A stretch of 64,000 nt of DNA from Yersinia entomophaga (GTDB lineage: Bacteria; Pseudomonadota; Gammaproteobacteria; Enterobacterales; Enterobacteriaceae): assembly GCF_001656035.1 (NCBI RefSeq), contig NZ_CP010029.1, positions 1,724,288 through 1,788,287 on the forward strand, written 5' to 3'. Positions 1-64,000 of the stretch are shown here, piece after piece. The translations under genes were made by a program, and so were the position numbers. A model generated the notes under the pieces. That model saw only the letters and a program-made list of their open reading frames with translations. It made no database searches and was not told the DNA's origin. Position 1 is the first letter of the stretch. Each line of letters begins with the position of its first letter.

Positions 1-867
1 CCCCATGCCTTATCCCGAAATATCAAACGCAACGAGTCGCGTACTATTCTGGTCATTGTGCCGGACATCAGCGATCCCTTTTTTGCCGACATTGTTCAGG
101 GTATTGAGCAAACCGCCGCCCAACAAGGCTATTTGGTGTTAATTGGCGACTGCGCGCAGCAAACCCAGCAGGAACGCACTTTCGTCAATTTGATTATTAC
201 CAAACAGATTGATGGGATGCTGTTACTCGGTTCCAACCTGCCGTTTGATGCCAGTAAAGAAGAACAACGCAACCTTCCACCGATGGTGATGGCTAACGAA
301 TTCGCGCCAGAGCTGGAGCTGCCGACGGTTCATATCGATAACTTAACCGCCGCTTTTGAAGCCGTACATTATCTGCATCAGTTGGGTCATACGCGCATTG
401 CCACCATCGCCGGGCCAGAGACAATGCCGCTGAGCCATTATCGCTTACAGGGTTACGTACAAGCGCTGCGCCGTAATGGGATTGCCATTGAGCAAACTTA
501 TATTTTGCGGGGCAATTTCAGCTATGAAGCCGGTGCAGAAGCCTTTGCCGAACTGATGTCACTGCCGAAACCGCCAACGGCGATTTTCTGCCACAACGAC
601 GTCATGGCGATCGGCGCTATCTGGCAAGCGAAGAAGATGGGGATTCGTATTCCCGAAGATGTATCACTGGTTGGTTTTGACGATCTCAAACTGTCGCAAT
701 ACTGCGATCCGCCATTGACCACGGTAGCGCAACCTCGCTACCAAATTGGTCAGCAAGCCATGTTACTATTACTGGAACAGCTACAAGGGAATAACGTTCA
801 AAGCGGTTCTCGACTGTTAGATAGCGAATTAATCATTCGAAACAGTACCTGTAAGCCTAAAAGCTAG
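1..867 (+). CDS. cytR: CytR transcriptional repressor, 5'-truncated by the window edge
   Basis: LacI/GalR-family repressor that, with CRP, controls nucleoside uptake and catabolism genes and is induced by cytidine. The frame is open from base 1; by comparison with E. coli CytR (341 aa) only the N-terminal DNA-binding helix-turn-helix and hinge, about 55 residues, lie outside. What remains is the periplasmic-binding-like effector domain, opening with the RNESRTILVIVPDISDPFF segment typical of CytR and ending with SELIIRNST. The first internal ATG-like position should not be taken as the start. It lies upstream of ftsN in the same direction, as in E. coli. Identity is from close recall of the family sequence; the DNA-binding half is not visible here. 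Confidence 0.95.
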   Translation, partial: PHALSRNIKRNESRTILVIVPDISDPFFADIVQGIEQTAAQQGYLVLIGDCAQQTQQERTFVNLIITKQIDGMLLLGSNLPFDASKEEQRNLPPMVMANEFAPELELPTVHIDNLTAAFEAVHYLHQLGHTRIATIAGPETMPLSHYRLQGYVQALRRNGIAIEQTYILRGNFSYEAGAEAFAELMSLPKPPTAIFCHNDVMAIGAIWQAKKMGIRIPEDVSLVGFDDLKLSQYCDPPLTTVAQPRYQIGQQAMLLLLEQLQGNNVQSGSRLLDSELIIRNSTCKPKS

Positions 868-932
868 GCAAATATTATAGGGTTAAGTAACATGACTGAC
901 TTACTCCAACATCAAAACGCAGCGAAACGATA

Positions 933-1787
933 GTGGCACAAAGAGATTATGTAAGCCGAGGGCGCTCAGGAGCGCGGCGCAAGAGCACCAGCAAGAAGAA
1001 AAGCAGTGCTCCAAGAATATCGAAAACCCTGGTGGCGCTAGCCGGCGCCTTGTTGGTGGTATTCGTTGGTGGCCTCTATTTCATTACTCATAACAAACCG
1101 GGTGAACTCCCGCTGTTACCCAGCCATGATCCGCGCACGGGCAATGGATTACCGCCTAAGCCGGAAGAACGCTGGCGGTATATCAAAGAACTAGAAAATC
1201 GTCAGATTGGTGTAACGACGCCAACCGAACCTTCTGCTGGCGGCGGCATCGATGCAAAAACCCAGTTAACCAACGAACAGCGCCAATTATTAGAACAAAT
1301 GCAGGCCGATATGCGGCAACAACCGACACAACTGTCGGAAGTGCCTTATAACGATGCCACTCAGGTTCCTCGTTCTCAGGTAACAATCAAGCCGCCAGTG
1401 AATGTTCAGCCACAGATTCAGCAACCGGTTAGCCAACCGCGCCAAACCGCGCCGGTAACAGCGCCATCAGCGCAGCAGCGGATGTTGCCGTCTAATCCGG
1501 CTCCGGTTACTCCGGCGGTAACGCCACCGAAGCCGGAAAAAGAGAAGGAAAAAGAAAAAACCCAGCGCTGGATGTTGCAGTGTGGTTCCTTCAAAGCAAT
1601 GGATCAGGCCGAATCAGTGCGCGCGCAGCTGGCATTTGAAGGTATTGAGAGCCGGATTACTACCGGTGGCGGTTGGAATCGCGTGGTTCTGGGGCCTTAT
1701 AGCACCCGCCCTGCGGCAGATAAAATGCAGCAACGATTGAAAGGCGCAGGTGTATCCAGCTGTATTCCCCTCTCTATTGGGGGTTGA
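933..1787 (+). CDS. ftsN: Cell division protein FtsN
   Basis: Late essential divisome protein that triggers septal peptidoglycan synthesis through FtsA and FtsQLB. The start is GTG at 933, giving the conserved MAQRDYV opening. Visible parts: short basic cytoplasmic tail (residues 1-30), one membrane helix (about 32-52), a conserved NGLPPKPEERWRYIKELE stretch near 70-90, a long Gln/Pro-rich linker, a short Lys/Glu tract (KEKEKEK) and a C-terminal SPOR domain (about 210-282) that binds denuded septal glycan. At 284 aa it is shorter than E. coli FtsN (319 aa); the difference lies in the low-complexity linker. It follows cytR by 65 bp and precedes the separately promoted hslVU. Confidence 0.96.
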   Translation: MAQRDYVSRGRSGARRKSTSKKKSSAPRISKTLVALAGALLVVFVGGLYFITHNKPGELPLLPSHDPRTGNGLPPKPEERWRYIKELENRQIGVTTPTEPSAGGGIDAKTQLTNEQRQLLEQMQADMRQQPTQLSEVPYNDATQVPRSQVTIKPPVNVQPQIQQPVSQPRQTAPVTAPSAQQRMLPSNPAPVTPAVTPPKPEKEKEKEKTQRWMLQCGSFKAMDQAESVRAQLAFEGIESRITTGGGWNRVVLGPYSTRPAADKMQQRLKGAGVSSCIPLSIGG

Positions 1788-1810
1788 AAAGTATCAATCC
1801 CCCCCCATTT
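1783..1810 (+). promoter_or_regulatory. Sigma-32 (heat-shock) type promoter of hslVU
   Basis: GTTGAAA at 1783-1789 and CCCCATTT at 1803-1810 are separated by 13 bp. This matches the sigma-32 consensus (CTTGAAA, 13-14 bp, CCCCATNT) at nearly every position. It overlaps the last codons of ftsN and lies 77 bp before hslV, whose E. coli counterpart is a classic heat-shock operon. Confidence 0.85.
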
Positions 1811-1824
1811 ATAATCTCAATATG

Positions 1825-1856
1825 CCTCGCGTTGTGTTGAACGATACAACGCGGGG
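1825..1856 (+). promoter_or_regulatory. Stem-loop in the hslVU 5' leader
   Basis: CCTCGCGTTGT (1825-1835) pairs with ACAACGCGGGG (1846-1856): 11 base pairs including one G-U, with a 10-nt loop. It lies just downstream of the heat-shock promoter and 30 bp before the GTG start, so it would be in the mRNA leader. E. coli hslVU mRNA is reported to carry a regulatory 5' stem-loop, so this is probably the equivalent element with a different sequence. Confidence 0.7.
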
Positions 1857-1886
1857 GCTCATTCCGTCTGCAACGAGGGTTCGCTC

Positions 1887-2417
1887 GTGACAACAATTGT
1901 AAGTGTACGCCGAAATGGCCATGTAGTAATTGGTGGTGATGGTCAGGTCACTCTGGGCAATACCGTGATGAAAGGGAACGCTAAAAAAGTTCGCCGCCTA
2001 TATAACAATAAGGTCATTGCCGGTTTTGCAGGTGGCACCGCTGACGCTTTCACTTTATTTGAACTCTTTGAGCGCAAACTGGAAATGCATCAGGGTCATT
2101 TGACCAAGGCCGCCGTTGAGTTAGCCAAAGACTGGCGAACCGACCGCATGCTGCGCAAACTCGAAGCGCTGCTGGCAGTCGCGGATGAAACCGCTTCGCT
2201 TATCATCACCGGTAACGGTGACGTCGTGCAGCCAGAAGATGATTTGATCGCTATCGGCTCCGGTGGGCCATACGCTCAATCCGCCGCGCGCGCGCTGCTG
2301 GAAAACACAGAATTAGGTGCTCGGGATATCGTTGAGAAATCACTGAGTATTGCGGGGGATATTTGTATCTATACCAACCGCTTCCAAACTATTGAAGAAT
2401 TAACTTACAAGGCGTAA
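1887..2417 (+). CDS. hslV: ATP-dependent protease proteolytic subunit HslV (ClpQ)
   Basis: N-terminal-threonine peptidase that forms a double hexamer capped by HslU and degrades misfolded proteins and regulators such as SulA and sigma-32. The start is GTG; removal of fMet exposes Thr2 of MTTIVSVRR as the nucleophile. At 176 aa it equals the E. coli length, with conserved GGDGQVTLG and AIGSGGPYA segments. hslU begins 11 bp downstream, so the two are co-transcribed from the heat-shock promoter upstream. Confidence 0.98.
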
Positions 2418-2428
2418 GGATAGAATAT

Positions 2429-3760
2429 ATGTCTGAGATGACCCCACGCGAAATCGTCAGTGAGCTTGATAGCTACATCATTGGCCAGGACAAAGCTAAG
2501 CGCGCAGTGGCGATCGCCCTGCGTAACCGCTGGCGTCGTATGCAGCTTAACGAAGAGCTGCGCCATGAAGTGACCCCGAAAAACATTCTGATGATCGGCC
2601 CAACCGGCGTCGGTAAAACCGAAATTGCCCGCCGTCTTGCAAAACTGGCGAACGCGCCGTTTATCAAAGTTGAAGCCACTAAATTCACCGAAGTTGGCTA
2701 TGTTGGTAAAGAAGTGGACTCTATTATCCGCGATCTGACCGACGCCGCCGTGAAAATGGTCCGTCATCAGTCCATTGAAAAAAACCGTTACCGCGCTGAA
2801 GAACTGGCGGAAGAACGTATTCTGGATGTGCTGATTCCACCGGCTAAAAACAACTGGGGCCAGGTTGACGAATCTCAGGAGCCTTCCGCTACCCGTCAGG
2901 CATTCCGCAAAAAACTGCGTGAAGGCCAGTTGGACGATAAAGAAATCGAAATCGATCTGGCTGCCGCACCGATGGGCGTTGAAATCATGGCACCTCCTGG
3001 TATGGAAGAAATGACCAACCAGTTGCAATCCATGTTCCAGAACATTGCTGGTCAGAAACAAAAACCGCGTAAAATCAAAATCAAAGAAGCATTCAAGCTG
3101 TTGATTGAAGAAGAAGCGGCCAAACTGGTTAATCCGGAAGAGCTGAAACAGCAGGCTATCGATGCCGTTGAACAGCACGGTATCGTGTTCGTGGACGAGA
3201 TCGATAAAATCTGTAAGCGCGGCGAAACCTCCGGCCCGGATGTCTCCCGCGAAGGTGTGCAGCGCGACCTGTTGCCGCTGGTTGAAGGCTGTACCGTTTC
3301 GACCAAGCACGGCATGGTGAAAACCGATCACATTCTGTTCATCGCTTCAGGCGCTTTCCAGGTTGCCAGCCCGTCGGATTTGATTCCTGAGCTTCAGGGT
3401 CGTCTGCCAATCCGCGTAGAGCTACAGGCACTGACCACCGAAGATTTTGAACGCATTCTGACCGAGCCTAGCGCTTCCTTGACCGAGCAATACAAAGCGC
3501 TGATGGCAACCGAAGGCGTTACCATCGATTTTACTGCAGAAGGTATTCGTCGCATCGCAGAAGCCGCATGGCAGGTTAATGAGCGTACCGAAAATATCGG
3601 TGCCCGCCGTCTGCATACCGTTCTGGAACGTTTGATGGAAGATATTTCCTTCGATGCCAGCGAAAGTAACGGTTCATCCGTGACTATTGATGCTGAATAC
3701 GTTGGGAATCATCTGGATGAGCTCGTAGCAGATGAAGATCTGAGTCGATTTATTCTATAA
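2429..3760 (+). CDS. hslU: HslU (ClpY) ATPase subunit of the HslUV protease
   Basis: AAA+ unfoldase that recognises substrates and feeds them into HslV in the cytoplasm. At 443 aa it has exactly the family length. Walker A GPTGVGKT is at residues 57-64, the pore loop GYVG at 90-93, the intermediate (I) domain between about 110 and 240, and Walker B IVFVDEID at 252-259. The C-terminal tail SRFIL, which docks into HslV, is intact. It is second gene of hslVU and ends just before a rho-independent terminator. Confidence 0.98.
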
Positions 3761-3794
3761 TTTGGTTCTATTAGCGTCCGCTGGATAGATAAAA

Positions 3795-3820
3795 GTGGGA
3801 GGCTTGGCCTCCCCTTTTTG
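3795..3820 (+). terminator. Rho-independent terminator of hslVU
   Basis: GGGAGGC (3797-3803), a 3-nt loop and GCCTCCC (3807-3813) are followed by a C and five T. It lies 36 bp after the hslU stop and before menA. Confidence 0.88.
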
Positions 3821-3859
3821 TCTCTGGCTGACATGGACTCACACAGACCGAAGCGAATT

Positions 3860-4777
3860 ATGAGCTCATCAACTTCTACCAGCCAAGCTCAAGCCTGGCT
3901 AGAAAGCCTGCGGCCACGGACTTTACCACTGGCTTTTGCCTCTATTGTTACCGGCTCCGCCCTGGCTTATTGGCTCGACAGTTTTAAACCTGCGGTAGCG
4001 CTACTGGCCTTGATTACTGCCGGTATGCTGCAAATTTTATCTAATCTGGCCAATGACTACGGCGACGCGGTGAAAGGTAGTGATACCGAAGAACGCATCG
4101 GGCCACTGCGCGGAATGCAAAAAGGCATCATAACCCGCGAGCAGATGAAGAAAGCGCTGATTCTCACCGTTATTCTCACCATTATTTCCGGCGTAGCGCT
4201 GATTGCCGTTGCCTGTGAAAAACCGAGCGATATTCTGGGCTTTCTGGTACTCGGCTTGATGGCGATTGTCGCCGCCATCACCTACACCATTGGTAGTAAA
4301 CCTTACGGTTATATGGGTTTGGGGGACATTTCGGTACTAATGTTCTTCGGCTGGCTAAGCGTGGCCGGTACCTATTATCTGCAATCGGGCCATTTTGACA
4401 GTCTGGTGATGCTACCGGCTACCGCCTGCGGTTTATTGGCCACTGCGGTGTTAAACATTAATAATCTGCGCGATATCGAAAGCGATGCGGCCAACGGCAA
4501 AAATACCCTCGCCGTGCGTTTGGGCCCACAGCGCGCCCGTTATTATCACGCCGTATTAATCACCGCCGCGATTGCCTGTCTGGCGTTGTTTAGCCTGCTT
4601 TATCTGCACCGCTGGACCGGCTGGATCTTTGTTCTGGCTATTCCGCTACTGGTAAAACACGCGATTTATGTACTGCGCGAGCCAACCGCCGCAGGCATGC
4701 GTCCGATGCTGGAACATATGGTAAAAGCTGCGCTGCTCACCAATATCCTGTTTGCCGTTGGTCTGGTATTTAACTAA
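3860..4777 (+). CDS. menA: 1,4-dihydroxy-2-naphthoate polyprenyltransferase MenA
   Basis: Integral inner-membrane UbiA-family prenyltransferase that joins octaprenyl diphosphate to dihydroxynaphthoate in menaquinone synthesis. The two Asp-rich metal/diphosphate motifs are NDYGDAVKGSD (residues 65-75) and NNLRDIESD (201-209), set in a row of hydrophobic helices. I chose the ATG at 3860 because it aligns with the E. coli N-terminus (QAWLESLRP about 11 residues in) and gives 305 aa against 308. The frame is open further upstream to a TTG inside the hslU terminator, which is unlikely to be used. Confidence 0.95.
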   Translation: MSSSTSTSQAQAWLESLRPRTLPLAFASIVTGSALAYWLDSFKPAVALLALITAGMLQILSNLANDYGDAVKGSDTEERIGPLRGMQKGIITREQMKKALILTVILTIISGVALIAVACEKPSDILGFLVLGLMAIVAAITYTIGSKPYGYMGLGDISVLMFFGWLSVAGTYYLQSGHFDSLVMLPATACGLLATAVLNINNLRDIESDAANGKNTLAVRLGPQRARYYHAVLITAAIACLALFSLLYLHRWTGWIFVLAIPLLVKHAIYVLREPTAAGMRPMLEHMVKAALLTNILFAVGLVFN

Positions 4778-4786
4778 CGCGCCTTT

Positions 4787-4824
4787 TTCTGCCAATTCCC
4801 AGAAAACCCTGCGGATTGGCAGAA
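4787..4824. repeat. Perfect 10-bp inverted repeat after menA
   Basis: TTCTGCCAAT (4787-4796) and ATTGGCAGAA (4815-4824) are exact reverse complements around an 18-nt loop. It sits 9 bp after the menA stop and may act as a weak terminator or 3'-end stabiliser; there is no long T-run. The rraA promoter candidate lies just downstream. Confidence 0.55.
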
Positions 4825-4841
4825 TTTAACAATTGATGATT

Positions 4842-4871
4842 TTGCCAACAGTAGCCAGAAAGGGATATACT
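4842..4871 (+). promoter_or_regulatory. Candidate promoter of rraA
   Basis: TTGCCA (4842-4847) and TATACT (4866-4871) are separated by 18 bp, which fits a sigma-70/sigma-S type promoter. The start codon of rraA is 32 bp further on. E. coli rraA has its own growth-phase promoter; which sigma factor is used here is inference. Confidence 0.45.
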
Positions 4872-4873
4872 GA

Positions 4874-5389
<516 letters not shown>

Positions 5390-5423
5390 CACCGACTCGG
5401 TTATACCAAACGAATTCTATAAG

Positions 5424-5450
5424 AAAGGGCGATATAAATATCGCCCTTTT
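5424..5450. terminator. Bidirectional terminator between rraA and zapB
   Basis: AAAGGGCGATA (5424-5434), loop TAAA and TATCGCCCTTT (5439-5449) form a perfect 11-bp stem with A-run before and T-run after, so it can serve both converging genes. Confidence 0.9.
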
Positions 5451-5498
5451 GCTTTTGCGCTTAATCGGTTGCCAGCGCTATGGATGCCGAGAATAACC

Positions 5499-5738
5499 TC
5501 AGACCTCTTCCATTTTACCCAGCAGTGCGCGCAGACGATCCTGCCATACGTGCTGTTCTTGCTTTAGCTGCTCATTTTCACGCACTAACGCTTCACGGTT
5601 ACCCGCTGCGTCCTGAACCTCTTGGGACAGGGTGTTGTTTTTTTCTTTCAGCTCTTCAATTTCCATCTGCAACAAAGTGATGGTATCAATCGCCTGCTGA
5701 ACTTTACCTTCCAGTTTCTCAAATACTTCAAATGACAT
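5499..5738 (-). CDS. zapB: Cell division factor ZapB
   Basis: Small, almost entirely coiled-coil protein that bridges ZapA-bound FtsZ to MatP at the division site. The 79 aa begin [20 protein letters not shown] and show heptad patterning ([13 protein letters not shown]) along the whole chain, ending MEEV as in E. coli. It is transcribed away from glpF, with a 518-bp intergenic region upstream. Confidence 0.96.
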
Positions 5739-6120
5739 TCTTTAGTCCCCTCATGATCGCAAGGCGTACATCTATTGGTAGCGGTCGCATTTTGAAGATG
5801 CAACCACTGCGAATATCCATCGCGCTATATATTCATCGAACTCGGTAACAAGCGCTGTATTTTAACGCGCCCCCGTAAACAGCGGCGCAGCTTGATTAAA
5901 ACGATTGTATGTAGCCTGTCTCCCCCTGTCTAGCGACATACCGGCACAAAGCACAGTCTCTCGCAATTTACCTAGCGCCACTATCAGCAAATGCTGAAAA
6001 CCTGCGGCCTGTTATCGCGTCATATTTTACATATTTACAACAATGGAAAGTAAAAGCACTGGTCTGATCACACTTTCAGAAAGCACTAACACCCACGCGT
6101 TACGCGAATTCGCTCATTTT

Positions 6121-6136
6121 TATGACAAGGCACACA
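6121..6136. promoter_or_regulatory. Candidate CRP site upstream of glpF
   Basis: TATGA-N6-ACACA matches 8 of 10 consensus positions of TGTGA-N6-TCACA. E. coli glpFK is CRP-activated, but the distance from the likely glpF promoter is long, so this is a weak call. Confidence 0.3.
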
Positions 6137-6161
6137 GATTTCGATTTCGCTATTTCTCGTT

Positions 6162-6181
6162 TGTGCTCGTTAACGATAAAT
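6162..6181. promoter_or_regulatory. GlpR operator upstream of glpFK
   Basis: TGTGCTCGTT followed directly by AACGATAAAT fits the 20-bp GlpR dyad (WATKYTCGWW and its complement) at 17 of 20 positions. A further half-site, ATTTCTCGTT, lies immediately upstream (6152-6161). GlpR represses the glpFKX operon in the absence of glycerol 3-phosphate. Confidence 0.65.
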
Positions 6182-6256
6182 TCACATAAACCCCAAGGAT
6201 GAATTTGGGGAAAAAACAATAAATACCCTATAACTCTCTGTCTGTAGGACATCACT

Positions 6257-7102
6257 ATGAGCCAAACATCAAGTCCGACCCTAAAAGGCCAGTGCATTGC
6301 GGAATTTCTTGGCACCGCTTTGCTGATATTTTTTGGCGTTGGCTGTGTTGCCGCATTAAAATTAGCCGGTGCAAGTTTCGGCCAATGGGAAATCAGTATT
6401 ATCTGGGGTCTAGGCGTCGCCATGGCCATTTATCTAACGGCAGCCATTTCAGGGGCGCACCTTAACCCCGCCGTCACTATCGCTCTGTGGCTGTTTGCCT
6501 GTTTTGATCGCAAAAAAGTCCTTCCTTATATTGTGGCTCAGGTTGTTGGCGCATTCTGCGGCGCGGCTCTGGTCTACGGCCTGTACTACGGCCTGTTTGT
6601 TGATTTCGAACAAACCCACCAAGTGGTACGCGGCGGTAGCGAAAGCCTGAATCTGGCAGGAATTTTCTCTACTTACCCAAATGCCCACATCACCGTTTTC
6701 CAAGCTTTCCTGGTTGAAACCGTGATTACCGCCATTCTGATGTGCCTGATTCTGGCGTTGACCGACGACGGTAACGGCATTCCACGCGGCCCGCTGGCTC
6801 CCCTGCTGATTGGTATCCTGATTGCGGTTATTGGTGCTTCGATGGGGCCATTGACTGGCTTTGCGTTGAACCCGGCTCGTGATTTCGGCCCTAAGGTATT
6901 TGCTTATCTGGCTGGCTGGGGCGATATCGCCTTCACGGGCGGGCGTGATATTCCTTACTTCCTGGTACCGATTTTCGGACCTATAGTAGGCGCATTATTA
7001 GGTGCATTCGGCTACCGCGCACTGATTGGCCGCCATTTGCCATGTGACGTCTGCGTTGTGGAAGAAGATGCTTCCACCAGCACCACCGAACGTAAAGCGT
7101 AA
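6257..7102 (+). CDS. glpF: Glycerol uptake facilitator GlpF
   Basis: Inner-membrane aquaglyceroporin that lets glycerol diffuse in. The 281 aa match the E. coli length. The two half-helix signatures are SGAHLNPAV (NPA at residues 70-72) and GFALNPARD (NPARD at 205-209); the Arg after the second NPA is the selectivity-filter Arg. Six membrane helices are evident. It is first gene of glpFKX, 43 bp before glpK, so that imported glycerol is trapped by phosphorylation. The C-terminal tail is short and acidic/Thr-rich. Confidence 0.97.
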   Translation: MSQTSSPTLKGQCIAEFLGTALLIFFGVGCVAALKLAGASFGQWEISIIWGLGVAMAIYLTAAISGAHLNPAVTIALWLFACFDRKKVLPYIVAQVVGAFCGAALVYGLYYGLFVDFEQTHQVVRGGSESLNLAGIFSTYPNAHITVFQAFLVETVITAILMCLILALTDDGNGIPRGPLAPLLIGILIAVIGASMGPLTGFALNPARDFGPKVFAYLAGWGDIAFTGGRDIPYFLVPIFGPIVGALLGAFGYRALIGRHLPCDVCVVEEDASTSTTERKA

Positions 7103-7130
7103 TCCAGACACTGGAATAAACGGTAACTAA

Positions 7131-8666
<1,536 letters not shown>

Positions 8667-8731
8667 TATTGTCAACTTTCGCATCGCAGCAGCCAGAGCT
8701 GTAATTTGAAAGAGTACATGCATGACCCATC

Positions 8732-8766
8732 ACGCGCTGTCGCTCCCCCCGGCAGCGCGTTTTTTA
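8732..8766 (+). terminator. Terminator-like hairpin between glpK and glpX
   Basis: ACGCGCTG (8732-8739) pairs with CAGCGCGT (8753-8760) and is followed by six T. It lies 66 bp after the glpK stop and 87 bp before glpX, so it may terminate or partly attenuate transcription and lower glpX expression relative to glpFK. Confidence 0.75.
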
Positions 8767-8852
8767 TCCCTTCGCCCCTGCCGCCACGCCCCAGTGTGAT
8801 AGAATTCCCGCTCTATATCCGTTTTCCCATTCTGCAATTAACAGGTCGAGCC

Positions 8853-9863
8853 ATGAAACGTGAATTAGCCATCGAATTCTCCCGCGTAACCGAAGCCGCC
8901 GCCTTGGCGGGCTACAAATGGTTAGGTCGGGGTGACAAAAATGCCGCCGACGGCGCTGCCGTACGAGCTATGCGCATTATGCTCAACAAGGTCAATATCG
9001 ATGGCCGGATCGTGATCGGCGAAGGGGAAATTGATGAAGCCCCGATGCTGTTTATCGGCGAAAATGTCGGGACTGGCGAAGGAGATACGGTAGATATCGC
9101 CGTTGACCCTATTGAAGGCACCCGCATGACCGCAATGGGCCAATCTAACGCTCTGGCTGTTTTGGCGGTTGGTGATAAGGGCACCTTCCTACATGCGCCT
9201 GATATGTATATGGAAAAACTGGTGGTCGGCCCGGGAGCCAAAGGCGCAATTGATCTCAATTTACCGTTGGCTGATAACCTGAAAAATATCGCCCATAAAC
9301 TCAATAAACCGTTATCAGAACTGACGGTTATTACGCTGGCTAAGCCACGCCACGACGGTGTGATTGCCCAAATGCAGCAAATGGGCGTCAAAGTGTTTGC
9401 CATTCCTGACGGTGACGTCGCGGCCTCTATCCTAACCTGTATGCCGGAAAGCGAAGTGGATGTGATGTACTGCGTCGGCGGCGCGCCGGAAGGGGTTATT
9501 TCCGCAGCGGTCATTCGCGCACTGGACGGCGATATGCAAGGGCGTTTGTTGCCGCGTCATGAAGTCAAAGGGGACAACGAAGAAAACCGTCGTTTAGGAG
9601 AGCAAGAGCTGGAGCGCTGTCTGAGCATGCGCATCGAGGCGGGTAAAGTACTGCGTCTGGACGATATTGCTCGTAACGATAACGTGATCTTCTCAGCGAC
9701 CGGTATTACCAAAGGGGATTTGCTGGAAGGTATTTATCGTAAAGGGAATATGGCCACCACGGAAACCCTGTTGATTCGCGGTAAATCCCGCACCATACGC
9801 CGCATTCGCTCTACTCACTTCCTCGATCGTAAAGACGAAGCCTTGCACGAATATCTGCTGTAA
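8853..9863 (+). CDS. glpX: Class II fructose-1,6-bisphosphatase GlpX
   Basis: Mn-dependent phosphatase of gluconeogenesis (fructose 1,6-bisphosphate to fructose 6-phosphate), useful during growth on glycerol. I chose the ATG at 8853 (MKRELAIEFSRVTE), which gives 336 aa, the E. coli length. The frame runs upstream through the terminator hairpin and that part is not coding. Metal/phosphate motifs are GEGEIDEAP (residues 57-65) and DPIEGT (85-90). Last gene of the glp group, separated from glpK by a terminator-like hairpin. Confidence 0.96.
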   Translation: MKRELAIEFSRVTEAAALAGYKWLGRGDKNAADGAAVRAMRIMLNKVNIDGRIVIGEGEIDEAPMLFIGENVGTGEGDTVDIAVDPIEGTRMTAMGQSNALAVLAVGDKGTFLHAPDMYMEKLVVGPGAKGAIDLNLPLADNLKNIAHKLNKPLSELTVITLAKPRHDGVIAQMQQMGVKVFAIPDGDVAASILTCMPESEVDVMYCVGGAPEGVISAAVIRALDGDMQGRLLPRHEVKGDNEENRRLGEQELERCLSMRIEAGKVLRLDDIARNDNVIFSATGITKGDLLEGIYRKGNMATTETLLIRGKSRTIRRIRSTHFLDRKDEALHEYLL

Positions 9864-9878
9864 TTCATCCGACTAAGC

Positions 9879-9916
9879 AAAAAAATGATAAGGGCACCGA
9901 ATCACAAGTGCCCTTA
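9879..9916 (-). terminator. Terminator of emrD (convergent with glpX)
   Basis: TAAGGGCAC (9889-9897) and GTGCCCTTA (9908-9916) form a 9-bp stem. The T-run lies on the minus-strand side (complement of the A-run at 9880-9885), so it serves emrD best, but it could also stop glpX transcripts weakly. Confidence 0.75.
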
Positions 9917-9922
9917 ACGTCA

Positions 9923-11107
9923 CTAAACCATATGTTCCTGGCGCTGCATCCGATGAGATAGCGGCCACCAGCACAGCAAAATCAACAACGCCATAGCAAA
10001 CATCAGCAACCCAAGACTAAACTGCCCGGTCTGCGGTAACATCGCCGATAGCCAGGTTGTCAGGCCGGAGCCGATATTCTGCAAGCCTCCCACCAAAGCA
10101 CCTGCGGCACCCGCCAGGTATGGGAAAGGTTCCATCGCCCCGGTCGTTGCCAGCGGGAATAACATACCCGCGCCAAAGAAGAACAAAGCGGCAGGAATGA
10201 TCAGCGTCCAGATATTCATGATGCCAAACCAACCGGGAATCCACATCATCAGCCCCGCCAGCAGGCAGCTAATCACTGAGTGCCACATTAAATTATGGAA
10301 AGTTCGCCCTTCCCGCCCCGCATACCAAGCCCCGAAAAATGCCGCCGGTATTGGCAGGATAAATAGAATACTGACCGTCAGGCCGCTGAGACCCAATACG
10401 CCGCCCATTAATACGCCGGAGCTGGCTTCAAACACCGCAATCCCAGCCAGAGCGCCAATCAGCATCACCAGATAACAGCTAAAAGAACGATCAGATAACA
10501 AGGTATAGAAACTGGCCAGCATGCGCGGTTTCTCCGCTCGTTCAGGGCGCGTTTCTGGCAGCCAGCGGAACATGCAAAAAGCCACGCCGCTGCACAATAA
10601 GAGTAAAAAAGCGTAGCAGGCGCGCCAGCCAAACCAGCTTGCCAACACGCCACCAATAATGGGTGCCAATAGCGGGCTGACCAAAATCCCCATATTCAAC
10701 ATACTGTTGGCATAACGTAGCGAAGTACCGGCGTATAAATCACGCGGCATGGTACGCGCCATCACACCTGCGACACCGGTGCCCATGCCTTGCAAAGCGC
10801 TGGCCGCCACCAACATCGGTAAATTATTAGAGAACAAAGCGCCTAACGCACCGAGCATAAATATCGTCATCCCCGCCAGAATAACTGGACGGCGACCAAT
10901 GCGGTCAGATAAAGGCCCGTAAATCAACTGCGAAGCACCATAGGTCAACAGATATGCAGCCATAACCCGCTGTACGGCTCCGGGGCGTACGGCAAGATCC
11001 TGAGCGATTTCAGCAATCACCGGGACATAAATGGTCTGGGCCATCTGGCCGACAGCAACCAGAATGATTAACATCAGCAGCAGGTGAAAATTCTCTATTT
11101 TTCTCAT
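9923..11107 (-). CDS. emrD: Multidrug efflux transporter EmrD
   Basis: Major facilitator superfamily drug:proton antiporter (DHA1 family) with 12 membrane helices. At 394 aa it equals E. coli EmrD. The loop 2-3 motif YGPLSDRIGRRPVIL and the helix 5 antiporter motif GILVSPLLAPIIGG are clear. In E. coli emrD lies elsewhere on the chromosome; here it sits between glpX and fpr, the place where E. coli carries yiiS and uspD. It is divergent from fpr across 324 bp. Confidence 0.94.
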   Translation of the reverse strand: MRKIENFHLLLMLIILVAVGQMAQTIYVPVIAEIAQDLAVRPGAVQRVMAAYLLTYGASQLIYGPLSDRIGRRPVILAGMTIFMLGALGALFSNNLPMLVAASALQGMGTGVAGVMARTMPRDLYAGTSLRYANSMLNMGILVSPLLAPIIGGVLASWFGWRACYAFLLLLCSGVAFCMFRWLPETRPERAEKPRMLASFYTLLSDRSFSCYLVMLIGALAGIAVFEASSGVLMGGVLGLSGLTVSILFILPIPAAFFGAWYAGREGRTFHNLMWHSVISCLLAGLMMWIPGWFGIMNIWTLIIPAALFFFGAGMLFPLATTGAMEPFPYLAGAAGALVGGLQNIGSGLTTWLSAMLPQTGQFSLGLLMFAMALLILLCWWPLSHRMQRQEHMV

Positions 11108-11431
11108 GGTCTTAAGTAATATCTCAATGCAGATTACATGCTTTTTCCTGCGAAAATTTCGGGCAAATCGCAGTACACCTTTAGTTATGGCGCATAAGCT
11201 ATCAAATTCATAACTTATATCCAGCTAGAGTAAGATTTTGGCAAATAGTACTTTGGCAGTAAAAACGACCGCAACGTAAATTAATCTGTACATCATCAAC
11301 TGGATTTTAATAAAAATACCCACACTTTATGCTGATAACATTTAATCGATAATGGTTTCGAGCCAAATCCCATAAAATGCCTCCATCGCTATTTACATCA
11401 TGAGCACATCTGAATAACGGGAGTTGTAAGC
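11108..11431. promoter_or_regulatory. emrD/fpr divergent intergenic region with possible fpr promoter
   Basis: No gene is apparent in these 324 bp. TAAAAT at 11373-11378 is a good -10 candidate for fpr. GCCAAAT at 11362-11368, just upstream of it, fits the conserved RYYAAAY half of a mar/sox box, and E. coli fpr is SoxS-activated. The other half of the box is poorly matched, so SoxS binding is only suggested. Confidence 0.3.
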
Positions 11432-12178
11432 ATGGCTGAATGGGTCAGTGGTAAAATCACGCACGTTGAACATTGGACGAACGCCTTGTTCAGCATTCAG
11501 GTTGACGCGCCAATAGATACCTTTACTGCCGGTCAGTACGCCAAACTGGCACTGGATGTCCACGGTGAACGGGTACAGCGAGCCTATTCCTACGTTAATG
11601 CTCCCAGTGATAACAAGCTTGAATTCTATTTGGTCAACGTTCCGGAAGGGAAACTCAGCCCTCGCCTACGTCAGCTTCGGGTCAACGATGAAATTATGGT
11701 GACCAAACAAGCCGCAGGTTTCTTCGTTCTGGAAGAAATCCCTGACTGCAACACCCTGTGGATGTTAGCGACGGGTACCGCCATTGGCCCTTATCTGTCG
11801 ATTTTGCAGGAAGGTCGCGATTTGGAACGTTTCAACAATCTGGTACTGGTTCACGCCGCACGCTTTGCTCAGGATCTCAGTTACCTGCCGCTAATGCAGC
11901 AACTGGAGCAACGCTACAATGGCAAACTGAGAATTCAAACCGTGGTCAGTCGTGAAGAGTCCCCCGGTTCTCTGACCGGACGCGTACCTGCGCTGATTGA
12001 ACATGGCCTGCTGGAAGCGGCGGTAGGTTTGAAGATTGATAGCGAACGCGATCACATCATGCTGTGCGGCAACCCGCAGATGGTCCGCGATACGCAACAG
12101 ACGTTGAAAGATCAGCGTCAAATGAAAAAACACCTGCGTCGCAAACCCGGCCATATCACCAGCGAACATTACTGGTAA
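11432..12178 (+). CDS. fpr: Ferredoxin/flavodoxin--NADP+ reductase Fpr
   Basis: FAD enzyme that passes electrons from NADPH to flavodoxin or ferredoxin, supporting radical-SAM enzymes and recovery from superoxide stress. At 248 aa it equals the E. coli length. The FAD-binding RAYSYVNAP starts at residue 50, the NADP-binding GTAIGPYLS near 110, and the chain ends in the family's terminal Trp (HYW). It stands as a single gene closed by a strong terminator. Confidence 0.97.
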   Translation: MAEWVSGKITHVEHWTNALFSIQVDAPIDTFTAGQYAKLALDVHGERVQRAYSYVNAPSDNKLEFYLVNVPEGKLSPRLRQLRVNDEIMVTKQAAGFFVLEEIPDCNTLWMLATGTAIGPYLSILQEGRDLERFNNLVLVHAARFAQDLSYLPLMQQLEQRYNGKLRIQTVVSREESPGSLTGRVPALIEHGLLEAAVGLKIDSERDHIMLCGNPQMVRDTQQTLKDQRQMKKHLRRKPGHITSEHYW

Positions 12179-12204
12179 CTCGAATCAGCCGTTAAATTTG
12201 GTCG

Positions 12205-12231
12205 AAAAAAAGGGCGCTAAGCGCCCTTTTT
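12205..12231. terminator. Bidirectional terminator between fpr and the DUF805 gene
   Basis: AGGGCGC (12211-12217), loop TAA and GCGCCCT (12221-12227) are flanked by an A-run on the left and a T-run on the right, so it serves both convergent genes. Confidence 0.9.
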
Positions 12232-12246
12232 CATCTAAATAGCCCG

Positions 12247-12681
12247 TTATTGTTTTTTCTCAGGCAAAAACTTCACCGGATCTGGTTCCGGGCCAAAACG
12301 ATTATCGCCTTCGTGACCCAGAAATGCGCCGCAATCAATCAGCATCATGACAATAATCAGCGTGGGAATGAAACGCCCAACGCCCCACTGCCAGATCGGC
12401 GCCAACATTTGCCAGTTTCCAGCCATCAGCATCCAGGCCAGCACCACCAACAGCGCCCACCAACCGACTTTATTGCGATCGTGCAGGCGTTTTACCACAA
12501 CTGCCGCCGTTGGCCACAGCAGAAAAACAATCGCAAAGGCGGCGGTTTGCATCGGCAATATCTCTTGCCCGGCAAGCGTAAAAATAGTCGCCATGGCCAG
12601 TAGCCACAGGCCGATCCAAATCCAAAAATCACGACGGCCAATCCGGCCTTTAAACGAAAAACACCATTGCTGAATGGTCAT
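12247..12681 (-). CDS. yiiR: DUF805 inner-membrane protein (YiiR-like)
   Basis: Small membrane protein of unknown function. I chose the ATG at 12681 (MTIQQWCFSFKGRIGRRDFWIW), which matches the start of E. coli YiiR and gives 144 aa; the frame extends upstream to 12804 without homology. The FKGRIGRRDFW motif followed by about four hydrophobic segments and the KRLHDR loop are diagnostic of DUF805. It is divergent from yiiQ and convergent with fpr. Confidence 0.85.
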   Translation of the reverse strand: MTIQQWCFSFKGRIGRRDFWIWIGLWLLAMATIFTLAGQEILPMQTAAFAIVFLLWPTAAVVVKRLHDRNKVGWWALLVVLAWMLMAGNWQMLAPIWQWGVGRFIPTLIIVMMLIDCGAFLGHEGDNRFGPEPDPVKFLPEKKQ

Positions 12682-12828
12682 AGAGATTCGATTCCATTTC
12701 TTCGAAATTATTGCGCCAAAGTGTACCCTAACGCCGAGCTTAACGAATAATCTTTGCGAGGATTTTTGACAACGGCTACCGAATACCGTTTTAATCTTCC
12801 ACACACTCCCTTAACTACGGCGTAAGTC

Positions 12829-13437
12829 ATGAGAAATACCATAGCCGCTGTGCTCGCCATTTTAGTGCTAATGGCCACGGTTAGCCGCACAGCTCATGCT
12901 GACCCAACGGATAATAGCGGCGCTCCGGTGCCGAACAACCAACCCACTGCGCCCTATCTGCTATCAGGGGCACCGACTTTTGATTTAACCCTGGTAAAAT
13001 TTCGCGAAAGCTACAACCAGGCCAATCCATCATTACCTATTAATGAATTTCGGGCCATTAGCGCTAAAGATGAGGGCAGCAATCTGACCCGTGCTGCCAG
13101 CAAGATTAATGAAAATCTTTATGCCTCAACGGCGCTGGAAAAAGGCACCGGTAAAATAAAAACTCTGCAAATTACTTATTTACCGATTAAAGGTGATGAA
13201 GAGAAAGCTGCAAGGCTGGTCGCTATCAGCTATATGGCAGCGTTGATGCGTCAGTTTGAACCCACCTTATCGCTACAGCAAAGTCTGGATAACGTACTCA
13301 AACTGCTAGCGCAGGGAAAAGGCTCCCATTTCCATAGCCATGCTGTCGGTGCGATCCGCTATGTAGTGGCAGATAACGGCGAAAAAGGGCTAACTTTCGC
13401 TATTGAACCGATTAAGCTGGCACTATCCGAGCCATAA
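12829..13437 (+). CDS. yiiQ: Periplasmic protein of the YiiQ family (DUF1454)
   Basis: Function unknown. A signal peptide is clear: basic start, hydrophobic core and cleavage predicted after Ala24 (AHA/D). The mature part shows the family blocks APYLLSGAPTFDL, LTRAASKINENLYASTALE and YVVADNGEKGLTFA. The 202 aa are close to E. coli YiiQ (199 aa). It lies just before tpiA, as in E. coli, but with its own upstream region. Confidence 0.9.
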   Translation: MRNTIAAVLAILVLMATVSRTAHADPTDNSGAPVPNNQPTAPYLLSGAPTFDLTLVKFRESYNQANPSLPINEFRAISAKDEGSNLTRAASKINENLYASTALEKGTGKIKTLQITYLPIKGDEEKAARLVAISYMAALMRQFEPTLSLQQSLDNVLKLLAQGKGSHFHSHAVGAIRYVVADNGEKGLTFAIEPIKLALSEP

Positions 13438-13480
13438 TCTCGGCGTAATTAATGACAAAAAGCAAAGCCATTGCCATTAA

Positions 13481-14332
<852 letters not shown>

Positions 14333-14357
14333 TTCACGTTTAAATACGTAAAAATGC

Positions 14358-14383
14358 AAAAACCCCGGTAACGGGGTTTTTTT
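14358..14383. terminator. Bidirectional terminator between tpiA and sbp
   Basis: AACCCCG (14361-14367), a 4-nt loop and CGGGGTT (14372-14378) are extended by A-T pairs and followed by a T-run. It lies between two convergent genes. Confidence 0.9.
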
Positions 14384-14404
14384 ATGTCTGAATCTCAATG
14401 CCGT

Positions 14405-15394
14405 TTAGCGCTTATTGATCTCGTCAAATACGCCGCCGGTAGCAAAATGCACCTGTTGGGCTTTGGTCCACCCGCCGAAAACCTCATCTATGGTAAATAA
14501 TTTCAATGTTGGGAATTCGCTGGAAAATTTGGCCGCTACTGTCGCATCACGCGGACGATAGAAGTTTTTCGCCGCAATGGTCTGGCCTTCTGGCGAATAC
14601 AGATACTTCAGGTAAGCATCGGCGACTTCACGGGTTCCACGTTTATCGACGACTTTGTCCACTACCGAAACCGTCGGCTCAGCCAGAATGGAAACGCTCG
14701 GCGTCACAATATCAAACTGGTCTTTGCCCAATTCATTCACCGCCAATAGGGCTTCATTCTCCCAGGCAATCAATACGTCGCCAATACCGCGCTCAACGAA
14801 GGTATTTGTCGCGCCACGCGCACCGGAGTCCAGCACTTCAACATTTTTATACAGCGTTTTGACGAATTCCTGCGCCTTCGCCTGATCGTTATTGTTGTGC
14901 TCCAGAGCGTAGCCCCAGGCCGCCAGATAGTTCCAGCGAGCGCCACCGGAAGTTTTCGGATTCGGCGTAATCACGGAAATCCCCGGTTTTACCAAATCTG
15001 ACCAATCGTGAATTTGCTTGGGATTACCTTTACGCACCAGAAAAACGATGGTTGAAGTATAAGGAGCAGAATTATCCGGCAGGCGCTTAATCCAGTTCTT
15101 ATCAATCCGACCACGTTCAGCGATTGCGTCCACATCGTAGGCCAAAGCTAGCGTCACGACATCGGCTTCAATACCATTGATAACTGAGGTTGCCTGCTTA
15201 CCAGAGCCGCCGTGCGACTGACGTACCGTGACTTTATCCCCAGTTTGCTGCTGCCAGTGTTTACTGAAAGCCTGATTATATTCCTGATAGAATTCCCGCG
15301 TTGGGTCGTAAGAAACATTCAACAACTGAATATCTTTTGCCACGGCACCTGATGCCACCAGCATTAATGTTAAACCTACACCCCATTTGCGCAT
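14405..15394 (-). CDS. sbp: Periplasmic sulfate-binding protein Sbp
   Basis: Substrate-binding subunit that delivers sulfate to the CysTWA ABC importer. At 329 aa it equals the E. coli length. A signal peptide with predicted cleavage after Ala19 (GAVA/KD) precedes the mature [15 protein letters not shown] start; [11 protein letters not shown] and [16 protein letters not shown] carry sulfate-contacting residues in the family. It is monocistronic by position; CysB control is known in relatives, but I could not identify a site in the 180 bp upstream. Confidence 0.97.
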
Positions 15395-15528
15395 CGCCCG
15401 CTCCCCAGAATTTATATAATCAACCCCAATAGGTTGGATAAGATAAAGCCTGCCAGAAACTAAGCTAACGATTAAAGAATAAAAAATACCCTATTATATC
15501 TTTAAGAAATATACGTTCCGTAAAATGC

Positions 15529-15560
15529 AAAAAACCCCCGCGAGCGGAGGCTTTTTTCAG
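15529..15560 (-). terminator. Terminator of pfkA
   Basis: Read on the minus strand, CCTCCG, a CTCG loop and CGGGGG (one G-U pair) are followed by six T. It lies directly after the pfkA stop codon and before sbp. Confidence 0.85.
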
Positions 15561-15574
15561 ACCTGGAACGTGGA

Positions 15575-16558
15575 TTAGAACAGTTTTTTCGCTGTGTCGT
15601 ACCAGTCTTCTTTGAATTTGCTTTTCTTGTTCTTCGGATCGATACACACAGAAATCAGGTCGTTAACCATTTTCTCATTCTGTACGCCGACGCAAAGACC
15701 GCCTTTGCTCTGATCAACATTTTTCATCAGCAGTTCAACCGCATAAGCACCCATACGGGAAGCCAGAATTCGGTCATAAGCTACCGGTGAACCACCGCGC
15801 TGAATGTGGCCCAGTACGGTTGCACGGGTTTCACGGCCAGTTTCTTTCTCGATATATTTAGCCAACTCATCGATATCACAGAGTTTTTCGGTGATAGCCA
15901 CGATGGCATGTTTTTTACCTTTGGCGATACCGGCTTTGATCTCACAAACCAGATCGTCCGGATTGAAAGGCACTTCCGGAATCGCGATAAACTCACAACC
16001 ACCGGCGATAGCTGCAGCCAGAGTCAAATCGCCACAGTAGCGTCCCATCACTTCAACGATAGAAATACGTTGATGAGAAGAAGAGGTGTCACGTAAACGG
16101 TCAATGGCCTCAACCACAGTATCCAACGCAGTGAAGAAACCGATGGTGTAGTCAGTACCCGCCACATCGTTATCAATGGTGCCCGGCAGGCCAACGCAGG
16201 AAATACCGCCTTCCGCCTGCAGTAAATCAGCACCGGCATAAGAACCATCGCCGCCGATAACAACCAATCCATCGATACCGCGCGCTTTCATGTTCTCAAT
16301 GGCTTTTGCACGAATGGCCGGATCGCGGAACTCAGGGAAACGCGCAGAACCCAGGAAAGTACCGCCCCGGTTGATCATGTCTGAAACGCTGTAGCGATCC
16401 AGCTGTTCCATGCGATCTTCATACAAGCCGAGGTAACCATCATAAATACCGAAAACTTCCAGCCCTTCAGACAAAGCAGCGCGAACCACCCCACGAATTG
16501 CCGCGTTCATACCTGGCGCGTCACCGCCGCTTGTTAGCACACCGATTTTCTTTACCAT
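15575..16558 (-). CDS. pfkA: 6-phosphofructokinase PfkA
   Basis: Committed step of glycolysis: ATP-dependent phosphorylation of fructose 6-phosphate, activated by ADP and inhibited by PEP. Conserved blocks are [10 protein letters not shown] (residues 11-20), GGDGSY (102-107) and the catalytic TIDND (127-131). It is 327 aa against 320 in E. coli; the extra residues lie near the C-terminus (about 285-310), where conservation also falls off. It is followed by its own terminator, with fieF upstream in the same direction. Confidence 0.97.
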
Positions 16559-16767
16559 GACTACCTCTGAACTTGTAGATGCGATTTTTTGAGAATTCTT
16601 TATTAGCCGATTATGCCATGAGCACGATACTAGTACATAAAATCAACGCTACGACCATGATATTGGATATTATAGCAAAAACACTATGCTGAATTGATTC
16701 AAGTCACACGAAGTAACGGTAAATATTTCCATCATTCTGTAACACAGTTTCAAGAATCAACGCAAAA

Positions 16768-17670
16768 TTACAGCTCCCAATGAGCATGGCGCTCTTTTGG
16801 CACTACCGAGCAAGGATCTTGATGGATAAGCACATCAGCACCCGGAAAACGGTGTAACAACGCGCGTTCAACCTGTTCAGCTAAAATATGCGCCTGCATC
16901 AACGGTAGATCGTCTTCCATCTCCAGATGCAGCTGGATAAAACGAGTCGGCCCGGATTGCCGCGTACGTAGATCATGAGCGCCAATCACTCCCGGCCAGG
17001 AAGTCACAGTATCAATAATGGCCTGCCGTTCTTCATCAGGTAAGGCCCTATCAAGCAATGACTGTACCGCTTCATAGCCCATACGCAGGGCGCTATATAA
17101 AATATAAACGCCTATACCCAGCGCAAATAACGCATCGGCGCGGTGAAAACCGTACCAACTTAAAGCCAATGCTATAAGAATAGCACCATTCATCATCACG
17201 TCTGATTGATAATGTAGCATGTCGGCCCGTATCGCCTGGCTTTGGGTTTTACGCACCACCCAGCGCTGAAATGTGACTAAAATCAGGGTACTGAATAACG
17301 CGACTAAAGTAACGCCGACGCCTATACCGGGATCTTGTAAGGGTTCCGGCGAGGCGAGATGCTGGAAGCCGGTTAAAAACAGGAATAAAGCGGAGCCAGA
17401 AATAAACATACTTTGAGCCAAAGCGGCCAAAGACTCGGCTTTGCCATGACCAAAGGTATGCTCTTCGTCCGCTGGTTGCAGGGAGTAACGCACCACAAAC
17501 AGATTAGTGAGAGAGGCAGCCAGATCCACCAGTGAATCGACCAAAGCCGCCAATACGCTGACAGAACCGGTCGCCCACCAGGCAAATATTTTAATTAACA
17601 GTAGAATTGATGCTAGTGCAGTAGCCGATAAGGCCGCAGCTTTAACCAGCCGCGCATATTGCAGATCCAT
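16768..17670 (-). CDS. fieF: Cation-efflux pump FieF (YiiP)
   Basis: Cation diffusion facilitator family antiporter exporting Zn(II)/Fe(II) from the cytoplasm. I chose the ATG at 17670 (MDLQYARLV), which aligns with the E. coli start and gives 300 aa; a TTG 12 bp upstream is possible. Six membrane helices; the metal-site segments [10 protein letters not shown] (helix 2) and [11 protein letters not shown] (helix 5) are intact, followed by the ferredoxin-like cytoplasmic domain with the IHLEMED segment. It lies between cpxP and pfkA, as in E. coli. Confidence 0.96.
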
Positions 17671-17717
17671 AACTTGTCCCAAATTGAATCTTAGGGGGCA
17701 AGTATAACGGATACCGG

Positions 17718-17746
17718 CAAAAAAAAGCCCTCCATCATGGAGGGCT
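17718..17746 (-). terminator. Terminator of cpxP
   Basis: On the minus strand AGCCCTCCAT and ATGGAGGGCT form a near-perfect stem with a very small loop, followed by eight T. It lies about 75 bp after the cpxP stop, before fieF. Confidence 0.9.
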
Positions 17747-17787
17747 AAAAGACAGGGATGGTGTCTATGGCAAGGAAAACAGGGTAT

Positions 17788-17827
17788 TACTGGGTAGTAC
17801 CTTACGGTACTGGATAGTACTTTACTT
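17788..17827. repeat. 20-bp tandem duplication at the cpxP 3' end
   Basis: TACTGGGTAGTACCTTACGG (17788-17807) is followed immediately by a diverged copy, TACTGGATAGTACTTTACTT (17808-17827). The second copy includes the cpxP stop codon (17822-17824). It lies in the mRNA between the stop and the terminator. Confidence 0.7.
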
Positions 17828-18307
17828 CTGGGCAGAAGCCGGTTGTGCTGCTGGAGCCTGCTGCACTGTAGCCATCCGCTGTTTATGCATCTGGTTTAAG
17901 GCAGTTTTTTGCTCTGGCGTCAGCAGGTTGTACATTTGGTTGCGTACTTTGGCCATTTCGACCTGACGCTCAACCTGTTGTTTAGACATTTTTTCAGCCT
18001 GCGCTCGAACTGCGGCTTCATCAAATTTATCTGCGGTAATCAGACTATGCATTGCTTCCCGATCAGCGACAGGCATTGCCGTTTTAGTTCCGCGATGCTG
18101 GCGCATCAGATCGCGCATCTGCTGACGCTGTTGCTCAGTCAGGTTCAAGCCTTCAAACATGTTATGGTGGCCGCGACCACCTTTCATCATTTTGCCGTCG
18201 AAGTCGTGACACCAGTTGCCAGCGGTTGCAACAGTATCAGCGGCAAATGCGGCGGTAGAGCCGAAGGCCAACATTGACGCTATAACTAACGTTGTTACTT
18301 TACGCAT
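17822..18307 (-). CDS. cpxP: Periplasmic Cpx-system modulator CpxP
   Basis: Periplasmic adaptor that binds the CpxA sensor domain, keeps it quiet and delivers misfolded proteins to DegP. It has a signal peptide with predicted cleavage after Ala22 (AFA/AD). Both LTxxQ-type motifs of the family are present: [11 protein letters not shown] in the middle and [11 protein letters not shown] towards the end, with the [14 protein letters not shown] helix between. The 161 aa are close to E. coli (166 aa). It is divergent from cpxRA across a region with CpxR boxes, so self-regulation of both sides is expected. Confidence 0.95.
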
Positions 18308-18378
18308 GATTAACTCCTGGATTCACTCTGCTATGCAATTCAATGTTAAGCAGTGTATAGGTCTGGCTGAAAACTAGC

Positions 18379-18424
18379 GTCAGTGCATGTAAAACTGAGG
18401 TCAGGGGATGTAAATCTAGGTAAA
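18379..18424. promoter_or_regulatory. Tandem CpxR boxes between cpxP and cpxR
   Basis: A perfect CpxR box GTAAA-N5-GTAAA occupies 18410-18424. A second, degenerate box GTCAG-N5-GTAAA lies at 18379-18393, its GTAAA half 21 bp (two helical turns) from the first. The position between divergent cpxP and cpxR fits positive control of both genes by phosphorylated CpxR. Confidence 0.88.
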
Positions 18425-18478
18425 GTCATAGAATCGCGGCAATTGTTAACGTATTTTGCGTCTAGAGGTGAAATAACT

Positions 18479-19177
18479 ATGCATAAAATTCTACTTGTTG
18501 ATGACGATCGCGAACTAACTTCGCTATTGAAAGAATTACTTGAAATGGAAGGCTTCAACGTTGTTGTTGCCTATGACGGCGAGCAAGCGCTAAACCTGCT
18601 GGACAGTTCGATCGACCTGCTTTTGCTGGACATTATGATGCCGCGTAAAAACGGTATCGAAACCTTAAAAGAGCTACGTCAACATCACCAAACGCCGGTG
18701 ATTATGCTGACCGCGCGCGGCAGTGAATTGGACCGGGTTCTGGGTCTGGAGTTAGGCGCAGATGACTATTTGGCCAAACCGTTTAACGATCGTGAATTGG
18801 TAGCACGCATACGCGCTATTTTGCGTCGTTCCAATTGGAGCGAACAGCAGCAGAATGTAGATCAAGGCGCACCAACGCTAGAAGTTGACTGCCTGCAACT
18901 GAATCCGGGTCGTCAGGAAGCCAGCTTTGAAGGTCAGGTACTAGATTTAACCGGCACAGAATTTACCTTGCTGTATTTACTCGCTCAGCATCTGGGCCAA
19001 GTGGTTTCGCGTGAACTTCTCAGCCAGGAAGTCTTGGGCAAACGACTGACGCCATTTGATCGCGCCATTGATATGCATATTTCCAACCTGCGTCGTAAGT
19101 TACCGGAACGTCAGGATGGTTTACCTTGGTTCAAGACCTTGCGTGGCCGCGGATATTTGATGGTATCTGAAACATGA
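18479..19177 (+). CDS. cpxR: Envelope-stress response regulator CpxR
   Basis: OmpR-family response regulator. The ATG at 18479 (MHKILLVDDD) gives 232 aa as in E. coli; the upstream in-frame extension runs through the CpxR boxes and is not coding. The receiver domain shows the acidic pocket DDD (residues 8-10), phospho-acceptor Asp51 (LLLLDIMMPRKNG) and Lys100 (YLAKPFND); the winged-helix DNA-binding domain fills the C-terminal half (TGTEFTLLYLLAQH, RGRGYLMV). It overlaps cpxA by 4 bp (ATGA). Confidence 0.98.
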   Translation: MHKILLVDDDRELTSLLKELLEMEGFNVVVAYDGEQALNLLDSSIDLLLLDIMMPRKNGIETLKELRQHHQTPVIMLTARGSELDRVLGLELGADDYLAKPFNDRELVARIRAILRRSNWSEQQQNVDQGAPTLEVDCLQLNPGRQEASFEGQVLDLTGTEFTLLYLLAQHLGQVVSRELLSQEVLGKRLTPFDRAIDMHISNLRRKLPERQDGLPWFKTLRGRGYLMVSET

Positions 19178-20550
19178 TCAACAGTTTGACGGCGCGAATC
19201 TTCGCTATTTTCTGGTTTACTCTAGCGCTAGTGCTCATGCTAGTGCTGATGGTGCCTAAGCTGGATTCGCGGCAGTTAACGCCGTTATTAGAAAATGAGC
19301 AGCGGCAGGGCGTCATGCTGGAACAGCATATTGAAGTTGAACTGGCCAACGATCCTGCCAATGATTTGATGTGGTGGCGGCGGCTGTATCGCGCCATTGA
19401 GAAATGGGCCCCCCCCGGCCAGCATCTGGTGTTAGTGACCAGCGAAGGCCGGGTGATTGGCGCTGAACGTCATGAAATGCAGATTGTACGTAACTTTATT
19501 GGCCAATCGGATAATGCCGATCAGCCGAAAAAGAAAAAGTATGGTCGATCAGAAATGGTCGGGCCATTTTCTATTCGTGATGGTGATGACAACTACCAAC
19601 TCTATTTAATTCGACCAGCAAGTAGCCCACAGTCCGACTTTATCAACCTGATGTTTGATCGGCCGTTACTGTTACTGATTGCCACCATGTTGATCAGTGC
19701 GCCTCTGCTTCTCTGGCTGGCATGGAGCCTGGCTAAACCGGCTCGTAAACTGAAAAATGCCGCCGATGACGTGGCTCGCGGAAATCTGAAACAGCATCCT
19801 GAACTGGAATCCGGCCCGCAGGAATTCCTAGCCACGGGTGCCAGTTTCAACCAAATGATCAGTGCGTTGGAACGAATGGTTGCCGCACAACAGCGGTTGA
19901 TTTCCGATATTTCCCATGAGCTTCGCACCCCGCTGACTCGCCTTCAGTTGGCGACAGCGTTGATGCGCCGTCGCCATGGAGAGGGAAAAGAGCTGGAACG
20001 CATTGAAACAGAAGCTCATCGGTTGGACAGTATGATCAATGATCTGCTAGTGCTTTCCCGTAACCAGCATAAGAATGAGCTAGCACGAGAGCCGATTAAA
20101 GCTAATGACCTTTGGTCTAACGTGCTGGAAAATGCGCAATTTGAAGCCGAACAGGTGGGTAAAACGCTGGAAATCTCTGCTCCACCGGGCCCTTGGACGC
20201 TATTTGGTAATCCGTCGGCGTTGGATAGCGCGTTGGAAAATATTGTTCGTAATGCTCTGCGGTATTCTCACCACCATATCGCAGTAGCGTTCCAAGCTGA
20301 TAATCAAGGCGTAACCATCACTGTTGATGATGATGGCCCTGGCGTCAGCGCAGAAGACCGCGAACAGATTTTCCGTCCGTTCTACCGCACTGACGAAGCC
20401 CGCGACCGCGAATCCGGCGGTACAGGCCTAGGTTTAGCCATTGTTGAAAACGCCGTAAGCCAGCATCGTGGCTGGGTTAGGGCGGAAGATAGCCCGCTTG
20501 GCGGCCTGCGCTTGATTCTCTGGCTTCCTCTACACCCATTCAAAGCCTAG
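19174..20550 (+). CDS. cpxA: Sensor histidine kinase CpxA
   Basis: Inner-membrane sensor of envelope protein misfolding; phosphorylates and dephosphorylates CpxR. Membrane helix 1 (about 7-28), a periplasmic sensor domain (about 30-160), helix 2 (about 164-185), HAMP linker, then the dimerisation domain with phospho-acceptor His248 in [13 protein letters not shown], and the HATPase domain with N-box [19 protein letters not shown] and GTGLGLAIV. It has 458 aa against 457 in E. coli and overlaps cpxR, indicating translational coupling. Confidence 0.98.
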
Positions 20551-20683
20551 TCATTTGGCCGATCCCACAGGTTCGGCCAGATCGACACATTTTCTCACTG
20601 GCCAAATCTGCCCATATCAACGGATGCCCACTGCACCAAATCGGAGTTTCTGGTATCCTGCGCCCCTCTTTACTGGGGGGCCT

Positions 20684-21157
20684 ATGCTGAATATTGTTTT
20701 ATTTGAACCGGAAATCCCACCGAACACCGGCAATATCATTCGTCTGTGCGCCAATACCGGCTGCCAGCTTCATTTGATCAAGCCCTTGGGCTTTACCTGG
20801 GATGACAAAAGGCTGCGCCGAGCGGGCCTCGATTATCATGAGTTTACGAATATTAAGCATCATCATGATTATCAGGCTTTTCTCGACAGCGAAAAACCCG
20901 AGCGCCTGTTCGCACTGACCACCAAAGGTACGCCAGCTCATAGTGCGGTGAGTTATCAGGATAAGGATTTTCTGTTATTTGGCCCAGAAACTCGCGGTTT
21001 ACCTGCCAGTATTCTGGATGCGTTACCGGCACAGCAAAAAATCAGGATTCCAATGCAACCAGATAGCCGCAGTATGAATCTATCGAACGCAGTTTCTGTG
21101 GTGGTATATGAGGCATGGCGCCAGCTGGGATATAACGGCGCATTGGTGAAAGAGTAA
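20684..21157 (+). CDS. trmL: tRNA (cytidine/uridine-2'-O)-methyltransferase TrmL
   Basis: SPOUT-fold enzyme (formerly YibK) that 2'-O-methylates the wobble base 34 of tRNA-Leu isoacceptors. The ATG at 20684 ([21 protein letters not shown]) gives 157 aa, as in E. coli; the longer open frame upstream lacks homology. The knotted SAM-binding region [10 protein letters not shown] and [17 protein letters not shown] are intact. In E. coli its neighbour on this side is not cpxA, so a rearrangement junction relative to E. coli lies just upstream. Confidence 0.96.
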
Positions 21158-21209
21158 GAAATTTGTCAGAAAGGGGCTCAGAGTGGCCCCGTTCGATTAA
21201 TAGCAGGAA

Positions 21210-22031
21210 TCAGATACCGTCGCCGTATTCAAAACCTTGGCTGACGCCGTTGAAGTGCTGGTCCATATCCAGGGAGGGTTTATCACTGTCCGGTTTACCC
21301 ACGATCCGAGCCGGTACACCCGCCGCAGTGGTATGAGGCGGAACCGCTTGCAATACCACAGAACCCGCACCAATTTTAGCCCCTCGACCTACCTCAATAT
21401 TGCCCAGAATTTTCGCCCCGGCACCAATCATCACGCCTTCGCGAATTTTAGGATGTCGATCGCCGCTGGTTTTACCGGTACCGCCCAAGGTGACGGATTG
21501 CAAAATAGAAACGTCATTTTCAACAACTGCCGTTTCACCAATCACAATACCTGTGGCGTGGTCCAGCATGATGCCGCAGCCAATGGTTGCCGCAGGGTGG
21601 ATATCAACACCGAAAGCCACAGAGACTTGATTTTGCAGATAAATAGCCAGCGCTTTACGCTCTTGCGCCCATAACCAATGGCCAATTCGATAGGCTTGTA
21701 ATGCGTGAAAACCTTTCAGATACAGCAGTGGCGTAGAGTATTTATCCACCGCAGGGTCACGCAAGCGCACAGCCAAAATATCGCGCGCGGCGGAAACAAT
21801 CATATGGGGATCGCTGCGGTAAGCGTTTTCGACCACTTCCCGGATAGCAATAGCAGGCATTATGGGATCGGCTAATTTATTCGCCAGAATATAGCTTAGG
21901 GCACTGCCTAAATTCTCATGCTTTAGCAATGTCGCATGAAAAAAGCTGGCCAGCATGGGTTCACAATCAGCCAGCGCCCGCGCTTCTGATTTAATGCTGC
22001 TCCAGACCTGCTCTAATTCTTCTGACGACAT
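21210..22031 (-). CDS. cysE: Serine O-acetyltransferase CysE
   Basis: First committed step of cysteine synthesis: acetyl transfer from acetyl-CoA to L-serine; feedback-inhibited by cysteine through its C-terminus. The 273 aa equal the E. coli length: helical N-terminal domain, then the left-handed beta-helix of hexapeptide repeats from about residue 140 (GVDIHPAATIGCG, IVIGETAVVENDVSI), catalytic DHATG, and the C-terminal tail. Third of a secB-gpsA-cysE run, 77 bp after gpsA. Confidence 0.98.
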   Translation of the reverse strand: MSSEELEQVWSSIKSEARALADCEPMLASFFHATLLKHENLGSALSYILANKLADPIMPAIAIREVVENAYRSDPHMIVSAARDILAVRLRDPAVDKYSTPLLYLKGFHALQAYRIGHWLWAQERKALAIYLQNQVSVAFGVDIHPAATIGCGIMLDHATGIVIGETAVVENDVSILQSVTLGGTGKTSGDRHPKIREGVMIGAGAKILGNIEVGRGAKIGAGSVVLQAVPPHTTAAGVPARIVGKPDSDKPSLDMDQHFNGVSQGFEYGDGI

Positions 22032-22056
22032 GCCTTACTCTCCCTATGATACAAAC

Positions 22057-22087
22057 AAGTCACCCCGAGGAAACCCCAAGGTGACTT
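22057..22087. repeat. Inverted repeat in the gpsA-cysE gap
   Basis: AAGTCACC (22057-22064) and GGTGACTT (22080-22087) are exact reverse complements with a 15-nt loop. It lies between the gpsA stop and the cysE start on the shared minus-strand transcript and may tune cysE expression. No T-run is present. Confidence 0.45.
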
Positions 22088-22108
22088 AGTACGCATTGAT
22101 CTAACGGG

Positions 22109-23128
22109 TTAAACGCCGCTTTTTTCGTCTTTTTTGGTGCGCCCTAATAAGGTCAGGGCAGCTTCGCGGGCATTTTTATGGCAGTACAGCACCTGATAGA
22201 TCTGTTCGGTAATGGGCATTTCAACACCATACCGTTGCGCCAGAGCTAATACTTCCTTGGTATTTCGATAACCTTCGACAACCTGGCCAATCTTGTCCTG
22301 CGCTTCTTGAACCCCTGCGCCCTGGCCCAGCATGATACCGAATCTGCGGTTGCGAGATTGATTATCCGTGCAGGTTAGCACCAAATCACCCAGCCCCGCC
22401 ATGCCCATAAAGGTGGAAGGATCGGCACCCAACGCGGAACCCAAACGGCTCATTTCGGCCAAACCACGGGTAATCAGCGCCGTTCGCGCATTCGCGCCAA
22501 AACCGATGCCGTCAGACATACCTGCACCAATGGCAATCACGTTTTTCACCGCGCCGCCGAGCTGCACGCCGATAAAATCTGGGTTGCTGTAAACCCGGAA
22601 ACTTTTACCGCAGTGGAGCAGCGCTTGCAGGTCTTCGCTGAACTGAGCGTCCGTTGAAGCCAATGCAATCGCCGTGGGCATTCCTGCCGCCAGCTCTTTA
22701 GCAAAAGTCGGCCCGGAAACAACCGCCAGCGGAATTGTATCGCCGAGGATTTCCCGTGCTACATCCTGTAGCAAACGCCCGGTTTCAGCTTCCAACCCTT
22801 TGGTTGCCCAAACGATACGCGCATCGCTGCGTAAATGGGGTTTTAACTGATGTAAAACGTTGCCAAAAACGTGGCTCGGCACTACCACCAGAATATTACG
22901 ACTGACCGCCAGTGCGCGGGACAAATCGGTTTCTAGCAATAATGTGTCGGGGAAAGGGACGTCCGGTAGAAAAGCCTGATTACAGCGAGCATCCTGCAAC
23001 GCCTGAATGTGTTTGGGATCGTGTCCCCACAACACAACGGTGTGACCATTACGCGCTAACGTGATGGCTAATGCGGTGCCGTAAGATCCGGCACCGATTA
23101 CAGTCATTGAAGCATCAGTGGTGTTCAT
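22109..23128 (-). CDS. gpsA: Glycerol-3-phosphate dehydrogenase [NAD(P)+] GpsA
   Basis: Reduces dihydroxyacetone phosphate to sn-glycerol 3-phosphate for phospholipid synthesis. At 339 aa it equals E. coli GpsA. The Rossmann signature GAGSYG is at residues 12-17; [16 protein letters not shown], with the catalytic Lys, and [10 protein letters not shown] are intact. The start ATG shares one base with the secB stop (TGATG), so translation is coupled to secB. Confidence 0.98.
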
Positions 23129-23604
23129 CAGGCATCCTGACGTTGTTCGGCACCTTCGCCTTCAGTTTGAGCCTGCTGCTGCAAATAGTTCATGAACAGG
23201 GCATCAAAATTAACCGGTGCCAGATTCAGCTGAGGGAAAGTACCGCGGGAAACCAGGCTGGTGATACATTCACGGGCATACGGGAACAAAATGTTCGGGC
23301 AGTATGCGCCCAGGCAATGTGCCAGTTGGGTGCCATCGATGCCAGCAATGGAGAAAATACCGCCTTGCTGAACTTCACACAAGAATGCAGTTTCTTCGCC
23401 CAGAGAGGCCGTAACTGTTACGCGCAGTACCACTTCATACACATCTTCAGCCAGCTGACTGGAAGCAGTATCAAGATCAAGTTTAACTTCTGGCTGCCAA
23501 TCCTGCTGGAAAACCTGCGGTGCATTTGGCGCTTCGAAAGAGATATCCTTGGTATAAATACGTTGGATCTGGAAAGCCATCTCTGTGTTGTTTTGTTCTG
23601 ACAT
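23128..23604 (-). CDS. secB: Protein-export chaperone SecB
   Basis: Tetrameric cytoplasmic chaperone that holds preproteins unfolded and hands them to SecA. Conserved segments [38 protein letters not shown] and [12 protein letters not shown] are present. The 158 aa exceed the E. coli 155 only in the polar C-terminal tail. Downstream of grxC and yibN in the same direction, and coupled to gpsA by a one-base overlap. Confidence 0.98.
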
Positions 23605-23675
23605 GTGTAAAAGTACCCTTAGTTAGACATCCTTATTAAACAGCACTACCGCCGTGGGAATCCCCATCGACGAGT

Positions 23676-23924
23676 TTAAAGCAGTGGGTCAAGCCCACCG
23701 CGCGCATCCAGCGCATGTAAATCATCGCAGCCACCTATGTGCTGCCCATCAATAAATATCTGAGGTACGGTGGAACGTCCGCTGCGTTCAATCATAACTT
23801 CACGCGTCGCCATATCACCATCAATCGCGATTTCCTCGAACGCTGCACCTTTGCTGTTTAACAGCGCTTTTGCGCGAACGCAAAACGGGCAGGTCGCTTT
23901 GGTGTATATCTCAATTTTCGCCAT
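23676..23924 (-). CDS. grxC: Glutaredoxin 3 (GrxC)
   Basis: Glutathione-dependent disulfide reductase. The ATG at 23924 (MAKIEIYTKATCPFC), with GAGG 8 bp upstream, gives 82 aa and matches the E. coli start; a TTG two codons upstream is unlikely. The active site is CPFC (Cys12, Cys15), where E. coli has CPYC. The cis-proline TVPQIF and glutathione-binding GGCDDL are intact. Confidence 0.96.
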   Translation of the reverse strand: MAKIEIYTKATCPFCVRAKALLNSKGAAFEEIAIDGDMATREVMIERSGRSTVPQIFIDGQHIGGCDDLHALDARGGLDPLL

Positions 23925-23988
23925 TGACAAAACCTCAGTTATATTAATATTCCGTTGATAAAGCGATGGTTTTATTACTTACCACGTT

Positions 23989-24423
23989 TTATTTACCGCG
24001 AGCCAGAGGCAGATTTTCACCGCTCCAGCCAGAGATACCCTCTTTCAGAGTAAATACAGGTTCAAAACCGGCTTTGTTCAAATTTTCGGCAGACGTACGA
24101 GACGCAGTACCGTTAGCACAAACAACAATAATAGGCTGCGCTTTATGCTTTTCCAACTCGCCCAAGCTGCCGTTTTTAATTTCAGTCGGCGTTAGGTTAA
24201 TGGAGCTGGCGATATGGCCCTTGCGGTAATCTTCGCGCGAACGGGTATCGACAACAACCGCATCTTCTTTGTTAATCAAACGCGTAGCTTCACCACGAGT
24301 GATTTCTTTTACTTTAGACAGGCTGCTTTTAAAGGTGGTGACGATCACGGCAACCAGCAAAGCCACCCAAGCCAGACTCAAAATAGGATGCTGGCTAATG
24401 AATTGCATAATTTCTTGCAACAT
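23989..24423 (-). CDS. yibN: Membrane-anchored rhodanese-like protein YibN
   Basis: One N-terminal membrane helix (about 13-32) anchors a single rhodanese domain. The [14 protein letters not shown] block is diagnostic and the putative active-site cysteine is Cys102 ([11 protein letters not shown]), so sulfur-transferase activity is possible. The 144 aa match E. coli YibN (143 aa). First gene of the yibN-grxC-secB-gpsA-cysE run; it is divergent from gpmI across about 300 bp in which I see no gene. Confidence 0.93.
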
Positions 24424-24724
24424 AGGGGGAAAAACTCCCGTTAGTTAGGGGTCAATATTCAAGGTCACAGAGTATACCTGCGCGTTGCAGCAAATACAGC
24501 CAGTAAGCAAGTGGTATTGCAGAAACTGAGAGGGATCGCGGAAAGTTTTCATCATTTAAACCACCACAATCACGCCCATCCCACGCCAACCTTGATCTCT
24601 TTGGGCTATTTTTAACCTGCTTTGTAGTAAAATTACGAAAGCGATAAGTGTCAATAGCCATGAGCGACCCACGTATAACCCATGCCTATTAACACTTGGA
24701 CTTATAAGAAAATGAGGTTAAGCA
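24424..24724. promoter_or_regulatory. yibN/gpmI divergent intergenic region
   Basis: A 301-bp stretch without a supported gene. It must contain promoters for both divergent transcripts; I could not assign convincing hexamers. An AATGAGG-type ribosome-binding site precedes gpmI. Confidence 0.4.
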
Positions 24725-26272
24725 ATGTCGAGCAATAAAAAACCATTAGTTCTGACTATTCTGGATGGCTATGGCCACCGTGAAGACCATCAGGATAACG
24801 CTATTTTGAATGCCAAAACGCCAGTGATGGACCGCTTGTGGCAGCAAAATCCGCACACGCTGATTGCTGCTTCCGGTCTGGACGTCGGGTTGCCAGACGG
24901 TCAGATGGGTAACTCTGAAGTTGGCCACGTCAATCTGGGCGCGGGTCGCATTGTTTATCAGGATTTAACCCGCCTAGATAAAGAGATCAAAGAGGGCGAT
25001 TTCTTTGTTAACCCGACGCTGACCGCCGCCGTTGATAAAGCAGTAAAAGCTGGCAAAGCGGTACACATCATGGGCCTGCTATCCGCCGGTGGGGTTCACA
25101 GCCACGAAGCGCATATTCTGGCGATGGTCGAGCTGGCTGCCCAACGCGGTGCCGAGAAAATCTACCTGCACGCCTTCCTCGATGGCCGTGATACGCCGCC
25201 GCGTAGCGCCGAGTCCTCTTTGAAAATGTTTAGCGATAAATTTGCTGCATTAGGCAAAGGCCGTATCGCCTCCATTATTGGTCGTTACTACGCAATGGAT
25301 CGCGATAACCGCTGGGATCGCGTCCAACTGGCTTATGACCTGCTAACTCAGGCCAAGGGCGAGTTTACCGCAGCCAACGCCATGCAGGGTTTGGCTGATG
25401 CCTATACCCGCGGCGAAAACGACGAATTTGTAAAACCGACGGTGATTCAAGCCGCTGGCGAACCCGATGCCGCTATGAATGATGGCGACGCGCTGATCTT
25501 TATGAACTTCCGCGCCGACCGCGCTCGTCAGATCACTCGCACCTTTATTAATCCAGACTTTGACGGCTTCAAGCGCGATAAAGTAGTTAACTTCGGCGAT
25601 TTCGTGATGTTGACCGAGTATGCAGCCGATATCAATGCTGCCTGCGCTTATCCGCCAGCATCACTGGTTAATACCTTTGGCGAATGGTTAATGAAGCACG
25701 ATAAAACCCAGTTACGCATTTCTGAAACTGAGAAATATGCTCACGTCACCTTCTTCTACAACGGCGGCGTTGAAGAACCATTTAAAGGTGAAGACCGTAT
25801 TCTAGTGAATTCACCGAAAGTGGCGACTTATGATCTACAGCCAGAAATGAGTTCTGCCGAGCTGACCGAAAAACTGGTCGGGGCGATCGGCAGCGGTAAA
25901 TACGATGTCATCATCTGTAACTATCCAAATGGCGATATGGTTGGTCATACCGGTGATTATGATGCGGCAGTAAAAGCGATCGAAACGCTGGATGGCTGTA
26001 TTGCACAGGTTGTTGATGCAGTTAAAGCTGCTGACGGTCAGTTGCTGATTACCGCAGACCACGGCAACGCCGAGCAAATGCGCGATCCGGCGACAGGTCA
26101 GGCTCACACCGCCCACACCAGCCTGCCGGTTCCGCTGATTTACGTCGGCAATAAACCGGTTGCCGCGGTGGCTGGCGGTAAGCTTTCTGATATCGCGCCA
26201 ACCATGCTGTCACTAATGGAAATGGAAATCCCGCAAGAGATGACTGGTAAGCCGCTGTTCATCGTGGAATAA
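24725..26272 (+). CDS. gpmI: 2,3-bisphosphoglycerate-independent phosphoglycerate mutase GpmI (GpmM)
   Basis: Mn-dependent alkaline-phosphatase-superfamily enzyme interconverting 3- and 2-phosphoglycerate. The phosphotransferase nucleophile is Ser64 in [10 protein letters not shown]. The metal ligands lie in LDGYGHR near the start and in [11 protein letters not shown] and [10 protein letters not shown] near the end. At 515 aa it matches the family (514 in E. coli). It leads the gpmI-envC-yibQ group; envC begins 9 bp downstream. Confidence 0.97.
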
Positions 26273-26281
26273 TCCTTTCTT

Positions 26282-27655
26282 ATGAAGGATAAGGCGTTAT
26301 TTGCACGTTTGATGGTGACTGAAAACGCAACCCCCGGCAGCAGCCAATCCCCAGTGGGCCTGCTGCCAACCCGGTTTACGCGTCGTCCGTTAGCCATACT
26401 GTACGCCAGCGTTTTTTGCGCTGGCGTCTTGCTATTGCCATTATCCAGCCAGGCTGCAGATGCTCCCGTTGCTGCAAAAACGGCCGATAACAAGAGCCAA
26501 TTGAAAACTATTCAGCAAAATATTGCTGAAAAAGAGAAAAGCGTTCAGCAACAAAAACAGCAACGCAGCGCACTGCTCGATCAGCTGAAACAACAAGAAA
26601 ATACTATTGCCCAAGCCAGCCGTAGCCTGCGCGACACCCAAGCCACTTTGACTGAGTTGGGTAAAGACGTCGCCAAGCTCAACGGCTCGATTGAAAAACT
26701 GCAAAGTCAGCAGTCACTCCAGCAAAATATTCTAGCTAAACAGTTGGATGCAGCCTTTAAACAAGGGCAGCACAGCGGATTGCAACTCATTCTTAGCGGT
26801 GAGGAAAGTCAGCGTAGCGAACGCATTCTGGCCTATTTCAGCTATCTGAATGAAGCCCGTCTGAAATCAATCAATACGTTAAAACAGACTCGAAGCGATC
26901 TCGCGGTGCAGAAAAAAACGCTGGTAGAAAAACAGCAACAGCAGAAATCCCTATTGAACGAACAACAGTCTCAGCAACAGAAGCTGGAACAGGCTCGTTC
27001 AGCACGTAAAAAAACGCTGATTTCTCTGGAAGCCTCGCTGGAAAAAGACCAGCAGGGTCTGGCGGAACTGAAACAGAATGAAACCCGTCTGCGCGATCAA
27101 ATAGCCAAAGCAGAACGGGAAGCCAAAGCCCGCGCTGAACGAGAAGCCAAAGAGGCCGCGCGGGTTCGAGAGCAGATTAAGCTTAAAGAGCAACAAGCGA
27201 AGAAAACCGGCTCTAGCTATAAGCCGAGCGAAAGTGAGCGCTCTCTGATGGCACGTACCGGCGGTTTAGGTCGCCCAAGTGGGCAGGCTTTGTGGCCAGT
27301 ACGCGGTAATGTTACACATAGATTTGGTGAAGTATTACAGGGAGAACTACGCTGGAAAGGTATGGTTATTTCCGCGCCAGAAGGCAGCGAAGTCAAAGCC
27401 ATTGCCGATGGCCGCGTCCTGCTGGCCGACTGGTTACAGGGCTACGGTCTCGTCGTCGTCGTTGAACACGGTAAAGGCGATATGAGTTTGTATGGTTATA
27501 ACCAAAGCGCGTTAGTCAGCGTTGGGACTCAGGTTAGAGCCGGCCAGCCGATTGCTCTGGTCGGTACCAGCGGAGGCCAGGGTGAGCCTTCTCTGTATTT
27601 CGAGATCCGTCGTCAGGGACAGGCGGTCAACCCACAACCCTGGTTAGGAAGATAG
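26282..27655 (+). CDS. envC: Murein hydrolase activator EnvC
   Basis: Periplasmic septal protein that activates amidases AmiA and AmiB; recruited by FtsEX. It has a signal peptide (hydrophobic LAILYASVFCAGVLLLPL ending SSQA/A), a long coiled coil from about 70 to 290, then a degenerate LytM domain (about 330-457) in which the normal HxH zinc motif is replaced around SLYGYNQSAL, as in E. coli EnvC. The chosen frame gives 457 aa, about 30 residues longer before the signal peptide than E. coli; the true start may lie downstream (for example near 26312), because no strong ribosome-binding site marks 26282. Confidence 0.93.
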   Translation: MKDKALFARLMVTENATPGSSQSPVGLLPTRFTRRPLAILYASVFCAGVLLLPLSSQAADAPVAAKTADNKSQLKTIQQNIAEKEKSVQQQKQQRSALLDQLKQQENTIAQASRSLRDTQATLTELGKDVAKLNGSIEKLQSQQSLQQNILAKQLDAAFKQGQHSGLQLILSGEESQRSERILAYFSYLNEARLKSINTLKQTRSDLAVQKKTLVEKQQQQKSLLNEQQSQQQKLEQARSARKKTLISLEASLEKDQQGLAELKQNETRLRDQIAKAEREAKARAEREAKEAARVREQIKLKEQQAKKTGSSYKPSESERSLMARTGGLGRPSGQALWPVRGNVTHRFGEVLQGELRWKGMVISAPEGSEVKAIADGRVLLADWLQGYGLVVVVEHGKGDMSLYGYNQSALVSVGTQVRAGQPIALVGTSGGQGEPSLYFEIRRQGQAVNPQPWLGR

Positions 27656-27678
27656 GGAATTGAATTAGGGAAAAAGCA

Positions 27679-28632
27679 TTGCGCTATTTTAAAGCTCGCT
27701 CACTGTTTGTATTCGGCACTTTGCTGATAGCCTGCTCCGCGCAGGCAGGAAAATTATCTATTGTTATCGATGACTTCGGTTATCGCCCGCAGAACGAAAA
27801 CAAAATTCTCCAGATGCCGTTACCGATCTCGGTGGCCATCTTGCCTAATGCTCCCCACGCCAAAGAAATGGCCATCAAAGCCCACAGCCAAGGGCGTGAG
27901 GTTCTTATCCATCTGCCGATGGCACCCTTGAGCAAGCAGCCATTAGAACGGGATACTTTGCAGCCTAATATGAGCAGCGAAGAAATTCAGCGCATTATTC
28001 GTCAGGCGGTAAACAACGTTCCTTACGCCGTAGGTATGAATAATCATATGGGTAGCGCAATGACTTCCAGCCTGTCCGGAATGCAAAAAGTCATGCAGGC
28101 GCTGGAACATTATCAGCTGTATTTTCTGGATAGCGTGACAATCGGCAATACTCAGGCCAGCCGGGCAGCGGAAGGCACTGGCGTTAAAGTCATAAAACGC
28201 AAAGTTTTTCTGGATGATGTGCAGAATGATGCGGCTATTCGTCAGCAGTTCAATCGCGCCATTCAGCTAGCGCGTAAAAATGGTTCGGCTATTGCCATCG
28301 GGCATCCTCATCCCTCTACCATTCGGGTATTGCAGCAGATGCTGCCGGAATTACCGTCAGATATCGTATTGGTTCGCCCTAGTGCGTTACTGAATGAACC
28401 GGTGCAGCATAATTCAGGCACGCTGACGCCAGTCAAGCCGGTTAAATCACGCGATCCGTTTAAAGACAGCAGGTTAAAAGCCATTAAGCAATGTAAAATG
28501 AAAGCGGGACATACGCCAGAGAAAATCTACGCCGACGAGATGTTTAAAATTCTGGGGGAAAGTCTGATACAAAGCCCAGTGGCGACTTTCGTGCAGCAGC
28601 GCTGGCATTTCTGGTTTAACAAAACCAAATAA
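27679..28632 (+). CDS. yibQ: Divergent polysaccharide deacetylase family protein YibQ
   Basis: Secreted protein of the divergent polysaccharide deacetylase family; substrate unknown. The start is TTG at 27679, with AGGG 9 bp upstream. The signal peptide ends at AQA (about residue 23). Family blocks IVIDDFGYR, HLPMAPLSKQPLE, GMNNHMGSAMTS, FLDSVTIG and AIGHPHPSTI carry the Asp/His positions expected for a metal site. It lies downstream of envC, suggesting a cell-wall role by association, which is inference. 317 aa, similar to E. coli. Confidence 0.9.
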   Translation: MRYFKARSLFVFGTLLIACSAQAGKLSIVIDDFGYRPQNENKILQMPLPISVAILPNAPHAKEMAIKAHSQGREVLIHLPMAPLSKQPLERDTLQPNMSSEEIQRIIRQAVNNVPYAVGMNNHMGSAMTSSLSGMQKVMQALEHYQLYFLDSVTIGNTQASRAAEGTGVKVIKRKVFLDDVQNDAAIRQQFNRAIQLARKNGSAIAIGHPHPSTIRVLQQMLPELPSDIVLVRPSALLNEPVQHNSGTLTPVKPVKSRDPFKDSRLKAIKQCKMKAGHTPEKIYADEMFKILGESLIQSPVATFVQQRWHFWFNKTK

Positions 28633-28665
28633 AACAATGCCGGGTCATCATGCCCGGCATTGTTT
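28632..28665. terminator. Bidirectional terminator between yibQ and tdh
   Basis: AAACAATGCCGGG (28632-28644) and CCCGGCATTGTTT (28653-28665) form a perfect 13-bp stem with an 8-nt loop between two convergent genes. Confidence 0.85.
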
Positions 28666-28693
28666 ATCTACCTGATAGAATCTCAGTTAGCCG

Positions 28694-29719
28694 TTAATCC
28701 CAGCTCAATACGACTTTCCCTGATTGACCAGAGCGCATAGCGTCAAAGCCTTTCTGGAACTCATCGATAGAGAAACGGTGAGTAATGATTGGTGTTAAAT
28801 CCAGACCAGACTGAATTAATGCAGCCATTTTGTACCAGGTTTCGAACATCTCGCGACCGTAGATACCTTTAATAAACAGCCCTTTAAAGATAACCTGATT
28901 CCAGTCGATAGACATATCGGATGGCGGTATCCCTAGCATGGCAATGCGGCCGCCGTGGTTCATCGCATTCAGCAAAGTACGGAAAGCTGGCGGCGCGCCG
29001 GACATTTCCAGACCCACATCAAAACCTTCGGTCATACCCAGATCAGTCATCACGTCGTTCAGGTTTTCTTTACTAACGTTTACCGCGCGAGTGACGCCCA
29101 TTTTGCGCGCCAAATCGAGGCGATATTCATTCACGTCAGTAATAACCACGTTACGCGCACCGACATGTTTACACACCGCTGCGGCCATGATGCCAATAGG
29201 ACCAGCGCCGGAAACCAGCACATCTTCCCCCACCAGATCGAAGGACAATGCAGTGTGAACCGCGTTACCAAACGGATCGAAAATGGCGGCCAGCTCATCG
29301 GGAATGTTGTCAGGAATTTTGAACGCATTGAAGGCAGGAATCACCAGATATTCAGCGAATGAACCCGGGCGGTTAACACCGACGCCAATGGTATTACGGC
29401 ACAGGTGAGTGCGGCCTCCGCGACAGTTACGGCAATGTCCGCAGGTAATATGCCCTTCGCCAGAAACGCGATCGCCAATGGAAAAACCTTTAACTTCCTG
29501 ACCGATAGCGACAATTTTACCGACGTATTCATGCCCTACAACCATAGGAACCGGGATAGTTTTTTGTGACCATTCATCCCAGTTATAAATATGCACATCC
29601 GTACCGCAAATCGCCGTTTTAGCGATTTTGATCATAATGTCATTGTGACCCAATTCAGGCTGAGGCACATCGGTCATCCAAATGCCTTCTTCCGCTTTCA
29701 GCTTAGATAGTGCTTTCAT
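28694..29719 (-). CDS. tdh: L-threonine 3-dehydrogenase Tdh
   Basis: Zinc-dependent medium-chain dehydrogenase that oxidises threonine to 2-amino-3-ketobutyrate. At 341 aa it equals E. coli. Catalytic-zinc Cys38 lies in [16 protein letters not shown], the structural-zinc cysteines [15 protein letters not shown] and the NAD Rossmann GAGPIGIMA are all intact. It follows kbl by 9 bp; the two enzymes work in succession, turning threonine into glycine and acetyl-CoA. The E. coli gene yibD/waaH beside tdh is absent. Confidence 0.98.
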
Positions 29720-29728
29720 TGAAATTCC

Positions 29729-30925
29729 TTATGCAATAACGCCTAGTTGTTTACCAATGCGCACGAATGCATTGATGGTACGTTCAACCTGCTCAGTCGT
29801 GTGTTCAGCAGACATTTGGGTGCGAATCCGCGCCCGACCTTTCGGCACGACCGGATAAAAGAAACCGGTAACGTAAATACCTTCCTTCAGCAACGCGTTA
29901 GCAAATTCCTGCGCTAATTTAGCTTCGCCCAGCATTACCGGAATAATCGCATGGTCGGCTCCTGCCAACGTGAAACCAGCCGCCGTCATTTTTTCGCGGA
30001 ATAGACGGGCGTTAGCCCACAGGCGTTCCCGCAGAGCATCCCCTTGTTCCAGCAGAGAAAGGACTTCAATGGACGCTGCAACAATCGCCGGAGCCAATGA
30101 GTTAGAGAACAGGTACGGACGTGAACGCTGGCGCAGCCATTCCACCACTTCTTTACGGCCTGCGGTATAGCCGCCGGATGCGCCGCCCAACGCTTTACCC
30201 AAAGTACCAGTGATAATATCAACACGACCCATCACTTCGCAGTATTCATGGGTGCCGCGCCCGTTGGCACCAACAAAGCCTACTGCGTGGGAATCATCAA
30301 CCATCACCAGCGCTTTATATTGATCGGCCAAATCACAAACGCCTTTCAGGTTAGCAATCACGCCGTCCATAGAAAACACGCCATCAGTGGCGATCATGAT
30401 ATGACGAGCGCCGTCCGCTTTTGCCTGCTTCAGTTGGGTTTCCAGCTCAGCCATATCATTGTTAGCGTAGCGATAACGCTTGGCTTTACACAGACGCACG
30501 CCGTCAATAATTGACGCATGGTTTAACGCATCGGAAATAATGGCATCTTCCGGCCCCAACAGCGCTTCAAACAGCCCGCCGTTGGCATCAAAACAGGAAG
30601 AATAGAGAATGGCATCTTCCATCCCCAGGAAGCTGGCGATCTTCTGCTCCAGCTGCTTGTGGCTGTCCTGCGTACCGCAAATAAAGCGCACGGAGGCCAT
30701 ACCAAAACCGTGTGTGTCCATCCCTTTTTTCGCGGCAGCGATCAGCGCCGGATGGTTAGCCAGCCCCAGATAGTTATTAGCACAGAAATTGATTACATGA
30801 CTTCCATCAGCTACAGCGATATCGACTTGCTGGGCGGAAGTGATAATCCGCTCTTCTTTATACAAACCTTCAGCACGGGTAGTAGCCAGTTGTTGTTCTA
30901 GTTGTTGATAGAAAGACGCGGGCAT
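29729..30925 (-). CDS. kbl: 2-amino-3-ketobutyrate CoA ligase Kbl
   Basis: PLP enzyme of the alpha-oxoamine synthase family that cleaves 2-amino-3-ketobutyrate with CoA to glycine and acetyl-CoA. 398 aa as in E. coli. [21 protein letters not shown] and the PLP-lysine block [16 protein letters not shown] are present. A GGAGA ribosome-binding site precedes the ATG. First gene of kbl-tdh; Lrp control is known in E. coli but not visible here. Confidence 0.98.
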
Positions 30926-31169
30926 TCGGTTATCTCCAGATTTGGCAATTTCGCCTCACATTTTACTAAGTTGCTGGCTTACTGACGAGAAACCTTGTTA
31001 GAGAATGTAAGAAATGCAGCATATATCACGGGGAACTATCCTAAAGCCCCATACAAAAAGGGCGATTACCCCCCTTCCGGCTGTGCGCTTACGCATGAAA
31101 TGTTATGATGGCACCAAATAATGTGTAGGGCATTGTGCCCAACCAAGCAGATTAATAAGGGTGAACCTG

Positions 31170-32102
31170 ATGATTATCGTCACTGGCGGCGCCGGTTTTA
31201 TTGGCAGCAACATCGTTAAGGCACTGAATGATATAGGATATAAAGATATTCTAGTGGTAGATAACCTGAAAGACGGCACTAAGTTCGTCAATCTGGTCGA
31301 TCTGGACATCGCGGATTACATGGATAAAGAAGATTTTGTCGCTAGCATTGTTGCCGGTGATGATATGGGCGATATCGACGCCATCTTCCATGAAGGCGCT
31401 TGCTCCTCTACCACCGAGTGGGATGGCAAGTACATGATGGATAACAACTATCAGTACTCCAAAGACATTCTGCATTTCTGTCTGGATCGCGGTATTCCAT
31501 TCCTGTATGCCTCTTCAGCTGCAACTTACGGTGGCCGAACCGATAATTTCATTGAAGATCGCCAATATGAGCAGCCACTGAACGTTTACGGCTACTCAAA
31601 ATTCCTGTTCGATCAATATGTTCGTGAAATTCTGCCGCAAGCGGATTCACAAATTTGTGGCTTCCGCTATTTCAACGTCTACGGACCGCGCGAAGGCCAT
31701 AAAGGCAGCATGGCGAGCGTTGCTTTCCACCTGAACAATCAAATCAACGCTGGTGAAGCACCTAAACTGTTCGCTGGCAGCGAGAACTTTAAACGCGATT
31801 TCATCTATGTCGGTGACGTAGCTGCGGTCAATCTGTGGTTCTGGCAGAACGGCGTTTCCGGTATTTTCAACTGCGGAACTGGCCGTGCCGAATCCTTCCA
31901 GGCAGTGGCGGACGCCGTGGTGGAATACCATCAGAGCGGGCCAGTGGAATACATTCCATTCCCGGAAAAACTGAAAGGTCGCTATCAGGCATTCACTCAG
32001 GCCGACCTGACCAACCTACGCGCAGCCGGTTATGACAAACCGTTCAAAACCGTCGCCGAAGGGGTAAAAGAGTATCTGGGCTGGTTAAATCGCCCTATTT
32101 AA
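31170..32102 (+). CDS. hldD: ADP-L-glycero-D-manno-heptose-6-epimerase HldD (RfaD)
   Basis: Extended short-chain dehydrogenase-type epimerase making the heptose donor for the LPS inner core. The ATG at 31170 ([14 protein letters not shown]) with AAGGGTGA upstream gives 310 aa, as in E. coli. The Rossmann GGAGFIG is at residues 6-12 and the catalytic YGYSK near 140-144. It starts the hldD-waaF-waaC operon; waaF begins 29 bp later. Confidence 0.98.
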
Positions 32103-32131
32103 GTCATTCGCTGCAAGGAATTGATAACGGT

Positions 32132-33196
32132 ATGAGAATACTGGTCATCGGCCCTTCTTGGGTTGGCGATATGATGATGTCGCAAAGTTTGTACCGCACC
32201 CTGAAGGCCGAATATCCGGCAGCAGAGATTGATGTGATGGCACCCGCGTGGTGCCGTCCACTTCTGGCCAGAATGCCAGAGGTGCGCCGCGCTATCCCAA
32301 TGCCGCTCGGTCATGGGGTATTTAATCTGGAAGGCCGTCGCCGTTTGGGTATCGCTTTGCGCGAGGAAGCCTATGATCGCGCCTATGTCTTACCCAATTC
32401 GTTCAAATCTGCGTTAATACCCTACTTTTCCGGTATTCGTCAGCGTACAGGCTGGCGCGGTGAAATGCGTTATTTCCTGCTCAACGATATGCGCATTCTG
32501 GATAAACAGGCTTTCCCGCTGATGGTTCAGCGTTATGTTGCGCTGGCTTACGATAAGTCGCGAATTACTTCCGAAGCCGATCTGCCGCAGCCCATTCTCT
32601 GGCCGCAGTTACAGGTGCAGGATGAAGAAATTGCGGAAACCACCGCCGCTTTTAATCTCAGCGATAATCGGCCAATCATCGGTTTTTGTCCCGGTGCCGA
32701 ATTTGGCCCAGCCAAACGTTGGCCGCACTACCATTACGCCACTTTGGCACAAAAACTCATTGATGACGGTTATCAAATCACCCTGTTTGGTTCTGAAAAA
32801 GACCATAAAGCGGGAGAAGATATTCGTCAGGCACTTCAGGCAGAAAGTCGCGATTTCTGCCTGAATCTGGCTGGGCAAACGACGCTGGATCAAGCGGTAA
32901 TACTGATTGCCGCCTGTAGCGCCGTGGTGAGCAACGATTCCGGCCTGATGCACGTTGCCGCCGCGTTGAACAAACCTTTGGTGGCCTTATATGGCCCAAG
33001 CAGCCCAGCCTTCACACCGCCACTTTCAGATAAAGCGACGGTTATTCGTTTGATTACCGGCTACCACAAAGTGCGCAAAGGAGATGCCGATCAAGGCTAC
33101 CACCAAAGCCTGATCGACATTCAGCCAGAGCAGGTTTTGGCCGCACTACAGCTGCAGTTGGCAACACAGTCTTCAACGGTAAATGAGGCGCACTGA
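32132..33196 (+). CDS. waaF: ADP-heptose--LPS heptosyltransferase II WaaF
   Basis: GT9-family enzyme that adds heptose II to heptose I of the LPS inner core at the cytoplasmic face of the inner membrane. The N-terminal ILVIGPSWVGDMMMSQSL and the C-terminal donor-site VVSNDSGLMHVAAAL are diagnostic. The 354 aa are close to E. coli (348 aa). It shares one base with the waaC start (TGATG), indicating coupled translation. Confidence 0.96.
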   Translation: MRILVIGPSWVGDMMMSQSLYRTLKAEYPAAEIDVMAPAWCRPLLARMPEVRRAIPMPLGHGVFNLEGRRRLGIALREEAYDRAYVLPNSFKSALIPYFSGIRQRTGWRGEMRYFLLNDMRILDKQAFPLMVQRYVALAYDKSRITSEADLPQPILWPQLQVQDEEIAETTAAFNLSDNRPIIGFCPGAEFGPAKRWPHYHYATLAQKLIDDGYQITLFGSEKDHKAGEDIRQALQAESRDFCLNLAGQTTLDQAVILIAACSAVVSNDSGLMHVAAALNKPLVALYGPSSPAFTPPLSDKATVIRLITGYHKVRKGDADQGYHQSLIDIQPEQVLAALQLQLATQSSTVNEAH

Positions 33197-34161
33197 TGCA
33201 CGTATTGATCATTAAAACCTCATCGATGGGTGACGTTTTGCATACGTTACCCGCTCTGACCGATGCAATGAGCGCCATTCCCGGAATCCGTTTCGATTGG
33301 GTGGTAGAAGAAGGGTTTACTCAGATTCCCAGTTGGCATCCGGCGGTGGATAAAGTGATTCCGGTGGCCATTCGCCGCTGGCGCAAAAACTGGTTTGGTA
33401 GTGATACACGGCAAGAACGCTGTGACTTCAAACGAATCGTGCAAGAGCGCAGCTATGATTTGGTGATCGATGCTCAGGGCCTGATAAAAAGCGCGGCGCT
33501 CATCACCCGCATTGCCAAGGGCACCCGACACGGCCCAGATTGCAAAAGCGCCCGGGAACCCTTCGCCAGTTGGTTTTATAACTGCCGTCATGAAATAGAC
33601 AAGCAGCTACATGCCGTTGAGCGTACTCGCCAGCTCTTTGCTAAAAGTCTGGGTTATACCAAGCCGGAAACCGTCGGTGATTACGCTATCGCTCAGCGTT
33701 TCCTCAGCCAGTTACCGCCAGACGCTGGGCAATATCTGGTTTTCCTACATGCGACGACCCGTGACAGTAAGCACTGGCCGGAAAGCCATTGGCGTCAGTT
33801 AATTCAGTTGGTTCAACCTACTGGGCTGAAAATTAAACTGCCGTGGGGCGCAGAGCATGAATATCAACGCGCAGTGCGTCTGGCCGATAATTTCCCTCAC
33901 GTGGAAGTGCTGCCAAAACTGAGTTTACAGCAAGTTGCCGAGGTATTAGCCGGTGCCAAAGCTGTGGTTTCCGTTGATACCGGGCTAAGTCATCTAACGG
34001 CAGCGTTAGCGCGGCCTAACATCACGCTGTTTGGCCCAACCGATCCCGGATTAATTGGCGGTTATGGTGAAAATCAGGTATCCGTTATCTCTAAAGAGAA
34101 AAGCATGGATACCATTCAAGCCAAAATTATCATGGCAGAATTGGATAAAATCATCGTCTAA
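33196..34161 (+). CDS. waaC: LPS heptosyltransferase I WaaC
   Basis: GT9-family enzyme adding the first heptose to Kdo2-lipid A. The start region HVLIIKTSSMGDVLHTLPAL contains the catalytic Asp of the family; FLHATTRDSKHWPE and VVSVDTGLSHLTAAL form the donor site. 321 aa. Last gene before a hairpin terminator and a 605-bp gene-free region; in E. coli, O-antigen ligase and outer-core genes follow at this place. Confidence 0.96.
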   Translation: MHVLIIKTSSMGDVLHTLPALTDAMSAIPGIRFDWVVEEGFTQIPSWHPAVDKVIPVAIRRWRKNWFGSDTRQERCDFKRIVQERSYDLVIDAQGLIKSAALITRIAKGTRHGPDCKSAREPFASWFYNCRHEIDKQLHAVERTRQLFAKSLGYTKPETVGDYAIAQRFLSQLPPDAGQYLVFLHATTRDSKHWPESHWRQLIQLVQPTGLKIKLPWGAEHEYQRAVRLADNFPHVEVLPKLSLQQVAEVLAGAKAVVSVDTGLSHLTAALARPNITLFGPTDPGLIGGYGENQVSVISKEKSMDTIQAKIIMAELDKIIV

Positions 34162-34179
34162 GTGACCGAATCCCCTCAT

Positions 34180-34213
34180 CTGCGCAGCCTCTCTCGCTGC
34201 GCAGTTTTCTCTT
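34180..34213 (+). terminator. Terminator of the hldD-waaF-waaC operon
   Basis: The self-complementary octamer CTGCGCAG occurs at 34180-34187 and again at 34197-34204, able to form an 8-bp stem with a 9-nt loop, followed by TTTTCTCTT. It lies 18 bp after the waaC stop. Confidence 0.8.
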
Positions 34214-34601
34214 AACTCTCACTGATTACCCTTTATCAGACGAATATTTTGCCGCTCGCTTCGCTGCGGAAAATATTAATAATATGCTGTTAGTTTTTAC
34301 CGTGATAATTAACTATTACATGCATGAGAAAATGATATTTAAGTAAGAATAAGTCATTTATCCGCAGCGATATTCCGGCGATTAACGAAAGTAATTAAAG
34401 GAAATCTCTAATAAAGGCGATCATCTTCATAACGACCAATGGGTTAAGCAATGTCATGAAGCACTCAGATATTTTATCTCTCTGTAATACGGATATTTTC
34501 AGGTTAATAGATAAAAAATAATCACCAATAAACTTCTCACTCTTATATGCTGTTTTTCGCCTTTTTACTGTAATCAGTCTTATTCTCGATAAGATAAAAA
34601 T

Positions 34602-34635
34602 ACCCGTTCAAACCAGGGAACGGGTTCGGTTTTTA
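34602..34635 (+). terminator. Terminator-like hairpin in the waaC-waaA gap
   Basis: ACCCGTTC (34602-34609) and GAACGGGT (34618-34625) form a perfect 8-bp stem followed by TCGGTTTTTAT. No gene recognisable to me ends nearby, so it may belong to a lost gene or an unannotated small RNA. Confidence 0.6.
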
Positions 34636-34766
34636 TACTGATTAATATATGAGCGGGTAAAATAGATCGGCGCTAGCCACCATTGGACATTACATAACCG
34701 GAAGAGAGCCTTTCTTCAGCAGTTATGGTATTATTCTGAATAACTCATATAAATGAATTTGATAGA

Positions 34767-36043
34767 ATGTTGCTGCGTTTATATCAGGTACTCCTCTACC
34801 TAATCCAACCTTTGATTTGGCTGCGATTGTTGCTACGTAGCCGTAAAGCCCCTGCTTACCGTAAGCGCTGGGGAGAACGTTATGGTTTCTGTGCCGGTAA
34901 AGTGGTCTCTGGCGGCATTATGCTGCATTCCGTTTCTGTCGGTGAAACTCTCGCGGCTATTCCGTTGGTTAGAGCTTTACGCCACCGCTATCCCTCATTG
35001 CCGATTACGGTAACGACCATGACGCCAACCGGTTCTGAGCGAGTGCAATCTGCCTTTGGCAAAGACGTTCATCACGTTTATCTCCCTTATGATCTTCCCG
35101 GTTCCGTAAATCGTTTTCTCGATCAGGTTAATCCTAAGCTGGTTATCATCATGGAAACCGAGCTATGGCCAAACCTGATTAATGCGCTGCACCACCGTAA
35201 AATTCCATTAGTTATCGCCAATGCGCGACTTTCTGCACGTTCAGCCGCAGGTTACAAAAAGATTGGCGGTTTTATTCGCAATATATTGCGACGTATCACG
35301 CTGATTGCCGCGCAGAATCAGGAAGATGGTGAGCGTTTTATCGAATTGGGTCTGAAACGATCTCAGTTGACCATTACTGGCAGCCTTAAGTTTGATATCT
35401 CGGTCACACCAGAACTGGCCGCACGAGCAATAACCCTACGCCGCCAGTGGGCTGCCCATCGCCCTGTGTGGATTGCAACCAGCACCCACGACGGCGAAGA
35501 AGCCATTTTGCTGGAAGCTCATCGTCAATTGTTATTACAGTATCCAACCCTATTATTGATTCTGGTGCCACGTCATCCAGAACGTTTCCCGAAAGCGATT
35601 GAACTGACCCAAAAGGCCGGATTCAGCTACACCTTACGCAGCGGTGGCGAAGTGCCATCCAGCAGCACTCAGGTGGTGATCGGCGATACCATGGGTGAAC
35701 TTATGCTTTTATATGGAATTGCCGATATGGCATTTGTCGGCGGTAGCCTGATAGAACGCGGTGGGCACAACCCACTCGAAGCCGCTGCCCACGCGATTCC
35801 AGTGATGATGGGGCCACATACTTTCAATTTCAAAGATATCTGTGCCAAGCTTGAGCAGGCCGAAGGGCTCATCACCGTCACCGATGCAGCCTCGCTGGTG
35901 AAGGAAATTAGCGTACTGCTCACCGACGAAGATTGCCGCCTCTACTATGGCCGCCATGCGGTTGAGGTTCTGCATGAGAACCAAGGGGCATTGCAGCGAT
36001 TATTGCATCTGTTGGAACCTTATTTGCCGCCGCGGAGCCACTA

Positions 36044-36044
<1 letters not shown>
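34767..36044 (+). CDS. waaA: Kdo transferase WaaA (KdtA)
   Basis: Bifunctional GT30 enzyme adding two Kdo residues to the lipid A precursor at the inner membrane. 425 aa as in E. coli. An N-terminal hydrophobic anchor (about 2-22) is followed by [33 protein letters not shown] with the catalytic Glu, METELWPN, and the C-terminal [21 protein letters not shown]. The stop overlaps the waaE ATG (TAATG). Confidence 0.98.
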
Positions 36045-37299
<1,255 letters not shown>

Positions 37300-37312
37300 G
37301 TTTACCTCTGAT

Positions 37313-38122
37313 TTAATGCTGGCAGTGACGGCAGAAAAACGTGCTGCGCTGCCCATGTTTCGCACTTTCAATCAGATGACCACAGCGCCTGCACGGCTCA
37401 CCGGCTCGACCATAAACCTGTAATTCCTGCGCAAAGTACCCCGGTTTGCCATCCGACTGCAAAAAATCACGTAGCGTTGTGCCGCCCTGCTCGATAGCGC
37501 GCAGCAATACCATTTTGATAGTTGCAACTAATAATCCGACTTCTGCTTCAGTTAGCGAACCCGCTGGGCGATCGGGAGCAATACCGGCGACGAACAGCGA
37601 TTCACTGGCATAGATATTCCCCACACCCACCACAACTTTATTATCCATAATCCACTGTTTAACCAAGGTTCGCTTATTGCGAGACAGGTTAAACAGGTAG
37701 GAAGCGCTAAATTCATCGCTTAACGGCTCAGGGCCGAGATGAGCCAGCACGTTGCTGGTTGCCAAATCCGAAGCCCATAGCCATGCACCAAAGCGGCGCG
37801 GGTCGGTATAGCGTAATATTTTGCCGTTACTGATCACCAAATCCACATGGTCATGTTTTTCTGCCTCGGTTTCCTCCGGCAAAATCCGCAAACTGCCTGA
37901 CATACCCAAATGAATGATAATCCAGCCTTTTGGCAATTCCAGTAACAGATATTTGGCACGGCGTTGCACACTCAGTACCAGTTGATCGCTCAGAGCCAGT
38001 ATTTCATCTGAAACCGGCCAGCGCAGACGGGAATTTCTGACGATGGCATATTGAATGCTGTGGCCGACCAGGTAGGGTTCAATCCCACGTCGACTGGTTT
38101 CAACTTCTGGTAATTCAGGCAT
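37313..38122 (-). CDS. mutM: Formamidopyrimidine-DNA glycosylase MutM (Fpg)
   Basis: Base-excision repair glycosylase/lyase removing 8-oxoguanine. After Met removal Pro2 is the Schiff-base nucleophile, with Glu3 next to it (MPELPEVE). Lys57-type beta loop RAKYLLLEL, the H2TH helix region and the C-terminal zinc finger (CRRCG ... FFCRHCQ) are intact. 269 aa as in E. coli. It lies downstream of rpmB-rpmG but behind a terminator. Confidence 0.98.
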
Positions 38123-38162
38123 TTAACCTCCGATTCAACGTGTTTACCGACCTTTATATAAC

Positions 38163-38190
38163 AAAAAACCCGGCCGAAGCCGGGTTTTTT
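38163..38190 (-). terminator. Terminator between rpmG and mutM
   Basis: AAAAAACCCGGC (38163-38174) and GCCGGGTTTTTT (38179-38190) form a perfect 12-bp stem. On the minus strand the loop is TTCG closed by C-G, a stable tetraloop, followed by T-run. It should end most rpmB-rpmG transcripts before mutM. Confidence 0.92.
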
Positions 38191-38205
38191 ATTAATCCAC
38201 TAAAA

Positions 38206-38376
<171 letters not shown>

Positions 38377-38384
38377 TCAGTTCC

Positions 38385-38642
<258 letters not shown>

Positions 38643-38686
38643 TCAGCTCGAGCTTCGTATAGGGTATGGCCGCCTCGTCAGGCTTT

Positions 38687-38777
38687 AGAGCCCATCTCAG
38701 CAAATTCACTGAGAAGACTCAATGTCATCAGGTCAGAAACCCCTGTCACCAGGTATAAACCTGCTGAGATAGGCTCT
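38687..38777 (-). promoter_or_regulatory. Inverted repeat in the rpmB mRNA leader
   Basis: AGAGCCCATCTCAGCA (38687-38702) and TGCTGAGATAGGCTCT (38762-38777) are complementary at 15 of 16 positions across a 59-nt loop. The loop itself contains CAGGT/ACCTG (38747-38762 region) and the right half of the minus-strand stem can instead form GGCT/AGCC (38681-38692). It lies inside the predicted rpmB leader, so alternative structures could control L28/L33 synthesis. Function is inference. Confidence 0.6.
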
Positions 38778-38810
38778 TCACGCCAAACCCAAGATTCTCA
38801 AAGGTGGCGT

Positions 38811-38839
38811 AGTATACGCTCTGAAGCGTAAGTGCTCAA
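38811..38839 (-). promoter_or_regulatory. Promoter of rpmB-rpmG
   Basis: On the minus strand TTGAGC (complement of 38834-38839), a 17-bp spacer and TATACT (complement of 38811-38816) make a good sigma-70 promoter. Transcription would begin near 38804, giving a leader of about 180 nt before rpmB. A short GATCC/GGATC hairpin (38856-38870) just upstream may be a weak end signal for radC. Confidence 0.7.
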
Positions 38840-38882
38840 GTCCCGAACAGCTAAAGATCCCGAAAGGATCGAGAAAATATCT

Positions 38883-39551
38883 CTAAATCCAGCCTCGTTC
38901 AGCAAAAGAGACACATTCGCCACGGCCAACCACTAAATGGTCGAGCACCCTAATATCTAATAATGAGCAGGCTTTTACCACCTGCGCAGTGATTAAACGG
39001 TCGGCTTGGCTCGGTTCAGCCTTCCCCGACGGGTGATTATGCGCCAGAATCAACGCAACAGCATTAACCTTTAGCGCTTCACGCACAATTTCCCGTGGAT
39101 GGACCTCTACGCTGGTGATGGTACCAGTAAACATCTCCTCATGGCGAATAACACGATGCTGGTTATCCAAAAACATCACTAAAAATATTTCCCGCTCACG
39201 TTCTGACAGCAAATTTTGCAGGTATTTTTGCGTCATTCGCGGATTTAACATCGCATTCTCTTTAGTCATATGGTCAGAAAAACATCTGGTGGCCAATTCG
39301 GAAATGGCATGAATCTGACTATATTTAGATTTTCCCATGCCTTTTTGTGCACAAAGCGTCGGATAATCCGCCGACATCAAACGATATAGAGAGCCAAATT
39401 CGGCAATTAGGTGCTCCGCCATCGCCATCACATGCAGACCCGGAATGCCCGTTCGTAAAAATATGGCCAGCAATTCAGCATCACTTAACGCCTCAGCGCC
39501 ATACTTCAGTAATTTTTCTCTGGGTCCATCCCCTTTCAGCCATAGTTCCAT
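38883..39551 (-). CDS. radC: RadC/YicR family JAMM protein
   Basis: Member of the RadC family with the JAMM metalloprotease-like signature: [12 protein letters not shown] followed by [15 protein letters not shown] (His-x-His-x10-Asp). Early claims of a DNA-repair role were withdrawn; the cellular function is unknown. An N-terminal helix-hairpin-helix-like region (about 20-85) precedes it. 222 aa as in E. coli. It is divergent from coaBC, as in relatives. Confidence 0.94.
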
Positions 39552-39745
39552 CCTAGAACTCCCCTATTCTCAATGCCGGAGTATCATGCCATGGCCGGAT
39601 TATCCTCACGACAAGCATCAATAAATCCTGCGTGACGCCACGCAAATTTCAGATTGATCGCTAACCTACGTTGCCCCCTATAGCAAAACTGCCGATGGGT
39701 TATGCTAAAATATCGCCTCTTTCGGCTTTCATTCGGACAATCATG

Positions 39746-40960
39746 ATGACGGGACTTTCCGGCAAACATATTGTGCTCGGTATCAGTGGTGGCATAGCCG
39801 CCTACAAATGTCCCGAGCTAGTACGCCGCTTACGCGATAAAGGCGCAGACGTGCGGGTAGTGATGACAACGGCTGCCAAAGCCTTTATCACTCCGCTAAC
39901 CTTGCAGGCCGTTTCGGGATATCCCGTCTCTGATGATTTGCTCGATCCTGCCGCAGAAGCCGCTATGGGCCATATCGAGCTGGGGAAATGGGCCGATCTG
40001 GTCATCATCGCTCCGGCCACCGCCGATTTACTGGCTAGAGTGGCTGCAGGCATGGCCAACGACCTGCTGACAACGCTTTGTCTGGCAACCGCAGCCCCAG
40101 TTGCCGCCGTTCCCGCAATGAATCAGCAGATGTACCGCGCGAGCGCTACACAGGCCAACCTGCAAACGCTGGGAAGCCGTGGCGTTTTGCTTTGGGGACC
40201 GGACAGCGGTAGTCAGGCCTGTGGCGATATCGGCCCTGGCCGCATGCTTGACCCATTGGAAATCGTGGCATTGGCGGAAAATCATTTTTCTGTAAAACAA
40301 GATCTGCAACATCTTCATGTCATGGTGACCGCCGGTCCTACTCGTGAAGCGCTGGATCCGGTACGTTTTATCAGTAACCACAGTTCAGGGAAAATGGGGT
40401 TCGCCATCGCTCAGGCGGCAGCGCAGCGCGGCGCTCACGTCACTTTAGTCGCTGGGCCGGTCAATCTGCCAACGCCTGCCGGAGTCACGCGCATTGATGT
40501 GATTAGCGCTCTTGAAATGCAAAGCGCCGTTCAGCAAGCCGCCCCTCATCAGAATATTTTTATTTCCTGTGCGGCCGTAGCGGATTACCGGGCGGAACAG
40601 GTTGCTGATGAAAAAATAAAAAAACAGGGTGATGAAATCACGCTGAAAATGGTGAAGAATCCAGATATTGTTGCTGGCGTCGCCGCAATGACGAAAAAAC
40701 GTCCATTTGTCGTCGGGTTTGCTGCCGAAACCCAGAATGTGGAAGAATATGCGCGACAAAAACTGGTGCGGAAGAATCTGGACCTGATTTGCGCCAATGA
40801 TGTTTCGCTCGCAGAGCATGGTTTTAATAGTGATACCAATGCATTGCACCTTTTTTGGCCGAACGGAGAGAAACGCTTGCCCCACAGCGATAAATCCCTG
40901 CTTGGTCAGCGTTTAATAGACGAGATTGTCAGCCGTTATGATGAAAAAAATCGACGTTAA
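39746..40960 (+). CDS. coaBC: Bifunctional CoaBC (phosphopantothenoylcysteine synthase/decarboxylase)
   Basis: Two steps of CoA synthesis in one flavoprotein: CoaB joins cysteine to 4'-phosphopantothenate, CoaC decarboxylates the product. With the ATG at 39746 the CoaC half shows GSGG-like [11 protein letters not shown], active-site His76, PAMNQ (123-127, with Asn126) and Cys159; the CoaB half follows from about residue 190 ([31 protein letters not shown]). 404 aa against 406. An ATG one codon upstream (39743) is equally possible. An extended -10 (TGCTAAAAT, 39703-39711) lies just upstream. It overlaps dut. Confidence 0.97.
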
Positions 40961-41396
40961 AATTCTGAATCCACGTATTGGCACCGAATTTCCATTGCCG
41001 ACCTACGCCACACCTGGCTCAGCTGGCTTGGATCTACGTGCCTGCCTGGATAGCGCAGTAGACCTGGCTCCGGGGCAAACGACTCTGCTGCCAACCGGTC
41101 TGGCTATCCACATTGGCGATACTGGTCTGGCGGCGGTAATTCTGCCGCGCTCAGGTTTAGGCCATAAGCACGGCGTGGTGTTAGGTAATCTGGTCGGCTT
41201 GATCGACTCCGATTATCAGGGGCAACTGATGGTTTCCGTGTGGAACCGTGGCCAGCAGTCTTTCACTATCGAACCGGGCGAACGTATTGCCCAGATGGTG
41301 TTTGTGCCTGTAGTACAAGCCGAGTTCAATCTGGTCGAAGATTTTGACCTCAGCGAACGCGGCACCGGTGGTTTTGGTCATTCTGGACGCCAATAA
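40938..41396 (+). CDS. dut: dUTP pyrophosphatase Dut
   Basis: Trimeric dUTPase that hydrolyses dUTP to dUMP, keeping uracil out of DNA and supplying thymidylate synthesis. All five motifs are visible: AGLDLRA (1), [11 protein letters not shown] (2), GLIDSDYQG (3), PGERIAQM (4) and the C-terminal [10 protein letters not shown] (5) that closes over the substrate. I chose the ATG at 40938 ([10 protein letters not shown]); the next codon is also ATG. It overlaps the end of coaBC by 23 bp, as in E. coli. Confidence 0.97.
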
Positions 41397-41518
41397 CCTA
41401 CCCTAAACCTCGATACCGTAAAAAAGCTATCACATAAGCCGCCTGGGCATTGTATCCAGCGCGGCCGGTGTTCAGGTTTTTGTTAATTAAGTCATTTTTA
41501 GCAAGGGTCTAATCGGAC

Positions 41519-42115
41519 ATGGCAGAGAAAGAAAATACGAAAAGGAATCGGCGCGAGGAAATATTGCAAGCTTTGGCGCAAATGCTGGAATCCAGCGATG
41601 GCAGCCAGCGGATCACCACCGCGAAGCTTGCCGCCAACGTTGGTGTTTCTGAGGCTGCGCTATATCGGCATTTCCCCAGCAAAACCAAGATGTTCGATAG
41701 CCTGATCGAGTTTATTGAAGATAGTCTTATGTCCCGCATTAATTTAATTCTGCAAGACGAAAAAGAAACTTTTAATCGTCTCAGGCTTATTCTATTGCTG
41801 GTTCTTGGGTTTGCCGAACGCAATCCAGGGCTAACCCGAATTATGACCGGACATGCTTTGATGTTTGAGCAGGATCGTTTACAGGGCCGGATTAATCAGC
41901 TATTTGAACGTATTGAAGCTCAGCTACGTCAGGTATTACGAGAAAGAAAGCTACGGGAAGGTCAGGGCTTTGCACATGATGAAACCCTGCTGGCGACGCA
42001 ATTGCTGGCTTTTTGTGAAGGGATGCTGTCTCGCTTTGTTCGCTCCGAATTCCGCTATTTGCCAACGCAAGAGTTCGATGCCCGCTGGCCGCTAGTGATG
42101 GCGCAATTACAATAG
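41519..42115 (+). CDS. slmA: Nucleoid occlusion factor SlmA
   Basis: TetR-fold DNA-binding protein that, bound to its chromosomal sites, prevents FtsZ ring assembly over the nucleoid. 198 aa, the E. coli length. The helix-turn-helix spans about residues 28-52 ([24 protein letters not shown]), followed by the dimerisation domain. It follows dut by 122 bp and is closed by a terminator shared with pyrE. Confidence 0.98.
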
Positions 42116-42149
42116 GTGACGGCCAATAGTCAGTCACCGCAAAAAGTAA

Positions 42150-42169
42150 AAAGGGCCAATTGGCCCTTT
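42150..42169. terminator. Bidirectional terminator between slmA and pyrE
   Basis: AAAGGGCC (42150-42157), loop AATT and GGCCCTTT (42162-42169) are perfectly symmetric, with A-rich sequence before and T-rich after. Confidence 0.88.
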
Positions 42170-42200
42170 CGTCTTTGCACTTTGTTTTCAGCAAAATGGC

Positions 42201-42842
42201 TTAAACGCCGTAATTCTCGCGATAAACACGAACCGCGGCCAGATGATCGGCCATTTCCGGTTTTTCTTCCAGATAGGTAATCAAATCATTCAAAGTCACG
42301 ATAGAAATGACTTTGCAGTGATAATCCCGTTCCACTTCCTGAATAGCTGAAATTTCACCGCGGCCACGTTCCTGACGGTCTAACGAAATCATCACGCCCG
42401 CCAGAGAAGCGCCCTGCGCGCCGATAATCTCCATGGACTCACGAATAGCGGTACCCGCGGTAATCACATCATCAACCAGCATCACACGCCCTTGTAACGG
42501 GCTTCCCACCAGGCTGCCACCTTCACCGTGATCTTTCGCTTCCTTACGATTAAAGCAGTAAGGAACATCGCGCTGATGGTGTTCTGCCAATGCTACCGCC
42601 GTTGTGGTAGCAATAGGAATCCCCTTGTACGCAGGGCCAAACAGCAGATCAAACTCTACGCCACAATCCATCAGGGCTGCCGCATAAAAACGCCCCAATA
42701 ACGCCAGATCCAGCCCGGTGTTAAACAGTCCTGCATTAAAGAAGTAAGGACTGATCCGCCCTGACTTCAGGGTAAACTCGCCGAACTTCAAAACCTGTTT
42801 GTTAAGCGCAAACTCAATAAAATCGCGCTGATAGGCTTTCAT
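42201..42842 (-). CDS. pyrE: Orotate phosphoribosyltransferase PyrE
   Basis: Converts orotate and PRPP to orotidine 5'-phosphate in pyrimidine synthesis. The PRPP-binding motif [16 protein letters not shown] and the catalytic-loop Lys/His region ([13 protein letters not shown]) are intact. 213 aa as in E. coli. It lies downstream of rph, with an attenuator between, so its expression should depend on UTP-sensitive transcription-translation coupling over rph. Confidence 0.98.
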
Positions 42843-42924
42843 TGGTGTATCTCCTTTCCAGATTAGTGACTGCTGTGGTCAGTTACCGCATCTATCCTCG
42901 ATAAAATGCTCTCAGGCAACCGGG

Positions 42925-42954
42925 TATAAAAAAGGCGACTATCAGGTCGCCTTT
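42925..42954 (-). promoter_or_regulatory. pyrE attenuator (rph-pyrE terminator)
   Basis: On the minus strand AAAGGCGAC and GTCGCCTTT (42946-42954 and 42931-42939) form a 9-bp stem followed by TTTATA. It begins 8 bp beyond the rph stop codon. This is the arrangement of the E. coli pyrE attenuator: at low UTP, ribosomes translating to the end of rph stay close to polymerase and prevent the hairpin. Confidence 0.88.
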
Positions 42955-42961
42955 ATAAAAA

Positions 42962-43678
42962 TTATTGTTCCAACGCCGCTTTCTGCGCCTGGAAGATGGT
43001 TTCTATTCCTCCCCGCGCCAAAGCCAGCAACGCCAGCAACTCTTCATGGCTGAACGGTTCGCCTTCTGCGGTGCCTTGCACCTCAATCATTCGACCATCT
43101 TCCATCATCACCACGTTCATATCGGTTTCTGCTGCAGAATCTTCCACATATTCCAAATCGCACAGGGCCTCACCTTTTACGATACCGACAGAGACAGCGG
43201 CGACCAGCCCTTTCATCGGGTTAGCTTTCAGTTTACCTTTGGCAACCAATGCATTAAGCGCATCGGCCAGTGCCACACAGGCACCGGAGATAGACGCAGT
43301 ACGAGTGCCACCGTCAGCCTGAATCACGTCGCAGTCTAAAGTGATGGTGAATTCACCCAGTTTTTTCAGATCTACCGCCGCACGCAGTGAGCGGGCGATC
43401 AGACGCTGGATTTCCAATGTACGGCCACCCTGCTTGCCTTTAGCGGCTTCGCGCGGGTTACGGCTATGCGTTGCACGCGGCAACATACCGTATTCAGCGG
43501 TGATCCACCCTTGTCCCTGCCCTTTAAGAAAACGCGGTACGCCTTCTTCAACGGTCGCGGTGCACAATACTTTGGTATCGCCAAACTCAACCAACACGGA
43601 ACCTTCAGCGTGTTTCGTATAATTACGGGTCAGGGTTAATGGACGTACTTGTTCTAGTGCTCGGCCTGCTGGGCGCAT
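42962..43678 (-). CDS. rph: Ribonuclease PH (intact)
   Basis: Phosphorolytic 3'-exoribonuclease that trims tRNA precursors and helps degrade rRNA. The 238 aa are full length, with [13 protein letters not shown], the phosphate-site [14 protein letters not shown] and [18 protein letters not shown]. coli K-12 carries a frameshifted rph that weakens pyrE expression; here the frame is intact to its normal end near the attenuator. It is divergent from yicC across about 125 bp. Confidence 0.98.
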
Positions 43679-43804
43679 GGGAATTCTCCGGCGTTAAATC
43701 GATATTGGTCGCGCATTATACGGCCTTAGTGATGTAATGCCTATCCTGCCTGAGGCTGCGAGGCTATAATCCCTGCATCTTTTCTTTGAAACGGGTACGC
43801 AACG

Positions 43805-44668
43805 ATGATCCGCAGCATGACCGCCTACGCCCGGCGTGATATTAAGGGTGAATGGGGCAGCGCAGCCTGGGAGCTGCGTTCCGTTAACCAACGTTATCTA
43901 GAAACCTACATTCGCCTGCCAGAACAGTTCCGCAGTCTGGAACCGGTCATTCGCGAGCGTATTCGCTCCCGTCTGACTCGAGGCAAAATTGAATGCCATC
44001 TGCGCTTCGAGATGGATCCTACAGCACAAAGTTCACTGATCCTGAACGAAAAACTGGCTAAACAGCTGGTTGAAGCGGCGAACTGGGTCAAAATGCAAAG
44101 CGACGAAGGCGAAGTCAATCCGCTGGATGTGCTGCGCTGGCCGGGAGTGATGTCTGCTGAAGAACAGGATTTGGATGCTATTAGCACCGAACTGATGCAA
44201 GCGCTGGATATTGCTCTCGATGACTTTATTGTTGCCCGCGAATCTGAAGGTGCAGCGCTGAAAGCCATGATTGAGCAGCGCCTGGATGGCGTAAGCGCAG
44301 AAGTGGTTAAAGTCCGAGCTCATATGCCAAACATCTTGCAGTGGCAGCGTGAGCGTCTGCTAAGCAAATTGGAAGAAGCACAGGTTCAACTGGAAAACAC
44401 CCGTCTGGAGCAAGAGTTGGTGCTGATGGCGCAGCGTGTCGATGTCGCTGAAGAGCTGGATCGCCTGGAAGCTCACGTGAGAGAAACGCATAATATTCTA
44501 AAGAAGAAAGAGGCCGTTGGTCGCCGTCTTGATTTTATGATGCAAGAATTCAACCGTGAATCGAACACGCTAGCGTCAAAATCTATTAATGCGGAAGTCA
44601 CCAATTCAGCAATTGAACTGAAAGTACTTATAGAGCAAATGCGCGAGCAGATTCAGAATATCGAGTAA
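43805..44668 (+). CDS. yicC: YicC family endoribonuclease
   Basis: Member of the YicC/YloC family, of which E. coli YicC has been reported as an endoribonuclease involved in small-RNA turnover. 287 aa, the family length. It begins MIRSMTAYARRDIKGEWGSAAWELRSVNQRYLE (family N-terminal domain) and ends with the C-terminal DUF1732 block (VGRRLDFMMQEFNRESNT, IELKVLIEQMREQIQNIE). It marks the left edge of the accessory block; in E. coli dinD and then yicG follow. Confidence 0.95.
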   Translation: MIRSMTAYARRDIKGEWGSAAWELRSVNQRYLETYIRLPEQFRSLEPVIRERIRSRLTRGKIECHLRFEMDPTAQSSLILNEKLAKQLVEAANWVKMQSDEGEVNPLDVLRWPGVMSAEEQDLDAISTELMQALDIALDDFIVARESEGAALKAMIEQRLDGVSAEVVKVRAHMPNILQWQRERLLSKLEEAQVQLENTRLEQELVLMAQRVDVAEELDRLEAHVRETHNILKKKEAVGRRLDFMMQEFNRESNTLASKSINAEVTNSAIELKVLIEQMREQIQNIE

Positions 44669-44705
44669 CTTCTCACCGCATGGCAAGATAATAGAAAGCC
44701 TCTAA

Positions 44706-44759
44706 AGCCCGTAATCTGGACTGACCCTATAAAAAGTTGGACAGTCCAGATTACGGGCT
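44706..44759. repeat. Perfect 18-bp inverted repeat after yicC
   Basis: AGCCCGTAATCTGGACTG (44706-44723) and CAGTCCAGATTACGGGCT (44742-44759) are exact reverse complements around an 18-nt AT-rich loop. It lies 37 bp after the yicC stop and 20 bp before the end of the convergent transporter gene. It could act as a bidirectional terminator although no T-run follows; the inner part (GACCCTATAAAAAGTTGGAC) also resembles the ends of some IS3-family elements, so an insertion scar is possible. Confidence 0.8.
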
Positions 44760-44779
44760 CATTAATATCCAGATTGACT

Positions 44780-45751
44780 TTATTCACCGATAAAACGTAA
44801 GTTCCAATTAAATACGCTGTAGTTAAACATGTAGCGTATGGCGACATACGTAATAATCAGGGTAGCGACGACAGCCTCAAAGGTAGCCAGATAATAAAGT
44901 TGGTAGCTGTAATCTTGTACTAATTCATACTTGCTCACCAAATCCGCTAATTTATATAACGCTGTCGCACCAATTGCCATTGGGAAGGTAAACGCAGCAT
45001 AACCCGGGCTAAACGGCAATTTTAGTAAACGGAAGAATGACATGTAAATTACGCAAGTCATTAATATCGCAATACCGAACAGTAATGCACATACCAGTAA
45101 AGAAGGATTTGGCACTACGGTTAAATAACCTGCCAAACTAAGGCTCGCAGGAGCAGCCATAATCGCAATGGTTGGCTTCGCTGCATCCGGAACTTCGCGG
45201 CAGAACATAAAACGATAGATCATCAGCGGCAGCATACATGCGTAACTCAACATACCGATGACTAACAATAAATACGCAACACCCATAAAGGCCTGATTAG
45301 GCACCGCAACGTCAGCCACAATAATCCCAACGGGCGGAACAAACCAACTCGGCACCATATGATGCATTTCTATTTCTTGGATCCGATGATAAATAAATAC
45401 CGCAAGAAAAATCAGGTGCACTACTACCGCCAGTGACCACAAGATCTCACCCGCCAACATACTCAAATTGCCCAAGGCTTTGGAAACCACCATACACCCC
45501 ATGGTAAAGGTAGGAACCACGCTACCCACCACAGGATGTTTTAAATCTGATAATAAAACTCTGAAGTGAAAAATAAATTTACTGGCTACGGCAAGTAGCA
45601 GCACCGATGCGATTATCGCCCCGATATTTTGACCTAAACCGTTTAAGGGTAATGCATTTTCCAGGCACCAACCTATACTTGAAATACCCAGTGCCAGACC
45701 GGCGATAGGCGTCGGTAATCCTCTGATTTTACTATGTATAATTTCTAACAT
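44780..45751 (-). CDS. TDT-family (TehA/SLAC1-like) transporter
   Basis: Integral membrane protein of the tellurite-resistance/dicarboxylate transporter family. About ten hydrophobic helices fill the 323 aa; the start LPTPIAGLALGISSIGWCLE and later FVPPVGIIVADVAV and FSPGYAAFTFPMAIGATAL are typical of this fold, with five helical hairpins around a central pore. Known members move small anions (TehA, SLAC1), malate (Mae1) or sulfite (Ssu1). The substrate here is not evident. It is divergent from a LysR gene that probably controls it. Confidence 0.85.
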   Translation of the reverse strand: MLEIIHSKIRGLPTPIAGLALGISSIGWCLENALPLNGLGQNIGAIIASVLLLAVASKFIFHFRVLLSDLKHPVVGSVVPTFTMGCMVVSKALGNLSMLAGEILWSLAVVVHLIFLAVFIYHRIQEIEMHHMVPSWFVPPVGIIVADVAVPNQAFMGVAYLLLVIGMLSYACMLPLMIYRFMFCREVPDAAKPTIAIMAAPASLSLAGYLTVVPNPSLLVCALLFGIAILMTCVIYMSFFRLLKLPFSPGYAAFTFPMAIGATALYKLADLVSKYELVQDYSYQLYYLATFEAVVATLIITYVAIRYMFNYSVFNWNLRFIGE

Positions 45752-45860
45752 GTTACCGCCAAAAGCATAATCTACATAAATGAATAGGGCAAATATAGAT
45801 ACTCACCTTTGTTTAGGATATCCTTTTTTTATTGACTTAGCGTTTAGAAGAAATAAACAA

Positions 45861-46775
45861 ATGGATATCACGTTGAAGCAATTGAAAGTTTTCCTAGCGG
45901 TAGCGCAAAGCGGCAATTTAACGGTCGCAGCCTCCCAATTGTTTATGACGAAAGGAGCTGTCTCTCAAACCTTGGCTGAGTTAGAAAAACGTCTGGGCCA
46001 AACCCTATTCGATCGTCACCACGCTCGTATATTTATTAATCCGGAGGGGGAAAAATTAATCTCAGTGGCTGATGAGCTGCTTTCAAGAATGAAAGACATC
46101 AATACATTATTTTCCGACAGCGCCAGCGTTCACAATTTATTTTTGGGTTGTAGTAAAACCATTGGCAGCTATATTTTGCCTGCACTTTTAGGTGAGTTTA
46201 GAAATAGCTATAACTGGTTGCCTAAAATAGCTATTGAAAACACTAACGATATTCTGAGTAAGTTACTCAAATTTGAAGTAGATTTGGCTATTCTTGAGGG
46301 AAATATCAATAATAAAGATATCTTGTCTACCCCATGGTTAACAGATGAAATGGTCGTTATCGCAACCAAAGATCACCCTCTCGCATACGAAAAATCAGTC
46401 CCGTTCTCAGTATTGAGTCAGCAGTCATGGATATTGCGTGAGCAAGGTTCGGGTAGCCGCAGTTATTTTGAAAATCATCTGGCACCATTGTTATTGCAGC
46501 CGAAGGTCATTTTATCTTTGGATACTTTCGATTCAATTTTATTTTCTGTTCAACAAAATTTGGGAATCACCTACGCTTCCCGGCTTATCATCCAAAATCC
46601 TTTTTTTCACGACCATTTCTCAGTAATCAAAACAGAAACCCGTTTTTTCCGCTCGATAAGCCTCTGCCACCATCGACAAAAATATCTATCTAATGGTGCT
46701 CAACAGTGGATCAATTTTCTGATTCATGCAGGTAAACGACTTGAGTTTGCACGAAATAATCAGATAGAGAATTGA
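45861..46775 (+). CDS. LysR-family transcriptional regulator, YeiE-like
   Basis: LysR-type regulator of 304 aa from the ATG at 45861 (MDITLKQLKVFLAVAQ). The winged helix-turn-helix is at about residues 18-41 (NLTVAASQLFMTKGAVSQTLAELE); the effector domain begins near 90. The end, CHHRQKYLSNGAQQWINFL, and ILREQGSGSR resemble E. coli YeiE, which responds to sulfite. Divergence from the TDT transporter across 109 bp is the usual layout of a LysR protein and its target. Base composition is more AT-rich than the flanking backbone. The frame is open to 45780, but without homology. Confidence 0.85.
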   Translation: MDITLKQLKVFLAVAQSGNLTVAASQLFMTKGAVSQTLAELEKRLGQTLFDRHHARIFINPEGEKLISVADELLSRMKDINTLFSDSASVHNLFLGCSKTIGSYILPALLGEFRNSYNWLPKIAIENTNDILSKLLKFEVDLAILEGNINNKDILSTPWLTDEMVVIATKDHPLAYEKSVPFSVLSQQSWILREQGSGSRSYFENHLAPLLLQPKVILSLDTFDSILFSVQQNLGITYASRLIIQNPFFHDHFSVIKTETRFFRSISLCHHRQKYLSNGAQQWINFLIHAGKRLEFARNNQIEN

Positions 46776-47413
46776 TTATTAGTTATGTCCAAAACTGGAT
46801 ATAAAATAGCAAAAAATATTACCTGTATTCTCAAAATTCATAGGCCAGATAAGGGATATCCCATCTTCGGTAAGTCAGTAATATTCGAATTCTTTGGAAG
46901 ATCTCGGTCAATTAGTTTGTTTATAAAAGCAGCATAATTAATAAATCAGCAACAAAAAAATGAACCAGTAGTATCTATGGCTAAATTAATAATCTTAATC
47001 GATATTAAATTTATCTTTAAGCCAAAAAGATCGTAGAATAATCTATAGAGAACCAATGGAAAAACCTGTCAAAAAGGCGTGTTTCAAACGCTGATTTATT
47101 GCTCTTTATTGCATTAGGATTTTAGGTAACCAAATAAAAAATAATGTTTTTCTCCAAGTATTCCTCCCAATCAATCTGTGTCAGTCTACAAATCCGTAGG
47201 CCTAAAGGCAATTCGTTCATTTACGGCTACTATTTATGGTCAGGCAGAGTAAGAAATTAAATAAACATTTTATTGGCTTGAGCCTAATCATCCTGCACTA
47301 CTATTAATCAGTACGGCAGATTATCACTATGACAGGGCATGTCTTGGCGAAATGTATCTTTTCATACAGGTTGCTGTATCCAAGATGCATATGAACTTTT
47401 CGGGGTATCTCTC
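46776..47413. other. 638-bp AT-rich non-coding stretch upstream of rpfR
   Basis: No frame here is supported by homology or ribosome-binding site. It is markedly AT-rich and may hold the rpfR promoter and binding sites for silencing proteins; no specific motif was assigned. Confidence 0.45.
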
Positions 47414-49423
47414 ATGTTCGTAGATCAAGACACATCGATCCTGGACACTTACTTTGGCACCCATAGCCCCTATTGGCGCTTGGCTTTTGATAGCCAAGCC
47501 TTGGAACTCTCCGCCGTAAAAGGCACGACCAATATTGCCGTTCCTCTTGATTCACTTCAAACAGCGAAAGTCCGCGCACTGACAGCCATTACTTCCAGCC
47601 TGGAAATCAGTATTTCTATCTATGGCAATCCAGTTCATTTGCATCTGGTAGGACGAAAAATTAATGACAAGGAATGGGGAGGAACAGCTTCAGCATATTC
47701 AGATACTGAAGCTGTCGCGCGCGATCTGGTGATGGGATTGTCCTTTGCCGAACAAGTCGTTTCCGAAGCTAACTCGGTTATTGTCATTCTGGATAAAAAT
47801 GGCTCCGTACAACGCTTTAATCGTTTGAGTGAAGAATACACTGGCAAAAAAGAACAAGACGTCATCGGTAAGAATGTTTTTGAATTATTTATGACACAGA
47901 AAGAAGGCGCATCCTCGCGTAAAAACATTGAAGGTTTTTTTAAAAGAGGTGCTTCTTATGAAGTGGAACGCTGGGTTAACACGGTAAAAGGAAAACGCCT
48001 GTTTCTTTTTCGTAATAAATTCGTGCACAGCGGCAGCGGTAAAAACGAACTTTATTTAATCTGCTCAGGTACAGATATTACTAAAGAGAGACGAGCACAG
48101 GAACGCCTGCGTGTGCTGGCGAATACCGATATGATTACCGGTTTGCCTAACCGCCACGCTATTCATGAGCGAATCAACAGTGCGATTCAAACTCGCGGAG
48201 ACGACGCCGTAGGGATTATTTATCTTGATCTGGATAACTTCAAAAGAGTTAACGACCACTATGGCCATATGTTTGGCGATCGGCTGCTAAAAGATGTGTC
48301 ACTTTCGATATTGAGCTGCTTGAAAGAAGATGAAATGCTCGCCCGTTTGGGGGGAGATGAGTTTATCGTTCTTATTGAAGATACGACGCTTTCTGCCCTC
48401 GAAAATGCCGCCCAACGTATTCTCGACCAAATGCGAGCCCCCTTCCGTATCGGATTGATTGAAGTTTATACCGGATGTTCCATTGGGATTGCGTTATGCC
48501 CACAGCATGGCGAAACGCTGGAAAATATCATCCGCAGCGCGGATACCGCGATGTACACGGCAAAAGAACTTGGCAAACGGACTTATTCTGTCTTTTCTCC
48601 GGAAATGAATAAGAAAGTGTCTGAATACATTTGGCTGGATACCAATCTGCGTAAAGGCCTGGAACAACATCAGCTTGTCGTATTTTATCAGCCAAAAATC
48701 TCAACTCGAACCGGTAAAGTCCTCAGCGTAGAAGCATTAGTTCGCTGGCGATCAACCGAGCGGGGTTTAGTTCCACCGCAAGAGTTTATCTCATATGCGG
48801 AAGAATCCGGTTTGATTGCTCCTTTGGGTCAATGGGTATTACAAACGGCTATGCAGCAAGCCGTTGACTGGCAAAAGAAAGGCATAGATTTAAGAATTGC
48901 AGTCAATGTTTCAGCCCGCCAGTTGGTGAATGAAGCGATTATTACCAGCTTTATTAAATCGCTGGAAACCTGTGAATTGACCTCCAGCTTAGTTGATGTC
49001 GAATTAACAGAAAGCTGTCTGATTGATGATGAAAATGCAGCGATTAACATTATCAAAAAGCTCAAAGAATTGGGTGCTGAAGTCCATCTGGATGATTTTG
49101 GTACCGGCTATTCTTCACTTTCCCAGTTAGCACGTATTCCTATTGATGCAATTAAATTAGATCAGAGCTTTGTGCGCGGAATAGATAAAAATCAGGTCGC
49201 GCAGTCTTTAGTTAAGGCAATCTCCGTTGTCGCCGAAACGCTCCAAATGCGAGTTATTGCAGAAGGCGTTGAAACAATAGAGGAAGAGAATTTCCTAGAT
49301 TTGTTGAGCATAGATGAAAAGCAGGGATTTCTTTATGCCAAGCCAATGCCCGCAGAAGAACTGGAGCATTGGCTGAGCAAACATACCCCGCACTTTCCAA
49401 GTAATTTAACGGGAAAAACCTAA
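47414..49423 (+). CDS. rpfR: RpfR-type DSF receptor / c-di-GMP turnover protein (FI-PAS-GGDEF-EAL)
   Basis: Cytoplasmic signalling protein closely similar in whole-length order to E. coli PdeR (YciR). I chose the ATG at 47414 (MFVDQDTSILDTYFGT), with GGGG upstream; it aligns with the PdeR start and gives 669 aa. Domains: N-terminal domain (about 1-100) corresponding to the FI region that binds RpfF in relatives; PAS (about 108-225), which binds the fatty-acid signal; GGDEF (motif 313-317 intact, no RxxD inhibitory site before it); EAL (EAL 440-442, DDFGTGYSS 560-568, EGVE 617-620), apparently a competent phosphodiesterase. In Cronobacter and Burkholderia, DSF binding to the PAS domain raises c-di-GMP hydrolysis. 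It ends 1 bp from the end of rpfF. Confidence 0.92.
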   Translation: MFVDQDTSILDTYFGTHSPYWRLAFDSQALELSAVKGTTNIAVPLDSLQTAKVRALTAITSSLEISISIYGNPVHLHLVGRKINDKEWGGTASAYSDTEAVARDLVMGLSFAEQVVSEANSVIVILDKNGSVQRFNRLSEEYTGKKEQDVIGKNVFELFMTQKEGASSRKNIEGFFKRGASYEVERWVNTVKGKRLFLFRNKFVHSGSGKNELYLICSGTDITKERRAQERLRVLANTDMITGLPNRHAIHERINSAIQTRGDDAVGIIYLDLDNFKRVNDHYGHMFGDRLLKDVSLSILSCLKEDEMLARLGGDEFIVLIEDTTLSALENAAQRILDQMRAPFRIGLIEVYTGCSIGIALCPQHGETLENIIRSADTAMYTAKELGKRTYSVFSPEMNKKVSEYIWLDTNLRKGLEQHQLVVFYQPKISTRTGKVLSVEALVRWRSTERGLVPPQEFISYAEESGLIAPLGQWVLQTAMQQAVDWQKKGIDLRIAVNVSARQLVNEAIITSFIKSLETCELTSSLVDVELTESCLIDDENAAINIIKKLKELGAEVHLDDFGTGYSSLSQLARIPIDAIKLDQSFVRGIDKNQVAQSLVKAISVVAETLQMRVIAEGVETIEEENFLDLLSIDEKQGFLYAKPMPAEELEHWLSKHTPHFPSNLTGKT

Positions 49424-49424
49424 C

Positions 49425-50300
49425 CTAAATCGCTTTTGGCATGGTGGATGTACGCCGATCCTGTAGCATGACCAGGCGTTCAATATAAGCCAGATCTTTA
49501 GCTTCGATGGAGAAAACAGAGTCCACCCAATCTTCGGTTATATCCATCAATTCTGAACGCGTCAGCTGCAAAACGCGTTGGCGTGTTCGTATCATTGCGC
49601 GCATACCGTTTAATTTTGGTCGAATAGTATCAATGAAGGTGCGAGTAGCCATATAAGCATCCCCCGGCTGAAATAATTTATCCACCAATCCGCGACTTTC
49701 ATACCATTCTGCCGCATGTGATTCCCCGCTCCAGATAAGCTCCTCGGCAACACGCATACCGGCTTTTCTAGCCACCAGCGAGTATCCTCCCATGCCTGGG
49801 AACAGATTAAAGGCTATTTCCGGAAACCCCATTCGGGCAGTGGTCTGCGCTAAAACAAAGTGATGTGCCAGCGCAGCTTCAAAACCACCACCTAAAGCGC
49901 TACCTTCAATCATGGCGATTGAGATTGCTCCGGTATCAAACCCGCGGGAGGCGGAATGAACGCAATCCACGCAGGCTCTAGCGTAAGCCATTAATGTTTC
50001 ACGCTTGCGGTTTTTTATCATCTGAGCAAAGAAACTTAAATCACCTCCAACATTAAACATATGTGGAACAACCGAACCTGTAACCCAGAAGTCGATAGGC
50101 AGTTTTGACTCTTTTGCTGCCTGCGCCAGTGTCATAATATTTTCAATTAACTCAAGGTTAAAACACGGACGTGGATTCGCTCGTAACAGCATCCACATGG
50201 TATTTCGCTCTTCTTCATAATAAGCAGAGACTTGCGATAGATGCCCAGCTTCGGTAAATGGGCGGCAGCTTGGGAGATTAATCATTTTCATATATTCCAT
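49425..50300 (-). CDS. rpfF: RpfF-type DSF synthase (crotonase fold)
   Basis: Enoyl-CoA-hydratase-superfamily enzyme that dehydrates 3-hydroxyacyl-ACP and releases a cis-2-unsaturated fatty acid, the diffusible signal factor. In the 291-aa frame the two catalytic glutamates of RpfF are at Glu141 (EGSALGGGFEAAL) and Glu161 (GFPEIAFNLFPGMGGYS), the positions known for Xanthomonas RpfF. The oxyanion segment VGGDLSFF is intact. The exact start is uncertain: ATGs occur at codons 1, 4 and 6. It is tail-to-tail with its probable receptor gene rpfR. Homologue-based; chain length of the signal cannot be read from the sequence. Confidence 0.92.
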   Translation of the reverse strand: MEYMKMINLPSCRPFTEAGHLSQVSAYYEEERNTMWMLLRANPRPCFNLELIENIMTLAQAAKESKLPIDFWVTGSVVPHMFNVGGDLSFFAQMIKNRKRETLMAYARACVDCVHSASRGFDTGAISIAMIEGSALGGGFEAALAHHFVLAQTTARMGFPEIAFNLFPGMGGYSLVARKAGMRVAEELIWSGESHAAEWYESRGLVDKLFQPGDAYMATRTFIDTIRPKLNGMRAMIRTRQRVLQLTRSELMDITEDWVDSVFSIEAKDLAYIERLVMLQDRRTSTMPKAI

Positions 50301-50683
50301 CCAATAAGTGATTTCAACACAGGTAAGCCTCTCGGCTAATTCAGCTTGCTTGAGGTCGATTTCCCCTCAAATAAGGCAAGCAAATAAATAGTGAGTCACT
50401 GGATGAAAAAAGGGAGGATATATCGATATATAAAAGAATAATGGTCAGTTAGATACGACATTTAAATATAAAAACACAGTTTTAAAATCCACCCTCGGAA
50501 ATTTTGTTGGCATTTTCTACATCGCAACAGGCTTTAATCGAATTAGTTTTATACTTCTTTGGCTTGTAAATTAATCTATTCAATCTAATAAAGCCCAACA
50601 TTGAGGTTATTTTTATGTGAAAGTTATAAGACATTATGGATAGAATGCTGAAATATTTTCACTTAACGTTAAATGGGCTTTGT
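50301..50683. promoter_or_regulatory. rpfF / nupC-like divergent intergenic region
   Basis: No gene is supported in this 383-bp region. A CRP-like half-palindrome TGTGA-N6-TAAGA is at 50616-50631 and TATTTT at 50654-50659 could be a -10, placing the CRP centre near -42 of a start close to 50666. E. coli nupC is CRP-activated. This arrangement supports the downstream ATG at 50684 but is weak evidence. Confidence 0.35.
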
Positions 50684-51868
50684 ATGCTGCAAATACTACA
50701 TTTTCTTTTGGCTTTGATAATCATCACGCTACTGGCCTTAGCCGCGAGCAATGATCGCAAGCAGATTCGCCTACGGTATATTCTTCAACTTTTAGCTATT
50801 GAAATTGCCTTTGCCTACTTTTTACTGCATTCCGACATTGGGCTTGGCGCGATTCAACACTTCGCTGGTTTCTTTGAAACGTTGATGAAATTTGCCGCAA
50901 TTGGTACCAGCTTCGTATTTGGTAATATGAACGAACAAGGTCTCGCGTTTATATTTCTCAATGTTTTATGCCCGATTGTTTTTGTTTCAGCTTTAATAGG
51001 AATATTGCAACATTTCCGGATCTTGCCTTGGGTAATTCGCGGTATAGGTACGGTGCTTTCAAAAGTAAACGGTATGGGAAAGCTTGAATCTTTCAATGCT
51101 GTGAGCACCTTGGTTCTCGGCCAATCAGAAAACTTTATCGTCTATAAAGGCGTGATTGCCGATATTTCTCAGCGCCGTATGTATACGCTCGCCGCTACGG
51201 CCATGTCGACTGTTTCGATGTCAATCGTCAGCGCATATATGACAATGTTAGAGCCGAAGTTTGTTGTGGCAGCCTTAATACTCAACATGTTCAGCACATT
51301 CATTGTTCTTTCCATTATCAACCCTTACCCAACGGGCGATGAGCCTGAGATAAAATTAAATAAGCTACATGATGATCAAAGTTTCTTTGAGATGTTAGGG
51401 GAATACATCCTGGCTGGATTTAAAATCGCCATTATCATCGCCGCAATGCTGATTGGTTTTATTGCGCTAATCGCCGCTATTAATGCTTTGTTTACCAGCA
51501 TATTTAGCGTTAGCTTCCAGGAGATTCTCGGCTATGTATTCTACCCCCTTGCCTGGCTAATAGGTATTCCAGCGCCGGATGCGCTAAAGGCAGGCAGTAT
51601 TATGGCGACCAAATTAGTGTCTAACGAATTCGTTGCCATGATCGAGCTTAAAAAAATAGCGATTGATATGTCCCCGCGTGGCCTAGGCATTCTATCGGTG
51701 TTTCTGGTCTCTTTTGCTAACTTTGCCTCAATCGGCATTATCGCCGGCGCGATTAAAGGGTTGAATGAAAAACAGGGCAATGTGGTTTCCCGTTTCGGGC
51801 TGAAGCTAGTTTATGGCTCTACATTGGTTAGTTTATTATCAGCAACAATCGCTGGTTTAGTGCTTTGA
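50684..51868 (+). CDS. NupC-like concentrative nucleoside transporter (CNT family)
   Basis: Proton-coupled nucleoside importer of the inner membrane, resembling E. coli NupC along its whole length. I chose the ATG at 50684 ([14 protein letters not shown]), which aligns with the NupC start and gives 394 aa (NupC 400); an in-frame ATG at 50636 would add 16 residues without homology. Substrate-site segments GQSEN (146-150) and NEFVA (314-318), and [18 protein letters not shown] are intact. E. coli nupC lies elsewhere, so this is an ortholog moved or a second copy. It neighbours rpfF divergently; CytR/CRP control is possible. Confidence 0.9.
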
Positions 51869-51874
51869 TGAAAC

Positions 51875-51909
51875 GGTTGGCCTTAGAGTGCAATGCCTGA
51901 AGGCCAGCC
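51875..51909. terminator. Possible convergent terminator hairpin
   Basis: GGTTGGCCTT (51875-51884) pairs with AAGGCCAGCC (51900-51909): 10 bp with one G-U and a 15-nt loop. It lies between the ends of the nupC-like gene and the convergent lipoprotein gene. No T-run is visible on either side. Confidence 0.4.
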
Positions 51910-51920
51910 ATCATTGAAGA

Positions 51921-52394
51921 TTAAAAATCGACACAGACGGGCGCATCAATACGCATTACTGACTCTTGTGAAAACTGCGCCTTGTACTTATCTCTCAGCA
52001 AGTTAACCGCGAGATCACTGTCTTTGCTTTCGGCATGAATCAGCATCAGCGCTTTGCTATTTTCTTTTGCTACTATCCCGTCATGCCCCAGCCATTGCCC
52101 TTTGGCTTCAAACACGGTTAATCCGTCTTTAAATTTCGGAGTAACCTCTGAGTCAACAAATGATTGCCACTCAGCGGGAGCAATCACCGGGCCTTGCGGG
52201 CGATTCATACCGAAATAAAGCGTTGTTTGCACCATAGGAACACCCTGCTGACAAACAGAGGGAACAGCCTTTATCGTAGCCGAATTCGCCGCTGACTCAG
52301 GACGTATAACGCATCCGTTTAAAATAAACCCCGAAGCAATTATTCCTAGAATAAAGCCGGCACGCCGACATAAGTAATTTCTGCTGTTATCCAT
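51921..52394 (-). CDS. DUF3574 lipoprotein of unknown function
   Basis: With the ATG at 52394 the product has 157 aa: basic start, hydrophobic segment (about 12-26) and Cys28 in ILNGC, a plausible though not perfect lipobox. The mature part carries the DUF3574 block: TTLYFGMNRPQG, EWQSFVDSEVTPKFKDGLTVF and GQWLGHDGIVAKENSKALMLIH. The family is small, exported and uncharacterised. The frame is open to an ATG at 52445 that would place the signal segment too far inside. It is divergent from the octamer repeat and yicG. Confidence 0.75.
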   Translation of the reverse strand: MDNSRNYLCRRAGFILGIIASGFILNGCVIRPESAANSATIKAVPSVCQQGVPMVQTTLYFGMNRPQGPVIAPAEWQSFVDSEVTPKFKDGLTVFEAKGQWLGHDGIVAKENSKALMLIHAESKDSDLAVNLLRDKYKAQFSQESVMRIDAPVCVDF

Positions 52395-52776
52395 ATAGAT
52401 AGGATTCTCTTTAGAATAGAAAATGACGCTGCATGAAATTAGCATTTAGCGGCTAACTGCTGCAATGGCGAAATCATTACGCCATTACGCCATTACGCCA
52501 TTACGCCATTACGCCATTACGCCATTACGCCATTACGCCATTACGCCATTACGCCATTACGCCATTACGCCATTACGCCATTACGCCATGCAGAGTTTAA
52601 ATAATCTAACTCACCCATCAATAGAAATAATAACCAACCACTGTAATACATAGCATAAAACCCCACATCGGATTAATAAATCTAATGCAAAACATACAGG
52701 GTTAGAAAATCTCAGTCGCGTTTGAATTGTGCGGCCATTACCCTTGATCTTTTGCCGCCCCCTTGTGTGAAAGACT
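52395..52776. other. Intergenic region with octamer repeat, lipoprotein gene to yicG
   Basis: This 382-bp region holds the octanucleotide repeat (52475-52589) and AT-rich flanks up to yicG. An open frame (52465-52653) runs through the repeat on the plus strand only because the octamer contains no stop in any forward frame; it has no clear ribosome-binding site and no homology that I recognise. Confidence 0.6.
52475..52589. repeat. Octanucleotide tandem repeat (CATTACGC), about 14 copies
   Basis: CATTACGC is repeated 14 times without a mismatch (52475-52586), followed by a partial CAT. The unit length is not a multiple of three and perfect short repeats of this size slip during replication, so the copy number is probably variable between isolates. 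It lies upstream of both the DUF3574 gene and yicG. Confidence 0.95.
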
Positions 52777-53394
52777 ATGTTACTTAGCGTTCTCTATATT
52801 ATTGGTATTACCGCAGAAGCTATGACCGGCGCGCTAGCAGCAGGCCGTCGCCAAATGGACATGTTTGGCGTCATTATTATCGCCTCCGCCACGGCAATTG
52901 GCGGTGGTTCAGTCAGGGATATGTTGTTAGGGCATTATCCGCTGGGTTGGGTCAAAAATCCTGAATACATCGTTATCGTTGCTATCGCCGCAATAGTAAC
53001 CACCTGGGTAGCACCTCTGATGCGCCATTTACGTCACCTTTTCCTGGTACTTGATGCTATCGGCCTCATCGTTTTCTCAATTATCGGAGCACAAATTGCG
53101 TTAGATATGGGCCATAGCTCTATCATTGCCGCTATCGCTGCAGTCATTACCGGTGTCTTTGGTGGCGTACTTCGTGATATGCTTTGTAACTGTATTCCCT
53201 TAGTTTTTCAGAAAGAAATCTATGCTGGAGTATCCTTTGCCGCAGCATGGATTTATATCGCTCTACAGTACACGCCGCTTTCTCATAATTGGGTTGTCAT
53301 CATTACATTGGTTACTGGCCTGACTGCCCGGCTGCTTGCTTTGCGTTACCGTTTAGGATTACCCGTCTTTAAATATGAGCATCAGGATCATTGA
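52777..53394 (+). CDS. yicG: YicG, UPF0126/TRIC-type membrane protein
   Basis: Inner-membrane protein made of two tandem copies of the UPF0126 three-helix unit. The glycine-rich [15 protein letters not shown] in repeat 1 and [13 protein letters not shown] in repeat 2 are the family signatures; prokaryotic members are related to trimeric intracellular cation (TRIC) channels. 205 aa as in E. coli. It converges on ligB with only 13 bp between, and marks the right edge of the accessory block. Confidence 0.93.
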
Positions 53395-53407
53395 TTCTCT
53401 GTAGCTG

Positions 53408-55156
<1,749 letters not shown>

Positions 55157-55404
55157 TTAATCCGCTAGCAACGAATAATTAAATAGCCCAAAAGTGAAAA
55201 TGCGGCACATCTCGAAAAATACTTTTTTCGTTACTGCAACAACTTGAAATTGCTGAATCCCCTACGCAAAGTATGTAATTTGAGCTTTTTAAATACGAAA
55301 CCTTGTAGTGAAATGTGTTGTAACGCTGCATGACGCGGTTAGCCCGTGTATACTGTGCGAAGATTCACACTTCTGCTTTTTATACATCAACCCTAATCAA
55401 CTGA

Positions 55405-56037
<633 letters not shown>

Positions 56038-56091
56038 ACCGAGTTTCAGTATCATGCCCAGTCATTTCTTCACCTGTGGAGTAGCAGAATT

Positions 56092-56367
56092 ATGGCACGC
56101 GTAACTGTTCAAGACGCTGTAGAGAAAATTGGTAACCGTTTTGACCTGGTGTTGGTCGCTGCTCGTCGGGCGCGCCAAATCCAGTCTGGCGGTAAAGATG
56201 CACTGGTTCCAGAAGAAAACGATAAAGTTACCGTTATCGCACTGCGTGAAATCGAAGAAGGCCTGATCACTAATCAGATCCTTGATGTTCGTGAACGCCA
56301 AGAGCAGCAAGAGCAAGAAGCCGCAGAAATTCAAGCGGTTACTGCCATTGCCGAAGGTCGTCGTTAA
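56092..56367 (+). CDS. rpoZ: RNA polymerase omega subunit RpoZ
   Basis: Small subunit that stabilises beta-prime and forms part of one ppGpp-binding site. 91 aa as in E. coli: [29 protein letters not shown] at the start. It lies 54 bp after gmk and 25 bp before spoT, so omega and the ppGpp hydrolase/synthase are co-transcribed. Confidence 0.98.
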
Positions 56368-56392
56368 TTAGTAATTAGACTGTGAGTCTGCC

Positions 56393-58495
56393 TTGTACCT
56401 GTTTGAAAGCCTGAATCTGCTGATTCAACGTTACCTGCCAGAGGAGCAGATTAAGCGCCTCAAACAGGCATATCTTGTTGCGCGTGATGCTCACGAGGGT
56501 CAGACACGCTCCAGCGGTGAGCCTTATATTACTCACCCGGTTGCCGTGGCCTGTATCCTGGCGGAAATGCGACTCGACTACGAAACCCTGATGGCGGCGT
56601 TATTGCATGACGTCATCGAAGACACGCCTGCGACATATCAAGATATGGAGCAACTGTTCGGGAAAAGCGTAGCTGAGTTGGTCGAGGGCGTATCCAAACT
56701 CGATAAATTAACCTTCCGCGACAAGAAAGAGGCCCAGGCGGAAAACTTCCGCAAAATGATCATGGCGATGGTGCAGGATATCCGCGTCATTTTGATCAAA
56801 CTGGCAGACCGCACGCACAATATGCGCACTCTGGGTTCTTTACGCCCAGATAAACGCCGCCGCATAGCTCGTGAAACCCTCGAAATTTATAGCCCTTTAG
56901 CCCATCGTTTGGGTATTCATCATTTGAAAACCGAGCTTGAAGAGCTGGGTTTTGAAGCGCTATATCCCAATCGCTACCGCGTCATCAAAGAAGTGGTAAA
57001 AGCCGCTCGCGGTAACCGTAAGGAAATGATTCAAAAAATCCTGTCGGAGATTGAGGGTAGGTTAACCGAAGCGGGTATACCTTGCCGGGTCAGTGGACGT
57101 GAAAAACACCTCTATTCGATCTATTGCAAGATGAATCTTAAAGAGCAACGTTTTCACTCCATTATGGATATCTATGCTTTTCGCGTCATTGTGAAAGAAG
57201 TGGATACCTGTTACCGGGTTTTAGGCCAGGCTCATAGCCTGTACAAGCCGCGCCCCGGCAGAGTAAAAGACTACATTGCCATTCCCAAAGCTAACGGTTA
57301 TCAATCGTTACATACCTCATTAATTGGCCCTCACGGCGTTCCTGTCGAAGTACAAATTCGTACTGAAGATATGGACCAAATGGCCGAAATGGGTGTTGCC
57401 GCACACTGGGCTTATAAAGAACAGGGCGAATCCGGCACCACGGCTCAAATCCGCGCCCAGCGCTGGATGCAGAGCCTGCTGGAATTACAGCAAAGCGCGG
57501 GCAGCTCATTTGAATTTATCGAAAGCGTAAAATCCGATCTGTTCCCCGATGAAATTTACGTTTTCACCCCAGAAGGTCGCATCGTCGAACTACCGGCGGG
57601 CGCAACGCCGGTAGACTTCGCCTACGCGGTACACACCGACATTGGCCATGCCTGCGTCGGTGCCCGTGTAGACCGCCAGCCTTACCCTCTTTCGCAGGCG
57701 CTTAGCAGCGGCCAAACCGTTGAGATTATTACCGCTCCGGGAGCCCGCCCTAACGCTGCATGGCTGAATTTTGTTGTGAGTTCAAAAGCCAGGGCCAAAA
57801 TTCGTCAGTTGCTGAAAAACCTGAAACGCGATGAGTCCGTTAGCCTTGGCCGACGTTTACTGAATCACGCTTTGGGCAATGGCCGTAAGTTGGCAGATAT
57901 TTCTCCGGAAAATATCCAGCACGAACTGGATCGCATGAAACTGGCATCGGTAGACGATCTGCTGGCTGAAATCGGTTTAGGCAATGCCATGAGCGTAGTG
58001 GTTGCGAAAAATCTACTGGGTGACCCTGCTAATATCGCCGCGTCAGGCACCAGAAAACTGCCAATTAAAGGCGCTGATGGTGTGTTGATTACCTTCGCTA
58101 AGTGTTGCAGACCTATTCCGGGCGACCCGATCATTGCGCATATTAGCCCAGGCAAAGGCTTGGTGATTCACCATGAATCCTGTCGGAATATCCGTGGCTA
58201 TCAGAAAGAGCCAGAGAAATTCATGGCGGTTGAATGGGATAAAGTCACCGAGCAAGAATTTATTGCCGAAATTAAAGTCGACATGTTCAATCAGCAAGGC
58301 GCTCTGGCTAACCTAACTGCGGCTATTAATGCGGCTGAATCAAACATTCAGAGTATGAATACCGAAGAGAAAGATGGCCGAATCTACAGCGCCTTTATTC
58401 GCCTGACAACGCGAGATCGTATCCATTTGGCGAATATTATGCGTAAAATTCGTATCATGCCGGACGTAGTCAAAGTCAGCCGTAACCGCAATTAA
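56393..58495 (+). CDS. spoT: Bifunctional (p)ppGpp synthase/hydrolase SpoT
   Basis: Controls the stringent-response alarmone in response to carbon, fatty-acid and iron limitation. The start is TTG, as in E. coli (MYLFESLN). Order: HD hydrolase domain (HD 72-73, ED 76-77 in LLHDVIEDTP), synthetase domain (about 225-350), TGS (about 385-450), helical, zinc-finger-like (FAKCCRPIPGD) and C-terminal ACT (about 625-700). 700 aa against 702. trmH starts 5 bp after its stop. Confidence 0.98.
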   Translation: MYLFESLNLLIQRYLPEEQIKRLKQAYLVARDAHEGQTRSSGEPYITHPVAVACILAEMRLDYETLMAALLHDVIEDTPATYQDMEQLFGKSVAELVEGVSKLDKLTFRDKKEAQAENFRKMIMAMVQDIRVILIKLADRTHNMRTLGSLRPDKRRRIARETLEIYSPLAHRLGIHHLKTELEELGFEALYPNRYRVIKEVVKAARGNRKEMIQKILSEIEGRLTEAGIPCRVSGREKHLYSIYCKMNLKEQRFHSIMDIYAFRVIVKEVDTCYRVLGQAHSLYKPRPGRVKDYIAIPKANGYQSLHTSLIGPHGVPVEVQIRTEDMDQMAEMGVAAHWAYKEQGESGTTAQIRAQRWMQSLLELQQSAGSSFEFIESVKSDLFPDEIYVFTPEGRIVELPAGATPVDFAYAVHTDIGHACVGARVDRQPYPLSQALSSGQTVEIITAPGARPNAAWLNFVVSSKARAKIRQLLKNLKRDESVSLGRRLLNHALGNGRKLADISPENIQHELDRMKLASVDDLLAEIGLGNAMSVVVAKNLLGDPANIAASGTRKLPIKGADGVLITFAKCCRPIPGDPIIAHISPGKGLVIHHESCRNIRGYQKEPEKFMAVEWDKVTEQEFIAEIKVDMFNQQGALANLTAAINAAESNIQSMNTEEKDGRIYSAFIRLTTRDRIHLANIMRKIRIMPDVVKVSRNRN

Positions 58496-58500
58496 GGCCT

Positions 58501-59193
58501 ATGAATCCCCAACGCTATGCGCGGATTTGTGAAATGCTTGCCACCAGACAGCCGGATTTAACCGTCTGTCTGGAGCAAGTACATAAACCCCACAATGTTT
58601 CCGCAATCATTCGTACCGCTGATGCCGTAGGCATTCATCAAATCCATGCAATTTGGCCCACCGCAGAAATGAATACCCTGCTGTCTGCTGCCGCTGGCAG
58701 CAATAGTTGGGTTCAGGTTAAAACACATCCCGAAATTAGCGGTGCGGTCCAACATTTCAAAACCCAGGGTATGCAGATTCTGGCGACACATCTTTCTGAT
58801 AACGCCGTTGATTTCAGAGAAATTGATTACACTCGCCCAACCTGTATTCTGATGGGGCAGGAAAAAACCGGTATTTCAAAAGAGGCCTTAGCGCTGGCCG
58901 ATCGCGATATCATTATTCCGATGATCGGGATGGTGCAATCTCTAAACGTTTCCGTTGCCTCTGCGTTGATTCTGTACGAAGCTCAGCGACAGCGGCAAAA
59001 TGCCGGAATGTATCAGCGTGCAGCTAGCGTGTTGGATAAAGATGAGCAGCAACGGCTGCTGTTCGAAGGCGGTTATCCGGTTTTGGCACAGGTTGCCAAA
59101 CGCAAGGGTCTGCCTCCTCCTCATATCGATGAGCATGGCCAGATTATTGCCGAGCCGCAATGGTGGTCTGCTATGCAAGCAACGGAGTCGTAA
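58501..59193 (+). CDS. trmH: tRNA (guanosine(18)-2'-O)-methyltransferase TrmH
   Basis: SPOUT methyltransferase modifying G18 in the tRNA D-loop. The three SPOUT motifs are visible: NVSAIIRTADAVG, LMGQEKTGISKEAL and IPMIGMVQSLNVSVASALILYE. 230 aa, near the E. coli 229. Tightly packed: 5 bp after spoT and directly abutting recG. Confidence 0.97.
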   Translation: MNPQRYARICEMLATRQPDLTVCLEQVHKPHNVSAIIRTADAVGIHQIHAIWPTAEMNTLLSAAAGSNSWVQVKTHPEISGAVQHFKTQGMQILATHLSDNAVDFREIDYTRPTCILMGQEKTGISKEALALADRDIIIPMIGMVQSLNVSVASALILYEAQRQRQNAGMYQRAASVLDKDEQQRLLFEGGYPVLAQVAKRKGLPPPHIDEHGQIIAEPQWWSAMQATES

Positions 59194-61275
59194 ATGAAAG
59201 GCCACCTGCTCGATGCCGTTCCCCTGAGTACACTCTCCGGCGTTGGCGCAAGTCAGGCTGGCAAGTTGGCGAAAATGGGGCTGGAAACCATTCAGGATCT
59301 GTTGCTCCATCTACCTCTGCGTTACGAAGACCGCACCCGCCTTTATCGTATCGGTGACCTGCTACCTGGCATTTTTGCAACCGTGGAAGGCGAAGTGCTG
59401 CGCTCTGATATTAGCTTTGGCCGCCGTCGAATGCTGACCTGTCAGATAAGCGACGGCAGCGGTATTCTTACCCTACGCTTCTTCAATTTTAACGCTGCGA
59501 TGAAAAACAGCCTGTCCCCCGGCAAGCATGTTATCGCCTATGGAGAAGCTAAGCGCGGCAACCACGGGCCGGAAATCATTCATCCGGAATATCGAGTACA
59601 TGGAGAAAATACGGGTATTGAATTACAAGAGTCTCTGACTCCAGTTTATCCCACGACTGAAGGTATTCGTCAGGCAACGCTGCGTAAGCTCATCGATCAG
59701 GCACTAGCCTTACTTGATATCAGCGCTATCGCAGAGTTACTGCCGCAGGAACTCAGCCGCACGCTTATCAGTTTGCCAGATGCTATTCATACCCTGCATC
59801 GCCCACCAGCAGATATTCAGTTAACCGATCTGGAGCAAGGGAAACATCCGGCACAGCGCCGATTAATATTGGAAGAACTGCTGGCTCATAATCTCAGTAT
59901 GCTGGCTGTACGGGCGGGAGCACAAAGCTACAAGGCTTTGCCGTTGCTCGCTGAAGAACAGCTAAAACAACGTTTTCTGGCTAATCTCCCCTTTAAACCA
60001 ACCTCTGCTCAACAAAGGGTTGTGGGTGAAATTGAACAAGATCTGACTAACCCTTTCCCCATGATGCGATTGATTCAGGGTGACGTGGGCTCGGGTAAAA
60101 CACTGGTTGCCGCTCTGGCGGCGCTGCGGGCTATCGCTCATGGCAAGCAGGTCGCGCTGATGGCACCGACGGAATTATTAGCAGAACAGCACGCAAATAC
60201 CTTCCGTCAGTGGTTCGAACCACTGGGGCTGGAAGTCGGCTGGCTGGCTGGTAAACAGAAAGGCAAGGCGCGGCTGGCACAGCAGGAAGCCGTTGCCAGT
60301 GGACGGGTTTCCATGGTGGTGGGTACTCACGCTATCTTTCAGGAACAGGTGCAGTTCTCAGGGCTGGCGCTGGTTATTATTGATGAACAACATCGGTTTG
60401 GTGTTCATCAGCGTTTGGCGTTATGGGAAAAAGGCGAGGAACAAGGTTTCCATCCTCATCAGTTGATTATGACCGCCACCCCAATTCCTCGCACATTGGC
60501 GATGACCGCATATGCTGATTTAGATACTTCGGTTATTGATGAATTACCTCCGGGAAGAACGCCGGTCACTACCGTTGCCATTCCGGATACCCGGCGCAGC
60601 GATATTATTGCCAGGGTGAAAAACGCCTGTCTGGAAGAAGGCCGTCAGGCTTATTGGGTCTGCACGTTGATTGAAGAATCAGAATTACTGGAAGCGCAAG
60701 CAGCGGAAGTGACCTGCGAGGAGTTGAAAGCAGCCCTGCCGGAGATAAAAGTCGGTTTAGTACATGGCCGAATGAAAGCCGCGGAAAAACAATCGGTTAT
60801 GCAATCATTCAAACAAGGGGAATTGCAGCTGCTGGTTGCAACCACGGTGATTGAAGTGGGTGTCGATGTCCCTAACGCCAGCCTGATGATTATTGATAAC
60901 CCGGAGCGCCTCGGTTTAGCTCAGTTGCACCAGCTGCGTGGTCGGGTCGGGCGCGGTGCAGTGGCCTCTCACTGTGTGCTGCTGTATAAAACTCCGCTCA
61001 GTAAAACGGCTCAAATGCGCTTGCAGGTTTTACGAGACAGTAACGATGGGTTTGTTATTGCGCAGAAAGACTTGGAAATACGCGGCCCCGGCGAATTATT
61101 AGGTACGCGGCAAACCGGTAGTGCAGAGTTCAAAGTTGCTGATTTAATGAGAGATCAGGCTATGTTGCCTGAGGTTCAGCGCATTGCCCGTCACCTTCAA
61201 CAGCAATATCCTGAAAGTGCAAAAGCGCTGATTGAACGTTGGCTGCCAGAGCGATCTCGCTACACCAACGCTTAA
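59194..61275 (+). CDS. recG: ATP-dependent DNA helicase RecG
   Basis: Superfamily 2 translocase that regresses stalled forks and processes Holliday junctions and R-loops. 693 aa as in E. coli. The N-terminal wedge/OB domain (about 1-160) is followed by helicase motifs: I (GDVGSGKT), Ia (MAPTELLAEQH), II (DEQHRFG), III (TATPIPRT), V and VI (QLRGRVGRG). The RecG C-terminal block with GTRQTGSAEFKVADL is intact. The stop codon of trmH abuts the ATG; a terminator follows. Confidence 0.98.
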   Translation: MKGHLLDAVPLSTLSGVGASQAGKLAKMGLETIQDLLLHLPLRYEDRTRLYRIGDLLPGIFATVEGEVLRSDISFGRRRMLTCQISDGSGILTLRFFNFNAAMKNSLSPGKHVIAYGEAKRGNHGPEIIHPEYRVHGENTGIELQESLTPVYPTTEGIRQATLRKLIDQALALLDISAIAELLPQELSRTLISLPDAIHTLHRPPADIQLTDLEQGKHPAQRRLILEELLAHNLSMLAVRAGAQSYKALPLLAEEQLKQRFLANLPFKPTSAQQRVVGEIEQDLTNPFPMMRLIQGDVGSGKTLVAALAALRAIAHGKQVALMAPTELLAEQHANTFRQWFEPLGLEVGWLAGKQKGKARLAQQEAVASGRVSMVVGTHAIFQEQVQFSGLALVIIDEQHRFGVHQRLALWEKGEEQGFHPHQLIMTATPIPRTLAMTAYADLDTSVIDELPPGRTPVTTVAIPDTRRSDIIARVKNACLEEGRQAYWVCTLIEESELLEAQAAEVTCEELKAALPEIKVGLVHGRMKAAEKQSVMQSFKQGELQLLVATTVIEVGVDVPNASLMIIDNPERLGLAQLHQLRGRVGRGAVASHCVLLYKTPLSKTAQMRLQVLRDSNDGFVIAQKDLEIRGPGELLGTRQTGSAEFKVADLMRDQAMLPEVQRIARHLQQQYPESAKALIERWLPERSRYTNA

Positions 61276-61280
61276 ATATT

Positions 61281-61312
61281 ATAAGGGAAAGCCATTGCGG
61301 CTTTCCCTTTAA
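61281..61312. terminator. Bidirectional terminator between recG and gltS
   Basis: AAGGGAAAGCC (61283-61293), a 5-nt loop and GGCTTTCCCTT (61299-61309) form a perfect 11-bp stem between two convergent genes. Confidence 0.85.
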
Positions 61313-61321
61313 ACACCGACT

Positions 61322-62536
61322 TTAGCCCGCAACTGCTGGGAATATTGGCAGCAACAGATAAAGTTTTATCACAATCGCATTGACGATATCGATGAAGAAA
61401 GCACCAACCATTGGCACAACCAAGAATGCCAAATGAGAAGGGCCGAAACGATCGGTAATCGCCTGCATATTAGCGATTGCCGTCGGCGTCGCGCCTAAGC
61501 CGAAACCACAGTGACCCGCAGCCAACACAGCCGCATCATAGTTTTTACCCATCACTCGGTAAGTCACAAAGATTGCGTATAGCGCCATCGCCAACGCCTG
61601 AACCACCAGAATAACCAGCATTGGTAAAGCCAGGGAAGCCAGCTCCCAAAGTTTGAGGCTCATCAGCGCCATTGCCAAAAACAGCGACAAACTGACGTTA
61701 CCCAGCACGGAAACCGCACGGTCAAACACCTTGTAAAAGCCAACCATAGCCAGACCGTTGCTAAGGATCACGCCAACAAACAGCACGCAAACAAAGGTCG
61801 GTAATTCAAACATTGTGCCCTGTAGCAAGGCTGCAATGTGATGCCCTGCCATCAAACAAATGGCAATCATCGCAATGGTTTCGACCATCACCAACGGCGT
61901 AATCAGACGGCCAGTAGATGGTTTTTCAAATGCAGATGGCAGCTCGCTATCTTCCGGTTTTCCATCCGGCGTAGAAGAATGCTTCACCAGATAACGGGCC
62001 ACAGGGCCGCCGATCAATCCACCTAAAACCAGGCCGAATGTGGCACAAGCCATTGCTACTTCGGTAGCATTTTCAAAACCATAACGCTCGACGAACAGTT
62101 TACTCCACGCCGCACCGGTTCCGTGACCACCGGAAAGCGTGATAGAACCCGCCAATAGGCCCATCAAAGGATCTAGCCCCATCAGCTTCGCTAACGCGAT
62201 ACCGATGGCGTTCTGCATTAATAGCAGGCCGACTACCACAAAAACGAATACGCTTAACGCTTTCCCGCCGGCACGCAGGCTGGCCAGATTCGCGTTCAAG
62301 CCTATGGTGGCAAAGAAAGTCAGCATTAGCGGATCTTTGAGGGACATATCAAAGCTGATTTCCCAGCCAAGAGTTTTTTGCACCAGCAATAACAGCAGAG
62401 CTACCAGCAAACCACCGGCAACAGGTTCGGGAATTGTATATTTAGTTAGGAAGGGAACCGATTGTACGAGTTTACGCCCTAGTAACAGAACCAGTGTGGC
62501 CGCTACGAGCGTGCCATAGGTATCGAGATGAAACAT
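61322..62536 (-). CDS. gltS: Sodium/glutamate symporter GltS
   Basis: Sodium-coupled inner-membrane glutamate importer (ESS family) with two inverted five-helix repeats. I chose the ATG at 62536 (MFHLDTYGTLVAATL), which matches E. coli and gives 404 aa (E. coli 401); the open frame upstream to 62605 lacks homology. The two re-entrant-loop signatures are GSITLSGGHGTGAAW and AAGHCGFGLGATPTAIANM. A hydrophilic central loop (KHSSTPDGKPEDSELP) separates the repeats. It is divergent from xanP. Confidence 0.97.
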   Translation of the reverse strand: MFHLDTYGTLVAATLVLLLGRKLVQSVPFLTKYTIPEPVAGGLLVALLLLLVQKTLGWEISFDMSLKDPLMLTFFATIGLNANLASLRAGGKALSVFVFVVVGLLLMQNAIGIALAKLMGLDPLMGLLAGSITLSGGHGTGAAWSKLFVERYGFENATEVAMACATFGLVLGGLIGGPVARYLVKHSSTPDGKPEDSELPSAFEKPSTGRLITPLVMVETIAMIAICLMAGHHIAALLQGTMFELPTFVCVLFVGVILSNGLAMVGFYKVFDRAVSVLGNVSLSLFLAMALMSLKLWELASLALPMLVILVVQALAMALYAIFVTYRVMGKNYDAAVLAAGHCGFGLGATPTAIANMQAITDRFGPSHLAFLVVPMVGAFFIDIVNAIVIKLYLLLPIFPAVAG

Positions 62537-62774
62537 CCTGGTACTCCATGTAATTAAAATATCTAATAAAAATATGACGTTAGCCGAATCCTTAAAAAAC
62601 GCCAAAGCAGGTTAGGGTGGATTAGAAAAAAAAACGCTGAGAATTACAAGTTTGGTGAGATAAAAATGCGAGCAGGCAACAAATGCGTATTTTGAAAAAA
62701 TCGAAGCGCAACCGATTGCTTTTGTGAAGCGGATCATTAAAATGCCCCCTTTGCCGATTCTGGAATGCCAACCC

Positions 62775-64000
62775 ATGACCACGCAATCCGCCGAGCTAAA
62801 GACCTCACGGCCGGCCTCTCATACTAATGCACCCAGCGAACTGATTTACCGATTGGAAGATCGTCCACCGTTGCCACAAACCCTATTTGCCGCTTGTCAG
62901 CATTTATTAGCCATGTTTGTGGCGGTGATCACTCCCGCGCTGCTTATCTGCCAGGCTTTAGGTTTACCGGCGCAGGATACCCAGCGAATTATTAGTATGT
63001 CCCTATTTGCGTCAGGACTCGCCTCTATTTTACAAATAAAAACCTGGGGACCCGTGGGTTCTGGTCTGTTATCGATTCAGGGCACCAGTTTCAACTTTGT
63101 TTCTCCGCTGATTATGGGCGGGCTGGCGTTGAAAAATGGCGGTGCCGATATCCCGACCATGATGGCCGCGCTGTTTGGTACGCTAATGGTCGCGTCTTGC
63201 ACCGAGATCCTGCTATCTCGCGTTTTGCATTTGGCTCGTCGCATTATTACGCCGTTGGTTTCCGGCATTGTCGTGATGATTATCGGCCTATCGCTGATTC
63301 AGGTTGGCCTGACATCCATTGGTGGCGGATATGGCGCGATGAGCGATCATACCTTTGGCTCACCGAAAAACTTATTACTCGCCGGCGCGGTGTTGGTCGT
63401 TATTATCCTGCTAAACCGTCAGCGCAATCCGTACCTGCGCGTTGCTTCATTAGTCATAGCAATGGCCGTTGGCTATCTGTTGGCTTGGGCTATGGATATG
63501 CTGCCAGCCAGCCAACCTGCTGCCGAAACGGCTCTAATAACCATTCCAACGCCGTTTTATTACGGTTTATCCTTTGACTGGAACCTATTGATTCCGCTGA
63601 TGCTGATCTTTATGGTGACTTCACTGGAAACAATCGGTGATATCACTGCCACTTCTGACGTTTCCGAACAACCGGTCAGCGGCCCGCTATATATGAAGCG
63701 TTTGAAAGGCGGCGTATTGGCGAACGGTTTGAATTCAATGGTTTCAGCCATCTTCAATACCTTCCCAAATTCATGCTTCGGTCAGAATAACGGCGTTATT
63801 CAGCTCACCGGCGTAGCCAGCCGTTACGTGGGGTTTGTCGTTGCTCTGATGCTGATTCTGTTGGGCCTGTTCCCTGCGGTAGCCGGTTTTGTACAGCATA
63901 TCCCTGAGCCAGTATTAGGCGGCGCGACCATCGTCATGTTCGGCACTATTGCCGCATCCGGCGTACGCATTGTCTCTCGCGAAACCCTAAATCGTCGGGC
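62775..64000 (+). CDS. xanP: Xanthine permease XanP, 3'-truncated by the window edge
   Basis: Proton-coupled xanthine importer of the NCS2/NAT family. The frame runs open to the window end; 408 of about 463 residues are present. The start at 62775 ([11 protein letters not shown]) gives the same 20-residue distance to [15 protein letters not shown] as in E. coli; an ATG 33 bp upstream is in frame but less likely. The NAT family signature lies in SNGLNSM-type [26 protein letters not shown] and the last visible segment is [14 protein letters not shown]. It is divergent from gltS across 238 bp. Confidence 0.95.

Follow-up and report, generated by a model that had tools for sequence, protein, structure and literature searches.

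In the window, as we call the whole stretch of 64,000 nucleotides under analysis, a receptor gene, rpfR, and a synthase gene, rpfF, lie tail to tail at a chromosomal position between yicC and yicG. On the evidence of family, structure and phylogeny they very probably form a standard RpfF/RpfR pair, of a kind in which a receptor may persist after its synthase is lost, with sensory domains that then evolve faster and BDSF-contact residues that change while the catalytic half stays. The identity of the genes, their intact catalytic, ligand-binding and domain features and their conserved convergent pairing are matters of direct observation, and the features concerned are as follows.

47339, plus strand: alternative upstream ATG of rpfR, from which the frame is open (694 aa)
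47414 to 49423, plus strand: rpfR (pdeR-type), 669 aa, FI-PAS-GGDEF-EAL, from the open reading frame and from family and structure matches
47423 to 47695, plus strand: FI (RpfF-interaction) domain, residues 4-94, matching the 6dga/6dgn chain (E 3.4e-22)
47753 to 48082, plus strand: PAS domain, residues 114-223, matching the 6dgg chain (E 6.5e-53)
48119 to 48577, plus strand: GGDEF domain, intact GGDEF motif at residue 313
48644 to 49345, plus strand: EAL domain, intact EAL (residue 440) and DDFGTG motifs
49421 to 49427, no strand: tail-to-tail junction, with rpfR TAA, one base, and rpfF TAG (CTA on the plus strand)
49425 to 50300, minus strand: rpfF, 291 aa, BDSF-type synthase, from the open reading frame and from family and structure matches
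49818 to 49820, minus strand: RpfF Glu161 codon, E in 203 of 206 RpfF loci, D in the other 3
49878 to 49880, minus strand: RpfF Glu141 codon, aligned with Xanthomonas RpfF, E in 206/206 RpfF loci
50291, minus strand: alternative ATG of rpfF (288 aa), where most homologues' matches start

An earlier note on this DNA had identified the genes as rpfF and rpfR and described them as converging with their stops 1 bp apart, and both statements hold. The two open reading frames are present, the rpfR stop TAA occupies 49421-49423 and the rpfF stop TAG 49425-49427, and position 49424 is the sole base between them, so that the window has the adjacency and convergent transcription that define the layout of the pair. 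Family models, solved structures, and catalytic and ligand residues all agree on the assignment, and the matches are not due to chance.

The window protein has the FI-PAS-GGDEF-EAL architecture of RpfR/PdeR and passes the NCBIfam PRK10060 equivalog cut-off (1154.6 bits against 782). Its PAS, GGDEF and EAL domains have Pfam matches, and against the crystal structures of RpfR its FI domain matches 6dga/6dgn and its PAS domain 6dgg/6dgj. The start at 47414 agrees with the homologues, in that it sets residue 4 of the protein against residue 4 of the FI chain. The PAS domain has every one of the five BDSF-contact residues: S168, N171, Y182, R186 and N201, which correspond to Cronobacter S169, N172, Y183, R187 and N202 in the published structure numbering (used below). 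The GGDEF and EAL motifs, reported as intact in the earlier note, are so when read directly from the sequence, and its claim that the inhibitory RxxD is missing is borne out by the four residues K-E-D-E at the place where we take that site to stand.

RpfF passes the PRK08788 cut-off, and its best matches are to the characterised BDSF synthases 6dgn (440.2 bits, E 2.4e-131) and 5fus (438.4 bits, E 8.9e-131), nearly full length over residues 6-287. Glu141 and Glu161 (291-aa numbering), together with the crotonase fold, had been pointed out previously; the two align with a pair of Glu in Xanthomonas RpfF (chain 3m6m) that stand 20 residues from each other and that we take to be the catalytic ones, and they are near-invariant in the 206 RpfF loci. 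The protein scores 183.7 bits against NCBIfam NF053515 'SgnlFctrSynRpfF', below the cut-off of 550, and therefore belongs to an RpfR-associated subtype outside that model. Like the window protein, the Xanthomonas RpfF that works with RpfC/RpfG is a crotonase-fold synthase with two Glu, but the window RpfF gives only 155.6 bits to it, against 440.2 to the Burkholderia type, and the Xanthomonas receptor, as passages of PMC4504480 describe it, belongs to another protein family than RpfR.

The closest known systems are the BDSF systems of Cronobacter turicensis and Burkholderia cenocepacia, which share with the window the domain order, the catalytic and ligand residues and, in the parts of PMC6361424 and PMC4504480 that treat them, the convergent layout. 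The pair in the window differs from them in its 1-bp gap and its place between yicC and yicG. Judging from homologues, RpfF would act on 3-hydroxyacyl-ACP by dehydration and hydrolysis and release a BDSF-type cis-2-unsaturated fatty acid (cis-2-dodecenoic or a related acid), the window RpfR would bind BDSF in its PAS domain and respond with raised PDE activity, and the FI domain, being present, would bind and inhibit RpfF. We infer that in this strain a DSF signal would be coupled to c-di-GMP, which would make it one further bacterium likely to use DSF signalling. PilZ, the only c-di-GMP effector family searched for, is represented by two proteins in the window genome.

The search of related genomes and the trees proposed in the earlier note bear out the pairing. 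At 80/80 named loci rpfR stands convergent beside rpfF. In a family sample of 392 genomes (rpfF called at E <= 1e-60 and FI-PAS at E <= 1e-30) we found rpfF in 99 and rpfR in 140; none of the 99 lacked rpfR and all 99 had the pair convergent, whereas 41 of the 140 had rpfR without rpfF. Across the sampled genomes, then, rpfF is strictly dependent on rpfR. Distances among the RpfF proteins track those among the RpfR proteins (r = 0.87, 111 rows), and the two trees have 65 of 106 splits in common. In a phylum sample of 398, each of 11 close RpfF (E <= 1e-130) was accompanied by RpfR, and none of 52 distant RpfF (E >= 1e-63, identity at most 43%) was.

What becomes of a receptor whose synthase is gone can be followed over about 12 events of rpfF loss. 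On rpfF-less branches relative to rpfF-bearing ones, the rate ratio is 1.83 for FI and 2.00 for PAS, as compared with 1.20 for GGDEF and 0.84 for EAL, and the GGDEF and EAL motifs are intact in the rpfF-less RpfR set. All 13 of 13 changes at BDSF-contact residues fall on rpfF-less branches, which make up 20.5% of the tree length, and none on rpfF-bearing ones. Tyr183 is not diagnostic, because B. cenocepacia RpfR has Phe there with rpfF adjoining, and without that column the count is 11 of 11. According to PMC6361424, the S168A, N171A, R186A and N201A variants of B. cenocepacia RpfR each raise c-di-GMP. Arg187, which holds BDSF, is changed in E. coli, and Ser169 and Asn172 repeatedly in other rpfF-less receptors; BDSF binding is therefore predicted to be lost in many of them, and many rpfF-less RpfR, E. 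coli PdeR included, are predicted no longer to sense DSF. We lean, with moderate confidence, towards repeated retuning of receptors that outlive their synthase, in which FI and PAS would be relaxed and the contact residues would change; E. coli PdeR and many rpfF-less RpfR would then be former DSF receptors whose catalytic half is kept for other c-di-GMP circuits. More generally, these patterns suggest that bacteria losing the synthase gene often alter the receptor's signal pocket later.

An alternative, which we regard as possible though unlikely, is that these changes follow lineage or come from drift throughout the PAS domain rather than from loss of the signal. PAS as a whole evolves roughly twofold faster on rpfF-less branches, all five contact residues are kept in 17 of 41 rpfF-less receptors, and only 5 independent pairs fall on starred branches, a number with which the sign test is unable to reach 0.05. 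FI and PAS speed up jointly after the loss, and the idea that FI erodes more than PAS finds no support within genera, where the FI/PAS ratio is equal (3.82 and 3.82, p 0.73), as drift would have it. Drift does not readily account, however, for the excess of changes in contact columns over other pair-invariant PAS columns (means of 2.6 against 0.73, permutation p 0.03; 2.4 and 0.55 with a single representative for each genus, p 0.014), nor for catalytic domains that are scarcely faster. Burkholderiaceae-type pairs retain the residues although their PAS identity to the window is lower (68.4% against 73.1%), and an rpfF-less RpfR from outside the order (genome G738) is altered at two of them, with I at S169 and D at N172.

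E. coli has such a receptor without its synthase. Its PdeR (YciR, Gmr) is of the same family as the window RpfR, with 60.7% identity and intact GGDEF and EAL motifs; unlike the window, it has Leu at Arg187 (5/5 strains read) and no rpfF to go with it. The assertion that E. coli keeps the receptor and lacks rpfF stands as far as the genes go, with pdeR in 5372 of 5426 genomes and no rpfF by blastn with a relative's rpfF at word size 11, but the receptor that is kept is one without Arg187. YmiD was considered as a remnant of E. coli rpfF and rejected, because the DNA that follows pdeR in K-12 gave no match even in a relaxed search. Parts of PMC5635695 describe PdeR as working locally through DgcM and MlrA, in a DgcM-MlrA-CsgD switch, and parts of PMC9684580 have B. 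cenocepacia RpfR also acting through contact with BerB. Together with the close homology to PdeR (PRK10060 equivalog), this raises the question of whether the window receptor is mainly a c-di-GMP-sensing trigger enzyme working through protein contacts, with DSF a minor input. We consider this improbable, since the window genome retains rpfF as well as the full set of five BDSF-contact residues and has no match to MlrA or CsgD at E <= 1e-30.

Earlier publications describe the RpfF/RpfR pair, show its convergent arrangement and report it from Yersinia. In the mainly open-access journal articles searched, we found no account linking rpfF loss to change in the receptor pocket. The rpfF-less comparison bears on a published open question, namely what E. 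coli Gmr/PdeR senses; a passage of PMC6361424 speculates that C12:0 is its ligand.

It is most unlikely that rpfR came first and rpfF was instead acquired next to it on several occasions, the rpfF-less genomes never having had it: change counts do not separate gain from loss, the RpfR tree is rooted at its midpoint and 41 of 106 RpfF splits are absent from it, but two rpfF-less genomes (G285 and G076) have short stretches resembling rpfF just where a convergent rpfF would be expected, the RpfF and RpfR distances agree as given above, and all 99 pairs occupy the same convergent place, which would require repeated identical insertion.

Equally far from likely is that the 1-bp junction is a regulatory device acting by antisense read-through, the possible extra control that the earlier note had proposed and that the gap sizes do not support. 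Convergence is universal in our samples and a 4-base overlap of the two stops is seen at 29 of 69 additional loci from the family, as such a device might lead one to expect, but the convergence is kept and the gap is not. Measured to the first in-frame rpfR stop, 1 bp is found only in the window and its two closest relatives; the gap is 8-28 bp at other Yersinia loci, 3-19 bp at 16 Serratia loci and 12-248 bp at 41 Burkholderiaceae-type loci, and overall the spacing runs from the 4-base overlap up to 6.3 kb, eight of 99 genomes having some 0.3-6 kb inserted between the genes. With a gap this variable, we reject the idea that the spacing is a conserved control. The junction has no terminator-like site, and such sites are as frequent as in shuffles (4 against 4.0), so overlapping transcripts of rpfR and rpfF are possible, and the sole Rfam match at gathering thresholds is a ClpQY promoter at 1825-1889, far from the junction, with no RNA element at the junction itself. 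Tight convergence is found elsewhere in the window as well, yicG and ligB being 13 bp apart.

Within the genus of the window the system is dispensable: of 24 other genomes, two have neither gene and one has rpfF split in two pieces, and two named species carry a broken rpfR next to an intact rpfF. In one genome (G006), contigs end near yicG and yicC, where its empty site would lie. Composition is a weak sign of a foreign island here, because yicG, ligB and gmk too are below the window mean. Horizontal transfer between Burkholderiaceae and Enterobacterales is at most a possibility: Enterobacterales form one clade at a support of 50/0 with distant outgroups, and Paraburkholderia RpfF, at 77% identity, gives no more than a hint of it. 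Among 11 plasmid records with matches there was no Enterobacterales plasmid with the system; five were from Burkholderia, namely a 25 kb record and four replicons measuring 2.4-3.5 Mb, and the other six held distant relatives.

The two genes converge at 49424 in the window, where their stop codons lie 1 base apart:

47414-49423, + strand, rpfR (ORF, also open from 47339)
49425-50300, - strand, rpfF (ORF)

Both proved to be the genes claimed in the earlier note. RpfR scored 1154.6 bits against the PdeR equivalog of NCBIfam, whose cut-off is 782, and was matched by the FI and PAS domains in the solved RpfR structures. Residues 6-287 of RpfF matched the two structure entries for RpfF of the Burkholderia type, with 440.2 and 438.4 bits; Xanthomonas RpfF gave 155.6 bits. 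Glu141, Glu161, GGDEF, EAL and DDFGTG are all intact, and RxxD is absent from RpfR at the place expected for the inhibitory site. Five residues hold the signal BDSF in the RpfR structure as described in passages of PMC6361424 (S169, N172, Y183, R187 and N202, Cronobacter numbering), and all five are kept in the window protein, at 168, 171, 182, 186 and 201.

By analogy with Cronobacter and Burkholderia, RpfF would make a BDSF-type acid that the PAS domain of RpfR would bind, whereupon the EAL domain would reduce c-di-GMP; the FI domain would restrain RpfF. Synthesis, PAS binding, c-di-GMP lowering and FI restraint are each reported for those genera in the parts of PMC6361424 and PMC4698668 consulted, and the window pair most likely works in the same way. 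The genome encodes two PilZ proteins; searches for MlrA and CsgD gave no match at E <= 1e-30. Because the convergent layout and its presence in Yersinia are already published (in the portions consulted of PMC6361424, PMC4504480, PMC4698668 and PMC12838280), we regard this pair as another member of a known system.

To follow the pair in relatives, as the earlier note had proposed, we examined loci from a scan of named species and genomes sampled from the family. RpfR was convergent next to rpfF in 80/80 loci (the best 80 of 318), and all 99 rpfF-bearing genomes among the 392 of the family sample carry a convergent rpfR on the same contig (the 99 include G005, whose rpfF is in two pieces). The spacing varies. 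A gap of 1 bp was seen in the window, Y. nurmii and genome G011; other Yersinia gaps are 8-28 bp (11 of 12 loci of named species and 17 of 20 further loci read), those of Serratia 3-19 bp (n = 16 loci), and those of the Burkholderiaceae type 12-248 bp (n = 41 loci). Among 69 further family loci, the stop codons share letters, overlapping by exactly 4 bases, in 29; the gap is 0-60 bp in 27 and more than 60 bp in 13. An insert of approximately 0.3-6 kb separates the genes in 8 of the 99 genomes. The pair has thus kept its close convergence over time, but the 1-bp gap is not conserved. We saw no evidence for the suggestion that the 1-bp gap acts as a control device. In one genus, all five sampled genomes (G067, G212, G296, G362 and G418; loci L219, L238, L258, L270 and L281) have 1.4-6.3 kb between convergent rpfF and rpfR.

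The window's RpfF shares 97% identity with that of Y. nurmii, in which the entire pyrE-spoT neighbourhood is the same. The order spoT-gmk-ligB-yicG-DUF3574-nupC-rpfF-rpfR is common to five further loci of named Yersinia species that were compared. At 44780-46775, between yicC and rpfR, the window holds two genes of low G+C, encoding a transporter of the SLAC1/TDT type and, divergently, a LysR regulator; both are also present there in Y. nurmii; no relatives of either family were seen within approximately 6 kb beyond rpfR in four other Yersinia loci, the fifth (L023) being too short to score. All six genes from TDT to DUF3574 fall below the window mean G+C of 48.8% (TDT 43.1%, LysR 38.7%, RpfR 44.2%, RpfF 46.8%, NupC 42.6%, DUF3574 45.0%), as do yicG, ligB and gmk (46-47%). 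A broken rpfR adjoins rpfF at loci L029, L032, L112 and L122: in Y. pekkanenii by an in-frame stop, in Y. massiliensis in two pieces, and at two further matching loci. Within the same genus, the split rpfF of G005 (L291, 6591-7453) adjoins an intact rpfR, and G006 and G012 have neither gene; in G012, a single contig, ligB was also without a match at E <= 1e-30.

Synthase and receptor are unequally distributed. At thresholds of E 1e-60 for rpfF and 1e-30 for FI-PAS, none of the 99 rpfF genomes of the family sample lacked the FI-PAS half of rpfR, and 41 of the 140 rpfR genomes lacked rpfF. In a phylum sample of 398 genomes, a close RpfF occurred in 11, all with RpfR, which was found alone in three more; none of 52 distant RpfF proteins (<=43% identity) was accompanied by RpfR. 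Short rpfF-like fragments lie at the convergent place in two rpfF-less genomes, G285 (L202; 64% over 22 residues, E 4e-4) and G076 (L181; 44% over 32 residues, E 0.001), which points to loss in place.

The receptor pocket often differs where rpfF is missing. Across 184 pair loci (some genomes counted twice through two records, and G005 included despite its broken rpfF), S169, N172, R187 and N202 are invariant, Y183 is altered once, and EAL reads ESL in three. Among 41 rpfF-less receptors, S169 is Ala in eight and N172 is altered in 13; for R187 and for Y183 the number is three each. In all, 24 have at least one contact change, counting the decayed copy of G076, and 17 retain all five residues, which counts against the pocket-change reading. 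The catalytic motifs persist in these receptors (GGDEF 39/41, EAL 40/41).

We placed the changes on a tree of the RpfR catalytic half only, with 111 receptors accompanied by rpfF, 39 without it and the one of E. coli K-12. The tree excluded G076 as well as G247, whose sequence was too short; a first version had G076 and lacked K-12. Loss-only parsimony with a midpoint root gave 12 losses of rpfF, and nine of the 12 loss clades have at least one altered receptor. Contact residues changed 13 times on rpfF-less branches, which make up 20.5% of tree length, versus 0 on rpfF-bearing branches (binomial p 1e-9). When each genus was represented by a single genome per status, all 12 of 12 changes were on rpfF-less branches. 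Phe183 occurs with RpfF adjoining at L339, the B. cenocepacia locus, and at L327, that of a relative, so Y183 is best left out of the count, which then stands at 11 of 11. Contact columns also changed more than other PAS columns invariant in pairs (mean 2.6 vs 0.73, permutation p 0.03; one genome per genus, 2.4 vs 0.55, p 0.014). Changes per branch length on rpfF-less relative to rpfF-bearing branches were 1.83 for FI, 2.00 for PAS, 1.20 for GGDEF and 0.84 for EAL. Within genera (8 rpfF-less and 25 rpfF-bearing groups), the rate of change relative to the catalytic half was higher without rpfF, at 2.95 vs 2.12 for FI (p 0.009) and 0.88 vs 0.47 for PAS (p 0.02), but there was no difference in FI/PAS ratio, which counts against the reading. 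Well supported branches yielded just five independent pairs, a number at which a sign test cannot reach p 0.05. Outside the order, G738 (family f39, in which Burkholderia-like RpfF also occurs) provides an independent case: it has RpfR alone, with Ile at S169 and Asp at N172. A link between rpfF loss and receptor change was not found in the mostly open-access journal literature searched.

E. coli has the receptor without the synthase, as the earlier note had stated: pdeR is present in 5372 of 5426 genomes, and a relative's rpfF used as query found no match. Position 187 of PdeR is Leu in all five strains read (K-12 and four across the identity range). The three genomes of the genus nearest to K-12 (PdeR 94% identical) have Leu187 in two cases and Arg187 in G280, and the change is therefore young. 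The B. cenocepacia substitution at this position, R186A, increased c-di-GMP in PMC6361424, and S168A, N171A and N201A had the same effect; the Ala169 found in eight receptors without rpfF corresponds to S168A.

Among the genomes tested, 29 of 31 without rpfF have a CsgD (just 39-48% identical in four of them), as do 24 of 46 with the pair; at E <= 1e-30 none was found in the window's genome or in the six other Yersinia genomes tested. This distribution, confounded by lineage, is consistent with retention of the receptor to serve the DgcM-MlrA-CsgD switch. The K-12 stretch at which other species have rpfF gave no RpfF match; it holds the small gene ymiD (L329, 1648-1776), which overlaps the 3' end of pdeR (1758-3743) tail to tail by 19 bases.
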